A stretch of DNA of 64,000 nt, from contig NZ_JACHIG010000010.1 in NCBI RefSeq assembly GCF_014203095.1, positions 1-64,000 on the forward strand, given 5' to 3'. Positions 1 through 64,000 of this stretch are shown in pieces. The notes under the pieces are model-generated. The model made no database searches, was not told the DNA's origin, and worked only from the letters and a program-made list of their open reading frames with translations. How positions within the stretch are numbered: position 1 is the first letter of the stretch; each line of letters starts with the position of its first letter. Origin of the DNA: Prosthecobacter vanneervenii (GTDB lineage: Bacteria; Verrucomicrobiota; Verrucomicrobiia; Verrucomicrobiales; Verrucomicrobiaceae). A program made the translations under genes and the position numbers.

Positions 1-1
1 A

Positions 2-277
2 GCTTGCTCGCCACTTCCTCTCCCTCATTCAGTTTGCCTCCGTCATCGACTGGCTCAGATATGGCTCTTGAGGGTTTTCAAACACGGCCTAGCCACCGAC
101 CCCGGCGAGCAGACCGACCTCAGCGCCAAGGAACCCGAAAAAGCCCAGGCCCTGCAAAAACTCTTCGACCAATGGAACGCCACCATGCAGCCCCCACGCT
201 GGGAAGACCAGCGCTGGAACGGCGAGGAGAGCCGCAAGGAAAAGAAGAGGGTGAAGCGGAAGAAGAAGCAAAAGTAG
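2..277 (+). pseudogene. C-terminal remnant of a sulfatase
   Basis: The reading frame is open from the window edge to the TAG at 275-277. From about nt 92 it reads like the tail of an arylsulfatase-type protein (ATDPGEQTDLSAKEPEKA followed by a tryptophan-rich end and a lysine/arginine-rich tail). Upstream of that point the frame (CSPLPLPHSV...) does not look like the usual sulfatase lead-in with L-Y-D-L. This suggests either a 3' fragment or a frame disruption near nt 90. The missing part lies outside the window, so a normal truncated-by-window gene cannot be excluded. The family call rests on the DPGEQ-x-DL pattern only. Confidence 0.5.
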
Positions 278-279
278 CT

Positions 280-329
280 CGGGCAATCTTGCCCGAAACG
301 AGCACCGACTTCTCGGGCAGGATTGCCCG
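280..329. repeat. Two adjacent short hairpins downstream of the sulfatase remnant
   Basis: CGGGCAA-TC-TTGCCCG at 280-295 and CGGGCA-GGAT-TGCCCG at 314-329 are perfect inverted repeats. They lie just after the stop codon, but neither is followed by a T-run. The second has the CA-GGAN-TG loop seen in other hairpins of this window (38738, 39136), so they more likely belong to the variable-stem hairpin family than act as terminators. Confidence 0.55.
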
Positions 330-408
330 CGCCACCCCGGGAGTTTGCCTCATTGGCTCACATCATACGCTAAATTTTTCACGTTTCATCTTGCCATTCC
401 AGATTGTA

Positions 409-428
409 TTCGTTAAAAATATAACGAA
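409..428 (+). promoter_or_regulatory. Palindromic operator candidate of the BlaI-type repressor
   Basis: TTCGTTA-AAAATA-TAACGAA is a perfect 7-bp inverted repeat with a 6-bp spacer that ends directly against the ATG at 429. It occupies the position where a ribosome binding site would be, and no Shine-Dalgarno sequence is visible. A repressor bound here would block its own transcription start or translation entry. The link to BlaI autoregulation is inferred from position and from the known behaviour of BlaI/MecI repressors. Confidence 0.6.
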
Positions 429-815
429 ATGTCCGATCCATCCCAGCTTTCACGGCGTGAGCGCCAGATCATGAACGTCCTCCATGCCGAGGGCAGCGCC
501 ACGGTGGCCGCGGTGCAGGCGCAGCTCCCGGACCCGCCCACGGACATGGCCGTGCGCCGCCTCATGCACATCCTGGAGGAAAAGGGCCACGTGAAGCGCC
601 TGCGCAAGGAGGGGCGGGAGGTCATCTACGCCCCCGCGCAGTCGAAGGCACGCGCCGGCATGAACGCGCTGAAGCAGGTGCTGGACACCTTCTTTGGCGG
701 CGCGGTGGACGAGGCGCTGGCCGCGCACCTCACCCGCAAAGACGCCGCCCTCACAGACGAGCAGGCACAGCGCATCCAGAAGCTCATCGACGAAGCCAAA
801 CGCGAAGGCCGCTGA
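429..815 (+). CDS. BlaI/MecI-family transcriptional repressor
   Basis: The 128-residue protein has the winged-helix start of the BlaI/MecI/CopY family: LSRRERQIMNVLH, then the helix pair around TVAAVQAQL and TDMAVRRLMHILEEKGHV, then a basic wing (KRLRKEGREVIYAP). The C-terminal half, from about residue 75, would form the dimerisation helices (LKQVLDTFFGGAVDEALAAHL). Length fits the family. The gene lies 6 bp upstream of a BlaR1-like membrane protein, as in classical blaI-blaR1 pairs where the sensor's protease activity removes the repressor. The palindrome at 409-428 is the likely operator. The controlled genes are unknown; no beta-lactamase is in the window. Confidence 0.9.
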   Translation: MSDPSQLSRRERQIMNVLHAEGSATVAAVQAQLPDPPTDMAVRRLMHILEEKGHVKRLRKEGREVIYAPAQSKARAGMNALKQVLDTFFGGAVDEALAAHLTRKDAALTDEQAQRIQKLIDEAKREGR

Positions 816-821
816 CCTCTT

Positions 822-3800
822 ATGAACGCTGCTCCTTTCCGTGACCTGCTTTTCCACACTGCGCTGAAGGGCACGGCGGTGCTTGTCGTGGCGCTTCTGC
901 TCGGCCTGGCCCTGCACCGCATGGCCGCTGCACGCCGCTACGCCCTGTGGATCACCACCATGGCCACGCTGGCCCTGCTGCCTCTGGCCATGGGGCTGCT
1001 GCCTGCGTGGCATGTGCTGCCGAAGGCTTCCGGAGAAATGGAATGGCCGGTGATGGAGACGCCGCAGTTCAGCATCAATGCCGAGCCGGCTTTGACTGCG
1101 GGAAGCAGCAGAGCCATCCAGCCTGCCGCCGGCGCAGCCTTGCCTGTGCAGGCGCCGGCCCAGACCGCCTTTTCCTGGAATATTTCATGGCAGGATGTGG
1201 TAGAAAACATTCCCCTGGCCTGGATGCTTGTCGCATGCGGGTTGCTGCTGCGCCTCGCGCTCAGTGCGTGGCGGCTGCGGCATCTGGAGTCTTCTCTGCA
1301 CCCAGGTGCCTGCCCCATGCTGGAGCAGGCGGCGCGTGAGCTGGGGCTGCGGCGCAGTCCGCTTCTGCTCATCGGCCCCGCCGATTCCGTGCCCATGGTC
1401 TGGGGTGTCTTCAGGCCACGGCTGCTGCTGCCACAGGGCTTTGAAAGCTGGCCTCATGAAAAGCAGCGCGGCGTGCTGCTGCACGAACTCGCGCATTTGA
1501 AGCGCGGAGATCCTCTCGCGCTCTGGCTGGCACAGTGGGTCAAGGCGCTGCACTGGTTCAATCCTCTGGCCTGGCTGACCCTGCGCCAGCTGCGTGCCGA
1601 CCAGGAGCGCGCGTGCGACGATGCCGTTATGCGCCAGGGCGTGCGTGCCAGCGACTACGCACAGTCGTTGCTGGATCTCAGCCGCCACAACCGCATCGCA
1701 CCGGGGCTCTCGCTCTGCGCATTGACGATCACGCGCTGCGCTCCGGTGGAGGGGCGTGTGAAAGCCATCCTGGACCCCGTTCGTCGGCGCGAAGGTCCCA
1801 CCCTGCGCTGGCTAGCCGGGATTGCCGGCTGCGCCCTGCTTTTCGCCCTGCCCGTGGCCATGCTCCAAGCCATCGAAGGCCCCGTCCTTCGCGGCCGCAT
1901 CCTGGATCGCAACGGCGTGGTGCTGGCGGAAAGCACGAAGGAGAAAGTGCGGGTGTATCCGCTCAAGACGCTGGCGGCGCACATGGTTGGCTACGTCCGC
2001 ACACCTGATCAGAAGCATGCGCAGATCTATGGCGGGGCAGGTTTGGAAGTGAAGCAGGATGCCGCGCTGGCTGCGGGCAGGGATGTGGCTCTGACGCTTG
2101 ATGCGCGCATTCAGGCCCTCACGATGCAGGCGATGAAGGACGGCGGTGTTGAGCGCGGCGCGACCGTGATGCTCGATCCTCGCACAGGTGAAATTCTGGC
2201 CTCTGTCTCACTGCCAAGTTTTGACCCGAACGATTTCATTCCTTCCATCAGTCACGAAAACTGGGATCGTTACCTCAAGGATCAGGACATCCCACTGTTC
2301 AATCGTTGCTTCAGAGGACTTTACCCTCCCGCATCCACCTTCACTCTGTTGACTGCCATGGCTGGGTTTTCCACCGGGTTGAGGAATGAGCATTATCAAT
2401 GCACTGGTTCGGTCACCTACGGCACCCGCGTACTCCAGTGCTGGAAGGGAGTCCGTGATGAGACCGGTCATGGAACTCTGGATCTGAAAGGGGCCGTGCG
2501 CGACTCTTGCAACTGCTATTGGTATCAGTTTGGCAATGCGACCCGTGTGGGTGCTTTTGAAAAGCTGTTTGACGCCCTCGGTTTCAATCAAAACTACGGC
2601 CTTGTGTCGCATGAGTCGACAGCAATCCTGCCGAGCGAAGCCCAACTGAAAAAAGGCAGTCCTTCTCAGGGACAGGTGAATATGGCAAACCTGGCCATCG
2701 GCCAAGGGCTCACGCTGCTTTCCCCGGTCCACCTTGGTATTCTGGCCGCCACAGTGGCCAATGGCGGCAAGGTGCCGCAGCCCAGCCTGATGAAAAGGCA
2801 GGCCACCATGCCCTGGCATGTCGAACTTGCTGATCAAGGTGTCACTGCGGACAGCATGGAATTGCTTCGGCAGGGCATGCGAGCGGTGGTCAATGACCCC
2901 GCCGGGACTGGGAAGTCTGCGAAGAGCGACAAGGTCGTGATTGCCGCCAAAACAGGCACCGCGCAGTGGAAATTATCCTCGGATCAAAAGCTGGGATTGA
3001 TGATCGGCTTTGCTCCGTATGACCAGCCGCAGATCGCGTTTGCGGTGATCTATGAAGGCCGCTCAGGCGAAGCCGTCAGTGGTGGAGCCCTCTGCGGGCC
3101 GGTCATTAAACGCATCGTGGAGGAGACGCTGGCGCTCCCGGCGGATGGTTCCGGTGAAGTGAAACCGGTGGAAGATGAGGTGACTCCGCTAAAGCAGGCC
3201 CAGATTGAGTTTGATTCCCACGCTGAAGAAATCAGGCGCGAGTTTCAGCTGCTGTTTAAAGAGCGCAGCGGCACATGTACGTTGAAACAGATCGATGTCC
3301 GGCACGGACGGGTGACCATTTTTGGAGAGGCCGTGGAGATGGCTGCGGCGCTGGGATTCAAGGATGCGCTTCCACAGATCGCAAAAAAATGGGAGATGGA
3401 ATGGAGCTTTCCTGTTCCCCAGCCTCTGGAGGATGGGAAACGCGTGAAGTTCATGGCCGAGGGGGTCTGCAAAGGAAGCGTGGAAAATGCAGCTCCATCA
3501 AAGACGAAGACCACCACAAGCGACGCAGACCGCAGCATCGTCATGGACCCACAAGTGGCGGACCTCTGGAAAAGACTGAAAAGAAAGGGCTGGCTGGCCG
3601 ATCTGCCAGCCGAGGCGATTGTGCTCGATGGTAATACCGAGCGCCTGGAGCAGTATCTTCCAGGCACACACAGGCTCTTCCGCTTCTCCCTTCCCCAAGA
3701 AGCGGCCCGTCGCTGGCTGGAAGATTCCATATTTGTCGAAGGCCAGCGCGAAAAGCTTTTGCGCTGGCCCCGTTTGCCAGCGTCGTTGAATGGCACTTTC

Positions 3801-4319
3801 ACGGCAGCGAACAACTGCACCGTCATCGTTTCGGGTGTGAATGGAGAAACCGTGCAAGTGGTGGTATTTCAACGTTCGATCCCACCAGATGAACCCGGAA
3901 AGAACCGACCGTTTCAGAAACCACGCCCGTTTCGCCCCATCTTGATTGCGCCAGATGAATCGCAGGAGCCACTGCCTGCAGGCAGACTGGCTCCTGAGTA
4001 CCATGGAAAGGGTTTCACTCAGGCTGAAGCCATGCCCACATTGGAAGTGGCCTTGCCAACGCTGCGCCCCGAGATCTCTCCGCAGGAGGTGCCGCTGCCG
4101 ACCTTTCGGCCGGAACCGGGCCAGCACAGACTGCGAGTGGCTGAACCACTTTCCGTTTCATTGCCCCAACTTCCTCATCCCGTGGATCGTTTCAAAGGAG
4201 AACTCAGCGAAGAGTCTCAAAAAGCAATTACGCGTAGCTATCGATTAACTCAGATGCACAGCTTACTCATCAGCAGCCGCATGCAGCAGGCTTTAATCGT
4301 CAAGCCGCCGAAGGCCTAG
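822..4319 (+). CDS. BlaR1-like M56 metallopeptidase fused to an FtsI/MrdA-type transpeptidase domain
   Basis: This is a 1165-residue membrane protein. Residues 1-60 and about 130-150 are hydrophobic helices. Residues 221-225 are HELAH, the zinc motif of M56 (BlaR1/MecR1) peptidases, followed by the family's ERACDDAVM segment. A transmembrane helix near 340 (IAGCALLFALPVAML) leads into a penicillin-binding domain: RGRILDRNGVVLAES, then S505-T-F-T508, S562-C-N564 and K710-T-G. The first motif should be SxxK, but its lysine is replaced by threonine, so acylation chemistry is doubtful. About 400 residues after the transpeptidase domain match nothing I know and end in proline-rich repeats (LPTLRPE, LPTFRPE). 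Classical BlaR1 is about 600 residues, so this protein is nearly twice as long. It follows the repressor gene by 6 bp and is surely co-transcribed. Confidence 0.85.
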   Translation: MNAAPFRDLLFHTALKGTAVLVVALLLGLALHRMAAARRYALWITTMATLALLPLAMGLLPAWHVLPKASGEMEWPVMETPQFSINAEPALTAGSSRAIQPAAGAALPVQAPAQTAFSWNISWQDVVENIPLAWMLVACGLLLRLALSAWRLRHLESSLHPGACPMLEQAARELGLRRSPLLLIGPADSVPMVWGVFRPRLLLPQGFESWPHEKQRGVLLHELAHLKRGDPLALWLAQWVKALHWFNPLAWLTLRQLRADQERACDDAVMRQGVRASDYAQSLLDLSRHNRIAPGLSLCALTITRCAPVEGRVKAILDPVRRREGPTLRWLAGIAGCALLFALPVAMLQAIEGPVLRGRILDRNGVVLAESTKEKVRVYPLKTLAAHMVGYVRTPDQKHAQIYGGAGLEVKQDAALAAGRDVALTLDARIQALTMQAMKDGGVERGATVMLDPRTGEILASVSLPSFDPNDFIPSISHENWDRYLKDQDIPLFNRCFRGLYPPASTFTLLTAMAGFSTGLRNEHYQCTGSVTYGTRVLQCWKGVRDETGHGTLDLKGAVRDSCNCYWYQFGNATRVGAFEKLFDALGFNQNYGLVSHESTAILPSEAQLKKGSPSQGQVNMANLAIGQGLTLLSPVHLGILAATVANGGKVPQPSLMKRQATMPWHVELADQGVTADSMELLRQGMRAVVNDPAGTGKSAKSDKVVIAAKTGTAQWKLSSDQKLGLMIGFAPYDQPQIAFAVIYEGRSGEAVSGGALCGPVIKRIVEETLALPADGSGEVKPVEDEVTPLKQAQIEFDSHAEEIRREFQLLFKERSGTCTLKQIDVRHGRVTIFGEAVEMAAALGFKDALPQIAKKWEMEWSFPVPQPLEDGKRVKFMAEGVCKGSVENAAPSKTKTTTSDADRSIVMDPQVADLWKRLKRKGWLADLPAEAIVLDGNTERLEQYLPGTHRLFRFSLPQEAARRWLEDSIFVEGQREKLLRWPRLPASLNGTFTAANNCTVIVSGVNGETVQVVVFQRSIPPDEPGKNRPFQKPRPFRPILIAPDESQEPLPAGRLAPEYHGKGFTQAEAMPTLEVALPTLRPEISPQEVPLPTFRPEPGQHRLRVAEPLSVSLPQLPHPVDRFKGELSEESQKAITRSYRLTQMHSLLISSRMQQALIVKPPKA

Positions 4320-4348
4320 GAAATGAAAACAGGAGAAGCGGTGCCGCT

Positions 4349-5200
4349 TCACTGCATCAGCAGCCCGCTGTCCGTGAGCCACTCCGTGAAACGCGTGGGC
4401 CAGCGGGAGGCGGCGGTGGGTTTCGCGTCGTGCTTGTAGCCAAAGCCGTGGCCGGCATTCGCAAAAATGTGCAGCTCGGCCTTCACCCCAGCAGCCTTGT
4501 ATTTGAGATAGAGGGTGGCCATGCCTTCGGAGATGTCCTGGCGGTCACTGTAACCAGCGGCGATGAAGAGCGGGGGCATGCCCTTTTTGGCATCAAAGAG
4601 GCCGGAGGTGCCGGGGTAGATCAGGGCCTGGAAATCCGGGCGGCTGCTCTGCTGCTCGATGATGTCGGCGGATTCTTTGTTTCCAGGATCATTGGTCATG
4701 GCGGCAAAAGCGGCCAGCTCGCCACCAGCGGAGAAGCCCAGGATGCCGATGCGATCCGGCTGGATGTGCCACTCGGCGGCACGGGCGCGCACGGTTCGGA
4801 TGGCGCGGCGGGCGTCGGCCATGGCGTGGTCCTGAATGGTATAGGTGCTGCCTTTTTCGCGGGCCAGGCGGTATTTAAGCACAAAGGCGGCGATGCCGTG
4901 CTCACGGAACCACTCTCCGAGTGCATAGCCTTCGTGGCCCAGACAGAGCTTGGAATGGCCGCCACCGGGGCAGATGATGACGGCGGTACCGGTGGCTTTG
5001 TCAGCCGCAGGCACAAAGGGGGTGATCGAGGGATTGTGCACATTGCACACGTTGCTGCCCTCAGTGGTTTCCGGCTCAGCGGCGCGGGCCTCGGAGCCAG
5101 GGGCTCCTTTGGGCCAGAGGGGCAGGGCAGCATGGGTGTCTGCGGCAGAGCAGAGCGCGGCGGGCAGGAGCAGGAGGCTGGCGAGAAGGGTGCGGTTCAT
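4349..5200 (-). CDS. Secreted alpha/beta hydrolase, acetylesterase or dienelactone-hydrolase-like
   Basis: I chose the start at 5200, which gives MNRTLLASLLLLPAALCSA, a clean Sec signal peptide; the frame extends 18 codons further without purpose. The mature protein (about 265 residues) has the alpha/beta hydrolase elements in order: ICPGGGHSKL (oxyanion loop), GILGFSAGGE (nucleophile serine), SDRQDI (acid region) and ANAGHGFG (catalytic histidine). Such proteins in this phylum are usually annotated as BD-FAE or endo-1,4-beta-xylanase-like esterases and remove acyl groups from polysaccharides. The substrate cannot be read from the sequence. It is convergent with the preceding BlaR1-like gene. 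Confidence 0.85.
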   Translation of the reverse strand: MNRTLLASLLLLPAALCSAADTHAALPLWPKGAPGSEARAAEPETTEGSNVCNVHNPSITPFVPAADKATGTAVIICPGGGHSKLCLGHEGYALGEWFREHGIAAFVLKYRLAREKGSTYTIQDHAMADARRAIRTVRARAAEWHIQPDRIGILGFSAGGELAAFAAMTNDPGNKESADIIEQQSSRPDFQALIYPGTSGLFDAKKGMPPLFIAAGYSDRQDISEGMATLYLKYKAAGVKAELHIFANAGHGFGYKHDAKPTAASRWPTRFTEWLTDSGLLMQ

Positions 5201-5261
5201 GGCAAAGCTGGGTGAAATGTAACGCTGAGAAAGCCGAAGTTTGCCAGAAATCATCGCATGA

Positions 5262-5289
5262 TTGACAAATCAAAGAGTACCGCTAGTGT
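5262..5289 (+). promoter_or_regulatory. Sigma-70-like promoter of the rpmH cluster
   Basis: TTGACA at 5262-5267 is followed after 16 bp by TAGTGT at 5284-5289, about 80 bp upstream of the rpmH start codon. The -35 box is perfect and the -10 box keeps TA....T. No other strong promoter is visible ahead of the rpmH-rnpA-yidD genes. The site was read by eye only. Confidence 0.5.
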
Positions 5290-5369
5290 CGCGCCCCCTC
5301 TTTTCGAGGGAGGCCGTGACTTGTCCGGTCTGAATCCACTGCTTCCCACTTTCACCACCCCACAAGCCC

Positions 5370-5558
5370 ATGCCAAAGACATTCAGGACCTACCAGCCTT
5401 CCAAGCGCACGCGCAAGCAGCAGTTTGGTTTCCGCGCCCGCACGAAGACCGCGAACGGCCGTGACATCCTTCGCCGCCGCCGCCGCGCCGGACGCAAGCG
5501 TCTCCTGCCCAAGGGCGTCGAGGTTCACTTCAAGCGTCACACCCAGCAGCACGCGTAG
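5370..5558 (+). CDS. rpmH: 50S ribosomal protein L34
   Basis: The 62-residue basic protein contains the L34 signature: [18 protein letters not shown], then [17 protein letters not shown]. Most bacterial L34 proteins end soon after GRKRL at about 44-46 residues; here a 15-residue tail (beginning LPKGVEVHF) follows. L34 is a structural protein of the large ribosomal subunit. It sits 23 bp before rnpA, the conserved order in most bacteria. The start codon is fixed by the family's N-terminus; there is no clear Shine-Dalgarno sequence. Confidence 0.95.
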
Positions 5559-5581
5559 TCTGCTGCGGCGCGCCCCTCCCC

Positions 5582-5962
5582 ATGCGCCTTCCCTCAAACC
5601 TGCGGATGAAGCTCGCGCGTGATTTCGCGTGTGTGAAAACGCAGGGAGCCAGCCAGGCTGGAAAATATCTGGTGCTCGGAGCATTGCGTGTGGAGGCGCT
5701 CGAAGAGTTTCAGTTTGGCCTCATCACTGGGGGTCGGCTGGGCAATGCCGTGGTGAGAAACCGCATCCGCCGCCTGCTGCGTGAGATCATTCGTGCACAC
5801 CGTGCAGAGGTTCTCCCCGGGTGGCAGATGGTCATCATCGCCCGCTGGCGTGCACCCCAGGCCACACTGCAAGAACTGGAAAACGACTGGCTGCGGCTGG
5901 CACGGCGCATGAGCCTGCTAAAACCCAAGACCTCGGCCCCGCCGCGTTCACCTGCACCATGA
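5582..5962 (+). CDS. rnpA: Ribonuclease P protein component
   Basis: This 126-residue protein assists the RNase P RNA in cutting 5' leaders from pre-tRNA. The diagnostic RNR motif is present (GNAVVRNRIRRLLREIIR), preceded by a substrate-binding start (LARDFACVKTQG) and followed by the conserved hydrophobic strand QMVIIARWRAP. Length is normal. It lies between rpmH and yidD, and its stop codon overlaps the yidD start as ATGA, which implies translational coupling. Confidence 0.93.
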   Translation: MRLPSNLRMKLARDFACVKTQGASQAGKYLVLGALRVEALEEFQFGLITGGRLGNAVVRNRIRRLLREIIRAHRAEVLPGWQMVIIARWRAPQATLQELENDWLRLARRMSLLKPKTSAPPRSPAP

Positions 5963-6195
5963 AGTGGCTCATCCGCATCCTTATCCGCGGCTACCAGGTG
6001 TTTCTCTCCCCCGTCATTCACGCCATTGGCGGTCCCGGCTCCGGATGCCGGTACACCCCCTCCTGCTCCCGGTATTTCCTGGAGGCGGTGGAGACCCACG
6101 GGGTGCTCCGCGGCAGTTGGTTGGGCATCTGCCGCATTTGCCGCTGCAACCCCTGGGGTGGCCACGGGCATGACCCGGTACCTGCCAGGAAATGA
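5959..6195 (+). CDS. yidD: Membrane protein insertion efficiency factor YidD
   Basis: This 78-residue protein begins MKWLIRILIRGYQVFLSP and contains the family hallmark GSGCRYTPSCSRYFLEAVETHG and the end CRICRCNPWGGHGHDPVP. The start at 5959 was chosen because it gives the family's normal N-terminus and an ATGA overlap with rnpA. YidD is a small inner-membrane-associated protein thought to help YidC-dependent insertion. Several cysteines are conserved as expected. Confidence 0.93.
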   Translation: MKWLIRILIRGYQVFLSPVIHAIGGPGSGCRYTPSCSRYFLEAVETHGVLRGSWLGICRICRCNPWGGHGHDPVPARK

Positions 6196-6375
6196 CTCTC
6201 CCAGACGAGGAATGACGATTTTTCTTCAACAGTGTAATGGCAGCCGGGCTTTCCCCAGGCATGGGTGCGCCCGTCATTCTCCCGCCCCCTCTCATTGTTC
6301 GCTCGACGGCAGGCCAATCCGGCTGCACATGCCGTCTTTCACTAATTCTCTTCCCCCCACCCTTAGCTAAATTTC

Positions 6376-8187
6376 ATGGACCGTAAAAGTTGGATCGTCG
6401 TGACGCTGTGTGTCATCCTCATGGGGGTGAACTGGCACTACATGCAGGAAAACCAGAAGCTTCAGCAGGCCGAGGCCGCACGTAAAAAACAGGAAGAAGT
6501 GGCCAAAAAAGCGGCCCAGGCCGCAGAGGCCAAGGCCACATCACCCGCCGCAAGTGCCACTACCACAGCCGCTCCCGCAGCCGCCGAGCTTCCAGAAGAA
6601 AAGCACTCCCTCAAGGTGGGCACCGTCACGTTTGAGCTCAGCTCCAAAGGCGGCGGCATATCCCGCGCTGTACTGGCTGGCACCGATAAGGTGACGCTCA
6701 ACGTAAACGGCCTGGAGCCCATCGGTGCCCTGCGCCGCGAGGCCGCCGGACTCGACACCATCGCCTACAAGCTGACCGCCAAGAGCGACAAGAGCGCTAC
6801 CTTTGAAGGCACCAGCAAGGAAGGCATCCTCGTCACCAAGACCTACACGCTGACCGAAGGTGCCGAGGGGGATGAGCACTTGGTGGACCTCAAGGTCACG
6901 CTGAAAAATACGGGTACCACCCAGCACCGTTCCGAGGAGTACTACCTCTATGCTGGTGCCGCCAGCGCCATCAAGCACGACGACGCTCGCTATGACGGCT
7001 TCTTCTGGAACAACGCTGGAGACACCGACAAGCATCTCTCCAACTACTATGCCAAGGGCTTCTTCAGCGACGCCCCCACGGAGTTTAAAAACTCCTACAG
7101 CGCCCTGCGCTACACGGGCGTGATGACGCGCTTCTACACGCACATCCTCACCCGCATCGCAGAGAAGGATGCCTCCGCCAAATTCTGGTCCTCCCGTCGC
7201 AAGCTGGCCCAGCCCATCGACACCGCCCACGCCACGCGCACTGACATCGAGGACTACGCCTACGATGCCGCCATGGGCCTGCCGGTGGTGGATCTGGCCC
7301 CGGGAGCCTCCGTCACCGAGAGCTACCAGATTTACCTTGGCCCGAAGGAGTACGACCGCCTCGCCCGCATCGGCCACCAGCGCAGCTACGCGATGTTCTA
7401 CGGCTACTTCAAGATTGTGAGCATCGCGCTCTCAAAGGTCATGCGCTGGATGCACGACATCAGCGGCAGCTGGGGTCTGGCCGTCATCCTGCTCACCATC
7501 TTCGTCCGTCTCTGCCTCTGGCCCATCCACGCCAAGTCCACCATGACCATGAAGCGCATGGGTCTGCTGGGGCCAAAAATGAAAGAGCTGCAGGAGAAGT
7601 ACAAGGACAATCCCCAGCAGCAGCAGATGGAGGTGATGAAGCTCTACAAGGACTACGGCGTGAACCCGCTCGGAGGCTGCCTGCCGCTCTTCCTGCAGTT
7701 CCCCATCTTCATCGGTCTTTACAGCGTGCTGGAAGTGGCCGCCGAGCTGCGCGGCCAGTCCTTCTGGTGGGTTCGCGACCTCGCGGCCGCAGACACCCAG
7801 GGCCAGCTCCTCGGCTTCAACATCAACCCCCTCCCGCTCATCATGGGTCTGACCATGGTGGCGCAGATGAAGCTGACCCCGCAGCCTGCCACGGTGGACA
7901 AGACCCAGCAGCGCATCTTCATGTTCATGCCGCTGTTCTTCCTGTGGATCAGCTATGACTTCGCCGCCGCGCTGGCCCTCTACTGGTCCACGCAGAACAT
8001 CTTCAGCATCTTCCAGACCCGCGTCATGAAGCTCTACATGCCCGAGCCCAAACTGGAAAAAGTGGCCGCAAAACCCGCAGCCAAGCCCGCTGCAGCCAAC
8101 GGCAACAATCCCTTCTTCAACCCCGGCGGTGCGCCGCAGAAGGAGAAGAAAAAGGGAGGCAACAAGCCCCCGCGCCTCGGAGGCTAG
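6376..8187 (+). CDS. yidC: Membrane protein insertase YidC
   Basis: The 603-residue protein has the full Gram-negative architecture. An N-terminal anchor (WIVVTLCVILMGVNWHYM) is followed by an alanine-rich linker and a large periplasmic beta domain (about residues 75-340). The Oxa1-like core from about residue 355 carries the helices WGLAVILLTIFVRLCLWPIH, GCLPLFLQFPIFIGLYSVL and IFMFMPLFFLWISYDFAAAL. The C-terminus is lysine-rich (KEKKKGGNKPP), as often in YidC, for ribosome contact. It inserts proteins into the inner membrane alone or with SecYEG. It follows yidD by 180 bp, keeping the conserved order. The start MDRKSWIV matches the family. Confidence 0.95.
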   Translation: MDRKSWIVVTLCVILMGVNWHYMQENQKLQQAEAARKKQEEVAKKAAQAAEAKATSPAASATTTAAPAAAELPEEKHSLKVGTVTFELSSKGGGISRAVLAGTDKVTLNVNGLEPIGALRREAAGLDTIAYKLTAKSDKSATFEGTSKEGILVTKTYTLTEGAEGDEHLVDLKVTLKNTGTTQHRSEEYYLYAGAASAIKHDDARYDGFFWNNAGDTDKHLSNYYAKGFFSDAPTEFKNSYSALRYTGVMTRFYTHILTRIAEKDASAKFWSSRRKLAQPIDTAHATRTDIEDYAYDAAMGLPVVDLAPGASVTESYQIYLGPKEYDRLARIGHQRSYAMFYGYFKIVSIALSKVMRWMHDISGSWGLAVILLTIFVRLCLWPIHAKSTMTMKRMGLLGPKMKELQEKYKDNPQQQQMEVMKLYKDYGVNPLGGCLPLFLQFPIFIGLYSVLEVAAELRGQSFWWVRDLAAADTQGQLLGFNINPLPLIMGLTMVAQMKLTPQPATVDKTQQRIFMFMPLFFLWISYDFAAALALYWSTQNIFSIFQTRVMKLYMPEPKLEKVAAKPAAKPAAANGNNPFFNPGGAPQKEKKKGGNKPPRLGG

Positions 8188-8389
8188 AAGACCAAATCCC
8201 TGCCATCTGGGCAGGAAGAGTGCTGTCTCGTGACGAACAACGGCGTCCATCCGAAGGTCGGATGACGCCTCTGGCAGACCGCCGCTTTGCCTTCTGACGG
8301 GCGTTATCATGGCGATTGTTTCATCCATCGAATTTATTCGTTCGTCATTTCCCCCCTTACCGGCTAAAACGTCATAGTCCCTGCGCGTC

Positions 8390-8845
8390 ATGACTCCCCT
8401 CGAACACGCCCACCACATTCTCGACACCATGCTCGGCTACCTGGGCTTTGTGGTCCAGATCGAGGATGACAACGGCCCGGACGGCCCCACGCTGCAGGTG
8501 CTCACAGACGACTCCGACGCCCTCATCGGCCGCCGCGGAGAGACACTGGAGGACATCCAGTACCTCGTGAACCGCGTGCTCCAGCGCCACATCAAGGACG
8601 CACCGCGTATCCGCGTGGACGTGGAGTTTTACCGCTCCATGCGGGAGGACAAGATGATCGCGCGCGCCAAGGAGCTGGGAGAACGCGTGCGCGCCACCGG
8701 CCAGAGCGCCGACTTGCCGCCCATGAACAGCTACTACCGGCGGCTGATCCACAACGTGTTTGTAAACGACCCCGAGGTCATGAGCGTGAGCTTGGACGGC
8801 GCGGCGCGTTTCAAACGCATCGTGCTCAAAAAACGCGACAGCTAG
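8390..8845 (+). CDS. khpB: RNA-binding KH/R3H protein KhpB (Jag)
   Basis: This 151-residue protein has a KH domain with the GxxG-type loop in LIGRRGETLEDIQYLVNRVL (residues about 44-63) and a C-terminal R3H-like region (MNSYYRRLIHNVF through VLKKRDS). The N-terminal Jag_N domain of Firmicute Jag proteins is absent, so this is the short form. KhpB proteins bind RNA and influence cell wall or division gene expression. Its place downstream of yidC is conserved in many phyla and supports the call. Confidence 0.88.
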   Translation: MTPLEHAHHILDTMLGYLGFVVQIEDDNGPDGPTLQVLTDDSDALIGRRGETLEDIQYLVNRVLQRHIKDAPRIRVDVEFYRSMREDKMIARAKELGERVRATGQSADLPPMNSYYRRLIHNVFVNDPEVMSVSLDGAARFKRIVLKKRDS

Positions 8846-8996
8846 CGGCCTCCGAACGCATTTCGTCCCCCCCGCGAACGAAGGAAAACAAGCTTCGTTC
8901 TTTACTCGCGACGCGATTCTGAGTTATTTTTTCTAACCCGCGCAAAATTGCCGCGCACTCGTCAACATCTTCCCTCCCAACACCCTCGCAGCTCCC

Positions 8997-10535
8997 ATGA
9001 AATTGAGTCGTTACCCATCTGCCGTCATTGCCCTTGCCTGCAGTGCCGGATTTTTGCACGCCGACGTCGTGACCCTCAAGGACGGCAAAAAGCTCGAAGG
9101 CAACATCCTTTCCGAGACGCCCACCTCCATCCGCATGAAGTACCGCCTCACACCCAAGATCTGGGATGAGCGCGAGTTTCAGCGCAGCGAGATCGCCGAA
9201 GGCGGCATCCTCAAGCAGAAGCCCGAAGAGGTGGAAATCCTCGAGCTCCGCAAGTTCAGCCCCACCCCGGACCTGATGACGGCTGAAAAGTACGAGCAGC
9301 TCATCCAGGACCGCCTGCGTCCGTTTGTGAACCGCTACCCCGGCACCAAGGAAGCCGCCGAGGTGGAAGAAATGATCAAAGTGGCACAGGAGGAGAAGGA
9401 AAAAGTGGTGGCCGGCGGCGCCAAGCTCGAAGGCAAATGGCTCTCCCGTGAAGAGGCCAAGGCCGAGGCCCTGAACATCAAGGCCTTCGGAATTGCCGCC
9501 GCACTCCATGAGAAGGCCGAAGCCAAAGACTACTCCGGCGCGCTCAAGGAGTTCGACAAGCTCACCGACCCCCGCACCGGACTTCCTGCCTCCATCTACT
9601 ACCCCAAGACCGTGGAGGAGATTCTTGGCGTGCTGAAGTCTTATGAGGGCCAGGTCAACCAGATGATCAGCAATCAGCCGACGCTGCAGAAAATGCGCGA
9701 AGACAGCACCAAGAAGCTGATCGAGCCCGACCTTTCACGCCTGAATGACGCCATCAAACGCGAAAAAGAAAACTGGAAGAACACCTTCGAAGAGGAACGC
9801 AAGGTCACCCGCTGGTTCACACCCTACAAGTACGACCTGGAAAGTCTCAAGGTGCTCGCCAAGACCATTACCGATGAGATTGACCGCCTCAAAGCCATCG
9901 ATCTTCCCAGCATCACCCGCGTAAATGCAGCCCTTGCCGAAGTCATGCGCGCAGATGCCAAAGCAGCGACTGACAGAGCAGCACTCCCCAAAATGGCGGA
10001 AGCCATCGTGGCAGGAGAGACGGCCGCGGCCACCGTCAATCCCAGCAGCAGAGAATTCTATCGCGCCTTCTTTGGCAGCTACCGCGAGCGCTACACCTAC
10101 TTCTCTCAGACGGTCGGTGCCGCCTCTGGACAAATGCAGCCTGCCGCAGCCGGCTCCGCTGGTGGCTCCTCCGCCATCGCAGGAACAGCCACTCCGACGA
10201 CGGATGACAAAGTGGCCGCCGCCTTGGCCGCTGCTACTGCACCGGCACAGCCTGCCGCTGCTCCCGCCGCACAACCCGGTGCTGCAGCTCCTGCTGCCAT
10301 GCCAGCGGCACAGCCTGGCGCTTATCCTCAGCAGGCTGGCTACCCGCAGCAACAGGCAGGTTATCCGCAGCAGCAGGCCGGCTATCCTCAAGGCTACACC
10401 CAGCCTCAGGCCGCCGCACCCGCTGCTGCCGCCGAAGAGGAAGGCATGGGCCTCATGACCATGATCTACATCGTCGTAGCCGTCGTGGCACTGGTGGTTC
10501 TGGGTGCCGTCCTTCTGAAAAAGAAGAAGAAGTAA
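8997..10535 (+). CDS. Secreted/anchored PTPDL-motif protein of unknown function
   Basis: The 512-residue protein starts with a signal peptide (MKLSRYPSAVIALACSAGFLHA) and a short domain DVVTLKDGKKLEGNIL. It contains FSPTPDLMTAEKYEQL near residue 90. I recall PTPDL as a motif of proteins confined to Verrucomicrobiae, but I could not check this. Residues about 100-370 look helical and charged. Residues about 375-480 are an alanine/proline/glutamine linker with repeats of AGYPQQ. A single transmembrane helix (MIYIVVAVVALVVLGAVLL) and a polylysine tail close the protein, so it is probably anchored with the C-terminus in the cytoplasm. A strong terminator follows. Confidence 0.75.
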   Translation: MKLSRYPSAVIALACSAGFLHADVVTLKDGKKLEGNILSETPTSIRMKYRLTPKIWDEREFQRSEIAEGGILKQKPEEVEILELRKFSPTPDLMTAEKYEQLIQDRLRPFVNRYPGTKEAAEVEEMIKVAQEEKEKVVAGGAKLEGKWLSREEAKAEALNIKAFGIAAALHEKAEAKDYSGALKEFDKLTDPRTGLPASIYYPKTVEEILGVLKSYEGQVNQMISNQPTLQKMREDSTKKLIEPDLSRLNDAIKREKENWKNTFEEERKVTRWFTPYKYDLESLKVLAKTITDEIDRLKAIDLPSITRVNAALAEVMRADAKAATDRAALPKMAEAIVAGETAAATVNPSSREFYRAFFGSYRERYTYFSQTVGAASGQMQPAAAGSAGGSSAIAGTATPTTDDKVAAALAAATAPAQPAAAPAAQPGAAAPAAMPAAQPGAYPQQAGYPQQQAGYPQQQAGYPQGYTQPQAAAPAAAAEEEGMGLMTMIYIVVAVVALVVLGAVLLKKKKK

Positions 10536-10555
10536 GCCCCCTCCTATCTCCCTTG

Positions 10556-10591
10556 GGTGCAGCGCTTGTCACTAGCGCTGCACCTTTTTTT
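10556..10591 (+). terminator. Rho-independent terminator after the PTPDL gene
   Basis: GGTGCAGCGC at 10556-10565 pairs perfectly with GCGCTGCACC at 10575-10584 around a short loop and is followed by seven T residues. It lies 20 bp after the stop codon, in the right orientation for the upstream gene. Confidence 0.92.
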
Positions 10592-10639
10592 GCCGTTCTG
10601 GCCCGCTGAAACTCTCCATCGCACCGCAGATGCGTGGAT

Positions 10640-10822
10640 AGCAGAAACCGGGTCTGAAGGCGGAGGCACGAGCCGACGGAGGGGGGACCCCCGCCTGCAG
10701 CGTGTTCGTGGATCTGCGAAGGCGCATGTCACTGCAGGAGAGTATGGGATCGGCACAATCACACTCCTTTTCCAGAACGCTGGCTGGCCGATATGAAACA
10801 CCCGTATGACCCGTTTTCAGCT
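10640..10822. repeat. MITE-like dispersed repeat (TIR family), copy 1
   Basis: The stretch from CCGGGTCTGAAGGCGGAGG to CCGTTTTCAGCT (10811-10822) follows the same order of blocks as 47905-48142: GAGCCGAnGGAGG, CnCCTGC-GCGTGTTCG-GGAT, ACGCTGGCTGGCCG and CCGTTTTCAGCT. The right end matches the terminal inverted repeat of that copy; the left end has decayed. There is no gene here; short open frames in this stretch look like chance. Confidence 0.6.
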
Positions 10823-10893
10823 GCGCGTGGTATTAGCTCTGGGTGCTGGCTGAGAGGCACACTGCACCGCCCCAATCCTCGGCATGCAAACAC

Positions 10894-10920
10894 AAAAAGG
10901 GAGGGCCGTAAGCCCTCCCT
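10894..10920 (-). terminator. Rho-independent terminator of rplS
   Basis: Read on the minus strand, AGGGAGGGC and GCCCTCCCT form a perfect 9-bp stem around a 5-nt loop and are followed by a run of T (A at 10894-10898 on the plus strand). It lies about 38 bp beyond the rplS stop codon. Confidence 0.9.
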
Positions 10921-10957
10921 CTTAAACACGATGAAAAAGCTTCCTTGAAAGAAGCAA

Positions 10958-11317
10958 TTAGCTTTCGCTCTGGACCTGGTCCTTGACGGACATGGCGTCC
11001 TTGCCCTGGCGCTGGCGGAGGTAGTGCAGACGGGCGCGGCGCACACGGCCGGACTTCGTCACTTCCACCTTGGCCACCTTGGGGCTGTGCAGGGGGAACA
11101 CGCGCTCCACGCCTTCGCCGTAGGAAATCTTGCGGACGGTGAACGCCTCGTTGATGCCATGGCCTTTGCGGGCGATGACGATGCCTGCGAAGATCTGGAT
11201 ACGTTCCTTGTCACCTTCCACGACTCGGGTGTGAACCTTGACGGTGTCGCCCACGTTGAAAGCGGCGACTTCCTTCTTCAGCTGTTCTTGATTGATCTTT
11301 TCGATGATGTTGCTCAT
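10958..11317 (-). CDS. rplS: 50S ribosomal protein L19
   Basis: The 119-residue protein shows the L19 signature in order: [60 protein letters not shown], and [16 protein letters not shown]. It lies at the subunit interface of the ribosome. In many bacteria rplS follows trmD; here it stands alone, divergent from nadC, with its own terminator. Confidence 0.96.
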
Positions 11318-11474
11318 GACACACTCCTAAACCTGCGCTGCGCAAGGCCTTCAAACAGTCCGGCCGGGGGCGAGGGGCGGTGAAGTTGGCGAGTTCCTGG
11401 CATTTGGCAACCGGTTTTTCCCTGCACTGGAAACCACGCCGTTCCGCGCCTATAGAAATCACCCCCTCTTTACC

Positions 11475-12317
11475 ATGGAATCCACCACTTTAGCCCTGAT
11501 CCATGCCGCCATCACCGAAGATGTCGGCTCTGGAGACCTCACCTCCCTGTATTTCACCCCGGAAAACTCCCGTTCCAGGGCTGAAATCGTGGCCCGTGAG
11601 CCCGGCGTCGTCTCAGGGGCGGAGGTGGCCCGCACCGTCTTTCTCACGATCGACCCCACCCTGGAGGTGGAGGTCTGCCTGCCTGACGGCAGCTCCTTTG
11701 AGCGCGGCGGCGTGCTCATGAAGATCGCAGGCAGCACCCGCTCCCTCCTCACGGCAGAGCGCACCGCACTGAATTTCCTGCAGCGCCTCTGCGGCGTAGC
11801 CGCCCAGGCAAGGCGTTATGTAGAAGCGGTAAAACCGCACCCCGTGCAGATCTGGGACACCCGCAAGACCACCCCCGGCTGGCGCCTGCTGGAAAAGACT
11901 GCCGTGCGCCACGGCGGCGGCACCAATCACCGCATGGGCCTTTACGACCATGTCATGGTCAAGGACAATCACCTCGCCGCCAACAGCGATCTCCCTTCGC
12001 TCCAGGCCGCCATCCATAAACTGCGCTCCGAACGCCCCGGCGTGCGTGTCCAGCTGGAAGCCGACACCCTGGACCAAGTAGCCGGCTTCCTCACGCTGGA
12101 AGGTGTGGACATGCTGCTGCTGGACAATATGGGCCCCGAAAAACTGCGCGAAGCCGTGCAGATGGTGGGCGGAAAGCTCTGGCTGGAGGCCAGCGGCGGC
12201 ATCACCCTGGAAACGATCAAGGACGTGGCTGCCACCGGAGTAAACGCCATCTCCGTGGGCGCGCTCACGCACTCCAGCCGTGCGCTGGACCTAGGATTGG
12301 ATCTTTACGGCTCCTAG
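11475..12317 (+). CDS. nadC: Nicotinate-nucleotide pyrophosphorylase (quinolinate phosphoribosyltransferase)
   Basis: This enzyme converts quinolinate and PRPP to nicotinate mononucleotide in de novo NAD synthesis. The 280-residue protein has all the family landmarks: ITEDVGSGDLTS, ERTALNFLQRLCGVA, DTRKTTPGWR, HGGGTNHRMGLYDHVMVKDNH, LLLDNM and LEASGGI, followed by the phosphate-binding end (GVNAISVGALTHS). Length is normal. nadA and nadB are not in the window. The gene is divergent from rplS. Confidence 0.95.
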   Translation: MESTTLALIHAAITEDVGSGDLTSLYFTPENSRSRAEIVAREPGVVSGAEVARTVFLTIDPTLEVEVCLPDGSSFERGGVLMKIAGSTRSLLTAERTALNFLQRLCGVAAQARRYVEAVKPHPVQIWDTRKTTPGWRLLEKTAVRHGGGTNHRMGLYDHVMVKDNHLAANSDLPSLQAAIHKLRSERPGVRVQLEADTLDQVAGFLTLEGVDMLLLDNMGPEKLREAVQMVGGKLWLEASGGITLETIKDVAATGVNAISVGALTHSSRALDLGLDLYGS

Positions 12318-12386
12318 CACCTGCTTGGGGCCGAGGAGCGGAAATCCCGGCTTTGCCCCCGGCGGTGCCGTGATACACTCGCATGC

Positions 12387-12839
12387 ATGAAGACGCTTTT
12401 GCTTTCCGCCTTCTCCCTCCTTGCAGGTGCTGGACTGCTCCACGCAGCCTTGCCGGGGGCTGAATCACTGGCCAGGCTCATCACCCGCGAGTTTGACACC
12501 AACTCAGACGAAACCCTCGACCAGGGCGAGTGGCAGGGCGGCATTGCCCGCAGCTTTGACCGCCTGGATAAAAACCTCGACAGCTCCATCAAGGCGGAGG
12601 AGGTGGACGCGCTGCAGGGAGATCTGGCTGAGGAAGCCGGAAACCTCGGCGGCACGATCATCGTGGCGCTGATCAAGCAGGTGCTGATGTCTCTCGATCA
12701 AGACGGCGACAAAGCCGTGAGCCGCAAGGAATACGACGCTCTCACAGACAGCATCTTCACCCGGCTGGACGCCGACAAAAACGCCAGCCTCACGCTCTCA
12801 GAACTGGCCGACCTGCCCGTGAAAATGGTCACAAAGTAA
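12387..12839 (+). CDS. Secreted EF-hand calcium-binding protein
   Basis: The 150-residue protein begins with a signal peptide (MKTLLLSAFSLLAGAGLLHA) and then carries four EF-hand-type loops: DTNSDETLDQGE, DKNLDSSIKAEE, DQDGDKAVSRKE and DADKNASLTLSE. Each shows the D-x-D/N-x-D/S pattern with an acidic residue at position 12, so calcium binding outside the cytoplasm is likely. No enzyme domain is attached. EF-hand pairs recur in two larger exported enzymes of this window. Confidence 0.85.
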   Translation: MKTLLLSAFSLLAGAGLLHAALPGAESLARLITREFDTNSDETLDQGEWQGGIARSFDRLDKNLDSSIKAEEVDALQGDLAEEAGNLGGTIIVALIKQVLMSLDQDGDKAVSRKEYDALTDSIFTRLDADKNASLTLSELADLPVKMVTK

Positions 12840-12930
12840 AGAAACAAGCGTACACATCGCATCTGGTTCACTATTCGGACCAGCGGGTTTGGCGCGAAAG
12901 CAAACCGCGCCTCCCGTACTCTCCGGCACT

Positions 12931-14100
12931 ATGACCAGCCGCCGCCACTTCCTCACCACCGCCGCCCTCGCCGTTCCTTTCATCGCACGCGGTGCTTCCG
13001 CACCTGTGGCAAAGATCCTCGAAACGAAGGTCATCTCCCAGCAGCCGGAGTTTTACCACGGCTGGCCCACCGTGGCGCGCCGGCAGAATGGCGAGCTGTG
13101 GCTCTCATGGTCCGGCGGCCGTGAGTCTCATGTGTGCCCCTTTGGCCAGGTGCATGCCATGACCTCCAAAGACAACGGCACCACCTGGACCTGGCCGCGC
13201 GTGCTGCTGGACACCGCCACCGATGACCGCGACTCCGGCGTGCTCGAAACCTCCAAAGGCTCCCTCATCGTCACCACCTTCACCTCGCTGGCCTATGAGG
13301 ACTCCTTTAAAAAAGCCGCCGCCATGGCGGAGCTCACAGACAAGGGCTGGGTCTCCAAGGCCATGCCTGCGGAGCGCTATGCCAAATGGAAGGCCGCGCA
13401 CGAGCGCCTCAGTGATGAAGAACGCAAAGCCGAGCTCGGCGAATGGGTGATCCGCTCCACCGACGGCGGCAAATCCTGGTCCACCCGCATCCCCACCATC
13501 GTGAACAGTCCGCACGGCCCCATCCAGCTCAAAGACGGCCGCCTGCTCTACGCGGGCAAGCAGCTCTGGACCCAGGACAAGAAGATCGGCGTCGCCGAGT
13601 CCAAAGACGACGGCCAGACCTGGCAATGGCTCGCGGAAATCCCCACCCGCAAAGGCGATACCGCCTCGAATTCCTATCACGAACTCCACGCTGTGGAGGC
13701 CGCAGACGGCACCCTCATCGCTCAGATCCGCAATCACAACACCGCCAACAAAGGCGAGACCCTGCAAACAGAATCCAAGGACGGCGGCAAGACCTGGAGC
13801 GAGCCCCACAGCATCGGCGTCTGGGGCCTGCCCTCCCATCTGCTCCGTCTGCGCGATGGCCGCCTGCTCATGACCTACGGCCACCGCCGCAAGCCCTTCG
13901 GCAATCAGGCTCGCGTCAGCACAGACAACGGCCAGACCTGGAGCGAGCCCATGATCCTCTCCGGAGACGGCATCGGCGGCGACCTCGGCTACCCCAGCAC
14001 GGTGGAGCTGGCAGACGGCACACTGCTCTCCGTCTGGTACGAAACCATGAAAGACCCCAAGCTCGCCGTCCTCCGTCAGGCCACCTGGCGCATCGAGTGA
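12931..14100 (+). CDS. Tat-exported sialidase/BNR-repeat protein
   Basis: The start at 12931 gives MTSRRHFLTTAALAVPFIARGASA, a twin-arginine signal. The body (about 365 residues) carries five Asp-box motifs: SKDNGTTW, STDGGKSW, SKDDGQTW, SKDGGKTW and STDNGQTW, marking a six-bladed sialidase-type propeller. Strands such as LPSHLLRLRDGRLLMTYGHR fit exo-alpha-sialidase-like proteins of planctomycetes and verrucomicrobia. Most of these have unproven substrates, so sialidase activity is a family-level guess. The next gene, 37 bp downstream, resembles sialate O-acetylesterases, which supports work on acetylated sugars. Confidence 0.82.
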   Translation: MTSRRHFLTTAALAVPFIARGASAPVAKILETKVISQQPEFYHGWPTVARRQNGELWLSWSGGRESHVCPFGQVHAMTSKDNGTTWTWPRVLLDTATDDRDSGVLETSKGSLIVTTFTSLAYEDSFKKAAAMAELTDKGWVSKAMPAERYAKWKAAHERLSDEERKAELGEWVIRSTDGGKSWSTRIPTIVNSPHGPIQLKDGRLLYAGKQLWTQDKKIGVAESKDDGQTWQWLAEIPTRKGDTASNSYHELHAVEAADGTLIAQIRNHNTANKGETLQTESKDGGKTWSEPHSIGVWGLPSHLLRLRDGRLLMTYGHRRKPFGNQARVSTDNGQTWSEPMILSGDGIGGDLGYPSTVELADGTLLSVWYETMKDPKLAVLRQATWRIE

Positions 14101-14137
14101 GGATTGATGCTCTCTTCCTGCCAAGTCTGATCCTGCC

Positions 14138-15253
14138 ATGAAATTTGCTCTGCTTCTGTCCAGCCTGCTTGTCTTGCGGTATCCGCTGCAAGCGCAGACC
14201 CAGACGCATGCACAGCTCAAACTCACCGTGCCGCTTGAGCATCAGGTTTTTCAGCGCAGCAGCAAGGACAAGGGCAGCATCCAAATAGCCGGCAGCGCTG
14301 CTGCCTCCGTCATCGAGGCACGCATCGGCTCTGGCGGCGCTTGGCAGCGGCTCGATGCAAAGTTCGAAGCCGGTCATTTCACCGCCGTTTTGGAAGCACC
14401 CGCCGGCGGCTGGTTCCAGCTTGAAGTGCGCGCATCAGAAGCTGGCGCTGTGCTTGCTGCAGCCACCGTCGAACACATCGGCATTGGCGAGGTGTTTGTC
14501 GTCGCCGGTCAGTCAAACTCGGCGAATCACGGAGCCGAAAAGCAGCACAACCAAGGTTCCTTCGCATCCTTCGATGGCCGAAGCTGGCATGTCACGGATG
14601 ACCCGCAGCCCGGTGGCAGCGGAAATGGCGGCAGTTTCATGCCGCCGCTGGGCAATGCCCTGGCCGCGAAGCTGGGCGTGCCTGTGGGTTTCATCCCCTG
14701 TGGCATCGGAGCTACCAGTGTGCGCGAGTGGCTGCCCAAAGGTGCCACGTTTCCAAATCCGCCCACCATCGAATCGCGCGTGCAAAAGCTCCCCAATGGA
14801 GAATGGGAGAGCAAGGGGCAGGCCTACGACACGCTGGTGCAGCGCATGAAGTCAGCCGGTCCCCACGGCTTCCGCGCTGTGCTCTGGCATCAGGGCGAGA
14901 GCGATGCCAATCAGAAGGACCCGACACGCACGCTGCCTGGAAAGCTGTATCGCGAGTCTCTGGAGAAAATCATTCGCACCTCACGCCAGGAGATTGGCTG
15001 GGAGGCGCCATGGTTCGTCGCACAGGTCAGCTATCATGTGCCGGGAGACGAAGCATCTCCGGACATCCGCGCAGCGCAGGCGTCGTTGTGGCAGGATGAT
15101 GTCGCGTTGCAAGGTCCGGACAGCGACGCGCTCAAAGGCGATCTCCGCGAGCGCAATGGCCAGGGCGTGCACTTCAGCGGCGCAGGCCTGCGCGAGCATG
15201 GCGCACGCTGGGCCGCTCAGATCATCCCCTGGCTGGAGAAGCAGCTCAAATGA
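14138..15253 (+). CDS. Secreted sialate O-acetylesterase-like SGNH hydrolase
   Basis: The 371-residue protein starts with a signal peptide (MKFALLLSSLLVLRYPLQAQ). It contains VVAGQSNSANHG (nucleophile serine in GQSNS), FIPCGIGATSVREWLP, VLWHQGESDAN and, near the end, GVHFSGAGLREHGARW, which supplies the catalytic histidine. This order is typical of the SASA family that removes O-acetyl groups from sialic acid or plant glycans. The first about 120 residues form a beta-sandwich-like region. It is probably co-transcribed with the Tat sialidase-like gene upstream. Confidence 0.85.
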   Translation: MKFALLLSSLLVLRYPLQAQTQTHAQLKLTVPLEHQVFQRSSKDKGSIQIAGSAAASVIEARIGSGGAWQRLDAKFEAGHFTAVLEAPAGGWFQLEVRASEAGAVLAAATVEHIGIGEVFVVAGQSNSANHGAEKQHNQGSFASFDGRSWHVTDDPQPGGSGNGGSFMPPLGNALAAKLGVPVGFIPCGIGATSVREWLPKGATFPNPPTIESRVQKLPNGEWESKGQAYDTLVQRMKSAGPHGFRAVLWHQGESDANQKDPTRTLPGKLYRESLEKIIRTSRQEIGWEAPWFVAQVSYHVPGDEASPDIRAAQASLWQDDVALQGPDSDALKGDLRERNGQGVHFSGAGLREHGARWAAQIIPWLEKQLK

Positions 15254-15343
15254 TTCACAAGTGGCTGCGTGCAGGGCCTGATGAAGAAGGAGCGAGCGGA
15301 ACAAGCGTTGCATCATCCCAGCCGGACGTCACGTTCTGCTTTC

Positions 15344-16750
15344 ATGAAGCATCTGCGCCTCTTCCTTTTAATCGTCACTTCCACCGCCTTGGCGGAATCC
15401 AACTGGCCTCAGTTTCGCGGCGAAGGCGGGCTGGGCATCGGCACGGGTAAGCCGCCGGTGGAATTCAATGCGCAGAAAAATGTGAAGTGGCAGGTGGAGG
15501 TGCCTTTCGGCCATTCATCTCCCTGCATCTGGCAGGACAAGATCGCGCTCACAGGTCTCGATGCCGGCAAGCTGATCACTCTCTGCCTCAGCCGCACGGA
15601 CGGGCACGAGCTGTGGCGCGCTGCAGCCCCGGCGGAGAAGGTCGAAGGGGCGCACCGCATCGGCAGCCCGGCCACGCCGACGTGCTGCACGGATGGCACC
15701 CACCTCATCGCTTACTTTGGCTCCTACGGCGTGCTGGGCTATGACTGGAATGGAAAGGTGCTGTGGCAGAAGCCCCTGCCACCACCCATCGTGGAGTTTG
15801 GCACCAGCGCCTCGCCGATCATCGCGGATGGCAAAGTCATCATTGTGGCGGATCAGGATGTAGGCAGCTACATGATCGCGCTGGATGTGAAGACAGGAGC
15901 ACAGGTGTGGCGCGTGGACCGCAGCGAATTCCGCCGCAGTTTTTCCACGCCCTTCATCTGGCGGCATGATGGCATCGAGGAGCTGGTGGTGAGCGGCTCT
16001 CTCTGGACGCGCAGCTACGATCTCAAAGATGGCAAACAGCGCTGGTCCGCCGGCGGCATGGCGCGTGTCTCCAACACCAGCCCCACTGCCTTGGGAGACG
16101 TGCTCCTCGTCTGCGGCTGGAACATGGGCGGAGATCCCGATGACCGTGTGGAGATGGAAGCCTTTGATTCCTTCATGGCTGCCAATGACGCAGACAAAAA
16201 CGGCACGCTCAGCGAGATGGAATTTCCCGCAGGCCCGCTGCGCGACCGCTTCACCATCATCGACGCCGACAAGGACGGCAAAGTCACGCAGGCGGAGTAT
16301 GACGCCATGCGCGCCATCTTTGCCCAGGCGGCCAACCAGCTCTTTGCCATCAAGGCCGGCGGCAGCGGCGACATCACCGAGACCCACGTGATCTGGCGGC
16401 AGACAAAGCACCTGCCCTATGTGTTCTCTCCCGTAGTGGCCAACGGCCGCCTCTTCACCGTCAAGGGCGGCGGCCTCGCCTCAGCCTATGATGCCAAAAG
16501 CGGCAGCCCCCTTTTCCAAGGCGAGCGCCTCGATGCCTCTGGCGAATACTACGCCTCAGCCGTGACCGCCGACGGCCATGTGTACGTGACCTCCCAGCGC
16601 GGCGTCATCTCCGTGCTGGATGCCGCAAGCGACACGCTGAAGGTGCTGGCCAGAAATGACATGAGAGCCCCCGTCTTTGCCTCGCCTGCAATCGTGGATG
16701 GTGTGATCTATGTGCGCACCAACAAGCAGCTCTGCGCGTTTGGTCATTGA
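15344..16750 (+). CDS. Secreted PQQ-like beta-propeller protein with an inserted EF-hand pair
   Basis: The start at 15344 gives MKHLRLFLLIVTSTALA, a signal peptide; the 25 codons before it look non-coding. The protein (468 residues) has propeller strands of the outer-membrane assembly/PQQ type (WPQFRGEGGLG, VKWQVEVPFGHSSP, MIALDVKTGAQVWRVDR, GHVYVTSQRGVISVLDA). Between blades, near residues 285-320, it carries two EF-hand loops: NDADKNGTLSEME and IDADKDGKVTQAEY. Whether it binds a PQQ cofactor cannot be told. It overlaps the tail of the convergent MFS gene by 7 bp. Confidence 0.82.
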   Translation: MKHLRLFLLIVTSTALAESNWPQFRGEGGLGIGTGKPPVEFNAQKNVKWQVEVPFGHSSPCIWQDKIALTGLDAGKLITLCLSRTDGHELWRAAAPAEKVEGAHRIGSPATPTCCTDGTHLIAYFGSYGVLGYDWNGKVLWQKPLPPPIVEFGTSASPIIADGKVIIVADQDVGSYMIALDVKTGAQVWRVDRSEFRRSFSTPFIWRHDGIEELVVSGSLWTRSYDLKDGKQRWSAGGMARVSNTSPTALGDVLLVCGWNMGGDPDDRVEMEAFDSFMAANDADKNGTLSEMEFPAGPLRDRFTIIDADKDGKVTQAEYDAMRAIFAQAANQLFAIKAGGSGDITETHVIWRQTKHLPYVFSPVVANGRLFTVKGGGLASAYDAKSGSPLFQGERLDASGEYYASAVTADGHVYVTSQRGVISVLDAASDTLKVLARNDMRAPVFASPAIVDGVIYVRTNKQLCAFGH

Positions 16751-17994
16751 CCGATGCGCTCATTCCGCAGCAGCAGCCAGAACACGGCGGCAACAATGTA
16801 GAGCGCGCCAAAGCCGCCCAGCACCGCATCCCAGCCGCCGGCGTGCACCAGCAGCCAGGGAACCACGACCGGAAACGCTGCAGCACCCAGATTGCCGCAC
16901 ATGTTGGTCGTCGCGCTGAGCGTGGCCACATGCGGGCCGCCGAGATTCATCACTGTGGCACCGAGGCAGGGATTGGCCGTGGCAGCGCAGAACATGCCCG
17001 CGCTGATCACCAGCACTGCGATCACGGGATTCGCGACAAACCAGGCGCAGAAAATCAATCCTGCACACAGCAGCAGCGCCGTGGCGGTCAGGCCCTGCCG
17101 CGCGAGGCGCTGGCTGCCCGTGCGGCGCAGCAGCACATCTGACAGCACGCCTCCGGCCATGCAGCCTGTCACATCAGCCAGCAGCGGCAGTGTGGTCAGC
17201 CAGCCGGAGCCAAGGATGGTCACCCCGCGCGCCTCCTGCAGATAAGTGGCAAACCAGCTGGCAAAAAAGATGTACCCCGCCGCACGGCAAAACTGCTGCA
17301 GGCACAGGCACCACAGTGCCGTACTCCGCAGCAGCAACCCCCACGGCACGCGCGGAGCTTCCACCGCAGCTCCTTGCGGCGCGTCTTGCTCGATCTGCGC
17401 GCGCTCGGCCGCATTCACTCCTGGGTGTTCGGTCGGCCGGTTGCGGTACCAGACCGCAAACCATGCAGCCCACAGCACCCCGGGCACCGCATACCACACG
17501 AACATCCAGCGCCAGCCGATGCTCACAACCAGCCACGCTGTCAGCGGTGCAGCGATGATGCTGCCCACCGACATGAAGCCGCTGAAGGCACCCGAGGCCG
17601 AGGCCTGGGCCGTGCGTGGAAACCACCGCGCCATCACCGTGGTCCCCAGCGGCACCAGCCCCGCCTGCGCCATGCCCATGAAGGCGCGCGCTCCTGTCAT
17701 CACCGCCAGATTTCCCCATGCCAGGAAGGCGGTGGCCACGGACCACAGCACGCCATGCAAAGATAATGACCAGCGCGCTCCCAGCCGCTGCGCCAGCATC
17801 GCCGCAGGGATCTGGCACAGCGCATACGGCCAGAAGAACGAGCTCATGAGCATGCCCGACTGCTCCTTGGTGATGCCCAGCTCCGTACGGATCGTGCTCT
17901 CCGCCGGTGCCACCCCATTCCGCGTGAAATACGCCAGCGCCGCCCCCGCGCAGATGCCTGCGAGCACGATGAAGCGGGTGCGGGTGGGTTTCAT
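16744..17994 (-). CDS. MFS transporter, hexuronate/galactonate (ACS) type
   Basis: The 416-residue protein has about twelve hydrophobic segments and the ACS-family features: YFTRNGVAPAESTIRTELGIT at the start, MSSFFWPYALCQIPAAMLAQRLG, GARAFMGMAQAGLVPLGTTVMARWFPRTAQASASGAF and a central charged loop. It is the third gene of a leftward operon, 10 bp after a galactonate-dehydratase-like gene, which suggests it imports an aldonate or a related sugar acid. Substrate is inferred from context. Confidence 0.87.
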   Translation of the reverse strand: MKPTRTRFIVLAGICAGAALAYFTRNGVAPAESTIRTELGITKEQSGMLMSSFFWPYALCQIPAAMLAQRLGARWSLSLHGVLWSVATAFLAWGNLAVMTGARAFMGMAQAGLVPLGTTVMARWFPRTAQASASGAFSGFMSVGSIIAAPLTAWLVVSIGWRWMFVWYAVPGVLWAAWFAVWYRNRPTEHPGVNAAERAQIEQDAPQGAAVEAPRVPWGLLLRSTALWCLCLQQFCRAAGYIFFASWFATYLQEARGVTILGSGWLTTLPLLADVTGCMAGGVLSDVLLRRTGSQRLARQGLTATALLLCAGLIFCAWFVANPVIAVLVISAGMFCAATANPCLGATVMNLGGPHVATLSATTNMCGNLGAAAFPVVVPWLLVHAGGWDAVLGGFGALYIVAAVFWLLLRNERIGQ

Positions 17995-18004
17995 GGCCGG
18001 AAGA

Positions 18005-19183
18005 TCACCAGTCCGTCACGCCACCGTCTGAACCGAATTCGCGCAGCACGATCTCCTGCTGGAAGGGATGCTTCTTCACCTCCGCTTCGTTGATGGTGAT
18101 GCCGAGCCCGGGCTTCGTATTTGGGCGGACGATGCGGCCTTTTTTCTCCACAGTGAAGCCCTCCTCCACCACGTCCTGCCGCCATGGCACATCGTTGTGC
18201 ACGGTTTCGCAGATGATGTAGCTCGGCTGTGAGAAGCCAAATTCTAGCGAGGCAGCAGTGCTCACAGGTCCCTGCGGATTGTGCGGCGCGAGAGAGATTC
18301 GATGCGCCTCCGCCAGTGCGGCGATGCGTTTGGCGGCGCTCAGCCCGCCACAGTGGGTGATGTCCAGCTGGCAGATCTCCACCGCGCGTTTCTCAAACAG
18401 GTCCTTGAAGGCCTCCAGATGCGTCACGCGTTCGCCACTGGCCACGGGTGTGGTGAGTGCGGCATTGATGCGGGCCAGTCCGTCCACGCATTCGGGCCAG
18501 CATGGTTCTTCAAAGAAGTAGAGGCCGAAGTCATCCAGGGCTTTGCCAAACTTCAGCCCCATCGCGGGGGAGGGCCGCGCATGGCAGTCCACCATGATGT
18601 CGATGTCCGGCCCCACGGCCTCCCGCATGGCGGCCACGGCTGCGGCTGCGGCGCGCACGGGCTTCTGGCCCTCGATGGGCATCGTGCTGGGCACCGCCAT
18701 GCTTTTAAAGGCGGTGTAGCCGTCCGCCACGGCGGCTTGCGCCAGCTCGGCAAAGCGTTTCGCATTGTCCGCCGGAGTTTGGTAAAAGTCCTCCATCTTG
18801 CCGCCGCCGAGATGGCAGTAGGTGCGCACAAAATCACGCACCGGTCCGCCAAAGACCTTGGAGAGCGGCATGTTCGCCACCTTGCCCACGATGTCCCACA
18901 GCGCGAGGTCGATGCCCGCGATGGCCGTGGCACGCACGATGCCGTGCCCATGCCAGAAGTGCTGCCGGTACATCATCTGCCACAGGTACTCCACCCGCGT
19001 GGGATCTTCGCCAATGAGCAGGTGCGACATGTCCTCGATCGCACCCACGATGCTGCGCGTGTGCCACTCCAGCGTCGCCTCTCCCCAGCCGATGAGCCCG
19101 GGCTGGTCGGTGACGACTTTGACGAAGACCCAGTTTCTCATCCGCGCGTGGCAGACGAGTGTTTCGATGGCGGTGATTTTCAT
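18005..19183 (-). CDS. Enolase-superfamily sugar acid dehydratase (galactonate dehydratase-like)
   Basis: The 392-residue protein belongs to the mandelate racemase/muconate lactonizing group. [18 protein letters not shown] and the capping segment [30 protein letters not shown] lead to the metal ligands in [14 protein letters not shown] and ASGERVTH, and to the base histidine in [15 protein letters not shown]. These match D-galactonate dehydratase (dgoD) closely, but related family members act on other aldonates. Its start overlaps the stop of the upstream ceramidase-like gene as ATGA, and an MFS transporter follows, so uptake and dehydration of a sugar acid is likely. Confidence 0.87.
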
Positions 19184-20607
19184 GAGGCGATGTGGTTGGA
19201 AAGGGATTCGATCAGCTGCTCCAAGCTGCCCGCCGCGACAACGGCGATGCTCTCCTGGTAGATCCCAGTGTCGTAAAGCTCGCGAGGTGGCAGGTAGGAT
19301 GCCCCCCAGTCGGCGGCAATGGTGGCCACGAGGATGACTTTATCCGGAAAGCGGCGGCGCAGCTCGGTTTGCAGCACGCTGTAGCTCTCTCCCTGCACAC
19401 CCACCCACACCGCATCGCCCATGTGCCAGACGACGACTTGCAGCGGAAAGCGATCTCCCGGCGGCAGCTGGTGGAGCTTGTGCAGCAGTCGCGTTTTGCG
19501 CTCGCTCATCGCACGGCAGTCGGCGGCATGGGCCTCATCGCCTGCAGCACGCGCAGTGGCCTCGGCAGCCTGATAGTGATCCAGCTCCGCCTGCACCTGC
19601 GCCACCGTCGGCTGGCCGGGTCGATAGTGCAGAGGCTCCTGCCAGCGCTGCAACTTCCACCCGGCTTTGGTGTCCAGGTTGATCTTCTCGTGCTTCCACG
19701 CGCCGAGTGTCGCACCGGAAACGACAGCACCTTGATAAACAAACGTCGTGCCCGCCGCTGGCAGCGCGGTGAGGGCCGAGAGCGCGGCGTAGCCCAGCTC
19801 GCGCCCATTGCGATCCGCCACGGCTATGTCACCGACGAAGCCCTCGCGCGGTCCCAGCTCGCCGCTGGCACCCTGCAAAAACAGGCAGGGCGCGGAGGTC
19901 TCGCGCTCCACCAGCTCGCGCATCGCGCCGATGTAGTCGGGGCTGATCAGCGTGTTCTCCCATGCCAGCGTGGTGGGATGGCATGCATAGTTCACGATGC
20001 TGGCGAGCACTCGCCCGTCATCCGCCGTCACACGCGCCACGATCACGCTGTCATCAGCAGGCACGCCGGGATTGTGCCCGCAGATGTATTGGCTGCCGTC
20101 CCAGAAATCGCGCTGCGTGGCCAGACTGCAGCGGCCACGGCCATACACGATGCCGGCAGGTTGCAATGACGCGATGCATTGCCGCATGAGCCGACCTGCT
20201 TTCTCGCCCAAACCATCGAGATAGAGAGGAATGAGATCACCGCCGGGCAGAGCGGCCCGGTCCAGCCCCATGAGCCCCGCGCCATGCGTGTGGGAAAAAA
20301 CCACGAGCACCTCCTCCTTCGCCACACCACCAATCTCCGCCGCCCGCGCCACGAGCTGCGCATGCTCCGTGGCACCCATCACGCAATGATCCAATGCCAG
20401 GAGAATCTGCCGCCCCATTCCTTCCATGTCCGCAAACACCGCCACCGTGGCGCGCAGCGGCCGGTGCACACCGGTCGCGCGTTCATGCTTCGCCGCACCC
20501 CACATGCGGTGGTAGATGTCCGCAGGAGGTGTGATGTCACACCAGGAAAGCGCAAAACGGCAGCGGCTCTGCGGCGTGGGATCTTCGGTGCGGGAAGGCT
20601 GACGCAT
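19180..20607 (-). CDS. Neutral/alkaline ceramidase-like N-terminal domain protein
   Basis: I chose the start at 20607 ([16 protein letters not shown]); an 18-codon extension upstream lies in the regulatory region. The roughly 475-residue protein shows the zinc-amidase pattern of ceramidase-like proteins: [28 protein letters not shown] (HxH ligands), [23 protein letters not shown] and [15 protein letters not shown]. No export signal is apparent, unlike true ceramidases. In this operon, with a galactonate-dehydratase-like enzyme and an ACS transporter, a hydrolase acting on an amide- or ester-linked sugar derivative seems more likely than lipid turnover. That is inference. Confidence 0.78.
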
Positions 20608-20628
20608 GAAATTTGGAAGAATGATGAG

Positions 20629-20676
20629 GGGTAAAATGATGAAAAGGCACGAATCCTTCAAAACATCATTTTACCC
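20629..20676. promoter_or_regulatory. 13-bp inverted repeat in the divergent promoter region
   Basis: GGGTAAAATGATG at 20629-20641 and CATCATTTTACCC at 20664-20676 are perfect inverted copies 22 bp apart, with a third partial half-site ATTATTTTACC just after (20680-20690). They lie between the start of the leftward ceramidase-like operon and the rightward secreted glycosidase-like gene. This is where a shared repressor or activator would bind. No regulator gene is adjacent. Confidence 0.6.
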
Positions 20677-20752
20677 GCCATTATTTTACCTCCCCTACTG
20701 GTCTGTTTGTCGCACCAGAGATTATTTGCCTCTCTGGCTGCGTAGTTCTGCC

Positions 20753-22291
20753 ATGAAGCTGATTCTCTCCTCCTGCCTGGTTCTTGGGTCCTTCTCTGCA
20801 TTGGCTGCCGACAGCACCATCGACATCGGCTCCCGCCGCGAGCTGTTTGTGGATGATTTCCTCATCGACAAGCTCACCGGCAAGGCCAAACAGCAACTGC
20901 ATCATCCGCAGATCCAGGAGATCGCGCTGCTGCATGACGCGCCCTGGGAGGGCAGCGGCAGCGGCTATCACAGTGTCTTCAAAGACGGGGACAAGTACCG
21001 CATGTACTACAAGAGCTGGCAGCTCACCGTCACAGCACCGGGCAAGGTCAATACTGGCGAGCACCCGCTCTTCACCTGCTACGCGGAGAGCGATGACGGC
21101 ATCCACTGGCGCAAGCCCGAGCTGGGCTTGCATGAGTTCAAAGGCTCCAAGGCCAACAACATCGTCATCCCCCACGGCATGATGGGAAAGGTGAACCCCG
21201 ATGGCGGCCATCCCGCCGTCTTCAAAGATGAAAATCCCGCCGCGCCTGCGGACGCAAAATACAAGGCCATCGTGCGCTCCAATTCACCCAAGGGACTGCT
21301 CGCGCTCAAGTCACCCGATGGCCTGCGCTGGTCCCCCATGGCCGATGCGCCCGTCATCACCGATGGCGCGTTTGATTCGCAGAACCTCGCGTTCTGGGAT
21401 GCCCACAGCGGCCAGTATCGCGCCTACTGGCGCTACTTCACCGGCGGCACCACCGATGAAAAAAACTGGAAGCCCTCAGGCGACCGCGCCATCCGCACGG
21501 CGACCTCGAAGGACTTCATCCACTGGGAAAACCAGCACGATCTCACCTATGTGGATTCCCCGCCTGAGCAGCTCTACACCAATCAGGTCAAGCCCTACCA
21601 CCGCGCCCCGCATCTGCTGCTCGGCTTTCCCACGCGCTACACTGAGCGCGGCTGGGCAGACAGCATGCGCGCGCTGCCGGAGCGCGAGCACCGCGAATGG
21701 CGCTCCAAGTCTAGCGACCGCTACGGCATGGCCATCACCGAGGGGCTCTTCATGGCCAGCCGCGACGGCGTGAAGTTCAAGCGCTGGAATGAAGCTTTCC
21801 TGCCGCCCGGCATCGAGCGACCCGGCACCTGGAACTACGGCCACCAATACATCGCCTGGCATCCGGTGGAGACCAAATCTGCGCTGGAAGGTGCCCCCAA
21901 TGAGCTCAGCCTCTACGCCACCGAGAGCTACTGGACCGGCAGGAGCAGCGCCCTCCGCCGCTACACCCTGCGGCTCGACGGCTTTGTCTCCATCCATGCC
22001 CCCAGAAGCGGCGGCGAACTCATCACCAAGCCGCTCACCTTCACCGGCAAGGCGCTCACCCTGAACTTCGCCAGCTCCGCTGCGGGTGGCATCCAGGTGG
22101 AGATCCAGGATGCAGACGGCAAGCCGCTCCCCGGCTACACGCTCGCCGATTCACAGCCCGTCTTTGGCGATTCTCTCGACCGTACTGTCACCTGGAAAAC
22201 AGGTCCCGATGTGAGCCCCCTCTCCGGCAAACCCGTGCGCCTGCGCTTCGTGTTGGATGATGCGGATTTGTACTCGCTCAAGTTTGAATAA
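20753..22291 (+). CDS. Secreted five-bladed-propeller glycoside hydrolase-like protein
   Basis: The start at 20753 gives MKLILSSCLVLGSFSALAA, a signal peptide. The mature protein (about 490 residues) begins TIDIGSRRELFVDDFLIDKL, common in planctomycete and verrucomicrobial proteins related to GH32/GH43/GH130 propellers. It has repeated strand patterns such as YHSVFKDGDKYRMYYKSW, YAESDDGIHWRKPELG, NLAFWDAHSGQYRAYWRYF and TATSKDFIHWENQ. The last about 90 residues form a beta-sandwich-like C-terminal module. Catalytic residues cannot be assigned with confidence. It is divergent from the sugar-acid operon and shares its control region. Confidence 0.78.
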   Translation: MKLILSSCLVLGSFSALAADSTIDIGSRRELFVDDFLIDKLTGKAKQQLHHPQIQEIALLHDAPWEGSGSGYHSVFKDGDKYRMYYKSWQLTVTAPGKVNTGEHPLFTCYAESDDGIHWRKPELGLHEFKGSKANNIVIPHGMMGKVNPDGGHPAVFKDENPAAPADAKYKAIVRSNSPKGLLALKSPDGLRWSPMADAPVITDGAFDSQNLAFWDAHSGQYRAYWRYFTGGTTDEKNWKPSGDRAIRTATSKDFIHWENQHDLTYVDSPPEQLYTNQVKPYHRAPHLLLGFPTRYTERGWADSMRALPEREHREWRSKSSDRYGMAITEGLFMASRDGVKFKRWNEAFLPPGIERPGTWNYGHQYIAWHPVETKSALEGAPNELSLYATESYWTGRSSALRRYTLRLDGFVSIHAPRSGGELITKPLTFTGKALTLNFASSAAGGIQVEIQDADGKPLPGYTLADSQPVFGDSLDRTVTWKTGPDVSPLSGKPVRLRFVLDDADLYSLKFE

Positions 22292-22306
22292 TGCCCCTTG
22301 GTCAGC

Positions 22307-23359
22307 TCACACTCCATTGTGCTGGAGATCAAAAGCGGGATCGAGCGCAGCACCGTCCAGCAGGTGCTCGACAAGGTGGCGTGCCAGCCAAGGGGCTCGC
22401 AGAGAGCCCTTGGAGCCGAGTCCGTTGAGAAAGGCCACGCGTGGATGCGAGGGATGCGTTCCCATCAGCGCCTGGTGGTTTTTGATAATGGGACGCACAG
22501 CAGTCTGCGCCGCCGTGATCTGCGCCGGGACCTTGAGCAGGCTGGCCAGGTTTTGCTCCAACTGCTGGAGCTGATCTGGCGCGGGCGTGTGGGGATTATC
22601 AAACTGCCACTCATAGGTGGAGCCTGCGCGCAGGCTGCCATCCGGCCGCAGCAGCAGCCAGCATGAGCGGTTGAGAATGCGGCGCTCCCCTCGCAGGTCC
22701 GCCTGCACGGTCAAAATCGTGCCGCGCGCGGATTGGAAGGGCACCCAGTGGAAAAGCGGATGCTGCTGCGCGTTCCAGCCCTGCGCCCAGATGACATGGG
22801 AAAAGAGCTCCCCGCGCCACTCCACACCTGCGGCATCGTCATGCACATCCTCCGGCTTCACATGAGCCTGCATCCACGCACCCTGCTGCTCGAAAAAGCC
22901 GCGGCTGGCCTCCAGATATGCAGGTGTGTCCAGCCAGGCGGCATGGCGCTGCTGAAAGCCGTTCTCCGGCGCGTGAATGACGTCGGCATCCAGCACGGGC
23001 CGCTGCGGATGCAGAAAGGGCTGCATGTCCGCGTCTTGTCGGCGCTTGTGCCATTTGGCGATCTCGGCCTCGCTCTTCAGCAGGCGCACATACCCACGCG
23101 GGAAGCAGAAACGCTGATGCAGCAGCCGCCCGCAGCGGCGGTAAAAAGGCAGCGCCTCGCGGTAAAACTGCGCATAGCGCCAGCTCACCGTCAGCCGCAT
23201 GCCGGTGATCGGCGTCATGAGCCCCGCGGCCACCTTGGAGCACGTCAGCGCCTCCGCCCGATCAACGATCAGAAACGGCACTCCACGCTCCCACAGCCGC
23301 CACGCCAGCGCCGTACCGGCGAGCCCCTGGCCAATGATGAGAATGCGTGGGGAGGGCAT
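22307..23359 (-). CDS. FAD-dependent oxidoreductase, D-amino acid oxidase (DAO) fold
   Basis: The 350-residue protein opens with the dinucleotide-binding motif RILIIGQGLAGTALAWRLWE. It continues with CSKVAAGLMTPITGMRLTVSW, typical of DAO-family flavoproteins related to the MnmC C-terminal domain. GLGSKGSLRAPWLARHLVEHL near the end binds the FAD phosphate. No tRNA methyltransferase domain is attached, so it is not a full MnmC. The oxidised amine is unknown. It is convergent with the glycosidase-like gene, with 15 bp between their stops. Confidence 0.82.
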   Translation of the reverse strand: MPSPRILIIGQGLAGTALAWRLWERGVPFLIVDRAEALTCSKVAAGLMTPITGMRLTVSWRYAQFYREALPFYRRCGRLLHQRFCFPRGYVRLLKSEAEIAKWHKRRQDADMQPFLHPQRPVLDADVIHAPENGFQQRHAAWLDTPAYLEASRGFFEQQGAWMQAHVKPEDVHDDAAGVEWRGELFSHVIWAQGWNAQQHPLFHWVPFQSARGTILTVQADLRGERRILNRSCWLLLRPDGSLRAGSTYEWQFDNPHTPAPDQLQQLEQNLASLLKVPAQITAAQTAVRPIIKNHQALMGTHPSHPRVAFLNGLGSKGSLRAPWLARHLVEHLLDGAALDPAFDLQHNGV

Positions 23360-23389
23360 GGAATAGACGCTCGTTCCGCAGCCCCCGCC

Positions 23390-24232
23390 TCACGGCTGCT
23401 GGGGCTTTTCCACCATGGCGTGCATGATGGCGTGGAGCTTTTCCTGGGTCTGCGAGACCTGCTCCTGAGTGGGAGTGGCGGGCTGGGGGACGCGCCAGAG
23501 GGTGCTGATGGCCTCCAAGTGGGCGCCGATCTGCTTGATCATGGTCTCGTCATGCCGGGGGAGGCTGATGCGGTTGAAGTCGTCACGGATCGACTGCAGC
23601 ACGGCAGGGGAGCCGATACAAAGCGGGCGCACCTCCTCGGCGGCGTTTTCCACCACGAGATTGGTGGAAATCTCCAAAAGCCGCAGCCACAGGCCGAGGT
23701 CGATCATCACGGCCAGGTCGTCGTCCCGCTGCTCCCGCAGCAGACGCAGCATTTCCTGGTGGTCATCCACGATCTCGCTGCGCAGTTCCTTCCATTCGTT
23801 GCTCTCGGCCATCTTTCCCTGCGCCATGAGGCGGGGGCTGAGCTTTTCCCCCAGGCCGAGCATGCGGCAGTAGCTGAGGACTTCCTGGTTGTTGTTGCGG
23901 AACTGCTGGGAGTCACTGGCCTGCCAGACGAGGAAACTGTCTGCCATGAGACTGCCGAGGATGAGTGCGGCACGTCCGCGATCAGCAGGTGGGGTGGGCG
24001 GTGGCGGGCGGAACTGCAGACGCCAGCGCGCTTTTACCCGCTGTCCTAGATGGTCGAGAAAGTCCGCCGGAGTCTGCTCTGCGGGTGCGGCCGGGGTGGC
24101 GGCCTCCGGCGGGGCGGGGTCGTCTCCCGAAGCGAGCGCCCTGCTTGCCAGCACCTGCCAGCCCAGGCACAAACCCACCACAGCGGCACAAATAGTGAGC
24201 GGGTGGCGGGTGCGGTACGGAGCTGCAGGCAT
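23390..24232 (-). CDS. Exported protein of unknown function
   Basis: The 280-residue protein has an N-terminal hydrophobic stretch (TICAAVVGLCLGWQVLASRALA) that could be a signal peptide or anchor, then a proline/alanine-rich linker (residues about 38-55). The rest is predominantly helical and charged, with no motif I recognise. It sits between glmS and the FAD oxidoreductase in the same orientation, 30 bp from the glmS stop, so co-transcription with glmS is possible. Confidence 0.7.
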   Translation of the reverse strand: MPAAPYRTRHPLTICAAVVGLCLGWQVLASRALASGDDPAPPEAATPAAPAEQTPADFLDHLGQRVKARWRLQFRPPPPTPPADRGRAALILGSLMADSFLVWQASDSQQFRNNNQEVLSYCRMLGLGEKLSPRLMAQGKMAESNEWKELRSEIVDDHQEMLRLLREQRDDDLAVMIDLGLWLRLLEISTNLVVENAAEEVRPLCIGSPAVLQSIRDDFNRISLPRHDETMIKQIGAHLEAISTLWRVPQPATPTQEQVSQTQEKLHAIMHAMVEKPQQP

Positions 24233-24262
24233 GTGGGGGAGTTGGGAGTCTCTGAGCAGACT

Positions 24263-26116
24263 CTACTCCACCGTGACGCTTTTTGCCAGATTTCTTGGTT
24301 TATCCACATCACAACCGCGCGCGACGGCGGTGTAGTAGGAGAGAAGCTGCAGCGGCACCACATTGAGGATGGGCGTCAGGTAGGACGGGCAGTCCGGCAC
24401 GTAAATGACGTCGTCGGTGATGCGCTCCAGCTCGGTGCGGCCTTCAGTGGTGACGGCGATCACCGGGCCTTTGCGCGCACGCACTTCCTCGATGTTGCTC
24501 ACGTTTTTATCAAAGACGGCGTCGTCCGGGGCGATGAAGACGGAGGGCATGTCCGGCTTGACCAGAGCGATGACGCCGTGCTTCAGCTCGGCGCTGGGGT
24601 GGCCGCTGGCGTAGATGTAGCTGATCTCCTTCATCTTCAGCGCGCCTTCCAGCGCCACGGGGTAGTTCATCTGGCGGCCCATGAAGAGCATGCCGTCGGC
24701 ATTGCAGTGCTTTTCAGCAATAGCCTTGATTTTGTCCGCCTGTTTGAGGATCTGCACGATTTTGTCCGGCAGGGCCTCCAGTTCGTCGATCATCTCCAGC
24801 CCGTCCACGCTGGACAGGTGGTGGATTCGGCCGAGCAGCAGGCTGAGCAGGGTGAGAATGGTGACCTGCGAGGTGAAGGTCTTCGTAGCGGCCACGCCGA
24901 TCTCCGGCCCGGCGTGGATGTACACGCCGCCGTCGCTCTCACGGGCGATGGTGCTGCCCACGGTATTGACGATGCCGAGGCAGCGGATGCCTTTGCGCTG
25001 GCCCTCGCGCATGGCGGCCAAGGTGTCGATGGTCTCGCCGCTCTGGCTCATGACAAACTGGAGCGTGTTTTTGTTGGCAGGTACGTTGCGGTAGCGGAAT
25101 TCGGAAGCAATTTCCACTTCCGTGGGCACGCGGGCGAGAGATTCGATGAGGTACTCGCCCACCATGGCGGCGTGGTAGGCGGTGCCGCATCCGGCGAGGA
25201 TGATGCGGTCAATCTGCACCAGTTCCTTCGGGCTCATGTTCAGCCCGCCCATGATGGCGGTGCACTCATCGCGCGATAGGCGGCCGCGCATGGCATTGCG
25301 CAGGGAGGTGGGCTGCTCGTAGATCTCCTTGAGCATGTAGTGGGGGAAATCACCTTTCTCTGCATCGTCCGCGCTGAATTCCACGCGGCTGACCTTCACC
25401 TCCGCCGGCTCTCCCTGGTGGGACTGCACATCGTAGCGGTCCTGGGTGATGGTGACGATGTCGTAGTCATTGAGGTACACGACGTCGCGGGTGTGATTCA
25501 CCACGGCGGAGACGTCGCTGGCCAGGAAGTGCTCCTGCTTGCCGAGACCGACGATGAGCGGGCTGCCGAGGCGTGCGCCGACGATGACGCCGGGCAGGTC
25601 CCCATGCATGACGGCGATGCCGTAGGTACCCTTCACTCGGGCGAGGGCGGCCTTCACCGCATTGACGAGGCGCAGGGTGCCGTCTTTCTCGGTGGATTCG
25701 TCAAAGTAGGTGCCGACGAGGTGGGAGAGCACCTCTGTATCTGTCTGAGACTGAAAGGTATGGCCCTTGGCGGTGAGCTGGTCGCGCAGGGTCTGGTAGT
25801 TTTCGATCACGCCGTTGTGCACCAGCACCAGCTTGCCGGACTGGTCGGGGTGGGGGTGGGCGTTGACGTCCGTGGCGGGGCCGTGGGTGGCCCAGCGGGT
25901 GTGGGAGATGCCCATGGTGCCCAGAGGTTTCACCTCGGCCACAGCCTGGCGCAGGTTGTCGATGCGGCCCGCACGCTTCACGATCCGCAGGCTCTCGCCG
26001 CCGCCATTGAGGGCCATGCCTGCGGAGTCATAGCCGCGATATTCCAGACGACGCAGCCCGTCCAGGAGGATGGAACTTGCCTGACGATTGCCTACATAAC
26101 CAACGATGCCGCACAT
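24263..26116 (-). CDS. glmS: Glutamine-fructose-6-phosphate aminotransferase (isomerizing)
   Basis: The start at 26116 puts the nucleophile Cys at position 2 (MCGIVGYVGNRQASSILLDG), as required after Met removal. The glutaminase half has LRRLEYRGYDSAGMAL and HTRWATHGPATDVNAHPH. The two SIS domains contain ILAGCGTAYHAAMVGEYLIE, FVMSQSGETIDTLAAMREG and ATKTFTSQVTILTLL, and the protein ends with the family's DKPRNLAKSVTVE. It makes glucosamine-6-phosphate for cell wall synthesis. At 617 residues the length is normal. I found no glmS ribozyme-like element upstream. Confidence 0.96.
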   Translation of the reverse strand: MCGIVGYVGNRQASSILLDGLRRLEYRGYDSAGMALNGGGESLRIVKRAGRIDNLRQAVAEVKPLGTMGISHTRWATHGPATDVNAHPHPDQSGKLVLVHNGVIENYQTLRDQLTAKGHTFQSQTDTEVLSHLVGTYFDESTEKDGTLRLVNAVKAALARVKGTYGIAVMHGDLPGVIVGARLGSPLIVGLGKQEHFLASDVSAVVNHTRDVVYLNDYDIVTITQDRYDVQSHQGEPAEVKVSRVEFSADDAEKGDFPHYMLKEIYEQPTSLRNAMRGRLSRDECTAIMGGLNMSPKELVQIDRIILAGCGTAYHAAMVGEYLIESLARVPTEVEIASEFRYRNVPANKNTLQFVMSQSGETIDTLAAMREGQRKGIRCLGIVNTVGSTIARESDGGVYIHAGPEIGVAATKTFTSQVTILTLLSLLLGRIHHLSSVDGLEMIDELEALPDKIVQILKQADKIKAIAEKHCNADGMLFMGRQMNYPVALEGALKMKEISYIYASGHPSAELKHGVIALVKPDMPSVFIAPDDAVFDKNVSNIEEVRARKGPVIAVTTEGRTELERITDDVIYVPDCPSYLTPILNVVPLQLLSYYTAVARGCDVDKPRNLAKSVTVE

Positions 26117-26414
26117 GAGAGAGAAGAGTGGGGAAGTAAGTGAAGATGAGAGAAAGGGAGGGAAAACGAAGCCAGAACCCGCCTCCAGAGCGCGCCGGAG
26201 GGCAGAGCTGGTACCATAACCCCACGCAGAACCCACGCCAGCAGTTCATGGCCCTGCATTTTTGTTTATTGAAAGGAAGTCCGTTACGGGAAAAATCAGG
26301 AAAAGCACGTGCATCACCGGATTGGCCGTCTCCGTATCGCATTATCGTCTGGTGCACCGTTTTATGTGGCTTTGGATGAATAGAGCCGCAGAAGGAGCGT
26401 CAGACCTGACAGTC

Positions 26415-26612
26415 ATGAAAACGAAGCTTCTTCTCCTTCTGACCGGAATTCTCGCCCTGGGGGCGCTCAGTTCATGCGAGGGCCCCTATTACGGCAACGG
26501 CTACCCTGGCTACCGTCGTGGCCCCGGCTGTGCCAGCAATTTGGGCGGCTACCGGGGAGGCGGTGCGGGAGGTGGATTCGGCGGCAGCTTTGGCGGGTTC
26601 AGCGGGCGGTAA
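26415..26612 (+). CDS. Small glycine-rich lipoprotein
   Basis: From the ATG at 26415 a 65-residue protein is encoded with a lipoprotein signal: MKTKLLLLLTGILALGALSSC, with the lipobox LSSC. The mature part is short, rich in glycine, tyrosine and arginine (YYGNGYPGYRRGPG, GGFGGSFGGFSGR) and has no known domain. Such short Gly-rich lipoproteins are common in this phylum. The lipobox makes the start codon choice firm. Confidence 0.72.
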   Translation: MKTKLLLLLTGILALGALSSCEGPYYGNGYPGYRRGPGCASNLGGYRGGGAGGGFGGSFGGFSGR

Positions 26613-26653
26613 GGCTGTGCCGTGCTGCATGATTAATGCGCGGCGCTGCGGCT

Positions 26654-26815
26654 CTAGCTTGAGGTGCTGGCTGAGCCAGGCCGGGAGCGGCGGCAGCGGT
26701 CGCTGCAGTATTTGACGTCATCCCAGACTTTTTCCCACTTTTTGCGCCAGGTGAAGGGGCGGCCGCAGGTGAGGCAGGGCTTGCTGGGCAGATGCTGCTT
26801 TTTGACGCCTTTCAT
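26654..26815 (-). CDS. DUF2256 zinc-ribbon-like protein
   Basis: The 53-residue protein reads [20 protein letters not shown] followed by [20 protein letters not shown] and CRR. The pattern CxxC...WRKKW...WDxVKYCSxxCRR is the complete DUF2256 signature with four zinc-ligand cysteines. Its ATG overlaps the stop codon of the upstream DUF4130 gene as ATGA, so the two are translationally coupled. Function of DUF2256 is unknown; the operon context suggests a nucleic-acid link. Confidence 0.88.
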
Positions 26816-27699
26816 GGCAGGCCGGGGTCTGGGGTGACAGATTTCTGCTGCTGGTTGAGGGCGTGGAGGGATTGGAGGTAGGCGTTGTTGGGGGCGGGTT
26901 TGACGCTGCGCTCCTCGGTTTCCAGCATGCCCTGCACGCGCCTGCTGCTTCCTGCGATGAGATCGGCGATGAGGGAGGCTTCGGGGAGATTTTTCCAGTA
27001 TTTCTTGGGCATCTCGGACTGCATGGCGCTGATCTTGACGCGGGCGGGATTGAAGATGCTGCGGTAGTAGGTGCGCCAGAGCTCGTCCTGGGCGTCTTCG
27101 TCTGGAGCGCTGCTACGGGGCACTCCTGCGGTGAAATGCAGCCGGGTGCCATCCCAGTGCGCGCATTCGTAGGGGGTGAGGATGGACCAGTCCATGCCGG
27201 CGAAGCGCTTTTCAAAGAAGGGGGTGGCAAGACGGACGATGCGGTGCTCGGGCTCGAACCAGGCGACAAATTGCTCACGCCCGGTGGCAGGATGGGTGCT
27301 GACGAGGCGGAAACGCACAAAGGCGTGCATTTTGTGGATGTCGCGGCCGACGGCTTTGCACCAGTCCTGGAGCTGGCGGATGTCGGGGTCGGTGGGCATG
27401 GAGAGAAGGTGGCGCTCGGCACCGAGGGTGAGCCGCCAGAGGACGCGATACAGCATGGCCCAACGGCGTGCATCGGTGTGCGCGGCGGCGCTGCGGGCGA
27501 GATCGAGGAAGGCGGGGGGGACTTTGACGGGCGGTGCTGCAGGCGCGGCCATCTGGGCGGGCTCTTCCTGCATGAAGAGGGGGGATTCCTGAGCGTCATC
27601 GGCCCACAGAACGTCCTCTGGCGGCACGCGCTGGGCGAGGAGCTGGCGGGCGGCGCTGCGCCAGGCTTCGTATTCGGGCTGGATGACAACGGTGCGCAT
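26812..27699 (-). CDS. DUF4130 family protein (putative DNA metabolism, TIGR03915-type)
   Basis: The 295-residue protein has the family's features: [28 protein letters not shown], a central [23 protein letters not shown], and [10 protein letters not shown]. The segments [37 protein letters not shown] and [17 protein letters not shown] follow. These proteins pair with a radical SAM protein, exactly as here (9 bp gap), and are sometimes fused to UdgX-type uracil-DNA glycosylases. A role in a DNA repair or modification pathway is inferred from those associations; the reaction is unknown. Confidence 0.85.
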
Positions 27700-27708
27700 G
27701 GAGTGGCA

Positions 27709-28998
27709 CTAAAGCTCGCCAGAGCGCGCGGAGATGAAGTCGGCGGGGGTGGGGGCGGGTGGGGCGCCGAAGTTGATTTCGAGCTGCTCGGGCGGGGGGA
27801 GGAAGCGGGCGCGGAGGGAGTCGCTGTCGAGGCCGAGGCGGGCGGGGTGGTGGTCGGCGGTGGAGATGAAGGGGAGGATCTTTTTCATCTGCAGGCGCAG
27901 GCGGATGAGGTCTGCAAGACGCAGCCGGGTGTAGCGCCGAGCTGCAAGGAGGCGCTCGACATTGCGGACGCCGAGGCCGGGGACGCGGAGAAGGAGCTCG
28001 CGGGGGGCGCGGTTGACATCCACGGGGAAGGTGGCGCGGTTTTGGAGGGCCCAGGAGAGCTTGGGGTCGAGGGCGAGGTCGAGGTTGGGGGAGGAGGGGG
28101 AGGCGATTTCTTCGACCTTGAAGTCGTAGAAGCGGAGGAGCCAGTCGGCCTGGTAGAGGCGGTGCTCGCGGATGAGGGGCGGGGCCTTGAGGGGGAGGAT
28201 GGCGGAGGGCTCGGGGATGGGGCTGAAGGCGGAGTAATAGACGCGGCGGAGGCGATGCGCGGAGTAGAGCTGGTCTGCACAGCCGAGTATGGTGGCGTCT
28301 GTGGAGGCATCGGCACCGACGAGCATCTGGGTGCTCTGGCCGGTGGCGAAGGGGGGTGGTTTGGGGGTGTTGGGTTTGCGCTTTTCGGCGTGGCGTTCGT
28401 CGATTTTTCCACGGATGTGACCCATGGCCTGCTGGGTGCGGGCGAGGTTTTTTTCCGGGGCTAAGGTATTGAGGCTGTGCTGACTAGGGAGCTCGACATT
28501 GATGCTGATGCGGTCGGCGTAGCGGCCTGCGAGGGCGATGAGGTCCTGGGAGGCTTCGGGGATGGTCTTGAGGTGGATGTAGCCGCGGAAGTGGTGGACC
28601 TCGCGGAGCTTGCGGGCGACTTCGATGACGAGCTCCATGGTGTGGTCGGCGCTGCGGATGATGCCGCTGCTGAGGAAGAGGCCTTCGATGTAGTTGCGCT
28701 TGTAGAAGTCGAGGGTGAGCTGCACCACCTCGTCTGGAGTGAACCTGGCACGCGTGACGTTGCTGGACCTGCGGTTGATGCAGTAGTGGCAGTCGTAGAG
28801 GCAGGCGTTGGTGAGGAGCACCTTCATGAGGGAGACGCAACGCCCGTCGGGGGTGTAGGAGTGGCAGATGCCCATGCCGCCGGTGGAGCCGACGCCCTGG
28901 CTGCCACGGGAGTCTTTCCGCGCTGCACCGCTGCTGGCGCAGGATGCGTCGTATTTCGCCGCATCGGCGAGGATTTCGAGTTTGCGCGTGACGTCCAT
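27709..28998 (-). CDS. Radical SAM protein, putative DNA modification/repair (TIGR03916-type)
   Basis: The 429-residue protein carries the iron-sulfur motif CLYDCHYC (CxxxCxxC), then FLSSGIIRSADHTMELVIEV, GYIHLKTIPEAS and ISINVELPSQHSLNTLAPEK, all matching the radical SAM subgroup partnered with DUF4130. Near residue 330 a helix-hairpin-helix (LLLRVPGLGVRNVERLLAAR) suggests DNA binding. N-terminal GGMGICHSYTPDGRCVSLMKVL is also typical. It is the first gene of a tight operon with DUF4130 and DUF2256 proteins. Substrate and reaction are not established. Confidence 0.9.
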   Translation of the reverse strand: MDVTRKLEILADAAKYDASCASSGAARKDSRGSQGVGSTGGMGICHSYTPDGRCVSLMKVLLTNACLYDCHYCINRRSSNVTRARFTPDEVVQLTLDFYKRNYIEGLFLSSGIIRSADHTMELVIEVARKLREVHHFRGYIHLKTIPEASQDLIALAGRYADRISINVELPSQHSLNTLAPEKNLARTQQAMGHIRGKIDERHAEKRKPNTPKPPPFATGQSTQMLVGADASTDATILGCADQLYSAHRLRRVYYSAFSPIPEPSAILPLKAPPLIREHRLYQADWLLRFYDFKVEEIASPSSPNLDLALDPKLSWALQNRATFPVDVNRAPRELLLRVPGLGVRNVERLLAARRYTRLRLADLIRLRLQMKKILPFISTADHHPARLGLDSDSLRARFLPPPEQLEINFGAPPAPTPADFISARSGEL

Positions 28999-29461
28999 GT
29001 TTCTGCCGGGAGACTCCGGGTTTTACGTTTCGGAGCGGTTTCGTGCCGCGCGATTCTATGCTGTTCTTTAGAACATATTCAAGGGACGGTTGGAGTTAAA
29101 AGTTTCAAGTTTTAAGTTTCAAGTTGGGCGTCGCGGGTGAGGCGATTTCGGGTGGGGAAAAGGCGGGGTTTTGTGTCGGATTCGGCAATACGGCAAGGTT
29201 GTTGCGGTTGGCTGACTGGGGGGTTTCAGGTTTCAAGTTTGAGGTTTGAAGTTGCCGGAGGGGGACAGGGGGGGAGTTGGCGAGGGGGGGAGGTAGCTGC
29301 AAACCGCCTCGGCTTGCTAAGGCAGCCGTGCCATGAGTTCTGGGAAGTTCCTCGGAGTGATGGGCATCGGCAGGAGGCTTAATCAATCGCCATTCTGGGC
29401 TGGCAATTTTTTCTAGCGGTTTAAGCGTGACAAGCTGGCTGATGGGTGATTCTTCTAGAGA
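28999..29461. other. Gene-free stretch with short TTTCAAGTTT-type repeats
   Basis: No credible gene is seen. The DNA contains repeated words (GTTTCAAGTTTTAAGTTTCAAG near 29100, GGTTTCAAGTTTGAGGTTTG near 29227), each followed by a G-rich tract such as GCCGGAGGGGGACAGGGGGG. Similar TTTAAGGTTGTCGGAGGGG and TGAAAACTGAGAATTG words recur at 40550-40920. The promoter of the radical SAM operon should lie at the left end but no clear boxes stand out. Confidence 0.5.
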
Positions 29462-30238
29462 ATGAAATTGGCTTTATTGATGCTGCTGGTGGGTTTGGGC
29501 GTGGGCGCGGATTGCGCCTGGGGAGGAGATGCGGTGGTGAATTCTTTGGGGATGAAGTTTGTGACGGTGCCTGGCACGAAGGTTTTGATGTGCATCCATG
29601 AAACGCGGAAGAGCGATTATGCGGCGTATGCGAAGGCGAATCCGAAGATCGACATGACTTGGAAGAAGATCGAGGCCTATGGGGTGCCGGTGAGCGAGGG
29701 GGATGACCACCCGGTGGTGAATGTGAACTGGGAGGATGCAGTGGCGTTTTGTGAGTGGCTGAGCCAAAAGGAGGGCCGGGTGTATCGGCTGCCGACGGAC
29801 CGGGAGTGGAGTTATGCGGCGGGCATCGCGACGAAGGAGGAAAGAGGGCTGACGCCGGAGAAGCTGGATGCGAAGCTGAAGGAGATTTATCCGTGGGGGA
29901 AAACGTGGCCGCCGCCGGCGGGTGTGGCGAATCTGGCCGACACGGCCGGGGCATCGAGGATTCCGGGCATGGTCGTGGTTCCGGCATACACGGACGGCTT
30001 TGTGACGACGGCGCCGGTGATGAGTTTCAGGCCTAACAAGCTGGGTTTCTATGATCTGAGCGGCAACGTGTGGGAATGGTGTGAGGACTGGTATAACCAA
30101 GAGCGCAAGGAGAGAGTGCTGCGCGGTGGATCGTGGTGTTATGATCCGCTGAGTCTGCTGTCGTCCGACCGGCTGCATCACGCGCCGACCACGCGGGATA
30201 TGTACCGGGGGTTCCGGTGTGTGCTGGTGGGGCGTTGA
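29462..30238 (+). CDS. Secreted SUMF1/FGE-fold protein lacking the FGE cysteine pair
   Basis: The 258-residue protein has a signal peptide (MKLALLMLLVGLGVGADCAWG) and the C-type-lectin-like FGE sulfatase fold: NSLGMKFVTVPGT, HPVVNVNWEDAVAFCEWLS, YRLPTDREWSYAAG, NKLGFYDLSGNVWEWCEDWY and RVLRGGSW....YRGFRC. True formylglycine-generating enzymes have two active cysteines shortly after RGGS; here the segment is RGGSWCYDPLSLLSSDR with only one, so sulfatase activation is unlikely. It is better described as a SUMF1/EgtB/PvdO-family protein of unknown role. Confidence 0.85.
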   Translation: MKLALLMLLVGLGVGADCAWGGDAVVNSLGMKFVTVPGTKVLMCIHETRKSDYAAYAKANPKIDMTWKKIEAYGVPVSEGDDHPVVNVNWEDAVAFCEWLSQKEGRVYRLPTDREWSYAAGIATKEERGLTPEKLDAKLKEIYPWGKTWPPPAGVANLADTAGASRIPGMVVVPAYTDGFVTTAPVMSFRPNKLGFYDLSGNVWEWCEDWYNQERKERVLRGGSWCYDPLSLLSSDRLHHAPTTRDMYRGFRCVLVGR

Positions 30239-30240
30239 GG

Positions 30241-30310
30241 GAGAGGGGGGAGTTGGCGGTGGTTTGCGATGGTTGGCCGTTGTTTGCGGTGGTTGGCCGA
30301 CGGTTCGCGG
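30241..30310. repeat. TGGTTTGC-type minisatellite, copy 1
   Basis: Just after the SUMF1-fold gene the DNA reads as degenerate tandem units of about ten bases: GGCGGTGGTTTGCGATGG, TTGGCCGTTGTTTGCGG, TGGTTGGCC. The same units occur at 39925-39970 and 40412-40490. No protein is likely to be encoded. Confidence 0.6.
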
Positions 30311-30798
30311 AGCTCATTTCCGGGGGCGGGGCTTGGGGACGTTCGGTTTGCCGCAGAGGGGCCAAGGAGCAGAGGTGGCAGAGATTGAAGAGGGTTCGGA
30401 AATTGGATGAGGTGCGGGAGGCTTGGCTTTGTGGTGGCGCGGGAATGCGGGGCGGTGGTTGGCCGGAGGGGATGGGCCGAAAGAGAGGAAAGAAGAAGAA
30501 AAATGGACTGGGGAATGGGGCCGGAGATTTGCACCGTCCCCCTTCGCTAAAGCTCCGGAGGACAAGCAGGGGTTGGATAAAGAGGTTTTTAGAACGGAGT
30601 GCCTGATGGGTTGAAAACGGGGCTGAAGGTGGAGGCGCGGGAATGCTGGGCGATGTGGGAGCGTGAGGGATCGGGACGATTCCTCTCCGCCGGAGCGTGG
30701 CTGGGCGCCTGGGACGGGGGAGGGGCTGTGACTGACGAAATTGCTTCCCTTGCGGCTTCCCTGATGCCTATTCTTGGGCGGACACTCAGCCCAACGCC
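30311..30798. other. Gene-free, repeat-containing stretch before the bicupin gene
   Basis: This stretch holds a CCTTCGCTAAAGCTCCGGAGGACA palindrome-like block near 30541-30565 (also near 38571 and 39981) and a truncated MITE copy at 30610-30720. Open frames through it are glycine/arginine-rich and look like products of the G-rich strand. I see no gene. Confidence 0.5.
30610..30720. repeat. MITE-like dispersed repeat (TIR family), truncated copy 2
   Basis: GTTGAAAACGGGGCTGAAGG opens the copy, followed by GGAGGCGCGGGAATGCTGGGCG and GAGCGTGAGGGATCGGGACG, blocks shared with 47905-48142 in the same order. The middle and the right terminal repeat are missing. Confidence 0.65.
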
Positions 30799-31737
30799 AT
30801 GACTGCCACCTCTTCAGATTCCGCCCCGACCTGCAACGACGAATGGGAGAAGCACGGCTTGTTCTTTGAGTATGGCAGCGCGGCGAATCCGCGCATGCCG
30901 AAGATCGGCATTGATGTGTTTCCGCCGTCGATGCATCACGTGGCGGAGAGCAAGATCATTCCGCTGGAGCTGTCGCAGAAGCTGCAAACGAGCCACCCGG
31001 CCACGGGGCCGAATCTTCTGGCCCATTTTGTGCATATCGCCCCAGGTGAGGAGCTGGCCACCTGCTGCCATGCCAGCAGCCAGGTCTTTTATGTGATTCG
31101 CGGTGCGGGTTTCAGCGTGATCGATGGCAAGAGGCTGAGCTGGAAAACGGGCGATTTGTTTGCGCTGCCTGTGACCGGGGAGATCCGGCACTGCGCGAGT
31201 GAGGACAGCGCCTTTTACTGGGTGAACGACCAGCCGCTGATGGATTTCCTGGGTGCGAAGCCGACCAGCCCGAGGTTCCGGCCGCTGTATTTCTCCCGTG
31301 AGCTGCTGACGAGCGAGCTGGAGAAGGTGCGAAAGGAGAACGAGGGCAAGGACAAGAACCGCAACGGCATCCTGCTGGCGAATCCTGACTGCCCGCAGAC
31401 GAAAACGCTGACGCACTCGATGTGGTCGCTGTACAATCTGCTGCCTGCGAAGAGCAAACAGAAGGCGCACCGGCACAACTCCATCGCGCTGGATTTCGCG
31501 GTGAAGGCCACGGAGGGCGTTTACACCATGATCGGCCGCGATCTGGATGCCGATGGCAACATCATTGACCCGGTGCGCGCCAACTGGGTGGCCGGTGGCG
31601 CGTTTGTGACGCCGCCCGGCTGGTGGCACTCCCACCACAACGAAAGCGACGAGGACGCCATCGTGCTGCCGGTGCAGGATGCGGGTCTGCACACCTACAT
31701 GCAGACACTCGACATCCAGTTTGCGCGTGGGTATTGA
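30799..31737 (+). CDS. Bicupin protein, gentisate-dioxygenase-like fold
   Basis: The 312-residue protein has two cupin halves. The first contains HFVHIAPGEELATCCHASSQ, VFYVIRGAGFSVIDG, SWKTGDLFALP and EIRHCASEDSAFYWVNDQP. The second contains YNLLPAKSKQKAHRHNSIAL, VYTMIGRD and FVTPPGWWHSHHNESDEDA. The layout resembles gentisate 1,2-dioxygenases, and the second half keeps an HRH and an HSHH cluster that could bind metal. The true substrate is unknown. It stands alone between repeats. Confidence 0.75.
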   Translation: MTATSSDSAPTCNDEWEKHGLFFEYGSAANPRMPKIGIDVFPPSMHHVAESKIIPLELSQKLQTSHPATGPNLLAHFVHIAPGEELATCCHASSQVFYVIRGAGFSVIDGKRLSWKTGDLFALPVTGEIRHCASEDSAFYWVNDQPLMDFLGAKPTSPRFRPLYFSRELLTSELEKVRKENEGKDKNRNGILLANPDCPQTKTLTHSMWSLYNLLPAKSKQKAHRHNSIALDFAVKATEGVYTMIGRDLDADGNIIDPVRANWVAGGAFVTPPGWWHSHHNESDEDAIVLPVQDAGLHTYMQTLDIQFARGY

Positions 31738-31759
31738 GGCGGGGCGTTGTGAAGGCTAT

Positions 31760-31880
31760 GCCGGGTGGCGCACCAAAGAGGCCTAGCGGCTGGGGCGTCG
31801 AAGATTCCGGGTTGGCCTTGGTTCCGGGATGTACGGACGGTGTTGTGACGACGGCGCTGGTGATAATTTTCAAGACGGGT
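31760..31880 (+). pseudogene. Frameshifted fragment of a SUMF1/FGE-fold gene
   Basis: The stretch GCTGGGGCGTCGAAGATTCC and, in another frame, VPGCTDGVVTTALVIIFK matches AGASRIPG...VPAYTDGFVTTAPVMSFR in the intact gene at 29462-30238 at DNA level over about 90 bp (GGTTCCGG..TACGGACGG and TGTGACGACGGCGC are shared). The frame changes in the middle and there is no start. It is a decayed partial copy that probably came from a paralogue. Confidence 0.65.
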
Positions 31881-32045
31881 GAACCAGGCTAGGGAGCGCC
31901 CGTGGTGGAACATACAAGGCCCTGAGCTGAACGTCAGAACTCAAGGAGGCTAGATTTTGGAACGAGAGGTAATGACGGTTGCCCTTTGGAAAGGGGGCGC
32001 TGATTTTTTGACTGAGGCGGAAATTTTCACTGCCGTCATTCGGTG
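31881..32045. other. Short gene-free border of the AT-rich island
   Basis: Nothing coding is seen. A small hairpin CTGCC...GGCAG lies around 32020-32050, and base composition starts to fall toward the AT-rich island here. Confidence 0.4.
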
Positions 32046-32056
32046 GCAGCCTGTTA
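32046..32056 (+). repeat. Left 11-bp direct repeat at the Detocs island border
   Basis: GCAGCCTGTTA at the left edge of the island matches GCAGCTTGTTA at 37297-37307 with one difference. It includes the stop codon of the last island gene. It is a candidate integration footprint; the length is too short to be sure. Confidence 0.4.
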
Positions 32057-33274
32057 GACAACCTTAATAAGTTGCTGGAGAACCAAGTCTATAACACCCG
32101 CACTTGTGTAAGCCGCATATTCCCGCCACTTGTCATCTTTAACTCCATCAGCAAAGTCTGTGACCGCTTTGGCGGAAAGAACGAATGGCCTAGGTACACC
32201 AAAGTGGTTAGCGGCGCAAAAAACGCCATATGTTTCCAAATCAAATCCAATCAGTTTTCTCCAGTTAGTGCGTGTTTCCTCCAAAGAGCCATCAAACGCT
32301 AAAACCGTGGATCCGGTGGCTAGGGGACCAATTCTAATCGCTAAGTTGTGATTTGGTTTATGACCTCTCCATTTGGAGCGAATTGCAGTTAAAGCATTTT
32401 CGTCAGCCGCAACTGATCGAACAATGTCAGATATGAAAGAGTCCAACCTAAATGGTAGTGGATCAGGTAAGAACGTATTTGAATTCTCACCGGCCTTCAG
32501 TTTACCACTAAGATAATCAAAGGAAGGATCTGCAACTAAAACGTCCCCGTACTCAACTTCTCCTTTCACACCTGCAGCAATACCGGCCATTACTAAATAT
32601 TTGGGTTTGAACTCATGAATCATCCTTGAAGCGAGTACTGCTGCAGCGGGCATTCCCATCTGTTGAGCGGCCATTGCTGCTATGCGAAGAGACTTATCAC
32701 CGGAAACCAGAGTTCCTTTATAATACTGTCTTGAATCAGATGAGCAGTGAGCAACGCTCCATGAGTAGTCCAACTGGAGGACCGCTTTCAATTCAGGATC
32801 GTGGAGGGCAGTAAGAATACATACATCGAAGCCAAAGTCACTATTCTGCCGATCATGGTCTACGAGAAGCCGCTCTACTTCAATTGAAATTGTGGATTGC
32901 CACCCATACACTGAGCGATCGTAGTGCAACACAACAACGTTATTGTTAGCAAAGGCAGCGGAAGTCTCGTCTTTTATTTCCTGATATGCCGTTAGAGCAA
33001 TAATGGAACGGGGTCGTTGATAGCGTGGACTACTGCACACTGCTGTGATTAAATCGACTCCTCCGCGGGGCCTCGGTGTATCGTCATTTCGCTGGGGCAG
33101 ATGAATGTCGAGAATACACAAGTCAAATGTTTCAGACAACATTTTTTCTTTGGCACTAATAATGCAAGTAGCTTCTTTAATGTCGAGCTCATGCGCTTTT
33201 GGCACACTTCTAATAGCGTCAAGAATTGAAGCTCTCTTCTCCGGGCTGTCGTCTACAATTAATATTTTGATCAT
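32054..33274 (-). CDS. dtcC: Detocs effector DtcC: receiver domain fused to a purine nucleoside phosphorylase domain
   Basis: The start at 33274 (MIKILIVDDSPEKRASIL) gives a 406-residue protein. Residues 1-130 form a receiver domain: VDDSPEKR acidic pocket, LCILDIHLPQ phospho-acceptor Asp, IIALTAYQ. The usual conserved lysine after that is not evident. Residues about 150-406 form a PNP/MTAN-type domain: VCILTALHDPELKAV, MAGIAAGVKGEVEYGDVLVA, PLATGSTVLAF, GFDLETYGVFCAAN and KAVTDFADG, which keeps the glutamate for the sugar and the catalytic aspartate. In the known Detocs system this effector cleaves the N-glycosidic bond of ATP when phosphorylated and starves the phage-infected cell. It overlaps dtcB by ATGA. 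Confidence 0.88.
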   Translation of the reverse strand: MIKILIVDDSPEKRASILDAIRSVPKAHELDIKEATCIISAKEKMLSETFDLCILDIHLPQRNDDTPRPRGGVDLITAVCSSPRYQRPRSIIALTAYQEIKDETSAAFANNNVVVLHYDRSVYGWQSTISIEVERLLVDHDRQNSDFGFDVCILTALHDPELKAVLQLDYSWSVAHCSSDSRQYYKGTLVSGDKSLRIAAMAAQQMGMPAAAVLASRMIHEFKPKYLVMAGIAAGVKGEVEYGDVLVADPSFDYLSGKLKAGENSNTFLPDPLPFRLDSFISDIVRSVAADENALTAIRSKWRGHKPNHNLAIRIGPLATGSTVLAFDGSLEETRTNWRKLIGFDLETYGVFCAANHFGVPRPFVLSAKAVTDFADGVKDDKWREYAAYTSAGVIDLVLQQLIKVV

Positions 33275-33729
33275 TTTAGACCTCCATGTGAAAGCCAATG
33301 TTTAAGTTCAACCTCCCATGTTGTCCCCTGCGCATTGTAAAATATAGTAGTCTGATAATTCTCGAAGCCTTCTTCCGCCAATTGCTGCTTTAAGACATCG
33401 AGGGAAATGCAACTTTTTCCCTCACCAAAATGGGTAAATTGTGTGACAACAACAACCGGCGTTTTGACACCCTTGTGCTTAAGCTTTCTTAAAATATCTT
33501 TCCCTCCGAAGGGCCTGTTCCGACCTCCACTTTCCGAGGGAGATTTATCGAATGTAGGCATTGACATATCTAATAATATTAAGTCAAAAGGCTCTTCCTC
33601 TAAGAGGCGTGCCAAAGCACTTCTATATGAGCAGCAAGACTCTATAAAAATCGAGGGCGTATGCTGTAGTATGAACGACCTCAGTTGGGCCAGCTTATTC
33701 TGGTCATCTTCTACTATCAGTATTTTCAT
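33271..33729 (-). CDS. dtcB: Detocs stand-alone receiver protein DtcB
   Basis: The start at 33729 (MKILIVEDDQNKLAQLRSF) yields a 152-residue protein with only a receiver domain: VEDD acidic pair, FDLILLDMSMPTF with the phospho-acceptor aspartate, and TPVVVVTQFTHFGEG. No output domain follows. In Detocs, DtcB is described as a phosphate sink that prevents accidental activation of the effector. The gene begins inside the 3' end of dtcA (26 bp overlap), and its stop overlaps the dtcC start, so all three are co-translated. The lysine normally found about 20 residues after the T is replaced. Confidence 0.88.
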   Translation of the reverse strand: MKILIVEDDQNKLAQLRSFILQHTPSIFIESCCSYRSALARLLEEEPFDLILLDMSMPTFDKSPSESGGRNRPFGGKDILRKLKHKGVKTPVVVVTQFTHFGEGKSCISLDVLKQQLAEEGFENYQTTIFYNAQGTTWEVELKHWLSHGGLK

Positions 33730-36700
33730 AAATAAGATTTTTATACGGCAGCGAGACCTGGGCGAAAAAACGATTTCCTTCCACAAAGTCAAAAATAAGT
33801 TTGGGGTCACATTGTAAGTCAACCCTACTTATGCGTTCAATCTTCTGCAGGCCACTACCCCCCTCGATGGGAACGGAACTAAAACGGTTTCCTTGCCCGA
33901 CATCCAGAAGAACAGAGCGGAGGTGTTCTCTTCTGGTCTCAATGTTAGGCACACTCGCAAGATCATTTATTACCTCCAGGGTTAACAAATTTTCGTCGTT
34001 TTTGACTATGACATCGACAGGAATTTCCACGCTCAACAATCCGCTATGATTTTTAATATTATCTAGCAAAATGAACAAAATTTGAACGACACTTTTCAGC
34101 GAGGCTCCGTGAAGTTGCAACTCCGAGTGTATATATACTTTTATATCGAGTTTACAGTTAGGAAACAGGTTCAACATGAACTCTTTGGCGATACTAATTG
34201 GCAAGTCCATCGAGTAAGGTTCCATTTCCGGAATGGGTGCTCGTCTGAACCAATTAGCGATTTTATCAACTGCATATTGTGACTCTGTCCCTGATCGTGT
34301 TATTGCGGCAAGTATCTCAGCATTGGCTTGATCCGCCATTAAAGACCTGATCTCATTTTCCAGCGAGCTAACTCTTTTAGAAATGTCATTTTTTAAAGTT
34401 ACTGTTATTTCTTCGCGTACAAGTTGTAGGCACTCATCTGTTATTTGCCATAGACTATCGAATAAAAGATCGATAAAGTTTTCGTAGGACGTTGTTGATT
34501 CGATAACCTGTTGAAGCGCTGTTATAACATACGACGGCACACGAAAATCAAACATTCCCTCTCCTGTCGAACGTTCAGTGCGAATTTGTATCCACTGGAC
34601 ACGTGTGCGCTCAATTAGCGCGTCTATGTCCATAGAAAACCTTCGAATACTTTCTGCAAGGCTTTCCTTTTTCTCTGTAGGAAAACCTGAATAGTGCTCT
34701 AACCAAACCTGAGGGTCACGATATATATTTGTATTGTCATCCCGCTGAGTGATAAGATTCTCTCTCTCAAAAGGCGCTCTGAGTTGGCCGGCCAGCGTAC
34801 CGTGGCGCATTCCGGTACTCAAATATCCATCTAAGCCGAATTCGTTATTTGATACAAAGTGATCGCGAACTTCACAAAACATCTCGGTCAGTAGGCTACG
34901 CCTTTCATCTCCAGGTAACAAAAGCTGGAAGTCAGACCCGTCTACTCTCAAAGCCAAACCCAAGCGAATTAGGAAATCCGTATTAACACCTATATTATCG
35001 CTCGCACAAAGATCCTGATACCTAGTGTAACTCTCGCGCAAAGATTTTTCAATGACGCGTTTAATTCCGTTAACTTCTACGTGTATGCCGCTCTGCTCTA
35101 CCTGACGAAGTGCACGTCTTACTACCAAAACTTTGGTTATTTCCTTGATTTGTTCGGAACAATAGTGGCTTTCTTCTGGCCTGATACTCATTATCAAACG
35201 TAGGATCGCAATTCTTTCATGCTGAATATCTTCTGTGCTTGTAAAAGTTATCAAGTTATCTAACGCTGATTCTATGCTAACATTTTTGAGAAAATAAACT
35301 AATTCATCGGAGTCATAAGAGGCGATTGAGTCCGCAAGCTGGGAGGGACGTGTTACTCCGCAAAAATGGAGAAATTCTTCGTATGCGCTGTCTCTAATAA
35401 ATTCGAATTCCGATCCGAAGTATTGAGTACATATGTGTGAAGCTATCGGAAACGCAATATCTGAATAGCATTCAGAAGATACATCCAGTCGCTGCACATG
35501 CTGAAACACTTCCTGCAGGGGCAGCCTTGTGAGAATGTTCGGGTTCTTAACGTAAGCAGAGACCATTGTCCTTATTGAGAGACTCCAGTTTCCGGCACTT
35601 ATAGCAGCCCTAACAAGAGCTAACATTTTATCTTGTTCTGCTAGAGGGTCGCCGTCTGCATCAATACTTCGAAGTACTGTAATCGCACTTTCCGCATTCC
35701 CCGTCATAATTAAGCGGCGTGCTTCAAAAAGTTGCAACCGTGATCGGCACAGGTAAAGTTCGTCTGTGAGCGCCGAACCATCGAACATTGCGAGATACAA
35801 TCGCAAAGTCGGGGAATTTGGATTCCGTGATAACAGTTCTGTTAAATATGCAGTGCGGTATTCTTTTTTTTCTATAGCAAGAGCAAGCCTCGGATTAAAA
35901 TGATTTGATGTCAGATATGAGTATGAAGGCGCATAGCGCGTCACCGCGAAACCGTCTGACATAAATTCTCTCTGACAGAAACCGAAAAGTTGCGCATAAA
36001 ACGCAGAGTCAGAATCTATGTAACATCTCTTCCGTAAGGAGTTTGCGGACTTCTCGGCTTCGAACGTTTTCAGCAATACATGAAGCATCTCGTTCAAGAT
36101 CTCTCTTATTTCAGCTGGCTGCACTTTGTCTGCTGTAATGCTCATTTGCATCCTAGCACACGATTTAGCTGCAAGCTCAACAAATGAAAATTCATTTGGC
36201 CTTTTGTTTATAGCTTTGAAAGCGAGTTCTGCACTCACGTGATAATTACCTTGTGTGTAATGATCAAAACACTCAAGGAGCTCATCGTCATTTTGACCGT
36301 CGTCAATTTTAATATTGCCCGTCCAACACAAAATCAAATTGTTAAGGCGATTGTCTGGTATCGCTTTATACAAGGCTTTAGCTATAAAAATCCATTCTTG
36401 AGGAATGTTATTCGTCTCTTTTTCTGATGCTATAGCTATTGCAGCGCATTTGATTAGCGCTAAATATAAATCGATTGCTGGTAACGTTCCATGTCGCCAG
36501 AGAATGCTGGAAGGATTTTTAAATTCCATGGGACCATAAAAGTTGATAAAAAAGAAGATGAATTGTTCAATAGCTAGATCTTCGTCACTTTCTACGGATT
36601 CGCATGCATCTTTGGTATGCCCGTCAAACCTCCAACACGATACGCGGGGTTCATTTCGAATACTCGAATAGTATGCAAGCATTTGCACTATTGGGTGAAT

Positions 36701-37192
36701 CCCCTCAGTGTTCCAGATTTGTTTGGCAAAGTTTTTTTGTGCCTCCACCCCATCGGACTGCGCGAGCAACGCTAACCTACAATTTAGTGACCATAGCGAG
36801 ACTCCAACTTGTCTTTCAAGATAGTCTAGCTCCGTGAGTGCCTCTTTAAATTCTCTTTTTAAGGTATGAATTTCTATTTTTTCACTGGCCAGATACCAAG
36901 CACGTAGCAAAGTTCTTTGCGTTACTAGTATACTTCCGACCCATATAGCTTCTCTCCACCAATCGGTGTCTACTAACTCGATTTCTGACTTGATTTCACT
37001 GAATGCTTGGGGCTTTGGTGCAGGTGCTATGATGGCTTTCGCCCTCTCTATTGAGATCAGGTTAGGCATCCAGCTACGAATCAAAGCCGGGTTATCGAGA
37101 GTCTTCAGCGCACTTAATGTTAAGGGGAGATCACGGGAGTGTTGGATCTGGGTTTTTATTCTAATCCATCTGCGGTCAATTTTCTCGGCCAT
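33704..37192 (-). CDS. dtcA: Detocs sensor kinase DtcA: giant TPR-like protein with a C-terminal HATPase domain
   Basis: The 1162-residue protein (start at ATG 37192; a TTG at 37267 would add 25 residues) is helical throughout, with TPR-like arrays over roughly residues 60-700. A segment near residue 797 (TGMRHGTLAGQLRAPFE) holds a histidine that could accept phosphate, but this is a guess. Residues about 900-960 look like a helical dimerisation region. The C-terminal ATPase domain shows an N-box (LLDNIKNHSG, asparagine near 1045) and a late glycine motif (EGGSGLQKIERI). The gene is far richer in A/T than its surroundings. Order A-B-C with overlaps matches Detocs, where the kinase senses infection and phosphorylates DtcB and DtcC. 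Confidence 0.85.
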   Translation of the reverse strand: MAEKIDRRWIRIKTQIQHSRDLPLTLSALKTLDNPALIRSWMPNLISIERAKAIIAPAPKPQAFSEIKSEIELVDTDWWREAIWVGSILVTQRTLLRAWYLASEKIEIHTLKREFKEALTELDYLERQVGVSLWSLNCRLALLAQSDGVEAQKNFAKQIWNTEGIHPIVQMLAYYSSIRNEPRVSCWRFDGHTKDACESVESDEDLAIEQFIFFFINFYGPMEFKNPSSILWRHGTLPAIDLYLALIKCAAIAIASEKETNNIPQEWIFIAKALYKAIPDNRLNNLILCWTGNIKIDDGQNDDELLECFDHYTQGNYHVSAELAFKAINKRPNEFSFVELAAKSCARMQMSITADKVQPAEIREILNEMLHVLLKTFEAEKSANSLRKRCYIDSDSAFYAQLFGFCQREFMSDGFAVTRYAPSYSYLTSNHFNPRLALAIEKKEYRTAYLTELLSRNPNSPTLRLYLAMFDGSALTDELYLCRSRLQLFEARRLIMTGNAESAITVLRSIDADGDPLAEQDKMLALVRAAISAGNWSLSIRTMVSAYVKNPNILTRLPLQEVFQHVQRLDVSSECYSDIAFPIASHICTQYFGSEFEFIRDSAYEEFLHFCGVTRPSQLADSIASYDSDELVYFLKNVSIESALDNLITFTSTEDIQHERIAILRLIMSIRPEESHYCSEQIKEITKVLVVRRALRQVEQSGIHVEVNGIKRVIEKSLRESYTRYQDLCASDNIGVNTDFLIRLGLALRVDGSDFQLLLPGDERRSLLTEMFCEVRDHFVSNNEFGLDGYLSTGMRHGTLAGQLRAPFERENLITQRDDNTNIYRDPQVWLEHYSGFPTEKKESLAESIRRFSMDIDALIERTRVQWIQIRTERSTGEGMFDFRVPSYVITALQQVIESTTSYENFIDLLFDSLWQITDECLQLVREEITVTLKNDISKRVSSLENEIRSLMADQANAEILAAITRSGTESQYAVDKIANWFRRAPIPEMEPYSMDLPISIAKEFMLNLFPNCKLDIKVYIHSELQLHGASLKSVVQILFILLDNIKNHSGLLSVEIPVDVIVKNDENLLTLEVINDLASVPNIETRREHLRSVLLDVGQGNRFSSVPIEGGSGLQKIERISRVDLQCDPKLIFDFVEGNRFFAQVSLPYKNLIYENTDSRR

Positions 37193-37206
37193 CTGTATAA
37201 ATCCCT

Positions 37207-37248
37207 TCAGATTTTCTTTGTAGTCAACAAGATTTTCCGTTGTCTCAT
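37207..37248 (-). CDS. Possible 13-residue leader peptide upstream of dtcA
   Basis: A perfect AGGAGG (37262-37257 on the minus strand) stands 8 nt before an ATG that opens a frame reading MRQRKILLTTKKI and then stops, 14 nt before the likely dtcA start. It is the best ribosome binding site in the operon, while dtcA itself has only a weak one. Translation of this mini-ORF with re-initiation at dtcA is plausible; chance is also possible. Confidence 0.35.
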   Translation of the reverse strand: MRQRKILLTTKKI

Positions 37249-37296
37249 TTCTGGATCCTCCTGTCAAGGTAGAGGAAAACGTGTGCTCTTTCGCAA

Positions 37297-37307
37297 GCAG
37301 CTTGTTA
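37297..37307 (+). repeat. Right 11-bp direct repeat at the Detocs island border
   Basis: GCAGCTTGTTA lies 8 bp from the CCA end of the decayed tRNA-Cys copy and matches the left border repeat at 32046-32056 in ten of eleven bases. Confidence 0.4.
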
Positions 37308-37315
37308 TGTCAAAG

Positions 37316-37390
37316 TGGAGGCGAGGGCGGGCATTGAACCCGCGCCCACTGGTTTTGCGGGCCCTTGCCTTACCCCTTTGCTAGCTAGCC
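37316..37390 (-). pseudogene. Decayed tRNA-Cys copy
   Basis: Aligned on the minus strand with the intact tRNA-Cys at 38802-38876, this 75-nt stretch keeps the T-arm (GCGGG-TTCAATG-CCCGC), the anticodon loop CGCAAA, the 3' acceptor strand CCTCGCC and TCCA. The 5' acceptor strand is GGCTAGC, with two mismatches. The D stem is broken and the anticodon stem does not pair, so it cannot be a working tRNA. Flanking bases on the 5' side (GTTCTTGAAT) also match, so the duplicated unit was larger than the tRNA. Confidence 0.75.
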
Positions 37391-37418
37391 GTTCTTGAAT
37401 GGTAGCCGAAGCGGAGGG

Positions 37419-37453
37419 GCTTCGCAGCCGCGAAGCGAATCTCCGCGCTCCCT
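37419..37453. repeat. Variable-stem hairpin with GCGCTCCC flank
   Basis: GCTTCGC-AGCC-GCGAAGC is a perfect stem (37419-37436), enclosed by GCGGAG...CTCCGC and followed by GCTCCC. It shares the GCGCTCCC flank with hairpins at 38738, 39102, 40956 and 60798. Confidence 0.55.
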
Positions 37454-37523
37454 TCGCGTGCTTTCGGTGCTTCACTCTCCCGTGTTTGCGCTCTTTTTCC
37501 CGTTACTCTTTCCCTGTCTGGGC

Positions 37524-38096
37524 TCATGCCTGAAACAGACTGGCAAACTCCCATGCAGAAGAGAATGACAACCGATGGATGCCCTGAAGGCCGACGGTGG
37601 TGGTGAGGCGGCCGTCCGCGACGCCGCTGACGGGCCTTTCGATTTTGTTGAAACGGAGGGTCATGCGCGTGAGCATCTCGGAGGGGAGGACGGTTTCGAG
37701 GCTGAAGGGGGTGGAGCTCTGTGCGAGCAGGACGTGATCTGAACCGGTCCAGTTGAAGGCGCGCAGCCAGGGGTGGAGCTGGACGCCGAGGTCGAGGATC
37801 TCGAAGGCGCGCCGCCCCTGACGTTCTGCGGGAGGGTAGAGATCGGGGTGCTCGGCGATGAAGTCATCGACCGTGAGGATGGCCCGGACGCGTATCTGGG
37901 AGAGGATGTGGAGGGCGCCATCCCGAACTGCCACGGGATAGATGATCTCTCCGGCCTTGACGCCGGCGCGGATGAAACTGGGCTGGGTGGTGTGAGGGCC
38001 GCCAAAGAGGAAGTCGATGCTCCTGCCGATGAGGTCGTGCTTGCGGGCGATCCTGATGCGGTCGCTGTTCCAAAGCACGGTGTAGGCATTGCTCAT
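37524..38096 (-). CDS. Conserved-looking protein of unknown function
   Basis: The 190-residue protein (MSNAYTVLWNSDRIRIARKHDLIGRSIDFLFGG...) has no signal peptide, transmembrane helix or motif I recognise. It looks like a compact alpha/beta protein with segments YPVAVRDGALHILSQIRVRA and LRAFNWTGSDHVLLAQSS. Its codon use and GC content are like the chromosome, unlike the neighbouring Detocs genes. It lies between the decayed and intact tRNA-Cys copies. Confidence 0.6.
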   Translation of the reverse strand: MSNAYTVLWNSDRIRIARKHDLIGRSIDFLFGGPHTTQPSFIRAGVKAGEIIYPVAVRDGALHILSQIRVRAILTVDDFIAEHPDLYPPAERQGRRAFEILDLGVQLHPWLRAFNWTGSDHVLLAQSSTPFSLETVLPSEMLTRMTLRFNKIERPVSGVADGRLTTTVGLQGIHRLSFSSAWEFASLFQA

Positions 38097-38477
38097 ATCA
38101 CCCAGTGAGGTGGGAGAGTTAGATCATGGTTGGCGCTTTTGCCAGAGCTTCGTGATGCTTTGGGCTGAGGAAGGAGCCTGGGACGTGGGAGAGGGCGTGG
38201 TTTGCCGCGCAGGGTGCGGTGGTGGGGCAACCCCAATGTGGCTGTGAGTGGGGAGATGGAGGGTGAGTGGCGGTGCCATGCCTTGAGAGCGGGACGCAGT
38301 GTGGGGCGGCCTGCGGCGCAAGGGCGGAGGAGACGCCCGTTCTTTGATAAGGAAACACTGATTTAACAACGCAGAGATTAGAAGACCGCAGAGATGAGGC
38401 CTGAAAGTCAATGCTCTGCGGTTTCCAAACTGCTCCGTGATCATTTGTTCAGTGCTTCCCTCAAGCTACGAAGGGCA

Positions 38478-38643
38478 GGCATGCTGGGACCCGGCGGCGT
38501 GTGGAGGGGCGCTGGGTTTGCTTCCCGGATTGGATGCTGGAACCCAGGGGAGCACTCGCTAAAGCTTCCTCCTTCGCTCTACGAGCTTCGGAGGACACGC
38601 GGCATTCCTGGGCTGAAATACGGGGAAGGCCGTTGGCCTTCAA
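38478..38643. repeat. Composite REP-like element, copy A1
   Basis: The block GGACCCGGCGGCGTGTGGAGG, then GCTGGGTTTGCTTCCCGGAT, then CCCAGGGG...CCTGGGCTGAAATACGG, then GAAGGCC-GTT-GGCCTTC, matches copies at 50824, 54492, 60507 and beside the transposase at 62834-62883. In this copy the loop of the CCCAGG hairpin contains another palindrome-like block (CCTTCGCTCTACGAGCTTCG near 38571). Confidence 0.7.
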
Positions 38644-38737
38644 GACGAGGGTGTCGGTCTATCGCGCAAGTTTCAATCAAGGACCGGTCAGCGACCGAGT
38701 GAGTGGTTAAGAGGCAGCAGAGCTGCGGAGATCAGAA

Positions 38738-38760
38738 GCGGACAGGAGTGTCCGCGCTCC
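38738..38760. repeat. Variable-stem hairpin with GCTCC flank
   Basis: GCGGACA-GGAG-TGTCCGC is a perfect 7-bp stem followed by GCTCC. It lies about 40 bp from the CCA end of tRNA-Cys. Confidence 0.6.
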
Positions 38761-38801
38761 CTTCGAGGGCTTTCTGCGCTGAAACCCTTGTGGGGGTGGA
38801 G

Positions 38802-38876
38802 TGGAGGCGAGGGCGGGAATTGAACCCGCGCATACCGGTTTTGCAGACCAGTGCATTACCACTTTGCTACCTCGCC
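38802..38876 (-). tRNA. trnC: tRNA-Cys (anticodon GCA)
   Basis: Read on the minus strand, the acceptor stem GGCGAGG pairs with CCTCGCC. The anticodon arm reads CTGGT-CTGCAAA-ACCGG with anticodon GCA, and the T arm GCGGG-TTCAATT-CCCGC is complete. The discriminator base is T, normal for tRNA-Cys, and CCA is encoded. Total 75 nt. Confidence 0.95.
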
Positions 38877-39029
38877 GTTCTCGAATTGAGAGCCGTGGAC
38901 CTTAGCAGGGGTGGGAGGGCTGTCAAGGACGGGGCGTTGGGGCGCTGACGAGCCGTTTACGATAGCTGAACGATTGTTGACGGTTGTTTTTGAGAGCCGC
39001 TGGCGCGGCTGGGAGGGGTGAGGCGGGTG

Positions 39030-39153
39030 GGAGGACGAGGACGATGGGGAGAAGGAGGCTGGGGGTGATGCGGAGGTGTGGGGTGTGGCGGAGGGGCCGG
39101 AGCCGATGTGGACATCGGCGCTCCCAGTACGGAGGCGGGGCAGGAATGCCCCG
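39030..39153. repeat. GA-rich repeat remnant and two variable-stem hairpins
   Basis: AGGAGGACGAGGACGATGGGG (39030-39050 region) is a partial copy of the 32-bp GA-rich repeat at 40089 and 43043. GCCGATGT-GG-ACATCGGC (39102-39119) is followed by GCTCCC, and CGGGGCA-GGAA-TGCCCCG (39136-39153) ends at the queG stop region. The phrase GTGTGGCGGAG...CGGAGCCG before the first hairpin and CTCCCAG-ACGGAG after it also occur around 40956. Confidence 0.6.
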
Positions 39154-39154
39154 A

Positions 39155-40369
39155 TTACTGGGGGGCCTGCTGGCGGGTCTTGATCTCTTCGATGGCCCAT
39201 TGGGCGTGTTCGGCGATGAGGGGGTGCTCGTCCTGGGCGGCGGCTTGTAAGGCGGGGAGGTCGGCGGGGGTGCCGACATTGCCGAGGGCGACGCAGACGT
39301 TGCGGAGGAAGGCGGGGCGCTTGATGCGCTTGATGGGGGATTTGGCGAAGAGGGCGCGGAAGGTGTCGTCGGTGAGGAGGAGGAAGTCGCGCAGGGTGTG
39401 CTGGAAGATGGTGGTGCGGGCCTGGAAGGTGGCCTCGTGGGAGACCTGGGCGTGGCGGTTCCAAGGGCAGGCGTCGAGGCAGGAGTCGCACCCATAGATG
39501 CGGTCGCCGATGGCGCGGCGGAATTGGAGGGGGATGGGGCCTTTGCTCTCGATGGTGAGGTAGGAGATGCAGCGGCGGGCATCGAGGCTGCGGGGGGCGG
39601 TGATGGCCTGGGTGGGACAGGCGGTGATGCAGCGGGTGCAGGTGCCGCAGCGGTCGGGGCCGGGGGAGTCGGGGGGAAGCTCGAGGGTGGTGAGGATGTC
39701 GGCCAGGAAGAACCAGGTGCCGAGGTGGCGGTGGATCTGCATGGTGCTTTTCCCCCCCCAGCCGAGGCCGGCGAGGCTGGCGAAGTCGCGCTCAAGGACG
39801 GGGCCGGTGTCGACGTAGGGGCGCTGGGTGCCGCCGTGGGTGGTGAGGAAGTCGGTGAGGGTGCGGAGCTTTGACTCGATGAGGTCGTGGTAGTCGTTGT
39901 TCCAGGCGTAGCGGGCGACTCGATAAGAAGTTGGCGGTGGTTTGCAGTGGTTTGCAGTGGTTTGCAATGGTTGTTGTCCGTCCTTCGCTCTTTGAGCTTC
40001 GGAGGACTCGCTGCGCTCGGGGGAGGAGGAGTCGGAGGAAGATGGCTGAGGGGCGCGGGGCGAAGGGGGATGGCGGAGTGGCGGGATCGAGGACGAGTTC
40101 GAGTAGGAGGACGAGGACGATGGGGGGGACTCGCTGTGCTCGGGGGAAGATTGGTCCTGGGGGTAGGGGGTGCCGCCTTGGTAGTAGTTGAGGGCGAGGA
40201 GGATGACGGATTTGGCGCCGGGGAGGACGAGGGTGGGGTCGGTGCGGCGCTCGGGGGTGCGGGCTAGCCAGGCCATGTCGCCGTGTTTGCCGTCGGCGAT
40301 CCACTGCTCAAAAAGGGCGCGGTGGGCGGCGGGCTGGGCGGGGGCGATGCGGCAGTCGTCAAAGCCCAA
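39155..40369 (-). CDS. queG: Epoxyqueuosine reductase QueG with an in-frame insertion
   Basis: QueG reduces epoxyqueuosine to queuosine in tRNA using cobalamin and two 4Fe-4S clusters. Seen here are GFDDCRIAPAQPAAH, DTGPVLERDFASLAGLGWGGK (catalytic Asp region), CGTCTRCITACPT and CDSCLDACPWNRHA (both cluster motifs) and a HEAT-like tail. Between NYYQGG and RYAWNNDYHD a family member has a short loop, but here about 78 low-complexity residues intervene. No ATG exists upstream: the frame continues to about 40420 with the expected N-terminus LKSALIAQARA, but only TTG (40369) or CTG (40420) codons are available. The protein may still fold because the insert is in a loop. Confidence 0.85.
   Translation of the reverse strand: MGFDDCRIAPAQPAAHRALFEQWIADGKHGDMAWLARTPERRTDPTLVLPGAKSVILLALNYYQGGTPYPQDQSSPEHSESPPSSSSSYSNSSSIPPLRHPPSPRAPQPSSSDSSSPERSESSEAQRAKDGQQPLQTTANHCKPPPTSYRVARYAWNNDYHDLIESKLRTLTDFLTTHGGTQRPYVDTGPVLERDFASLAGLGWGGKSTMQIHRHLGTWFFLADILTTLELPPDSPGPDRCGTCTRCITACPTQAITAPRSLDARRCISYLTIESKGPIPLQFRRAIGDRIYGCDSCLDACPWNRHAQVSHEATFQARTTIFQHTLRDFLLLTDDTFRALFAKSPIKRIKRPAFLRNVCVALGNVGTPADLPALQAAAQDEHPLIAEHAQWAIEEIKTRQQAPQ
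39926..40159. repeat. Repeat-derived insertion inside queG
   Basis: The stretch is composed of a TGGTTTGCAG minisatellite (39925-39970), a CCTTCGCTCTTTGAGCTTCG block (39982-40001), and the 32-bp GA-rich repeat (40089-40120), all of which also occur outside genes in this window. It adds about 78 codons without breaking the queG frame and encodes serine/proline-rich sequence. Confidence 0.7.
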
Positions 40370-40411
40370 GGCGCGGGCCTGGGCGATGAGGGCGGACTTG
40401 AGCTGGTGGGG

Positions 40412-40490
40412 AGTTTGCAGTGGTTTGCGGTTGTTGGCGGTGGTTTGCAGTGGCTGGCCAGAGAGAGGAGTTTACCGTGGCTGGCAGTGG
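40412..40490. repeat. TGGTTTGC-type minisatellite, copy 3, at the queG 5' end
   Basis: Degenerate units GTTTGCAGTGG, TTTGCGGTTG, TTGGCGGTGG, TTTGCAGTGG occupy the place where the queG start codon and ribosome binding site should be. Confidence 0.6.
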
Positions 40491-40596
40491 TTTTGGGAGG
40501 TGAGGGTTGAGTTTAAAGTTTGGCTTCGCCTGTCTCGCAGACTCGGCTCAGGTTTAAGGTTGTCGGAGGGGTTTGGGGTGGAGCGGGGGTGTGGGA

Positions 40597-40924
40597 GACT
40601 GAAAACTGGGGGACTTTAAATTGGCCGGGGGGGCGTGGTGGCTGGTAAAAAATGGATGGTAAAAGATTTCTGAAGGAAGCGGGTGGGTGGGAAGGGACTG
40701 AAAACTGAGAATTGAGAACTGAAAATTGTCGATTGTCGGAGGGGGAGGTGCGGGCGGTGAGACTGAAAACTGGGGGGACTTTAAGTTGGCCGGAGGGGCG
40801 TGGTGGCTGGTAAAAAATGGATGGTAAAAGATTTCTGAAGGAAGCGGGTGGGTGGGAAGGGACTGAAAACTGAGAATTGGGAACTGAAAATTGTAAGTTG
40901 TCGGAGGGGGAGGTGCGGGCGGGC
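40597..40924. repeat. Tandem duplication of a 164-bp unit
   Basis: Two consecutive copies (40597-40760 and 40761-40924) each begin GACTGAAAACTGGGG and contain GTAAAAAATGGATGGTAAAAG and AAGGGACTGAAAACTGAG, with only scattered differences. Open frames across it reflect the repeat and are not a gene. Confidence 0.85.
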
Positions 40925-40955
40925 ACGGGGAAATGGGTGTGGCGGAGCCTCCGGA

Positions 40956-40978
40956 GCCGGTAGAATACCGGCGCTCCC
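40956..40978. repeat. Variable-stem hairpin with GCGCTCCC flank
   Basis: GCCGGTA-GAA-TACCGGC is a perfect stem followed by GCTCCCAG-ACGGAG. The flanks match the hairpin at 39102, while the stem sequence is different yet still fully paired. Confidence 0.65.
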
Positions 40979-41040
40979 AGCACGGAGAGGGGGGCGATGT
41001 TGGAGGACGCTCGGCGGCGGCGGGGGACCAGCGTCCCGAC

Positions 41041-42810
41041 CTATCTGCCGACGGGGGTGAGGGTCTGGATTTGGTGCTCGAGGGCGGTGAAGGAGTCGCC
41101 GAGGAGGCGGAGGCGCTCGACCTGGGTGGACTGCTCCTGCTCGACACGGGCGGCGTCTGCCTGGGCTGGGGTGAGGGTATCGAGGAAGCGGGTGAAGGAG
41201 GCGGTGACGTCGTCGGTGACCTGCTTGTGGAGGAGGGCGCGGAGGGTGACGGAGGATTCCTCAAGCTTGTCGAGGATGGCATTGCGCGACTGGCTGAGAC
41301 GGACCTGGGTGAGGAGGTAAACGACGGCGAGGAGGAGGAGGCCGGCACCGAGAGCGATGGCGGCGCCGACGGGGCCATCGAGCCAGGCGGTGATGGCGGG
41401 GGCGAGGATGACGGGGGCGATGAGGCGTGTGAACCAGCGGGCAGTGACGCGGGCGTTTTCGAGGCCGGGCTCGATGCCTTCATCGAGCTGGAGGCCGATG
41501 ACGAAGCGGCGGAGGGAGGAGTCGATGTGGGTGCCGAAGCGGCGGCGGAGCTCGCTTTCGTCTTCGCCGTAGTCGTGGGCGGGGAGGGAGACGTCTGTGG
41601 GGAAGAGGATGCCGCGGCCCTGGGCGTAGAGGTAGCGCTCGAACTGATGGACGTCCTCCTCAAGGACGAGGCCGACCTGGCGCCAGCGGTCGCCGGTGCG
41701 GTGCTGGAGCTCCTGGAAGAGACGGTGGTCGAGGCTCTGGGGGCGGGTGGCTTCGGGGGAGTCGGGGGCGGTTTCGTCGGCGTCTTTGCGCTGGAAGGCT
41801 TTGCGGGTGGCGAGGGCATCGCTGGCGAGGCCGGCGACGCGGAGGACGGACTCGTGGTAGTCGCGCTCGGTGGCGTCGAGGGCGGGGAGGATTTTTTTGA
41901 GGGTGCGGTCGACCTGGAGCTCGCGCTCGGTCTGGAGCTCCTGGAGGACGGCGGCCTTGCGGCGGGCCTGCTGCATGGCGGCGATGTAGCGCTCCCGCAT
42001 TCTCTCAAGGATCTGCCGAGCGAGGGTCATGGTGCTGGCGAGCTTGTGGAGGCGTGCGGAGTTGTGCCGGACGATGGAGGAGATGTGGGATTCGAGGGCG
42101 GTGTAGCCGCTTTCCTGGAGGAGGCGGTCGCGCTCGATGCCGGCGCCGCGTGCGAGGAAGGCCTTTTTGGCGGAGACGGGGAAGAGGGGGAAATCACGCC
42201 CGAAGCGCTGGCGGGTGAGCTGGCCCATGTAGTCGGTGATGACCTGGATCTCTTCGGGGGAGCGGAGGTCGCACTGCTGGAGGACGAAGATGACGTGGCG
42301 CATCCACTCGCGGTGGACTTTCTGGAGGAACTCCCAGGCGGAGGCGCCCCAGGGGTTCATGGCGGAGAAGACGAAGATGACGAGGTCTGCGATGGGGACG
42401 AAGCGCTCGGTGATGAGCTGGTGCTCGTTTTCGACGGAGTTGGTACCAGGAGTGTCGACGATGTGGAAGTCGCGGAGGAAATCGACAGGTGCGTGGACTT
42501 CGTCGAGGGTGGGGGTGATGGGGACGATGGCGTGCTCTTCGCCGTGGCGGAAGAAGAGGATCTTGCCGGTGGTGGGGACGACGCCGGTGGAGGAGAAGTC
42601 CTGGCCGAAGAGGGCATTGAGGAAGGTGGATTTGCCGACATTGACCTCGCCGACGACGACGAAGACGAAGGGCTCTTTGAGGGAGGCGATGAGGTTGTCC
42701 AGAATGGCGGCGGACTCGGGGTCGCCGCCGGACTCGCGCACGATGGTGGCGAGAGCGAGGAGGTCTGTGCCGATGCGGGAGCGAAGTTCGAAGTAGTCGT
42801 CGCCTATCAT
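41041..42810 (-). CDS. Bacterial dynamin-like GTPase
   Basis: The start at 42810 (MIGDDYFELRSRIGTDLLAL) gives 589 residues. The GTPase domain has the P-loop VVGEVNVGKSTFLNALFG, the switch threonines in STGVVPTTGK, HIVDTPGTNSV and the QQCDLRSPEE recognition region. A long helical stalk follows, and near residues 450-500 lies a hydrophobic pair (LIAPVILAPAITAWLDG, GAAIALGAGLLLLAVVYLL) that serves as a membrane anchor or paddle. Such proteins remodel or guard membranes; a few act in phage defence. It stands alone, flanked by repeats. Confidence 0.87.
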   Translation of the reverse strand: MIGDDYFELRSRIGTDLLALATIVRESGGDPESAAILDNLIASLKEPFVFVVVGEVNVGKSTFLNALFGQDFSSTGVVPTTGKILFFRHGEEHAIVPITPTLDEVHAPVDFLRDFHIVDTPGTNSVENEHQLITERFVPIADLVIFVFSAMNPWGASAWEFLQKVHREWMRHVIFVLQQCDLRSPEEIQVITDYMGQLTRQRFGRDFPLFPVSAKKAFLARGAGIERDRLLQESGYTALESHISSIVRHNSARLHKLASTMTLARQILERMRERYIAAMQQARRKAAVLQELQTERELQVDRTLKKILPALDATERDYHESVLRVAGLASDALATRKAFQRKDADETAPDSPEATRPQSLDHRLFQELQHRTGDRWRQVGLVLEEDVHQFERYLYAQGRGILFPTDVSLPAHDYGEDESELRRRFGTHIDSSLRRFVIGLQLDEGIEPGLENARVTARWFTRLIAPVILAPAITAWLDGPVGAAIALGAGLLLLAVVYLLTQVRLSQSRNAILDKLEESSVTLRALLHKQVTDDVTASFTRFLDTLTPAQADAARVEQEQSTQVERLRLLGDSFTALEHQIQTLTPVGR

Positions 42811-42905
42811 GAATGGGGGTAGAGGGAAGGTGCCGCGTGGGGATAGGGGCCGCAACTGTGCAGCGCGGGATTTGTGGGGAGGTGTTGGCGGAGGGGATGG
42901 AGCGA

Positions 42906-42948
42906 GGAGGAGTAGGAGTAGGAGTAGGAGTAGGAGTAGGAGCAGGAG
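42906..42948. repeat. AGGAGT hexanucleotide microsatellite
   Basis: About six consecutive AGGAGT units (GTAGGAGTAGGAGTAGGAGT) lie in the divergent region upstream of the dynamin gene. Confidence 0.85.
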
Positions 42949-43042
42949 GAAGAGGAGGATTTCCGGAACGGGCTGAAGCCCGAACTACGAACTCGCGATG
43001 CGTGGATGCGAAGCTGGTGGGTTTTTGCGGAGCGGGTGGGGC

Positions 43043-43074
43043 GAGGACGAGTTCGAGTAGGAGGACGAGGACGA
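43043..43074. repeat. 32-bp GA-rich dispersed repeat
   Basis: The 32 bases starting GAGGACGAGTTCGAGTAGG are identical to 40089-40120 inside the queG insertion; a partial copy lies near 39030. The rest of 42811-43192 is G/A-rich and gene-free. Confidence 0.75.
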
Positions 43075-43192
43075 GAACGATTGGGGAGAGGGGGGTGATG
43101 GGAGAGTGAGAGGGTGATGGGCTGATGAGGGGGTGAAAATCGTGGGCGAAGGTGTTCGCTTTTGTGTGGTGGGGATTTAAAGAAGGGGGCCT

Positions 43193-44221
43193 GTGACCGC
43201 ACCCCTGACAGCCAGTGACAGCACGCCTGCAAATGCGGTGGCTGATGATGCTGCGCACACGCGGCGGACGCCGTGGTGGCTGTGGCCGCATGTGCTGAGC
43301 CTGGAGGCGCCGGTGGTGGCGGTGCTGTGGCAGATGGCGCTGGCGCATGCGCATGGGATCCGGCTGACGCCAATGCTGAATGCGGGCCTGGCGCTGGCGT
43401 GCTGGGTGATCTATGTGCTGGACCGGACGCTGGACACGCTGGGTGTGAAGGATGCGGCGAAGCTGGATGTGCGGCATGTCTTTTACCACCGGCACCGGCA
43501 TGTGCTGCTGCTGGGGGTGGTGCCGCTGGCGATGGTGGTGCTGGGGTGGATGGCGTTTGGGGTGATCCCGGAGGGTGTGCTGTGGCAGGCTGTGGGGCTG
43601 GCGCTGCTGGTGGCGCTGTATCTGGCGGGGTGGTCTGCGGAGAACAGCCGGATGATGCGGGATGTGTTTGTGTCGTGCGCGGGGCTGGGGGGGCTGCTGC
43701 TGATCTCGCGGCTGCCGCTTGAGAGCGGGCACCGGTTTGTGCTGAGCCTGTTTGTGCTAGGGGCGATGGTGGTGAGCTTTTTGCGGCAGCTGGATGTGCG
43801 CATGGGGCTGCTGCTGCCGAAGGAGCTGGCGGCGGCGCTGCTGTTTGCGATGGGGTGCACGACGAGCACGAGGTTTCTTTCGATGCCGGAGACGCTGGCC
43901 GAGCCGGTGCTGGAGTGTGTGCTGCTGGCGCTGCTGTTTGCGTGCAATCTGCAGATGATCTCACGCCATGAGGCGGGGCTGAAGGATGACCCCAAGAGTC
44001 CGATGCTGATGCTCGGCACGCTGCTGTTCATCTCAGCTGTGCTGGAGAGCACGCGCGCCGGGGTGCTGGGGCATGCGATGCTCTTTCCCGGCCGTGCGGC
44101 ACTGGGAGGGCTGCTGCTGCTGGGCGTGGTGCATGCGGGCCGCAGGCGCGTGTCTTCGGAGGCTTACCGGGTGCTGGCTGATCTGGCGCTGATCCTGCCG
44201 CTGCCGCTGGTGTGGCTGTAA
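43193..44221 (+). CDS. Polytopic membrane protein, UbiA-prenyltransferase-like
   Basis: The GTG start at 43193 follows AGAAGGGGG at good spacing. The 342-residue protein has about eight hydrophobic segments. Near residue 82 it reads WVIYVLDRTLDTLG, and it has a second acidic site (SFLRQLDVRMG), vaguely like the two aspartate motifs of UbiA-type prenyltransferases. The match is weak, so a generic membrane protein remains possible. It lies 81 bp upstream of the DUF1501 gene in the same direction. Confidence 0.6.
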   Translation: MTAPLTASDSTPANAVADDAAHTRRTPWWLWPHVLSLEAPVVAVLWQMALAHAHGIRLTPMLNAGLALACWVIYVLDRTLDTLGVKDAAKLDVRHVFYHRHRHVLLLGVVPLAMVVLGWMAFGVIPEGVLWQAVGLALLVALYLAGWSAENSRMMRDVFVSCAGLGGLLLISRLPLESGHRFVLSLFVLGAMVVSFLRQLDVRMGLLLPKELAAALLFAMGCTTSTRFLSMPETLAEPVLECVLLALLFACNLQMISRHEAGLKDDPKSPMLMLGTLLFISAVLESTRAGVLGHAMLFPGRAALGGLLLLGVVHAGRRRVSSEAYRVLADLALILPLPLVWL

Positions 44222-44302
44222 GCCGGTGAACACGGCGCAATCTCGGGGTGGGTGCTGACGTTTTGATCGGGAACACACGCTCTCTGTTTGCGCCTGCCTG
44301 CC

Positions 44303-45721
44303 ATGAACACGCCCGCTTTTCTCGATGTCTCCCGCCGCCAGTTTTTCCGGCAGTCTGGTCTGGGGCTGGGTGGGGTGGCGCTGGGATCTCTGCTGGCGCG
44401 GGATCTGCCTGCGGCGGGTGCGCCGGTGGTGCCGAGGCCGCACTTTGCGCCGAAGGCGAAGCACATCATCTACCTGCACATGATCGGGGCGCCTTCGCAG
44501 CTGGATCTGTATGACTACAAGCCGCTGCTGCAGAAGATGGACGGGCAGAACTGCCCGGAGGAGCTGACGAAGGGGAAGCGCTTTGCGTTCATCGGCGGGG
44601 AGATGAAGCTGGCGGGGACGGAGTTTCAATTCAAACGGCACGGGCAGAGCGGGCTGGAGCTGAGCGAGCTGCTGCCGCACCTGGGCACGGTGGCGGATGA
44701 CCTCTGCGTGGTGAAGTCTCTGCACACGAATGAGATCAATCACGCGCCGGCGCAGATGTTTCTGCACACGGGCTTTGGCCAGGGTGGAAGGCCGAGCCTG
44801 GGGGCGTGGGTGACGTACGGGCTGGGGACGGAGAACCGTGACCTGCCTGCGTATGTGGTGCTGCTGTCAGGCCCGGCAGGCGGGGCGGGATCGACGCTGT
44901 GGAGCACGGGATTTCTGCCGAGTGTCTATCAGGGCATCCAGTTTCGCGGCAGCGGGGAACCGGTGCTGTTTCTGGGGAATCCGGCGGGGCAGAGTGCGAA
45001 GGACCGGCGCCATGTGCTGGATGCGGTGAAGGCGCTGAATGAGCAGCAGCTGGGGGTGATGGGAGATCCGGAGATCGCGACGAGGATCAGCCAGTATGAG
45101 ATGGCGTACCGGATGCAGACGAGCGTGCCGGAGCTGATGGACATCACGCGGGAGAACCGGGCGACGCTGGAGATGTATGGGGCGCAGCCGGGCAAGGCGT
45201 CCTTTGCGAACAACTGCCTGCTGGCGCGACGGCTGATCGAGCGCGGAGTGCGGATGGTGCAGCTGTTTGATTCAGACTGGGATCACCACGGCGGCCTGAA
45301 GCAACGACTGACGGCGAAGGCGAAGGATGTGGACCAGCCGATGGCTGCGCTGGTGCGGGACCTGAAGCAGCGCGGGCTGCTGGATGAGACGCTGGTGATC
45401 TGGGGCGGGGAGTTTGGACGGACGCCGCTGAGGCAGGGGGCGAACCAGGATGGGACCAAGACCTCGCCGGGGCGTGATCACCACAAGGATGCCTACACGA
45501 TGTGGATGGCGGGCGGCGGGATCAAGCCGGGGACGGTGTATGGCAAGACGGATGACTTTGGCTTTAACATCGCCGAGAACCCGGTGCATACGCATGACCT
45601 GAATGCCACGGTGCTGAACCTGCTGGGGCTGGATCATGAGCGGCTGACCTTCCGGTATCAGGGGCGTGATTTCCGGCTGACGGATGTGCATGGGGAGCTG
45701 GTGCCGGGGATTTTGGGGTGA
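44303..45721 (+). CDS. Tat-exported DUF1501 protein
   Basis: The start at 44303 gives [20 protein letters not shown], a twin-arginine signal followed by the hydrophobic [12 protein letters not shown]. The 472-residue protein has the DUF1501 features [83 protein letters not shown] and [20 protein letters not shown]. The fold is related to sulfatases/alkaline phosphatases. In planctomycetes it usually pairs with a DUF1553/DUF1549 cytochrome-type protein, which is absent here. Its last codons belong to a 21-bp sequence repeated at 46405. Confidence 0.88.
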
Positions 45722-45723
45722 GG
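45703..45723 (+). repeat. 21-bp direct repeat, left copy
   Basis: GCCGGGGATTTTGGGGTGAG plus one G covers the DUF1501 stop codon and is repeated exactly at 46405-46425, on the other side of the toxin-antitoxin pair. Confidence 0.85.
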
Positions 45724-45823
45724 GGGATGGGCTGTTTTGACCGGTTTTGACCATGCCATTCATGCGTTTTTCAGGGCCGCATCCCAGGTTGAAATACTGG
45801 CTGGCGGCTGATACAATACCTCC

Positions 45824-46057
45824 ATGCCTGCCGACGCCCTCGACATTAACAGCGTCCTCCAAAGCGTACTTTCCATGCCGCGCCCTGAGCGTTCCTACAT
45901 CGCTGAGCGCCTGCTGGTGAGCTTGGAAGATGACGACGAGATGCCGGCGCAGTGGCGGGAAGAAATGGATGCGCGGGTGCAGCGCCGTGAACGTGGTGAA
46001 ACACGTTCCTATTCTCATGAAGAAGTCATGGCAGAACTCGACGCCATCATCGCGTGA
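45824..46057 (+). CDS. Addiction module antitoxin component
   Basis: The 77-residue protein belongs to the short addiction-module family: INSVLQSVLSMPRPERSYIAERLLVSLEDDDE, PAQWREEMDARVQRR, YSHEEVMAELDAIIA. Proteins of this type neutralise a RelE/ParE toxin encoded next to them. Its stop codon overlaps the toxin start codon (GTGA), the usual coupling. The region GGCTGTTTTGACCGGTTTTG about 95 bp upstream may be part of its control region. Confidence 0.88.
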   Translation: MPADALDINSVLQSVLSMPRPERSYIAERLLVSLEDDDEMPAQWREEMDARVQRRERGETRSYSHEEVMAELDAIIA

Positions 46058-46353
46058 TACGCGTGATTTACACTTCTGAAGCGAGGCTCGAACTTAACGA
46101 GGCCGGGGCCTACTATCGCCGCATCAGCAAGGAGCTGGCTCAGGAGTTCAAGCAACGGCTTGTTGCCGCTTTGGAGGCAATCAGACGCAATCCTGAAACC
46201 TGGCGCCGCCTAGACGAGAAGTACCGTCGCAAGCTCTTGAAGCAGTTCCCCTATGGGGTGATTTATCATCAGCCCGAAGCTGACTGCATTGAAGTAGTGG
46301 CTGTGATGCATCTCAACCGTGAGCCTGACTACTGGCGTGGCCGCATTGGCTAA
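46054..46353 (+). CDS. RelE/ParE-family toxin
   Basis: The 99-residue protein starts at a GTG inside the antitoxin stop. It has the ParE/RelE pattern VIYTSEARLELNEAGAYYRR, SKELAQEFKQRLVAALEAIRRNPETWR, RRKLLKQFPYGVIYH and IEVVAVMHLNREPDYWRGR. Target (ribosome-bound mRNA or gyrase) cannot be told from sequence. The pair is bracketed by a 21-bp direct repeat. Confidence 0.9.
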   Translation: MIRVIYTSEARLELNEAGAYYRRISKELAQEFKQRLVAALEAIRRNPETWRRLDEKYRRKLLKQFPYGVIYHQPEADCIEVVAVMHLNREPDYWRGRIG

Positions 46354-46404
46354 GCTGGCTGCAAGGCCCTCTGCGCGGGTGCTTTCAGCAGGCAGCGGAA
46401 TCAA

Positions 46405-46425
46405 GCCGGGGATTTTGGGGTGAGG
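46405..46425 (+). repeat. 21-bp direct repeat, right copy
   Basis: This is an exact repeat of 45703-45723 in a non-coding context. It duplicates the 3' end of the DUF1501 gene 702 bp downstream. Confidence 0.85.
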
Positions 46426-46526
46426 CGGTGTTTGTCATTACATGAGCCTCTTTTGCGCGCGCCCGAGCATGCTTGAATCGAGGCCGGAATGAGCTATGCT
46501 GAGCCAACAACCGAAAGGGGAGCCCT

Positions 46527-47591
46527 ATGAATATGAGTGATGCTGCCATGCCGGCGCTACAGCCGAGGTTTCCGACAGTGGCAGAGTGGAAGGCGATCGT
46601 GGCAAGGTTTCAAAAGCCATCGCTCTGGCGGGCGGTGGTGCAGCTGGTGGACACGCTGGTGCCGTATGTGGCGCTGTGGGTGGGCATTTATTTCGCGCTG
46701 CGTGTGTCCTGGTGGCTGGCGGCGCCGCTGGCCGTGCTGGCGGGCACGCTGCTGGTGCGGGTGTTCATCATTTTTCATGACTGCGGGCATGGCTCGTTTT
46801 TCAAAAGCCGCCGGGCCAATGACATCACGGGCTTTTTCACCGGCATGCTGACCTTCACGCCGTACTACCAGTGGCGATGGGAGCACTCGCTGCACCACGC
46901 CACGACGGGAAATCTGGACAAGCGCGGGGTTGGCGATGTGTGGACGATGACGGTGCAGGAGTATCTGGAGGCCTCGCGCTGGAAGCGCTTTGCCTACAAG
47001 CTGGCGCGGAATCCGTTTGTGCTGTTTTTCATCGCGCCGTTTGTGCTGTTTGTCATTCTACAGCGCGTGCCGCGCAGCAATGGGGACACACGAGAGCGGA
47101 ACTCGGTGTGGCACATGAATGTGGCGCTGCTGGTAATGGTAGCGATAATGTCATGGATCTACGGGCCGCTGAACTATCTCATCCTGCAAGCGATCACCAC
47201 GGGGGTGTCCGGCGCGTGCGGGGTGTGGCTCTTCTACATCCAGCACCAGTTTGAAGATGCCTACTGGGAGGAGCATGAGACGTGGGACTTTACGGCGGCG
47301 GCGCTGCAGGGCAGCTCGTACTACAAGCTGCCGCGCGTGCTGCAGTGGCTCTCGGGAAACATCGGCTTTCACCACATCCACCACCTGAGCTCGCGCATTC
47401 CGAATTATTACCTGGAGCGCTGCCATTACTCGCACCCGGTGTTTCAGCAGGTGAAGCCCATCACGATCCGCATGAGCTTCAAGTCCCTGGCCTACCGCCT
47501 GTGGGACGAGCAGCACAAGAAGCTGGTGGGCTGGCGGCGCATGCGCGAGGTGCGGCGGGAGCAGAAGAAGAAGGCCGAAGAAGGAAAGTGA
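46527..47591 (+). CDS. Membrane fatty acid desaturase
   Basis: The 354-residue protein has the three histidine boxes of the membrane-bound desaturases: HDCGHGSFF, HSLHHATTGN and HHIHHLSSRIPNYYLERCH. Hydrophobic pairs lie before box 1 (YVALWVGIYFALRVSWWLAAPLAVL) and between boxes 2 and 3. These residues bind the di-iron centre that introduces a double bond into acyl lipids. A GGGGAG ribosome binding site lies just before the ATG. It stands alone. Confidence 0.92.
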   Translation: MNMSDAAMPALQPRFPTVAEWKAIVARFQKPSLWRAVVQLVDTLVPYVALWVGIYFALRVSWWLAAPLAVLAGTLLVRVFIIFHDCGHGSFFKSRRANDITGFFTGMLTFTPYYQWRWEHSLHHATTGNLDKRGVGDVWTMTVQEYLEASRWKRFAYKLARNPFVLFFIAPFVLFVILQRVPRSNGDTRERNSVWHMNVALLVMVAIMSWIYGPLNYLILQAITTGVSGACGVWLFYIQHQFEDAYWEEHETWDFTAAALQGSSYYKLPRVLQWLSGNIGFHHIHHLSSRIPNYYLERCHYSHPVFQQVKPITIRMSFKSLAYRLWDEQHKKLVGWRRMREVRREQKKKAEEGK

Positions 47592-47767
47592 TTGGTGAGT
47601 GCCGTGGGGAGTGATCTCTCAGGGTACTAGCATCACCATGTGCTGAGAACGGTTGTGAACAGGCTCGTAGATATCTTCAGGGTAGCTTGCGCGTTGCAGA
47701 TGATCTCGCAGTCGCTCCTGCGCTCCTTCAGAGCGCGGCCTTGAGAGAGAATGCTGCTGACCCAACA

Positions 47768-47814
47768 CCCAGGGCTTGCGCCCTGGGCTTGACTCCTGCG
47801 GGCCTTTGGCCCGC
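47768..47814. repeat. REP-like double hairpin, copy A5
   Basis: CCCAGGGC-TTGC-GCCCTGGG (47768-47787) is followed by CTTGACTCCT and GCGGGCC-TTT-GGCCCGC (47798-47814). The order and the CTGGGCTT-A-TC-G connector match the other CCCAGGG elements. Confidence 0.75.
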
Positions 47815-47904
47815 GACGCAGTGCCTTGCGGAATCCATGCTTACTCACGGACGAACCGTCTCTTCAGACGCGCATTCCAGTATTCAGGGTATCCTATCTT
47901 GATG

Positions 47905-48142
47905 AGTTGAAAACGGTCTGAAGGTGGAGTCGCGAGCCGATGGAGGGGGAGCATCTTAACCCCCACCTGCTGCGTGTTCGCGGATGTGCGATGGCGCTGG
48001 ATGATGCGGCAGGTCCGGCTTTGTGGAGACGCGAAAATGCTGGGCGTTGCGAGAGCGTGAGGGATCGGGACGATCCCTCTCCGCCAGAGTGCGGGCTGGC
48101 CGCATGGATGCTGGATTCGACCCATGAGCCCCGTTTTCAGCT
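47905..48142. mobile_element. MITE-like element with 12-bp terminal inverted repeats (most complete copy)
   Basis: AGTTGAAAACGG at 47905-47916 and CCGTTTTCAGCT at 48131-48142 are inverted copies with one mismatch, enclosing 214 bp without a gene. Internal blocks (CTGAAGGTGGAG, GAGCCGATGGAGG, CGTGTTCGCGGAT, GAGCGTGAGGGATCGGGACG, GGCTGGCCG) are shared with copies at 10640 and 30610. It is probably non-autonomous. Confidence 0.7.
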
Positions 48143-48180
48143 GTGCATCGTATAAGCAGCCGCGCATGGATGCCGCTGGC

Positions 48181-48330
48181 TCAAAGGAGCTTGGGCAGCA
48201 TGGCGATGACCATCATTACTTTGGAGAGTTTCATGCCCATGCGGACGGCGATGGTTTCGGGGGATTTGCCACGGACGAAGAGGCTCTGGATTTCTTTTTC
48301 TTTGGGAGTGAGGGTGGGTTTGTTGCTCAT
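48181..48330 (-). CDS. Possible 49-residue HTH protein
   Basis: The small frame reads MSNKPTLTPKEKEIQSLFVR, GKSPETIAVRMGMKLSKVMM and VIAMLPKLL. It resembles the first helices of a LuxR/GerE-type helix-turn-helix (LTPKEKEIQ..GKSPETIA). It could be a stand-alone DNA-binding peptide or a fragment of a lost response regulator. A modest AG-rich stretch precedes the start. Confidence 0.4.
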   Translation of the reverse strand: MSNKPTLTPKEKEIQSLFVRGKSPETIAVRMGMKLSKVMMVIAMLPKLL

Positions 48331-48504
48331 ACAGGATGCAGACAGCAGCCCTGCCCTCGGCGTTCATTGACTGGTTTCAGGCTGTTTTAGACCTATCCTC
48401 AAAAGGCCCTCAAATTGCGCGGCAACGAAGCATGGCGTTGGCGTAACTGGGGGCATAATGAGGCCTCATAGTGGCAAGGCGTGCGTCACTGAAGTTGTTA
48501 TTGC

Positions 48505-48547
48505 AATTTTGTTGCGTTTGATGTTCAATACTGCAACTTTGTTGCGT
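48505..48547 (+). promoter_or_regulatory. Pair of palindromic operators, possibly metal-responsive
   Basis: GCAAT-TTT-GTTGC (48505-48517) and GCAAC-TTT-GTTGC (48535-48547) are two near-identical inverted repeats whose starts are exactly 30 bp apart, about three helical turns, ending 19 bp before the start codon of a COG0523 GTPase. Genes of this family are commonly Zur-controlled, so a zinc-responsive repressor is a reasonable candidate; the box does not match a consensus I know. Confidence 0.6.
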
Positions 48548-48566
48548 TATTTAAACCGCCCTCTGC

Positions 48567-49790
48567 ATGCCTGCTCACGCTTCCAAACTCCCTGTCACGG
48601 TTCTCTCCGGCTTTCTTGGCGCGGGGAAAACCACGCTGCTCAACCATATCCTGCGCAACCGGGAGGGGCGGAAGGTGGCGGTCATTGTGAATGACATGAG
48701 TGAGGTGAATGTGGACGCACAACTGGTGAAAGCGGGGGATGCGCGGCTCTCGCGGACGGAGGAGAAAATGGTGGAGATGAGCAATGGCTGCATCTGCTGC
48801 ACGCTGCGGGAGGATCTGATGCTCGAGGTGGCCCGGCTGGCGGAGGAGGGGAGGTTTGATGCGCTACTGATCGAGTCCACCGGTGTGTCCGAGCCGATGC
48901 CGGTGGCGGAGACTTTCACCTTCAAGGATGAGCAGGGGCGCAGTCTGAATGATCTGGCGCAGCTCGACACGCTGGTGACCGTGGTGGATGCGCGGAATTT
49001 TCTAAACGACTACTACAGCACGGATGACCTGCAGCAGCGCGGACAGGCGGTGTCTGCGGAAGACGGGCGCACGATCGTGCATCTGCTGACGGACCAGATC
49101 GAGTTTGCGAATGTCATCCTGATCAACAAGATCGATGAGGTCAGCGCGGAGGAACTGGAGGACATACGCGGCGTGGTCCGTGCGCTGAACCCGGAGGCCA
49201 GGGTGCATGAGACACGGCGCTCGGAGGTGCCGCTGGAGGCGGTGCTGGACACCGGACTGTATGAGCTGGCCAAGGCCGAGCAGGCGGAGGGCTGGCTGGA
49301 TTCTCTGAACGGACACACGCCCGAGACCGAGGAGTATGGCATCAGCAGCTTCATTTACCGCGCACGGCGGCCGTTTCATCCGCAGCGGTTTGATGTCTTC
49401 ATGCGCGCCGCGTGGGAGGGAGTGATCCGCGCCAAGGGCATGTTCTGGCTGGCCACGCGCATGGAGCTGGCGGGCTATCTCTCCCAAGCGGGGGTGCTGC
49501 GCGAAACGCGGGCGATGGGCCTGTTTTGGTCGGCTGTGAGTCGCGATGAATGGCCGACGGATGCTGACGCGCTGGCGGAGATCGAAGCGAACTTGCAGGA
49601 ACCTTATGGCGACCGCCGCAGCGAAATCGTCTTCATTGGGCGGAGGATGGACCGTGCCGCGCTGACGGCGCGGCTGGATGAATGCCTGCTGAATGACGAT
49701 GAGATGAAAGCCGGGCACCATGAATGGCGGGCGCTGCCAGATCCCTTCCCTGCGTGGGTGCCGACGAATGAGGCGGAGGAAAGTGTATGA
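48567..49790 (+). CDS. COG0523 (CobW/ZNG1-like) GTP-dependent metallochaperone
   Basis: The 407-residue protein begins [20 protein letters not shown] (Walker A) and has the metal motif [12 protein letters not shown] (CxCC). It also shows [19 protein letters not shown], the NKID guanine motif in [11 protein letters not shown], and the C-terminal CobW_C domain ([14 protein letters not shown]). Such proteins load zinc or other metals into client enzymes, often under zinc starvation. Two palindromes upstream suggest metal-dependent control. It is convergent with metF, 3 bp between stops. Confidence 0.9.
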
Positions 49791-49793
49791 GGC

Positions 49794-50684
49794 TCAGCGA
49801 AGGCCCAAGCGTGCATGGATTTCCAGCACGGGCTGGGCTTGATTGAGGGTGTAGAGGTGGATGCCGTCGGCCTGATGGTCGAGGAGGTCGGTGCATTGCT
49901 CGGCGGCGTGATGGAGGGCGATGCGGCGGAAGGCTTCGGGGTCATCTTTTGCGCGATTGAGGGCACGGATGAGTCGGGCGGGGTAGCGCATGCCGCCGGC
50001 GAGTGCGGCCATGCGCTGCATGCCGCTGGCGGTGGTGAGCGGGAGAATGCCGGCGAGGATGGGCGTGTGGATGCCGGCCAGTGCGCAGCGGGCGCGGAAG
50101 TCGTGGAAGTCGTGATTGTCAAAGAAGGCCTGGGTGCAGAGCCAGTCGGCTCCGGCATCCACCTTGGCCTTGAGGTGGTCCATCTCGGTCATGCGATTGG
50201 GGGTGGCGGGATGGCCCTCGGGGAAGCAGGCGACGCCGATGCCGAAACCGCGCGGGTCAGGGTGCAGGCCGCGTTCATTGAACTGGCGGATGAAGCACAC
50301 GAGATCCGCTGCGTGTGCAAAGTCGCCGCTGCCGGTGCCGCCTGAAGGCGGGTCGCCGCGCAGAGCCAGGATATTGCTGACTCCGGCGGCGGCGTAGCGG
50401 GTGAGCAGGGCCATGATGTCTGACTCGCTGTGGCCGACGCAGGTGAGGTGGGGGATGGGGTCAAAGACATCGCTCTGCCGCAGCTCGGTGACGAGGCTCT
50501 GGGTGAGCTCGCGGGTGCTGCCGCCCGCGCCATACGTCACGCTGGCAAAGGCGGGGCGCAGAGGCGCGAGGTGGTCGAGCGTGGTCTGCAGGGTCTTCAC
50601 CGCGGCAGGGGTACGCGGTGGAAAGAACTCGAAGGAGAACGCGGTGGTGCCACGAGTGGCGGAGAGGATGTCGTGGATGTGCAT
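49794..50684 (-). CDS. metF: 5,10-methylenetetrahydrofolate reductase
   Basis: The 296-residue protein shows the MTHFR barrel: FSFEFFPPRTPAAVKTL, FASVTYGAGGSTRE, HLTCVGHSESDI, NILALRGDPPSGG, GVACFPEGHP, KVDAGADWLCTQAFFDN and PILAGILPLTTASGMQRM. It reduces methylene-THF to 5-methyl-THF with FAD, feeding the MetE reaction encoded by the next gene. The two genes are separated by about 330 bp of repeat DNA and need not be one transcript. Confidence 0.95.
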   Translation of the reverse strand: MHIHDILSATRGTTAFSFEFFPPRTPAAVKTLQTTLDHLAPLRPAFASVTYGAGGSTRELTQSLVTELRQSDVFDPIPHLTCVGHSESDIMALLTRYAAAGVSNILALRGDPPSGGTGSGDFAHAADLVCFIRQFNERGLHPDPRGFGIGVACFPEGHPATPNRMTEMDHLKAKVDAGADWLCTQAFFDNHDFHDFRARCALAGIHTPILAGILPLTTASGMQRMAALAGGMRYPARLIRALNRAKDDPEAFRRIALHHAAEQCTDLLDHQADGIHLYTLNQAQPVLEIHARLGLR

Positions 50685-51016
50685 TGCGGGTTAGATCCAG
50701 GGGGCATTGAAAACGGGCCTGAATGAATGGCTATTTGTAGAGGGCGGTTGCCGTGGTTTTCAGAGGCGCCTAATCGAAGGATGGTGCTAAAGGATGCCCG
50801 CATGAGAGGCCTGCGGCGGGGCGCGTTGCAGACGCTGCTGGAACCCGGCGTGGAGGTGAGGAGCGCCGGGTTTGCTGACCGGACTGCCTGACATACCCAG
50901 GGTCGCCTCGCTGAGGCTCGGCTGACCCTGGGCTCAACTCCGCAACTCCTTTGGGGTTGCTGCGAAGAAGGAAGCTCGAGGTAAAATGAGAGACCTGCTT
51001 TCAATAGATCGTGGTA
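50685..51016. repeat. Gene-free stretch with REP-like element copy A2 and a MITE end
   Basis: TTGAAAACGGGCCTGAA at 50707 matches the terminal part of the MITE family. From 50824 the blocks TTGCAGACGCTGCTGGAACC, CCGGGTTTGCTGACCGGACT, CCCAGGGTC...GACCCTGGGCTCAACTC and GCAACTCCTTTGGGGTTGC follow, the A-family order. GATCGTGGTATTA near 51008 also recurs at 60706. Confidence 0.65.
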
Positions 51017-53371
51017 TTACACAGCATGTTGCGGCTGTGTGGCGCGCAGTTTTTTGGCGGTCTGCACCATGTGGATGAGGGAGGTCTTCACTTCGGGCCA
51101 GCCGCGTGTCTTGAGGCCGCAATCGGGGTTGACCCAGAGATTGCGGCGCGGGATGACGGCCTCGGCTTTGCGCATGAGGTTTTCCATTTCGCTGACAGAG
51201 GGCACACGCGGGGAGTGGATGTCATAGACGCCGGGGCCGATCTCGTTGGGGTAGCGGAAGTCCACGAAGGCGCCGAGCAGCTCCATGTTTGACCGGGAGG
51301 TTTCGATGGTGATGACATCGGCGTCCATGTCTGCGATGGCGGCGATGATGTCATTGAACTCGGAGTAGCACATGTGCGTGTGGATCTGGGTATCGTCCCG
51401 CACACCGCTGGCACTGAGGCGGAAAGCGGTGACGGCCCAGTCGAGGTATTGGGCCCAGTCGGCACGGCGCAGAGGCAGGCCCTCACGGATGGCGGGCTCG
51501 TCGATCTGAATGGCGGCAATGCCTGCGGCCTCGAGGTCCACGACTTCGTCGCGGATGGCGAGGGCGATCTGGCGTGTGGTCTCAGAGCGGGGCTGGTCAT
51601 CGCGCACAAAGCTCCACTGCAGGATGGTGACGGGGCCGGTGAGCATGCCCTTCATGGGGCGTGGCGTGAGAGACTGCGCGAACTGGGCCCAGCGCACGGT
51701 CATGGGTGCGGGGCGGCTTACGTCTCCATAAATCACGGGCGGCTTGACGCAGCGGGTGCCGTAGCTCTGCACCCAGCCGTTGGCAGTGAAGAGGAAGCCG
51801 TCGAGCTGCTCGCCGAAGTACTCGACCATGTCATTGCGCTCGAACTCGCCGTGCACGGGCATGTCGAGACCGATCTCGTCCTGAAAGGCGACGCAGGCTC
51901 GGGTTTCGTTTTCCAGATAGACCTCGTATTCGGCGGTGGTGAGCTCGCCTTTCTTCCAGCGGGCGCGCATGGAACGCACCTCGGCGGTCTGAGGAAAGGA
52001 GCCGATGGTGGTGGTGGGAAACTCCGGCAGACCGAGCCGGGACTGCTGCAAAAGCTGACGCTGCGCGAAGGGTGAGCGGCGGCGGGCATCGCCATCCGTC
52101 ACCAGCGCGAGACGTGCGCGCACTTCCGGATTGTGCGTGCGGCGACTGGTGGCGCGGCTGTGGATGGCGTCCTGATTTTCCTCCAGCACACCGCTGCGCG
52201 CGGTACCACGAAGCAGCGCGCTGAGGGTGACGACCTCCTTGAGCTTTTCATCGGCGAAGGCCAGCCAGTTTTCGATCTGTGCATCCAGTGCGGGCTCGGA
52301 AGCCAGGGTGACGGGCACATGCAGCAGAGAGCATGAGGGAGCGACCCAGAGGCGACGTGCGTCCAGCTTTGCCCTGGCTGCGGTGAGCAGCGTGAGGGAT
52401 TTGGCGAAGTCGTTTTTCCAGATATTGCGGCCATCCACCACGCCGAGGGAGAGGATCTTGTCTTGCGGCAGATGATCGAGCACTGCGTCCAGCTCCTCTG
52501 GAGCACGCACGAAGTCGCAGTGGAAGGCCTGTGCAGGCAGCGAGAGGAAGAGCGGCAGATTTTCCCGCAGGGGGCCGAAGTAGCTGGCTACGATGATTTT
52601 TAAACCGGGCGCGGCAGCAGCGAGCCTGCGCCAGGCATCCACCACGGCATCGCGCTGATGTGGGGAGAGATCGAGCGCGAAGACGGGTTCGTCGATCTGC
52701 ACCCATTCCGCGCCTTGTGCGGCGAGGCGGCGCAGGATCTGCTCATAGACGGACACCAGCCCATCGAGCAGGGACCAGCGATCAAAGTCCGGATGCTGCG
52801 AATCCTGCACTTTGCCGAGCGAGAGGTAGGTCACGGGGCCGGGGAGCACGGGCTTGGCGCGCAGGCCGAGGGCTTTGGCTTCTTCAAACTCATGGAAGAC
52901 TTTGCTGCCCAAGAGACGGAACTGTGTGTCTGCGCGGAACTCGGGAACGATGTAGTGGTAATTGGTGTCGAACCACTTGGTCATCTCGCAGGCAAAGGCC
53001 GCCCCGTGCCCGCCAGTGCAGCCTTGGGTGCAGCTTTCATGCCCTTCACCACGGGAGCCGCGAGCCATGAGGAAGAGGGTATCGAGATCGATGCTGTCGC
53101 CGGACCAGCCAAAGCGCGGCGGGACGTTGCCGATGAGGCAGGAGAAATCGAGCATCTGATCGTAGAAGGAGAAGTCGTTGCAGGGGATGAGGTCGATGCC
53201 TGCGGCGCTCTGCTTGGCCCAGTGGTCCCGGCGCAGCCTGCGGCCGGTGGCTTCCAACTCCTGCGGGGAGATTTTGCCATGCCAGAAGGCTTCGGTGGCT
53301 TTTTTGAGTTCGCGCTGCTCGCCGATGCGGGGGTAACCGAGATTGTGGGTGTGGATGATGTTGTCGCTCAT
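51017..53371 (-). CDS. metE: Cobalamin-independent methionine synthase
   Basis: The start at 53371 (MSDNIIHTHNLGYPRIGEQR) gives 784 residues; further upstream the frame runs into the control region. The N-terminal barrel has KKATEAFWHGKISPQELEAT and PGPVTYLSLGK. The catalytic barrel contains TTTIGSFPQTAEVR, DMPVHGEFERNDMVEYFGE, AIQIDEPAIREGLP and the zinc ligands in IHTHMCYSEF and NPDCGLKTRGW. It transfers the methyl group of methyl-THF-glutamates to homocysteine. It is divergent from a MetR-like regulator, the classical arrangement. Confidence 0.95.
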   Translation of the reverse strand: MSDNIIHTHNLGYPRIGEQRELKKATEAFWHGKISPQELEATGRRLRRDHWAKQSAAGIDLIPCNDFSFYDQMLDFSCLIGNVPPRFGWSGDSIDLDTLFLMARGSRGEGHESCTQGCTGGHGAAFACEMTKWFDTNYHYIVPEFRADTQFRLLGSKVFHEFEEAKALGLRAKPVLPGPVTYLSLGKVQDSQHPDFDRWSLLDGLVSVYEQILRRLAAQGAEWVQIDEPVFALDLSPHQRDAVVDAWRRLAAAAPGLKIIVASYFGPLRENLPLFLSLPAQAFHCDFVRAPEELDAVLDHLPQDKILSLGVVDGRNIWKNDFAKSLTLLTAARAKLDARRLWVAPSCSLLHVPVTLASEPALDAQIENWLAFADEKLKEVVTLSALLRGTARSGVLEENQDAIHSRATSRRTHNPEVRARLALVTDGDARRRSPFAQRQLLQQSRLGLPEFPTTTIGSFPQTAEVRSMRARWKKGELTTAEYEVYLENETRACVAFQDEIGLDMPVHGEFERNDMVEYFGEQLDGFLFTANGWVQSYGTRCVKPPVIYGDVSRPAPMTVRWAQFAQSLTPRPMKGMLTGPVTILQWSFVRDDQPRSETTRQIALAIRDEVVDLEAAGIAAIQIDEPAIREGLPLRRADWAQYLDWAVTAFRLSASGVRDDTQIHTHMCYSEFNDIIAAIADMDADVITIETSRSNMELLGAFVDFRYPNEIGPGVYDIHSPRVPSVSEMENLMRKAEAVIPRRNLWVNPDCGLKTRGWPEVKTSLIHMVQTAKKLRATQPQHAV

Positions 53372-53456
53372 AGCGACGGGATAACTATCGCCGGAATCAG
53401 CATTCACAATCCAGAGAGTTTTGTGGATGATCATCGAAATGGTTTATGATGGGGTC
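53372..53456. promoter_or_regulatory. metE-metR divergent control region
   Basis: The 85-bp gap contains repeated ATGAT words (GATGATCATCG, TTTATGATGGGG, TCATGATC) close to the metR start and a loose TGAA-N6-TTCC (53391-53404 on the minus strand), reminiscent of the MetR box TGAA-N5-TTCA but with a longer spacer. MetR binding here is expected by analogy; the exact site is uncertain. Confidence 0.45.
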
Positions 53457-54383
53457 ATGATCGAAATCCGCCATCTGCACGCCCTCATCGCCCTGGCTGA
53501 AACGGGCAATCTTTCCAAAGCGGGCCGCCGCCTGCACCTTTCCCAGCCTGCGCTTTCGCATCAGGTGAAGAGCATCGAGACGCATCTCGGGGTGCCGTTG
53601 TTTGAGCGGAAGAGCAGCCCGCTGCGGCTGAGCCCTGCGGGGGAGAGGCTGCTGGGCACGGCGCATGAGATCGTGAAGCAGATGCGGCAGTGCGAGCGCG
53701 ATGTGGCGCGCATCGCGGAGGGGAAGGCCGGGCAGTTGCGCATCGCGGTGGAGTGCCACTCGTGCTTTGACTGGCTGATGCCGGCGATGGATGAGTTTCG
53801 AGTGGCGTGGCCGGAGGTGGAGATGGATCTGGTGTCCGGCTTTCAGCCCGACCCCACCGGGCTGCTGATCGAGAACCAGGCGGATCTGGTGATCGTGTCC
53901 AAAGCGCCGCCGCGTGAGGACATCGTATATCATCCGCTGTTTCGCTACGAGGTGCTGGCTCTGCTGGCACATCAGCACCCGCTCACACGGAAGAGCCACC
54001 TGACTGCGCAGGACTTTGCCAAGGAGACGCTCATCACGTATCCGATCCCGGACGACCGGATCGACCTGGTGCGGGAGGTGCTGGCGCCGCTGGGGGTGAA
54101 CCCGGTGCGGCGGACGGCGATGCTGACGGTGGCGATCCTGCAGCTGGTGGCGAGCCAGCGCGGAGTCGCGGCCATGCCGGGCTGGGCGGTGCAGCCCTAC
54201 CTGGAGCGGAACTATGTGGCGCACCGGCCTGTGCGGAAGAGCGGGCTGTATTCGCAGCTGAATGCCGCGACGACACGCAGGCTGGCCGGGACGGCGTACA
54301 TGCGGGAATTTATCGCCACGATGAAGAGGGTGAGCTTTGACAGCCTGAAGGGAATCACGGCGGTGGCTGAGGAAGGGAGGTGA
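53457..54383 (+). CDS. metR: LysR-family regulator, MetR-like
   Basis: The start at 53457 (MIEIRHLHALIALAETGNLS) gives 308 residues. The HTH is KAGRRLHLSQPALSHQVKSIE, followed by LGVPLFERKSSPLRLSPAGERLL. The effector domain has GQLRIAVECHSCFDWLMPAM, typical of MetR where homocysteine is co-inducer. Its divergent position to metE supports the role. Start codons are 85 bp apart. Confidence 0.88.
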   Translation: MIEIRHLHALIALAETGNLSKAGRRLHLSQPALSHQVKSIETHLGVPLFERKSSPLRLSPAGERLLGTAHEIVKQMRQCERDVARIAEGKAGQLRIAVECHSCFDWLMPAMDEFRVAWPEVEMDLVSGFQPDPTGLLIENQADLVIVSKAPPREDIVYHPLFRYEVLALLAHQHPLTRKSHLTAQDFAKETLITYPIPDDRIDLVREVLAPLGVNPVRRTAMLTVAILQLVASQRGVAAMPGWAVQPYLERNYVAHRPVRKSGLYSQLNAATTRRLAGTAYMREFIATMKRVSFDSLKGITAVAEEGR

Positions 54384-54695
54384 TGGGTGCGGAGTCATTG
54401 GGTGTCCATCCGGAGGCGTGGCATGGTTCTCGAGGCAGCCAATCGCATGATGGTGCCCGTAGATACGAGCGGAGCTGCGTGCGGCGGAACATGTTGCAGA
54501 CGCTGCTGGTGCCCGGCGCGGTTTTGAGGTGCGCTGGATTTGCTTCACCGGATTGGCTGCATGTACCCAGGGGAGCACTCGCTAAAGCTCGACACCCCTG
54601 GGCTCAATTACGCAGCCCCTTTGGGGCTGACGCCTAGCGATGCGGCCTCGTCCGTCTGGTGGATTTGGCAGGCTTAGCGCGAGAGTCGCGGGCTC
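54384..54695. repeat. Gene-free stretch with REP-like element copy A3
   Basis: From 54492, TTGCAGACGCTGCTGGTGCC, GCTGGATTTGCTTCACCGGA, CCCAGGGG...CCCCTGGGCTCAATTACG and GCAGCCCC-TTT-GGGGCTG follow in the A-family order. The loop contains AGCACTCGCTAAAGCTCGACA, also present in copy A1. I see no gene. Confidence 0.65.
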
Positions 54696-55661
54696 TTACT
54701 CGGCTGCCTTTTTGCGTGTGAATTTCTGCACGCGTGCGCCGGTGGCTTCGGCGACATAGATGGAGCCGTCTGGACCGACGGCGATGTCGTGACCGAGCTG
54801 GAACTGACCGGGGGCTTTGCCGTAGCTGCCGAAGGTGTCGAGGATCTGGCCTGTGGGATCGACTTCCACTGCCTTGCCGCGCTGTTCGCGTTTCAATGAC
54901 GGAGAGCCGCCGTCGATGATGAAGAGGTGACCGGCAGGGCTGGTGGCGATGCCGTAGGGCTTGCCGATCTGCGGGCCTTTCCATTCGTGCAGGAAGGCGC
55001 CTTTGGGGTCGAAGACCTGAAGGCGCTCGTTTTCGCGGTCGCAGACGATGACACGGCCTTGATGGTCCAGGGTGACTCCGTGCGGCAGATGGAACTGGCC
55101 CGGCCCTTTTCCTTTGGTGCCCCACTGAAACTCGAAGCGGCCTGTGGCAGTGAACTTCAGAACGCGTGTGTTTTGGTAGCCATCGCTGACATAGAAGGAA
55201 CCGTCTGGCAGCACGGCTACATCGGTGGGAAGATTGAAGTGAGTCGTGTCATCGCCGGGGACGCCTGCCTCTCCCCGTGTGAGCAGCACCTCGCCTGAGG
55301 GCGAGCATTTGAAGACCTGATGCAGGCCGACATCGGTGAGCCAGAGATTGCCGGTGTGATCCACCGTGAGCCCATGCGGCATGATGAAGCGGCTAGCGCC
55401 CCAGGTGCTGAGGAGGCGGCCTGTGGCACCGTCGAGGACGCTGACGGTGGGCGCTGCGATGGGTTCTTTGGGAAAGGGCTTGGTCCAGACGCGGCCGCTG
55501 CGATGGAAAACGAACACGCGGTTTTGGGCATCGACACCCACACCGGCGCAAAGGCCGAGGGTGTGGCCCTCTGGCAACTGCGGCCAGTCGGGGACGACAG
55601 TGTGCTGTGGCTGCGCGAGGGTTGCGGTGGCGATGAGGCTGAACAGGAGAACGAAGCGCAT
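54696..55661 (-). CDS. Secreted NHL-repeat beta-propeller protein
   Basis: The 321-residue protein has a signal peptide (MRFVLLFSLIATATLA) and six NHL-type repeats: GLCAGVGVDAQNRVFVFHRSG, MPHGLTVDHTGNLWLTDVG, LPTDVAVLPDGSFYVSDGY, LPHGVTLDHQGRVIVCDREN, KPYGIATSPAGHLFIIDGG and LGHDIAVGPDGSIYVAEATG. It resembles peptidyl-amidoglycolate-lyase-like propellers common in this phylum, but no catalytic role is shown. It is the last gene of the sulfatase operon, 16 bp after the preceding gene. Confidence 0.85.
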   Translation of the reverse strand: MRFVLLFSLIATATLAQPQHTVVPDWPQLPEGHTLGLCAGVGVDAQNRVFVFHRSGRVWTKPFPKEPIAAPTVSVLDGATGRLLSTWGASRFIMPHGLTVDHTGNLWLTDVGLHQVFKCSPSGEVLLTRGEAGVPGDDTTHFNLPTDVAVLPDGSFYVSDGYQNTRVLKFTATGRFEFQWGTKGKGPGQFHLPHGVTLDHQGRVIVCDRENERLQVFDPKGAFLHEWKGPQIGKPYGIATSPAGHLFIIDGGSPSLKREQRGKAVEVDPTGQILDTFGSYGKAPGQFQLGHDIAVGPDGSIYVAEATGARVQKFTRKKAAE

Positions 55662-55677
55662 GGAGGGGGCGCGGGGC

Positions 55678-56403
55678 TCACTTTAACTTTGAAACCTGCA
55701 CATCATCGACGTCGGCGGATTTGTTCACGGCGAGGGTGATCATGCGCTTGGTGGGATGGGCGATGCCGGGGCTGGTGAAGGAGACGGCTTCCAGGTCGTC
55801 GATGCGGACGGTCATCTGGTCGGCGACGATCTTGATGTTCAGGGTGTGCCACTCGCCGGGCTTAAGGTCGAGCTTGAAGGATTTGGTTTTGGATTTGAGG
55901 AGCGCGGCGAGTTCGGGGGACTTGTCTCCCTTCTCGCGGCGGGCGCGGATTTCGTTGTCCATGCCGCCGGTCTTGGAGTCGGTGATGGTGACGGCTTTGT
56001 TGGTGACGCGGGCGATGCAGAGGTGTCCGGCGTGCACGGTTTTGAGCTCGCGATCGACGAAATCGACGCCGAGGTCGTCGCCTTCGCCGAGGCGGAACTT
56101 TAGCATGACGATGCCGTCTTGAAACTCGGCCGCATGGAAGATGGCGACGCCGTGGTCGGCCTCGGCGTGCTTGGTGACGTGCATGTGGCCGTCGATGAGA
56201 TCGACCTGCTGATGGCCTTTGGCGCGCCAGGCGCTGTTGCTGGTCCAGCCGTTGCCGATGTCTTCCTTGCCGGGGGTGGCTTCGTCACGAGAGAAGTCGT
56301 CGGAGAAGAGCGGGGTGATGAAGTCGGCGCGGAGGGAGAGGGAGAGGGAGAGGGAGAGGGAGAGGGGGAGGGAGAGAAGGAGGAAGAGGAGGAAGTGTTT
56401 CAT
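55678..56403 (-). CDS. Secreted concanavalin-like protein with a repeat-encoded signal peptide
   Basis: The start at 56403 ([20 protein letters not shown]) gives 241 residues. The signal core is a run of Leu-Ser dipeptides encoded by a hexanucleotide repeat. The mature part ([63 protein letters not shown]) looks like a jelly-roll of the DUF1080 (3-keto-disaccharide hydrolase) or LamG type. It lies 4 bp after a sulfatase stop codon, so co-transcription is nearly certain. Confidence 0.8.
56331..56376. repeat. GGGAGA hexanucleotide repeat inside a signal peptide
   Basis: On the plus strand the sequence is a run of GGGAGA units; read on the minus strand it encodes alternating Leu and Ser in the hydrophobic core of the signal peptide. 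Changes in unit number would keep the frame but alter core length. Confidence 0.85.
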
Positions 56404-56407
56404 GACA

Positions 56408-58042
56408 TTATTTCTTGGGCGGATTGGGCACGGTGCCGGCGGTGTATTCGGTTTGATCGATGGTGCCGCTGGCGTCCACGTCGCGGGCTTTGAACCAGGC
56501 GGCGGCATCGGCGGGGTCGCGTTTGGCGCTGAACTCTTCTTTGGTGAGCTTGCCGTCGTGGTCGGTGTCGAGGCGTTTGAACTGCTCGGCGCGGTTGGGG
56601 TTGTTTTTGGACTGGGCTTTGCCCTTGGCTTTGGCGTCTCCGGCGATGGGAAGGGGCAGGTAGTCGTAGTCGAGGATCATTTTCTTTTGCAGTGCGGTCT
56701 TGAGCTCGAGGGTGGCTGCCTCCAGGCCTTTCTGGCCGTAGAGATTGTGCAGCTCGGCGGGGTCTTCCTGGAGGTCGTAGAGCTCATAGACGGGGCGCGG
56801 GCTGGTGAACCAGAGGGTCTCGAACTCGGTGGCCAGGGTTTTGTCCTCGTGCGCCTTGGTGATGTCTTTCCAGCTGGGATCGCCGCCGCTGTCCACGGGG
56901 GTGTAGCGGAGGTTGGGGGTGACGTTGTAGATGAGCTTGTAGCGGGAGCTGCGCACGCAGCGGCTGTAGTCCACGCCACTGGCGGTGGTGCCTTCATTGA
57001 AGGTGGCGCTGCCGTGGGGGCCGCGCTCGGCGAAGATGTGCTGGCGCTCTTTTTCAAACTTGGCGCCTTTGAGCAGCGGGAGGAAGCTGATGCCGCTCAT
57101 GCGCTCTGGCACAGGGAGACCGGCGGCTTCGAGGCAGGTGGGGGCGATGTCTTCTCCGGAGATGAGCGCGCTGGAGTCGCCGCCGGGCTTGATGACGCCG
57201 GGCCACCAGGCGAGGAGGGGGACATTCAGGCCGGGATCGTGCAAGGAGCCTTTGCCACTGGGGAAGGCCATGCCGTTGTCTCCCATGAAAATGATGAGGG
57301 TGTTTTCCAAACCGGCGCGTTGTTTGACGAGGTCGAGCACGCGCTGGAAGTCGCCGTCGCAATGCTCTATCTCGCCTTCATAGGCGGAGAGATCATTGCG
57401 CACGCCGGGGAGATCGGGAAGGAAGCCGGGGACTTTGAGCTTGGCGGGATCGGGAGGATTTTTGCCGGTATTCCAGGCGTGGTGGGGATCGCTGAAGCCG
57501 ACCCAGAGGAAATAGGGCTTATCTTTCGGCTTCTGATCAAAGAACTCGTTAATCTTGGTGGGCAGGCTCTCCTGGCCGCTGGCGTCCACGTAGTCGAAGC
57601 GGTCTTTGAAGGTGACGAGGTGGTGCTCCTCAAAGACCTGTGACGAGGCCTCGGGGCTGCGACCTGAGCCATCGAGGTGATAGGTGCGACCGCAGCAGCC
57701 GACGAAGTAGCCCGCGTCTTTTTTGAGGATCTCGGGAAAGGTGATCTCATCTCGCGGAAGAGGCGAGGAGAAACGCGTCATGCGGCAGGCGACTGCGGAG
57801 CGGCCGGTCATGATGGTGGCGCGCGAGGGGACGCACTGCGGTGCGCCGGTGAACATGCGGCGGCACATGATGCCCTCTGCGGCAAAGCGGTCGAGGTTTG
57901 GCGTCTTCATCTCCTCGCGCCCATAGCAGTGGATGAAGGGGTAGCTGTGGTCGTCTGAGAGGACGAAGAGGATATTTGGCGGAGCCGCGAATGACGACTG
58001 CAGGATGCAGAAGAATGATAGAAGGAGGATGGCGGGGCGCAT
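56408..58042 (-). CDS. Secreted sulfatase with a C-terminal EF-hand pair
   Basis: The start at 58042 gives [20 protein letters not shown], a signal peptide. The 544-residue protein has [19 protein letters not shown] (metal aspartates), [11 protein letters not shown] (cysteine converted to formylglycine), FSDPHHAWN and [20 protein letters not shown]. The end (about residues 495-535) has two EF-hand loops, [12 protein letters not shown] and [13 protein letters not shown]. It hydrolyses sulfate esters, probably on polysaccharides. Its start codon lies 5 bp from the inverted repeat of the GxxExxY cassette, so its leader and ribosome binding site may come from the insertion. Confidence 0.92.
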
Positions 58043-58046
58043 GATA

Positions 58047-58549
58047 TTTTGAGGTTGGCCTACGGAAGGCACGGAATACACGGAAACCGGAGGGGCTGAG
58101 GTGAATTATTGATTGAGGAAGCGTTCGATTTGAACCTTGGGGTGGTGGCCGAAGTTGATGAACAGACCTAGTTTCATGTCCGTGGCCTTGAGGTAATTAA
58201 TGACCTGCGCCCGGTGCTCGTCAGTGAGATGAGGGACTGCTTTCAATTCGATGATGATCTTGTCAAAGCAGACGAGGTCCGGGATGAAAGTATGATGGAG
58301 CCTGCGGCCTTTGTATAGAAGCGGAAACTGCTGCTGCGCATCGAATGGAATGCCCTGCAACTCGAGCTCAGCCTCCAAGCACTCTTGATAAATAGGCTCT
58401 GTAAAACCACCGCCTTTTTCCTTGTAGACTTCAAAACAAGCACCTCGAATCCGAAAGCTCTCATCAGGAAAAATCAAATTGCTGCTCATGGGTCGCGATA
58501 AAAATCCTATTTCCGTGTGTTCCGTGCCTTCCGTAGGCCACCCTCAAAA
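58047..58549. mobile_element. GxxExxY cassette bounded by 40-bp inverted repeats
   Basis: The 40 bases at 58047-58086 and 58510-58549 are inverted copies with 38 identities. Each contains three 9-bp-spaced TTCCGT words (TTCCGTGTATTCCGTGCC, then TTCCGTAGG). They enclose 423 bp occupied by one gene on the minus strand. The unit lies between two sulfatase genes of one operon, 8 bp after one stop and 5 bp before the other start. No target duplication is obvious. Confidence 0.75.
58106..58489 (-). CDS. GxxExxY-family protein (PD-(D/E)XK-like fold)
   Basis: The 127-residue protein has the family's landmarks: IRGACFEVYKEKGGGFTEPI then YQECLEAELELQGIPF (G-F-T-E-x-x-Y), LLYKGRRLHHTFIPDLVCFD, IIIELKAVPHLTDEHRAQV and INYLKATDMKLGLFINFG. 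The D...E-x-K arrangement suggests a nuclease-like active site. Function is unknown. It is the only gene inside a pair of 40-bp inverted repeats, which suggests it travels as a small mobile unit. Confidence 0.88.
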   Translation of the reverse strand: MSSNLIFPDESFRIRGACFEVYKEKGGGFTEPIYQECLEAELELQGIPFDAQQQFPLLYKGRRLHHTFIPDLVCFDKIIIELKAVPHLTDEHRAQVINYLKATDMKLGLFINFGHHPKVQIERFLNQ

Positions 58550-58557
58550 CCAAAGTC

Positions 58558-60114
58558 TCATGGGAGCACGGGCCGGGGTTCGATATCGCTTTGATTGATC
58601 CATCCGGCTTTCATGGGCTTGCCGCTCATGAACTTCTCATAGAAGCCGACATTGGCCTTCATGGCGTGCTCGTATTTGTCGAAGACATCTCCCTGGCCGG
58701 ACATGCGGGGATCCCCCTGCTGGGAGAGCTCGGCGTGGAGCTGGGTTTTCAAGGCGGTGGCGCGGGGATCGGCAGGGAGGTTATGGACGAAATCGGGATC
58801 GGCTTTGAGATCGTAGAACTCGGTGCCGGGACGGAGGCCTAAGCAGAGCTGCCAGAAAGGGTCGGCGGGGTTTTTGCGGTGCGCATCAATAATGAAGGTC
58901 TTGGTAGCGCCGGCGTCGCAGTCCATGTAGCCGGTCTCGGGATTGCCGCCGGGCCAGCGGGTGGGCTCGAAGTTTTCAATGAAGACGCTGTCCTTGGTGA
59001 CGATGGCGCGGATGGGATAGCCCCAGTCGTGCGGGCGGCCGACGTCGGTGCGCTCCTTGCCGAGCAGGACGTGATCGCGCACATGGGCGGGCTTGGCGGC
59101 GAAGAGATCGGTGAGGCTGCGGCCGGGAGACTCGGCCATGCCAGTGTCTGACCACTTCATGCCCGCGACCTCGATGAGCGTGGGGGCGAGATCGACGAAG
59201 CTGACGAAATCGCTGAGCGTACGGCCGGGCTGGAGGATGCCTTTTTTCCACATCATGGCGAGGGGCACGTGATTGGCCTGCACGTTGGCGTTTCCCTTGC
59301 TGCGCGGGAAGGGCATGCCGTGGTCTGCGGTGACGATGATGAGGGTGTTGTCCAGCAGGCCACGCTTTTCGAGGTCGGCGATCATGCGGCCGAGATGGCG
59401 GTCGAAGTGCTCGACCTCGAAGGCGTAGTCGAGCATGTCATTGCGGATGACGTCGTTGTCCGGCCAGTAGGCGGGGACGTGGTCGATGTCCGTGAGCTTT
59501 TTGCCCCCCTTGGCGACGCCGCTGCCGAACTCGTAGCCACGATGCGGCTCGACGCTGCCATACCAGAAGCACCAGGGTTTGCCAGCAGGGGCGGCATCGA
59601 GGAAGTCGCTGAAATTGGCGGCGTAGTCGCAGTTCAGAATTTCGGGGGTGGGAGCTTCGGCGCGGCGTTTGTTATAGGGCTTGCCGGTCATCTGGCGGGG
59701 CTTGCCATTGGCGTCATTGGCCACGCCGGGGCCCCAGCCTTTGGTGGTGTAGCCGACGTTCCAACCTTTCTCCGCGAGGGCCTCGCCCCAGCCTTTGAAC
59801 TCGGGCGGGAAGTAGCAGATGTGATTGGCGGCTTCTTTGAGCTGCCAGGAGTTGCGACCGGTGAGGATGCAGGCGCGTGAGGGGGCGCACTTGGCATTGG
59901 GTGTGTAGGCCTGGCGGAACAGAAGGCCTTCTTTTGCGACGCGGTCGAAGTTGGGGGTCTTGACCCAGGGTGTGCCGTAGGCGCTGGCATGCGGGCCCCA
60001 GTCGTCGGCGATGGCGAAGAGGATGTTGGGCGGTGGCTCGGTGGCGAATGATGACGGACGAATGCCGAGTGCTGAGAGAACAAGGAGGCAGAGAAGGAAT
60101 GCAGGCTGACGCAT
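58558..60114 (-). CDS. Secreted sulfatase
   Basis: The 518-residue protein starts with a signal peptide ([20 protein letters not shown]) and has [32 protein letters not shown] (formylglycine motif), [17 protein letters not shown] and [21 protein letters not shown]-terminal [20 protein letters not shown] and [16 protein letters not shown] fit family arylsulfatases of this phylum. It begins a leftward operon that continues, past the GxxExxY cassette, with a second sulfatase, a jelly-roll protein and an NHL propeller. Confidence 0.92.
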
Positions 60115-60228
60115 GGCGAGGGAACGGAGCGGCGGGCGTGTTCCTTCGGCAAAGACGCGGGAAGATGATCTGCGGCGAAGCTTTCATTCCTGCTTGCCTG
60201 CGCGGGGCAGACGCCGGATGGATGGCAC

Positions 60229-60459
60229 ATGGGACTGGGAACGAAAAACCGGCTGCAGCAGACCGCGGCCGCCTGCACTGACTACCTGCGCGAAGAGCAC
60301 CGCGACAAGCTGGGGCTGGTGATGGAATTCATCGCCGAAGTGGAAGGAGCGGGCGGGGACATCGCGCAGTGGAACCAGTTTACGGATGTGCGCCGCAGTC
60401 GAACGGAGATGCTGGAGCGCGTGGAGACGGCGTTTCAGAAGTGGCTGGCGGGTGGGTGA
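60229..60459 (+). CDS. Small protein of unknown function
   Basis: The 76-residue frame (MGLGTKNRLQQTAAACTDYL..., then LGLVMEFIAEVEGAGGD) is helical and charged, with amphipathic periodicity and no repeat origin. A purine-rich GGATGGATGG precedes the start. It is divergent from the sulfatase operon. No family is recognised and it might not be expressed. Confidence 0.5.
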   Translation: MGLGTKNRLQQTAAACTDYLREEHRDKLGLVMEFIAEVEGAGGDIAQWNQFTDVRRSRTEMLERVETAFQKWLAGG

Positions 60460-60820
60460 CACCGTTCGAGGTTCGTTTGACGGAATGAGTGGGTGCGGAC
60501 GCGAGGTGTTGCGGGAGGACGGGGGAACGCTGCTGGAGGACGCGGCGTGATAAAGAAAGCGCTGGGTTTGCTTTCCGGATTGGCTGGCAGAACCCAGGGC
60601 GGCGCTCGCTTAGGCTCGCTTGCCCTGGGCTACGATAGGCCGCCCCTTCGGGGCTGGTCGGTAGCGAGGCAGTTGTGTCCAGCAGAAAACGATCGTGTTT
60701 TTGATAGATCGTGGTATTATATAATATTATATAGCTTGTGAATAATTTTCTATCACTCGCAGATCCGAGACATGAGTCCTCGGTTTGGCGGGGTGCTGCG
60801 GACTGAAGTCCGCGCTCCTT
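60460..60820. repeat. Gene-free stretch with REP-like element copy A4 and a variable-stem hairpin
   Basis: From 60507, TTGCGGGAGGACGGGGGAACG, GCTGGGTTTGCTTTCCGGAT, CCCAGGGC...GCCCTGGGCTACGATAGG and CGCCCC-TT-CGGGGC follow in A-family order (to about 60658). GATCGTGGTATTA (near 60706) also occurs at 51008. GCGGAC-TGAA-GTCCGC followed by GCTCC at 60798-60818 belongs to the variable-stem hairpin family. Confidence 0.65.
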
Positions 60821-62110
60821 TTACTGGGGCAGATCGGTGTTGCAGATGCCTTGGGTGCCGTGGTGGAAGAGGTTGCTGGAGAAATGGAGGCCGCGTGGGG
60901 CATTGGGGCCGCCGGGGATGATGACGGCGTATTTGTAGCGGGGCTTGCCGAGAGCGTGGATGACATTGCCAGTGATGACGACGTCGGTGAGCGGCGGGTC
61001 GTCGGGCTGCTGGCCGGTGTCGAACTTGAAGGGGGAGCGTTCGTCTCCCCAGATCCAATGAGCGTCTCCGTAGCCGAAGTCGGAGATGAGGTTGTTGGAG
61101 ATGATGGAACCGCCGTCGGCGTTTTCGGGTTTGTCGTCGGTGGCGGGATGGGCAGCGGCACCGGGCATGAGGCCGATGGCCCAGAGGGAGTTCCGCACGA
61201 ACTGGTTCCCAGTGATGAGCACATTACGTGAGCCGTGCATGGCCTTCATGCCGATGAAGGCGTTGGTAATGATGTTCTGCGAGACGATGACGTGGTCGGC
61301 ATGGATGTCGAGACCCTGAGCGGCGTTTTCGATGTGGTTGCCGATGATGCGGGTGAGGTCGCTGATTTCAGGGGCGGTGACGATGATGCCGGAGCCCTGC
61401 TGCCAGGCGTCGGTGTAGTTGGAGTCCCAGGCCTGCTGGTTCATGAGCGCGCCTTTTTCGGGATTCTTTTTCACGTAGTCGCCGAGCTTGTACCGGGCCT
61501 TCACTTCGGGAGTGGGGACGAAGTTGTCCTCGATGACGCGGTTTCCTTCAATGAGGATGCCGGTGCTGTAGCTGACGCTGATGCCGGTGCCGTCGGTGCA
61601 GTTGAAGGCGTAGCCCCAGTCCTTGCTCTGGGTGCGGTCGTCGATGCTGACGCGCATGTAGTTGCGCACGAGACAGCGGGAGATGCGGGTGTCCTTGCTC
61701 TCCCGCACAGAGATGGCGCCTGCAGGGCTGCGATTGTCGATGGCGCGCACGTTTTCGATGACGAGGTCGCGGCATTTGATGGCGAGGATGGCCTCATTGC
61801 GGGAGTCCATCTTGCCCTCGGCGCGGGTGAGCGTGAGATCACGAATCTCCGCGCCGGTGGCGTTTTCGATCTCGATGATCGGCTGATCGGCGCTCTGCTG
61901 AATGATGCGGCCGGGGCCGAAGAGGCCGCTGCGATCGCCACGGATGCGGATCTTTTGCGTGATGGAGTAGTCGCCCGCCGGCACGAAGAGCATGCGGTTT
62001 GGGTTCGCATCGAGCGCCGCCTGGATGGAGGAGTAGTTTGCGACGGAGAGGTCGGCGGCGGTGACGACGGTGGCGCAGAGAAAGAGGAGGAAAGACAGAC
62101 GGCGGATCAT
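60821..62110 (-). CDS. Secreted right-handed parallel beta-helix protein
   Basis: The 429-residue protein has a signal peptide (MIRRLSFLLFLCATVVTA) and starts like pectate-lyase-fold proteins (NYSSIQAALDANPNRMLFVP, AGDYSITQKI). Many short coils follow: AEIRDLTLTRAEG, CRDLVIENVRAIDN, ILIEGNRVIEDN, RIIGNHIENAAQGLDIHADH, VIVSQNIITNAFIGM, VLITGNQFVRN. Such proteins bind or cleave polysaccharides; no catalytic residues can be assigned. Position next to sulfatases suggests a role in polysaccharide use. Confidence 0.83.
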   Translation of the reverse strand: MIRRLSFLLFLCATVVTAADLSVANYSSIQAALDANPNRMLFVPAGDYSITQKIRIRGDRSGLFGPGRIIQQSADQPIIEIENATGAEIRDLTLTRAEGKMDSRNEAILAIKCRDLVIENVRAIDNRSPAGAISVRESKDTRISRCLVRNYMRVSIDDRTQSKDWGYAFNCTDGTGISVSYSTGILIEGNRVIEDNFVPTPEVKARYKLGDYVKKNPEKGALMNQQAWDSNYTDAWQQGSGIIVTAPEISDLTRIIGNHIENAAQGLDIHADHVIVSQNIITNAFIGMKAMHGSRNVLITGNQFVRNSLWAIGLMPGAAAHPATDDKPENADGGSIISNNLISDFGYGDAHWIWGDERSPFKFDTGQQPDDPPLTDVVITGNVIHALGKPRYKYAVIIPGGPNAPRGLHFSSNLFHHGTQGICNTDLPQ

Positions 62111-62183
62111 GAATGATTTTCAAACGTGCCTCTTGAGGAAGCCTATCGTAGAACTGAACCGCATACCTGCCAGGCAAAGGCTT

Positions 62184-62285
62184 CATGCCCAACGGGCATG
62201 CGTATTTAAGCCCAGGGTTCGCAAGAACCCTGGGGGCGTGAGTCACTACACCGTGCCATTTTCAGCGCAACCCCAACGGGGTTGC
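62184..62285. repeat. REP hairpin cluster, left of the transposase
   Basis: Three perfect hairpins follow each other: CATGCCC-AAC-GGGCATG (62184-62200), CCCAGGGTTC-GCAA-GAACCCTGGG (62211-62234) and GCAACCCC-AAC-GGGGTTGC (62267-62285). The second and third are repeated in mirror order on the other side of the transposase gene. Confidence 0.88.
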
Positions 62286-62314
62286 GTCCCTCGTCGCATG
62301 ATCCAGAATTCGTC

Positions 62315-62770
62315 ATGTCTCAGTCGATTGCCCGCGTTTTGATCCACACTGTCTTTTCTACCAAAGACCGAGAGCCAGCTTTCCACGACGCGGCTTTTCG
62401 TTCCGAGGTACACTCTTATCTTGGTGGATGTGCCAAGGCATTGGACTGTCTTCCCATCCAGATCGGAGGTGTCGCGGATCACATCCACTTGCTGACCACG
62501 TTATCGCGCACCATTGCCATGGCGGAATTCGTCAAGGAGATCAAACGCGTGTTCTGCAATTGGATTCAGGAGCGCGGCGGCATGTTCCGCCAGTTCCACT
62601 GGCAGGCTGGATACGGCTGCTTTTCGGTATCTGAATCCCGTTCAGCTGCCGTGGTTCGATACATCGAGAAACAGGAGGAGCATCATCGGAAAATCACCTT
62701 TCAAGACGAGTATCGTGAACTGCTCAGACGCCATAACCAGAGATGGGATGAGGCGTATGTTTGGGGGTAA
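62315..62770 (+). CDS. REP-associated tyrosine transposase (RAYT, IS200/Y1 family)
   Basis: The start at 62315 (MSQSIARVLIHTVFSTKDRE) gives 151 residues. HUH-type metal motif is DHIHLLTTLSR, followed by MAEFVKEIKRVFCNWIQERG, FHWQAGYGCFSVSESRSAAV and the catalytic tyrosine in RYIEKQEEHHRKITFQDEYR. These single-strand-specific enzymes mobilise REP palindromes. The gene is flanked on both sides by REP hairpins in mirror order, the classical RAYT arrangement, and related elements are scattered through the window. Confidence 0.92.
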   Translation: MSQSIARVLIHTVFSTKDREPAFHDAAFRSEVHSYLGGCAKALDCLPIQIGGVADHIHLLTTLSRTIAMAEFVKEIKRVFCNWIQERGGMFRQFHWQAGYGCFSVSESRSAAVVRYIEKQEEHHRKITFQDEYRELLRRHNQRWDEAYVWG

Positions 62771-62784
62771 TTGCGGCGATGGAC

Positions 62785-62883
62785 GCAACCCCGCTGGGGT
62801 TGCACCATGACAAACGATGTGGCTTGCTCTTATCCCAGGGTTCTGCGAACCCTGGGCTTAAATACGGAAGGCCGTTGGCCTTC
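62785..62883. repeat. REP hairpin cluster, right of the transposase
   Basis: GCAACCCC-GCT-GGGGTTGC (62785-62803), CCCAGGGTTC-TGC-GAACCCTGGG (62834-62856) and GAAGGCC-GTT-GGCCTTC (62867-62883). The connector CTTAAATACGG after the second hairpin is the complement of GTATTTAAG before the matching hairpin on the left. Confidence 0.88.
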
Positions 62884-62936
62884 TCATGTGTGAGAGCAGA
62901 CGTTGTTTTAAGTGAAACGAGCGGTGGGCAACAGCA

Positions 62937-64000
62937 CTACTTCGCCACCACAGGAACCGGCTTGGCCTGCAAATGCTGGAGGGTGTCCTTGATGGTGGTG
63001 CCGACGAGGGCGGCGAAGATGGCTTTGTCTTCGGGGAGGGTGGCGGGGATGTCGAAGGTGACTTCGATGATGCCGTCTCCGCGGGCTTTGACTTCCTTGC
63101 GCTGGATGCGGCTGTTGTCGCCGCCTTTGAGGGTGACCTGCACGGGCTTTTCACCGAGGGCGGCTGGGAAGTGGTGGGTGAGCCTGACGGTGGCTTTCTG
63201 GCCGGGGGTGACGGATTCCGGCACGACGAGGGCTATGAAGGAGTCGGGTTTGGTGGCGGGCCTGCTCTGCATTTTGGCGGCCTGCTTGGCGGCGATGCGT
63301 TCCTTTTTGGTCATCTGCTTTCCTTCGAGCTGCTGCATGAGTTTTTCGCGCACGGCGGGATCGTCGCGATGGCGGAAGACTTCGAGGAGCGGGTCGTTGG
63401 TTTTGACCATCCAGTCCTCCATGGCTTTTTCCAGGACGGCCACCTGGGCGGCGTGCTCGGGTTTGGCGATGAGATTGGTGAGAGCATCGGGGTCGTAGCA
63501 CACGTCGTAGGCCTCCTCGGGCACGCGGTGGTCAAAGAGGTCGATGCGGGCGGCGATCTGTTCGTTGGTCTTGGCGAGCACGCGCATCTGGCGGCAGGTG
63601 GCGGTGCCATTGGTGGCGCCGGTCATGATGCGGGTGCCGTTGGACCAGGGGCTGAAGATGTAAACCATGTCCTTGGTCTGCACGGCGCGCATGGGGGTGT
63701 TTTGACCGCCGGAGTTTTCGTTGTGCTCCTTGAAGATCATGGTGCGCTGCGGCTGCTTTTCGCCCTTGAGCACGGCGGCAAAGGAGCTGCCGTCGAAGCC
63801 TCCGGGGGAGGCGATGCCGAGCATGTCGAGGATGGTGGGCAGGAGATCGACGGTGGAGATGAGGTGCTCATCATCGACGCCGCCGGGCTGGGTGACGCCG
63901 GGCCAGCGGATCATGAGCGGGGTGCGGGTGCTGTGGTGGTAGAGCTGGGTTTTGGCAAAGGGCAGCGGCATGCCGTGGTCTGAGAGAAAGATGATGATGG
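62937..64000 (-). CDS. Sulfatase, C-terminal part (gene continues beyond the window)
   Basis: The frame is open from the window end to the stop at 62937, giving about 354 residues. It contains IIIFLSDHGMPLPFAKTQLY, STRTPLMIRWPGVTQPGGVD and ISTVDLLPTILDMLGI, then a long tail with YDVCYDPDALTNLIAKPEHAAQ, all normal for exported sulfatases. The N-terminus with the CxPSR motif lies outside. The last about 120 residues form an added beta-sandwich-like module (PESVTPGQKATVRLTHHFPA). Confidence 0.9.
   Translation of the reverse strand, partial: IIIFLSDHGMPLPFAKTQLYHHSTRTPLMIRWPGVTQPGGVDDEHLISTVDLLPTILDMLGIASPGGFDGSSFAAVLKGEKQPQRTMIFKEHNENSGGQNTPMRAVQTKDMVYIFSPWSNGTRIMTGATNGTATCRQMRVLAKTNEQIAARIDLFDHRVPEEAYDVCYDPDALTNLIAKPEHAAQVAVLEKAMEDWMVKTNDPLLEVFRHRDDPAVREKLMQQLEGKQMTKKERIAAKQAAKMQSRPATKPDSFIALVVPESVTPGQKATVRLTHHFPAALGEKPVQVTLKGGDNSRIQRKEVKARGDGIIEVTFDIPATLPEDKAIFAALVGTTIKDTLQHLQAKPVPVVAK

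Follow-up and report, generated by a model that had tools for sequence, protein, structure and literature searches.

Inverted triplets of a seven-base word around a GxxExxY gene of Prosthecobacter vanneervenii, and their counterparts at other GxxExxY loci

REPINs are hairpin-forming short inverted repeats with spread gene-less copies, and REPtrons comprise one small protein gene that is flanked by such repeats and has co-evolved with them, as far as the cited parts of the respective papers describe it (PMC3116915, PMC8266576, PMC3733652). Intervening sequences (IVS) of 23S rRNA are cut out by RNase III. In the cited part of a study on Coxiella, these IVS are described as an S23p ORF between inverted repeats within the 23S rRNA and are termed selfish, and an old proposal is reported according to which the S23p ORF serves mobility (PMC4990558). 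For Rickettsia, palindromic elements able to insert in frame in protein genes are described (PMC10969869, passage cited), and for Beggiatoaceae arrays of a heptamer, the TAACTGA repeats, many of which are situated near start codons (PMC4679880, passage cited).

Organization of the cassette and its protein

The locus described here is part of the window, i.e., the whole analysed stretch of 64,000 nucleotides of Prosthecobacter vanneervenii (contig NZ_JACHIG010000010.1, positions 1 to 64,000). A sequence-only reading of this stretch had described a nuclease-fold-like GxxExxY gene as the only gene between two inverted arms of 38/40 identity, each carrying TTCCGT three times with a spacing of 9 bp. 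All of this is borne out (Table 1): the identity is found after reverse-complementing one arm, and the word starts confirm the spacing. From outside to inside, each arm reads TACGGAA, CACGGAA, CACGGAA (TTCCGT being the reading of the other strand). The arms reach an inverted-repeat score of 70; a repeat-finding run stretches them to 45 nt with 91% identity (58047-58091 / 58505-58549) and lists no other inverted repeat of at least 12 nt in 57900-58700. Concerning the neighbouring sulfatases, which are co-directional with the GxxExxY gene, the distance of 8 bp between the right arm and the upstream stop codon had been given correctly, whereas the likely ATG of the downstream sulfatase is situated 4 bp, not 5 bp, from the left arm. 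GGCC and the three left-arm words recur in the relatives L098, L101, and L038, and the outer part of the left arm, TTTTGAGGTT, is not seen there. The 6.66-Mb genome contains the triple-TTCCGT pattern (at most 2 mismatches) at 14 places, compared to one for a reversed control.

Table 1. Positions of the cassette parts and of the adjacent host genes in the window
Feature	Position	Strand	Basis or remark
Left inverted arm, 40 bp	58047..58086	+	38/40 to right arm
Word 1, TACGGAA (CACGGAA variant)	58061..58067	+	
Word 2, CACGGAA	58070..58076	+	
Word 3, CACGGAA	58079..58085	+	
GxxExxY gene, 127 aa, predicted PD-(D/E)XK nuclease fold	58106..58489	-	TIGR04256 / PF13366, conservation, AlphaFold model
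Right inverted arm, 40 bp	58510..58549	-	38/40 to left arm
Right-arm words TTCCGTG 58511-58517, TTCCGTG 58520-58526, TTCCGTA 58529-58535	58511..58535	-	
Upstream sulfatase, host gene outside cassette	58558..60114	-	PF00884; stop codon 58558-58560
Downstream sulfatase, host gene	56408..58042	-	PF00884; likely ATG 58040-58042

The protein matches TIGR04256 GxxExxY with 138 bits (cut-off 35) and PF13366 PDDEXK_3 with 137.6 bits (cut-off 22). G28, E31, and Y34 as well as D71, E81, and K83 are invariant or at least 90% conserved (12 and 78 sequences). In a Foldseek search with the AlphaFold model (mean pLDDT 93), the best solved structure was SSO0001 (4ic1; E 3.5e-4, 14-16% identity), which we take to be a Cas4 protein, followed by lambda exonuclease (E 2.9e-3); VIA-align gave Z 9.3 over 99 residues for 4ic1 (rmsd 3.5), and the restriction-fold proteins that followed did not exceed 7.8. 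The model thus supports a fold of the nuclease type and implies no particular function. Among named sequences, the gene has its closest relatives on Verrucomicrobiaceae and Prosthecobacter contigs. Members of the family, frequently more than one per genome, occur in 100/141 genomes of the order and in 163/288 of the phylum sample.

Profile searches returned only PDDEXK_3 and GxxExxY for the window protein, and neither a Y1/HUH REP-associated transposase domain nor a DDE/DDD, HUH or serine/tyrosine recombinase domain. A defence gene was rejected, the best PADLOC match (PDC-M36A) reaching only E 0.012 and 12.5 bits, and a phage origin found no support either: the protein has no match among 50,697 phage records at E 1e-3, and no PHROG. 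The plasmid search yielded eight records, every one predicted to be non-mobilizable. Concerning known RNA families, no match was above the gathering score, and two were at chance level.

Despite the general similarity to a REPtron, which according to the passages cited above extends to inverted-repeat hairpins, gene-less copies, a single flanked gene, and a coupling of protein and repeat, there are differences. Dispersed gene-less repeat doublets, by which REPtrons are in part defined, are present in the same genome. The window gene, however, encodes a protein of the PD-(D/E)XK nuclease type without HUH/Y1 domain, and the cassette repeat lines up three copies of a 7-bp word in tandem, with free spacers, whereas that of a REPtron is one imperfect palindrome. 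GTAG, the REPtron tag, is contained in the window arms (CCGTAGG) but missing from many other cassette arms, such as those of L019, L020, and L033. The cassette would work like a REPtron without being one, as it lacks the defining HUH transposase and GTAG is not found throughout. Equally, the recombinase or transposase domain of a classical insertion sequence is lacking.

With the IVS of 23S rRNA, as they appear in the part of PMC4990558 cited above, the cassette shares one small ORF between inverted repeats, but it is situated between sulfatases, its ORF belongs to PDDEXK_3 and not to PF05635, and its words are different. Cas4 and lambda-exonuclease-like nucleases resemble the protein in the predicted fold and the D-E-K motif; compared to SSO0001, it shares only 14-16% of residues, has 127 instead of about 203 residues, and stands alone in its cassette. 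The TAACTGA repeats are likewise arrays of heptamers, but a single word is repeated in direct orientation, with one reported case of inversion, and no nuclease is mentioned in the searched text of that paper (PMC4679880, in part). In the open-licence texts of PubMed Central, neither a description of the element (which subscription papers or preprints could hold), nor a full-text match to the word-array strings, nor a functional study of the GxxExxY family was found; in a passage of one open-access paper, GxxExxY appears as an annotation label. The present results provide this family with a genomic context and a testable role.

Arms and words at other GxxExxY loci

Loci were drawn from the same order, the same phylum, and named genomes of many phyla, and 210 gene places were scored. 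Those of the order and the phylum represent the top of bit-score lists (100 places plus the picks of the tool), such that degenerate members are under-represented. Matches weaker than E 1e-15, second fragments of five genes, six places without 150 bp of flank, and three repeats of the window gene had been left out beforehand; L101 and L176, which are the same locus, were both kept.

An inverted repeat with a local score of at least 36, a measure that presumes no word, flanks 142/210 GxxExxY places but only 2/749 control ORFs, all of them more than 1.2 kb away from any gene of the GxxExxY or four-helix-bundle type. Among the other places (68/210), some possess decayed or divergent arms and others may have none. 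Strict inward triplets, i.e., one word three times per arm, are present at 108/210 places compared to 1/282 control ORFs, and on the contigs of these 282 controls at 19/49 GxxExxY places. Outward triplets exist at 31/210 places and at three of the 282 controls, two of these three being four-helix-bundle genes.

A word could be called at 143/210 places (no call at 67/210), and the 131 words with copies on both arms comprise 40 different ones. The form C-R-C-N-R-A-N is exhibited by 108/131 (CACGGAA, CACTAAT, CACAGAG, CGCAGAT, CGCCAAG, CACGAAG, and others), a grammar partly built in by the word caller, which favours.RC..R., and by the register step, which favours CRC.RA.; the largest word group outside this form is (N)ACAGGAT. 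The longest run consists of three words in 182/259 arms, mostly with a spacing of 8 to 11 bp. Both arms of a locus have the same pair of spacings at 76/86 loci, whereas across loci this holds for 180/420 pairs with the same word and 1374/6890 pairs with different words. The commonest bases ahead of the first word are TTAAC. The TTCCGT arms, for which a search at other GxxExxY genes had been proposed, thus recur in their design rather than in their letters: only 15/131 words are CACGGAA, but inverted triplets of a 7-bp word are common. Likewise, unrelated flanks elsewhere, which had been named as the observation that would speak against the cassette, are found insofar as the words differ among loci, yet the grammar is common and the word follows the protein lineage.

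Six of the eight plasmid matches were fetched. The plasmid of Bacteroides finegoldii carries a textbook cassette with TTCACCACAGAGGACGCAGAGGACACGGAGG ahead of the gene; that of Bernardetia has a weaker arm pair, that of Sphingomonas an array on one side only, that of Gemmatirosa a triplet hairpin of the CGCGGAT type downstream, and that of Treponema one word on each side. On the plasmid of Fusobacteria bacterium ZRK30 (L342), both GxxExxY flanks contain an identical 22-bp CAGATTTAATCCGTGTACCTAT in direct, not inverted, orientation.

Concerning the relation of word and protein, the proportion of pairs with the same word rises with protein identity from 0.4% (30-40% identity) to 3% (40-50), 16% (50-60), 34% (60-70), and 82% (70-80; 39 pairs). 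The Mantel correlation is r -0.39 (permutation sd 0.025) for the 127 loci that were left for this test and the tree after exclusion of the doubtful words of L136, L163, L129, and L220. The protein tree requires 64 changes of the word (shuffle mean 101; the lowest of 300 shuffles gave 94) and 11 of its last base (shuffle mean 51, minimum 45; 124 rows). The word CACGAAA is shared across phyla: it occurs beside L033, L156, and L175 from the window's order or phylum sample and beside L183 (Nitrosomonadales), L184 (Hydrogenedentota), and L185 (Bacteroidetes).

Such coupling could be due to simple descent, the arms and the gene being linked. At 60-70% protein identity, however, per-base identity is 81% in words, 41% in spacers, and 27% in outside and inside flanks, the baseline for words being 56% at 30-40% protein identity, as raised by the common grammar and the imposed register. 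Since the words are kept and the equally linked spacers and flanks are not, we infer from these sequence comparisons that the words are under a selection that keeps pace with the GxxExxY protein. Covariation between single residues and word bases, paired on the tree, was not significant in any of 943 tests (best raw p 0.0018).

Terminators can take the form of intergenic inverted repeats, and repeats of this ordinary type, or chance, around a small gene might be considered as an explanation of the arms. The contrast between 142/210 and 2/749, together with the coupling of word and protein, renders this hardly conceivable, and it is rejected.

Empty sites, occupied sites, and hairpins without a gene

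Empty sites in relatives, for which a search had been proposed, do exist. In four genomes of the same genus (L231, L232, L234, and L235), the orthologous sulfatase pair is present without insert, the downstream sulfatase being 88-92% identical to that of the window. As read from the sequence, the upstream stop codon overlaps the downstream start codon as ATGA at all four empty sites, whereas in the window the element follows directly after ATGA, and the downstream sulfatase starts anew beyond it. L237 possesses another insert of about 1.1 kb (about 400-1560) at the same junction; the other loci of the 30 had no match above 80% to the downstream sulfatase within the stretch examined.

The close gene relatives at L176/L101 and L177 adjoin a different, conserved large gene, and at L098, L178, and L038 the GxxExxY gene likewise stands beside this large downstream gene. 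In the window genome, the large gene and its upstream neighbour are about 11 bp apart, with no cassette between them. Opposite occupancy at two sites within one protein lineage is expected of a mobile unit, differential loss at both sites being the alternative. A target-site duplication was not evident by eye at the window, L001, and L002 sites, the flanks being too diverged, and no excision product was found; both may speak against an explanation by a mobile element. The two flanks of the window cassette are each similar to the beginning of the downstream gene (ATGAGA.. / ATGCGC..), perhaps owing to an old duplication or to a re-made start codon.

The window genome furthermore contains short hairpins with the same words but without a gene. 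One of these, of 68 bp (L001), is situated in frame inside a protein gene, in which it is similar to Rickettsia palindromic elements and MITEs; the word of the cassettes, however, links its hairpins to a resident gene lineage, and for the Rickettsia elements we know of no partner gene. Among 22 relatives with both flanks, the L001 place is empty in 17 and holds other inserts in five. In these five orthologues (L281, L283, L287, L290, and L292), varied palindromic or repeat inserts occupy the same place, namely a CACGGAA hairpin in L281, a CGCAGAT hairpin in L292, and three of other kinds. At L176 (about 10450-10530), a hairpin word array apparently codes for part of the signal-peptide-like start of the next protein (..LSAYSVCSVGQLSAADLFDK..), possibly a repeat arm taken into a host protein. 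Tandem-word hairpins of the ACTTCTCCA and GTTTCCA types, with no obvious gene, are found at L310 11180-12730 and L328 8100-9000.

Another reading would be homing, in which solo hairpins would be empty targets that the nuclease cuts and into which repair copies the gene-bearing form. Although the arms are common to both forms and a nuclease-type fold would suit a cutter, we regard homing as very unlikely: both readable empty sites are without any hairpin, such that insertion into bare sites must occur, and at L010, L018, L028, L098, and L101 the gene has a complete hairpin on both sides, an arrangement not expected from homing into a hairpin loop.

The solo hairpins L001, L002, and L281 fold strongly compared to shuffles (z -5.7, -10.2, and -6.2, with DNA parameters). 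This folding would also suit an element acting at the level of RNA, with arrays that fold in the operon transcript, a protein that binds its own hairpin for processing or autoregulation, and spread as a secondary matter. The neighbours are co-directional in the window and in 5/5 annotated plasmid examples, in agreement with such an element, and the S23p ORF of IVS elements stands between inverted repeats as well (PMC4990558, in the part cited). Between the arms of one locus, however, spacers match at 190/318 bases and words at 2091/2268, which argues that perfect pairing is not what is kept, and the predicted restriction/Cas4-type fold would favour DNA. An RNA-level element is therefore considered rather improbable.

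For 141 genomes of the order, the distribution of hairpins was compared to that of the genes. CACTAAT arrays, sought with a fixed step of 11 bp such that copies with other spacings would be missed, occur in 6/7 genomes with an L010-type gene (at least 71% identity) and in 2/134 others (p 2e-8); inside the genus the counts are 6/7 and 2/24 (p 2.5e-4). Across the order, a cut-off of at least 62% identity gives 6/17 and 2/124. CACGGAA arrays are present in 16/20 genomes with a relative of the window gene of at least 52% identity and in 30/121 others (p 4e-6); for all cut-offs applied between 48 and 60%, the p value of this link does not exceed 6e-4, but the link is not significant within the window genus (8/8 versus 16/23, p 0.15). 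Genomes without any GxxExxY match contain CACGGAA arrays in 3/41 cases, compared to 43/100 with one. The cut-offs of 71% and 52% were set after the lists had been seen, other cut-offs pointing in the same direction, and the close relatives do not include a fragment of 57 residues in G035 (70% identical). Repeats without GxxExxY, an equal frequency of which had been named as evidence against a tie between the two, are hence real in the form of gene-less short hairpins, but the CACTAAT hairpins still follow their own gene lineage. The form of a compact mobile cassette, as claimed earlier, is supported by the empty sites in four relatives, the site with reversed occupancy, and the gene-less repeat copies.

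Other cargo and a possible mode of spread

Concerning other genes between inverted word arrays, four of the five TIGR02436 genes in the window genome are situated between strong ones (scores 41-62), and the fifth (L014) has only a weak inverted repeat (21); two that were checked by profile are both PF05635 23S-rRNA-IVP. Among distinct four-helix-bundle genes with 150 bp of flank, 6/8 score at least 36, and L048, with a shorter flank, exhibits CCAATGT arrays on both sides of such a gene. The 23S-rRNA-IVP-type genes of L012, L013, L015, L016, L048, and L213 stand between inverted arrays of words of their own (for example GTTTGCG, GATTTA(T/C), CCAATGT, and GGTTGA).

In 768,523 bp of GxxExxY-bearing contigs, 12 inverted canonical-type word pairs enclose nothing and 11 enclose GxxExxY (8 distinct genes), with no other cargo inside such pairs. 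In 800,000 bp of the window genome, composed of hand-picked stretches, 45 arrays were found compared to 8 in one 3-mer shuffle; the inverted pairs among them are three CACTAAT hairpins, two of which flank the L010 gene, and one pair around an ORF of 149 aa. This cysteine-rich ORF, without Pfam match, is situated between inverted TTTTGCTGGTT arrays (L304 16870-17610) and may represent a third type of cargo. A looser survey with any word gave 42 GxxExxY, two four-helix-bundle, and 11 other cases; five of the latter (L229, L260, L293, L295, and L297) were taken as GxxExxY loci by origin, and in the remaining six (L180, L215, L227, L304, L310, and L333), whose ORFs were read, no cassette was established except for the candidate in L304.

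As TIGR02436 genes share the cassette design with other words, GxxExxY may be either cargo or mobiliser, both of which the earlier reading had considered; four-helix-bundle cassettes of the same design weaken the claim of a nuclease as mobiliser and at the same time widen the finding. The hairpin itself might be the mobile unit, moved by another activity, with GxxExxY as cargo or as a controller that restrains, resolves or stabilises the words. This would account for hairpins without a gene, for the arrays of the same design around four-helix-bundle genes of the 23S-rRNA-IVP type, and for CACGGAA arrays kept in some genomes without the gene. We nevertheless regard it as unlikely: the word follows the GxxExxY lineage, and CACTAAT hairpins occur mainly where the gene lineage belonging to them is present, which suggests that the gene is somehow needed for, or selective on, the word.

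On balance, the cassette is probably a miniature mobile element similar to the REPIN/RAYT system, with a Cas4-like nuclease as partner that recognises its own word. The ends of this element would be formed by a 7-bp word (here CACGGAA, outermost TACGGAA) in two inverted triplets, and its single gene would encode the Cas4-like PD-(D/E)XK nuclease recognising the word in these ends, either in duplex DNA or in a folded single strand. We infer word binding, cleavage, and movement driven by the protein: the nuclease might help the element to be cut or copied to new sites, among which the seam of two co-directional genes would permit transcription by the host operon. Gene-less hairpins with the same word would be non-autonomous copies of the element, comparable to REPINs in their relation to RAYT transposases. 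PD-(D/E)XK enzymes hydrolyse DNA, and we know of none that alone transposes an element. As such a nuclease would be without strand-transfer chemistry, host repair or replication is a likely helper for joining at the new site. Four-helix-bundle genes and the L304 ORF being packaged in the same way, the design does not require this nuclease. If the protein drives movement, a mobile element would rest on a single PD-(D/E)XK nuclease.

More tentatively, the cassettes may constitute a class of bacterial mobile DNA in which a lone Cas4-like nuclease of 120 residues and the inverted triplet of a 7-bp word evolve as lock and key: the word would be lineage-specific within C-R-C-N-R-A-N, its six copies changing together, and a unit of about 500 bp would cross phyla and leave word-matched hairpins that can enter host proteins, with a sister class of 23S-rRNA-IVP-type proteins and other words. 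If this is true, the old rRNA intervening sequences would be one special case of a general element. The four-helix-bundle cassettes make the spread of these intervening sequences directly testable. The cassettes furthermore link a class of dispersed bacterial repeats to a resident gene, and the 131 calls with 40 words provide a natural series of nuclease/word pairs from which a recognition code could be read.

A different arrangement is found elsewhere in the window (62189-62878), where a Y1 (IS200-like) transposase gene (62282-62770) is accompanied by two nested inverted repeats, 62189-62223/62844-62878 and 62267-62298/62772-62803, both of 91% identity. It resembles the TIR-flanked tyrosine transposases described in the cited part of PMC3733652.
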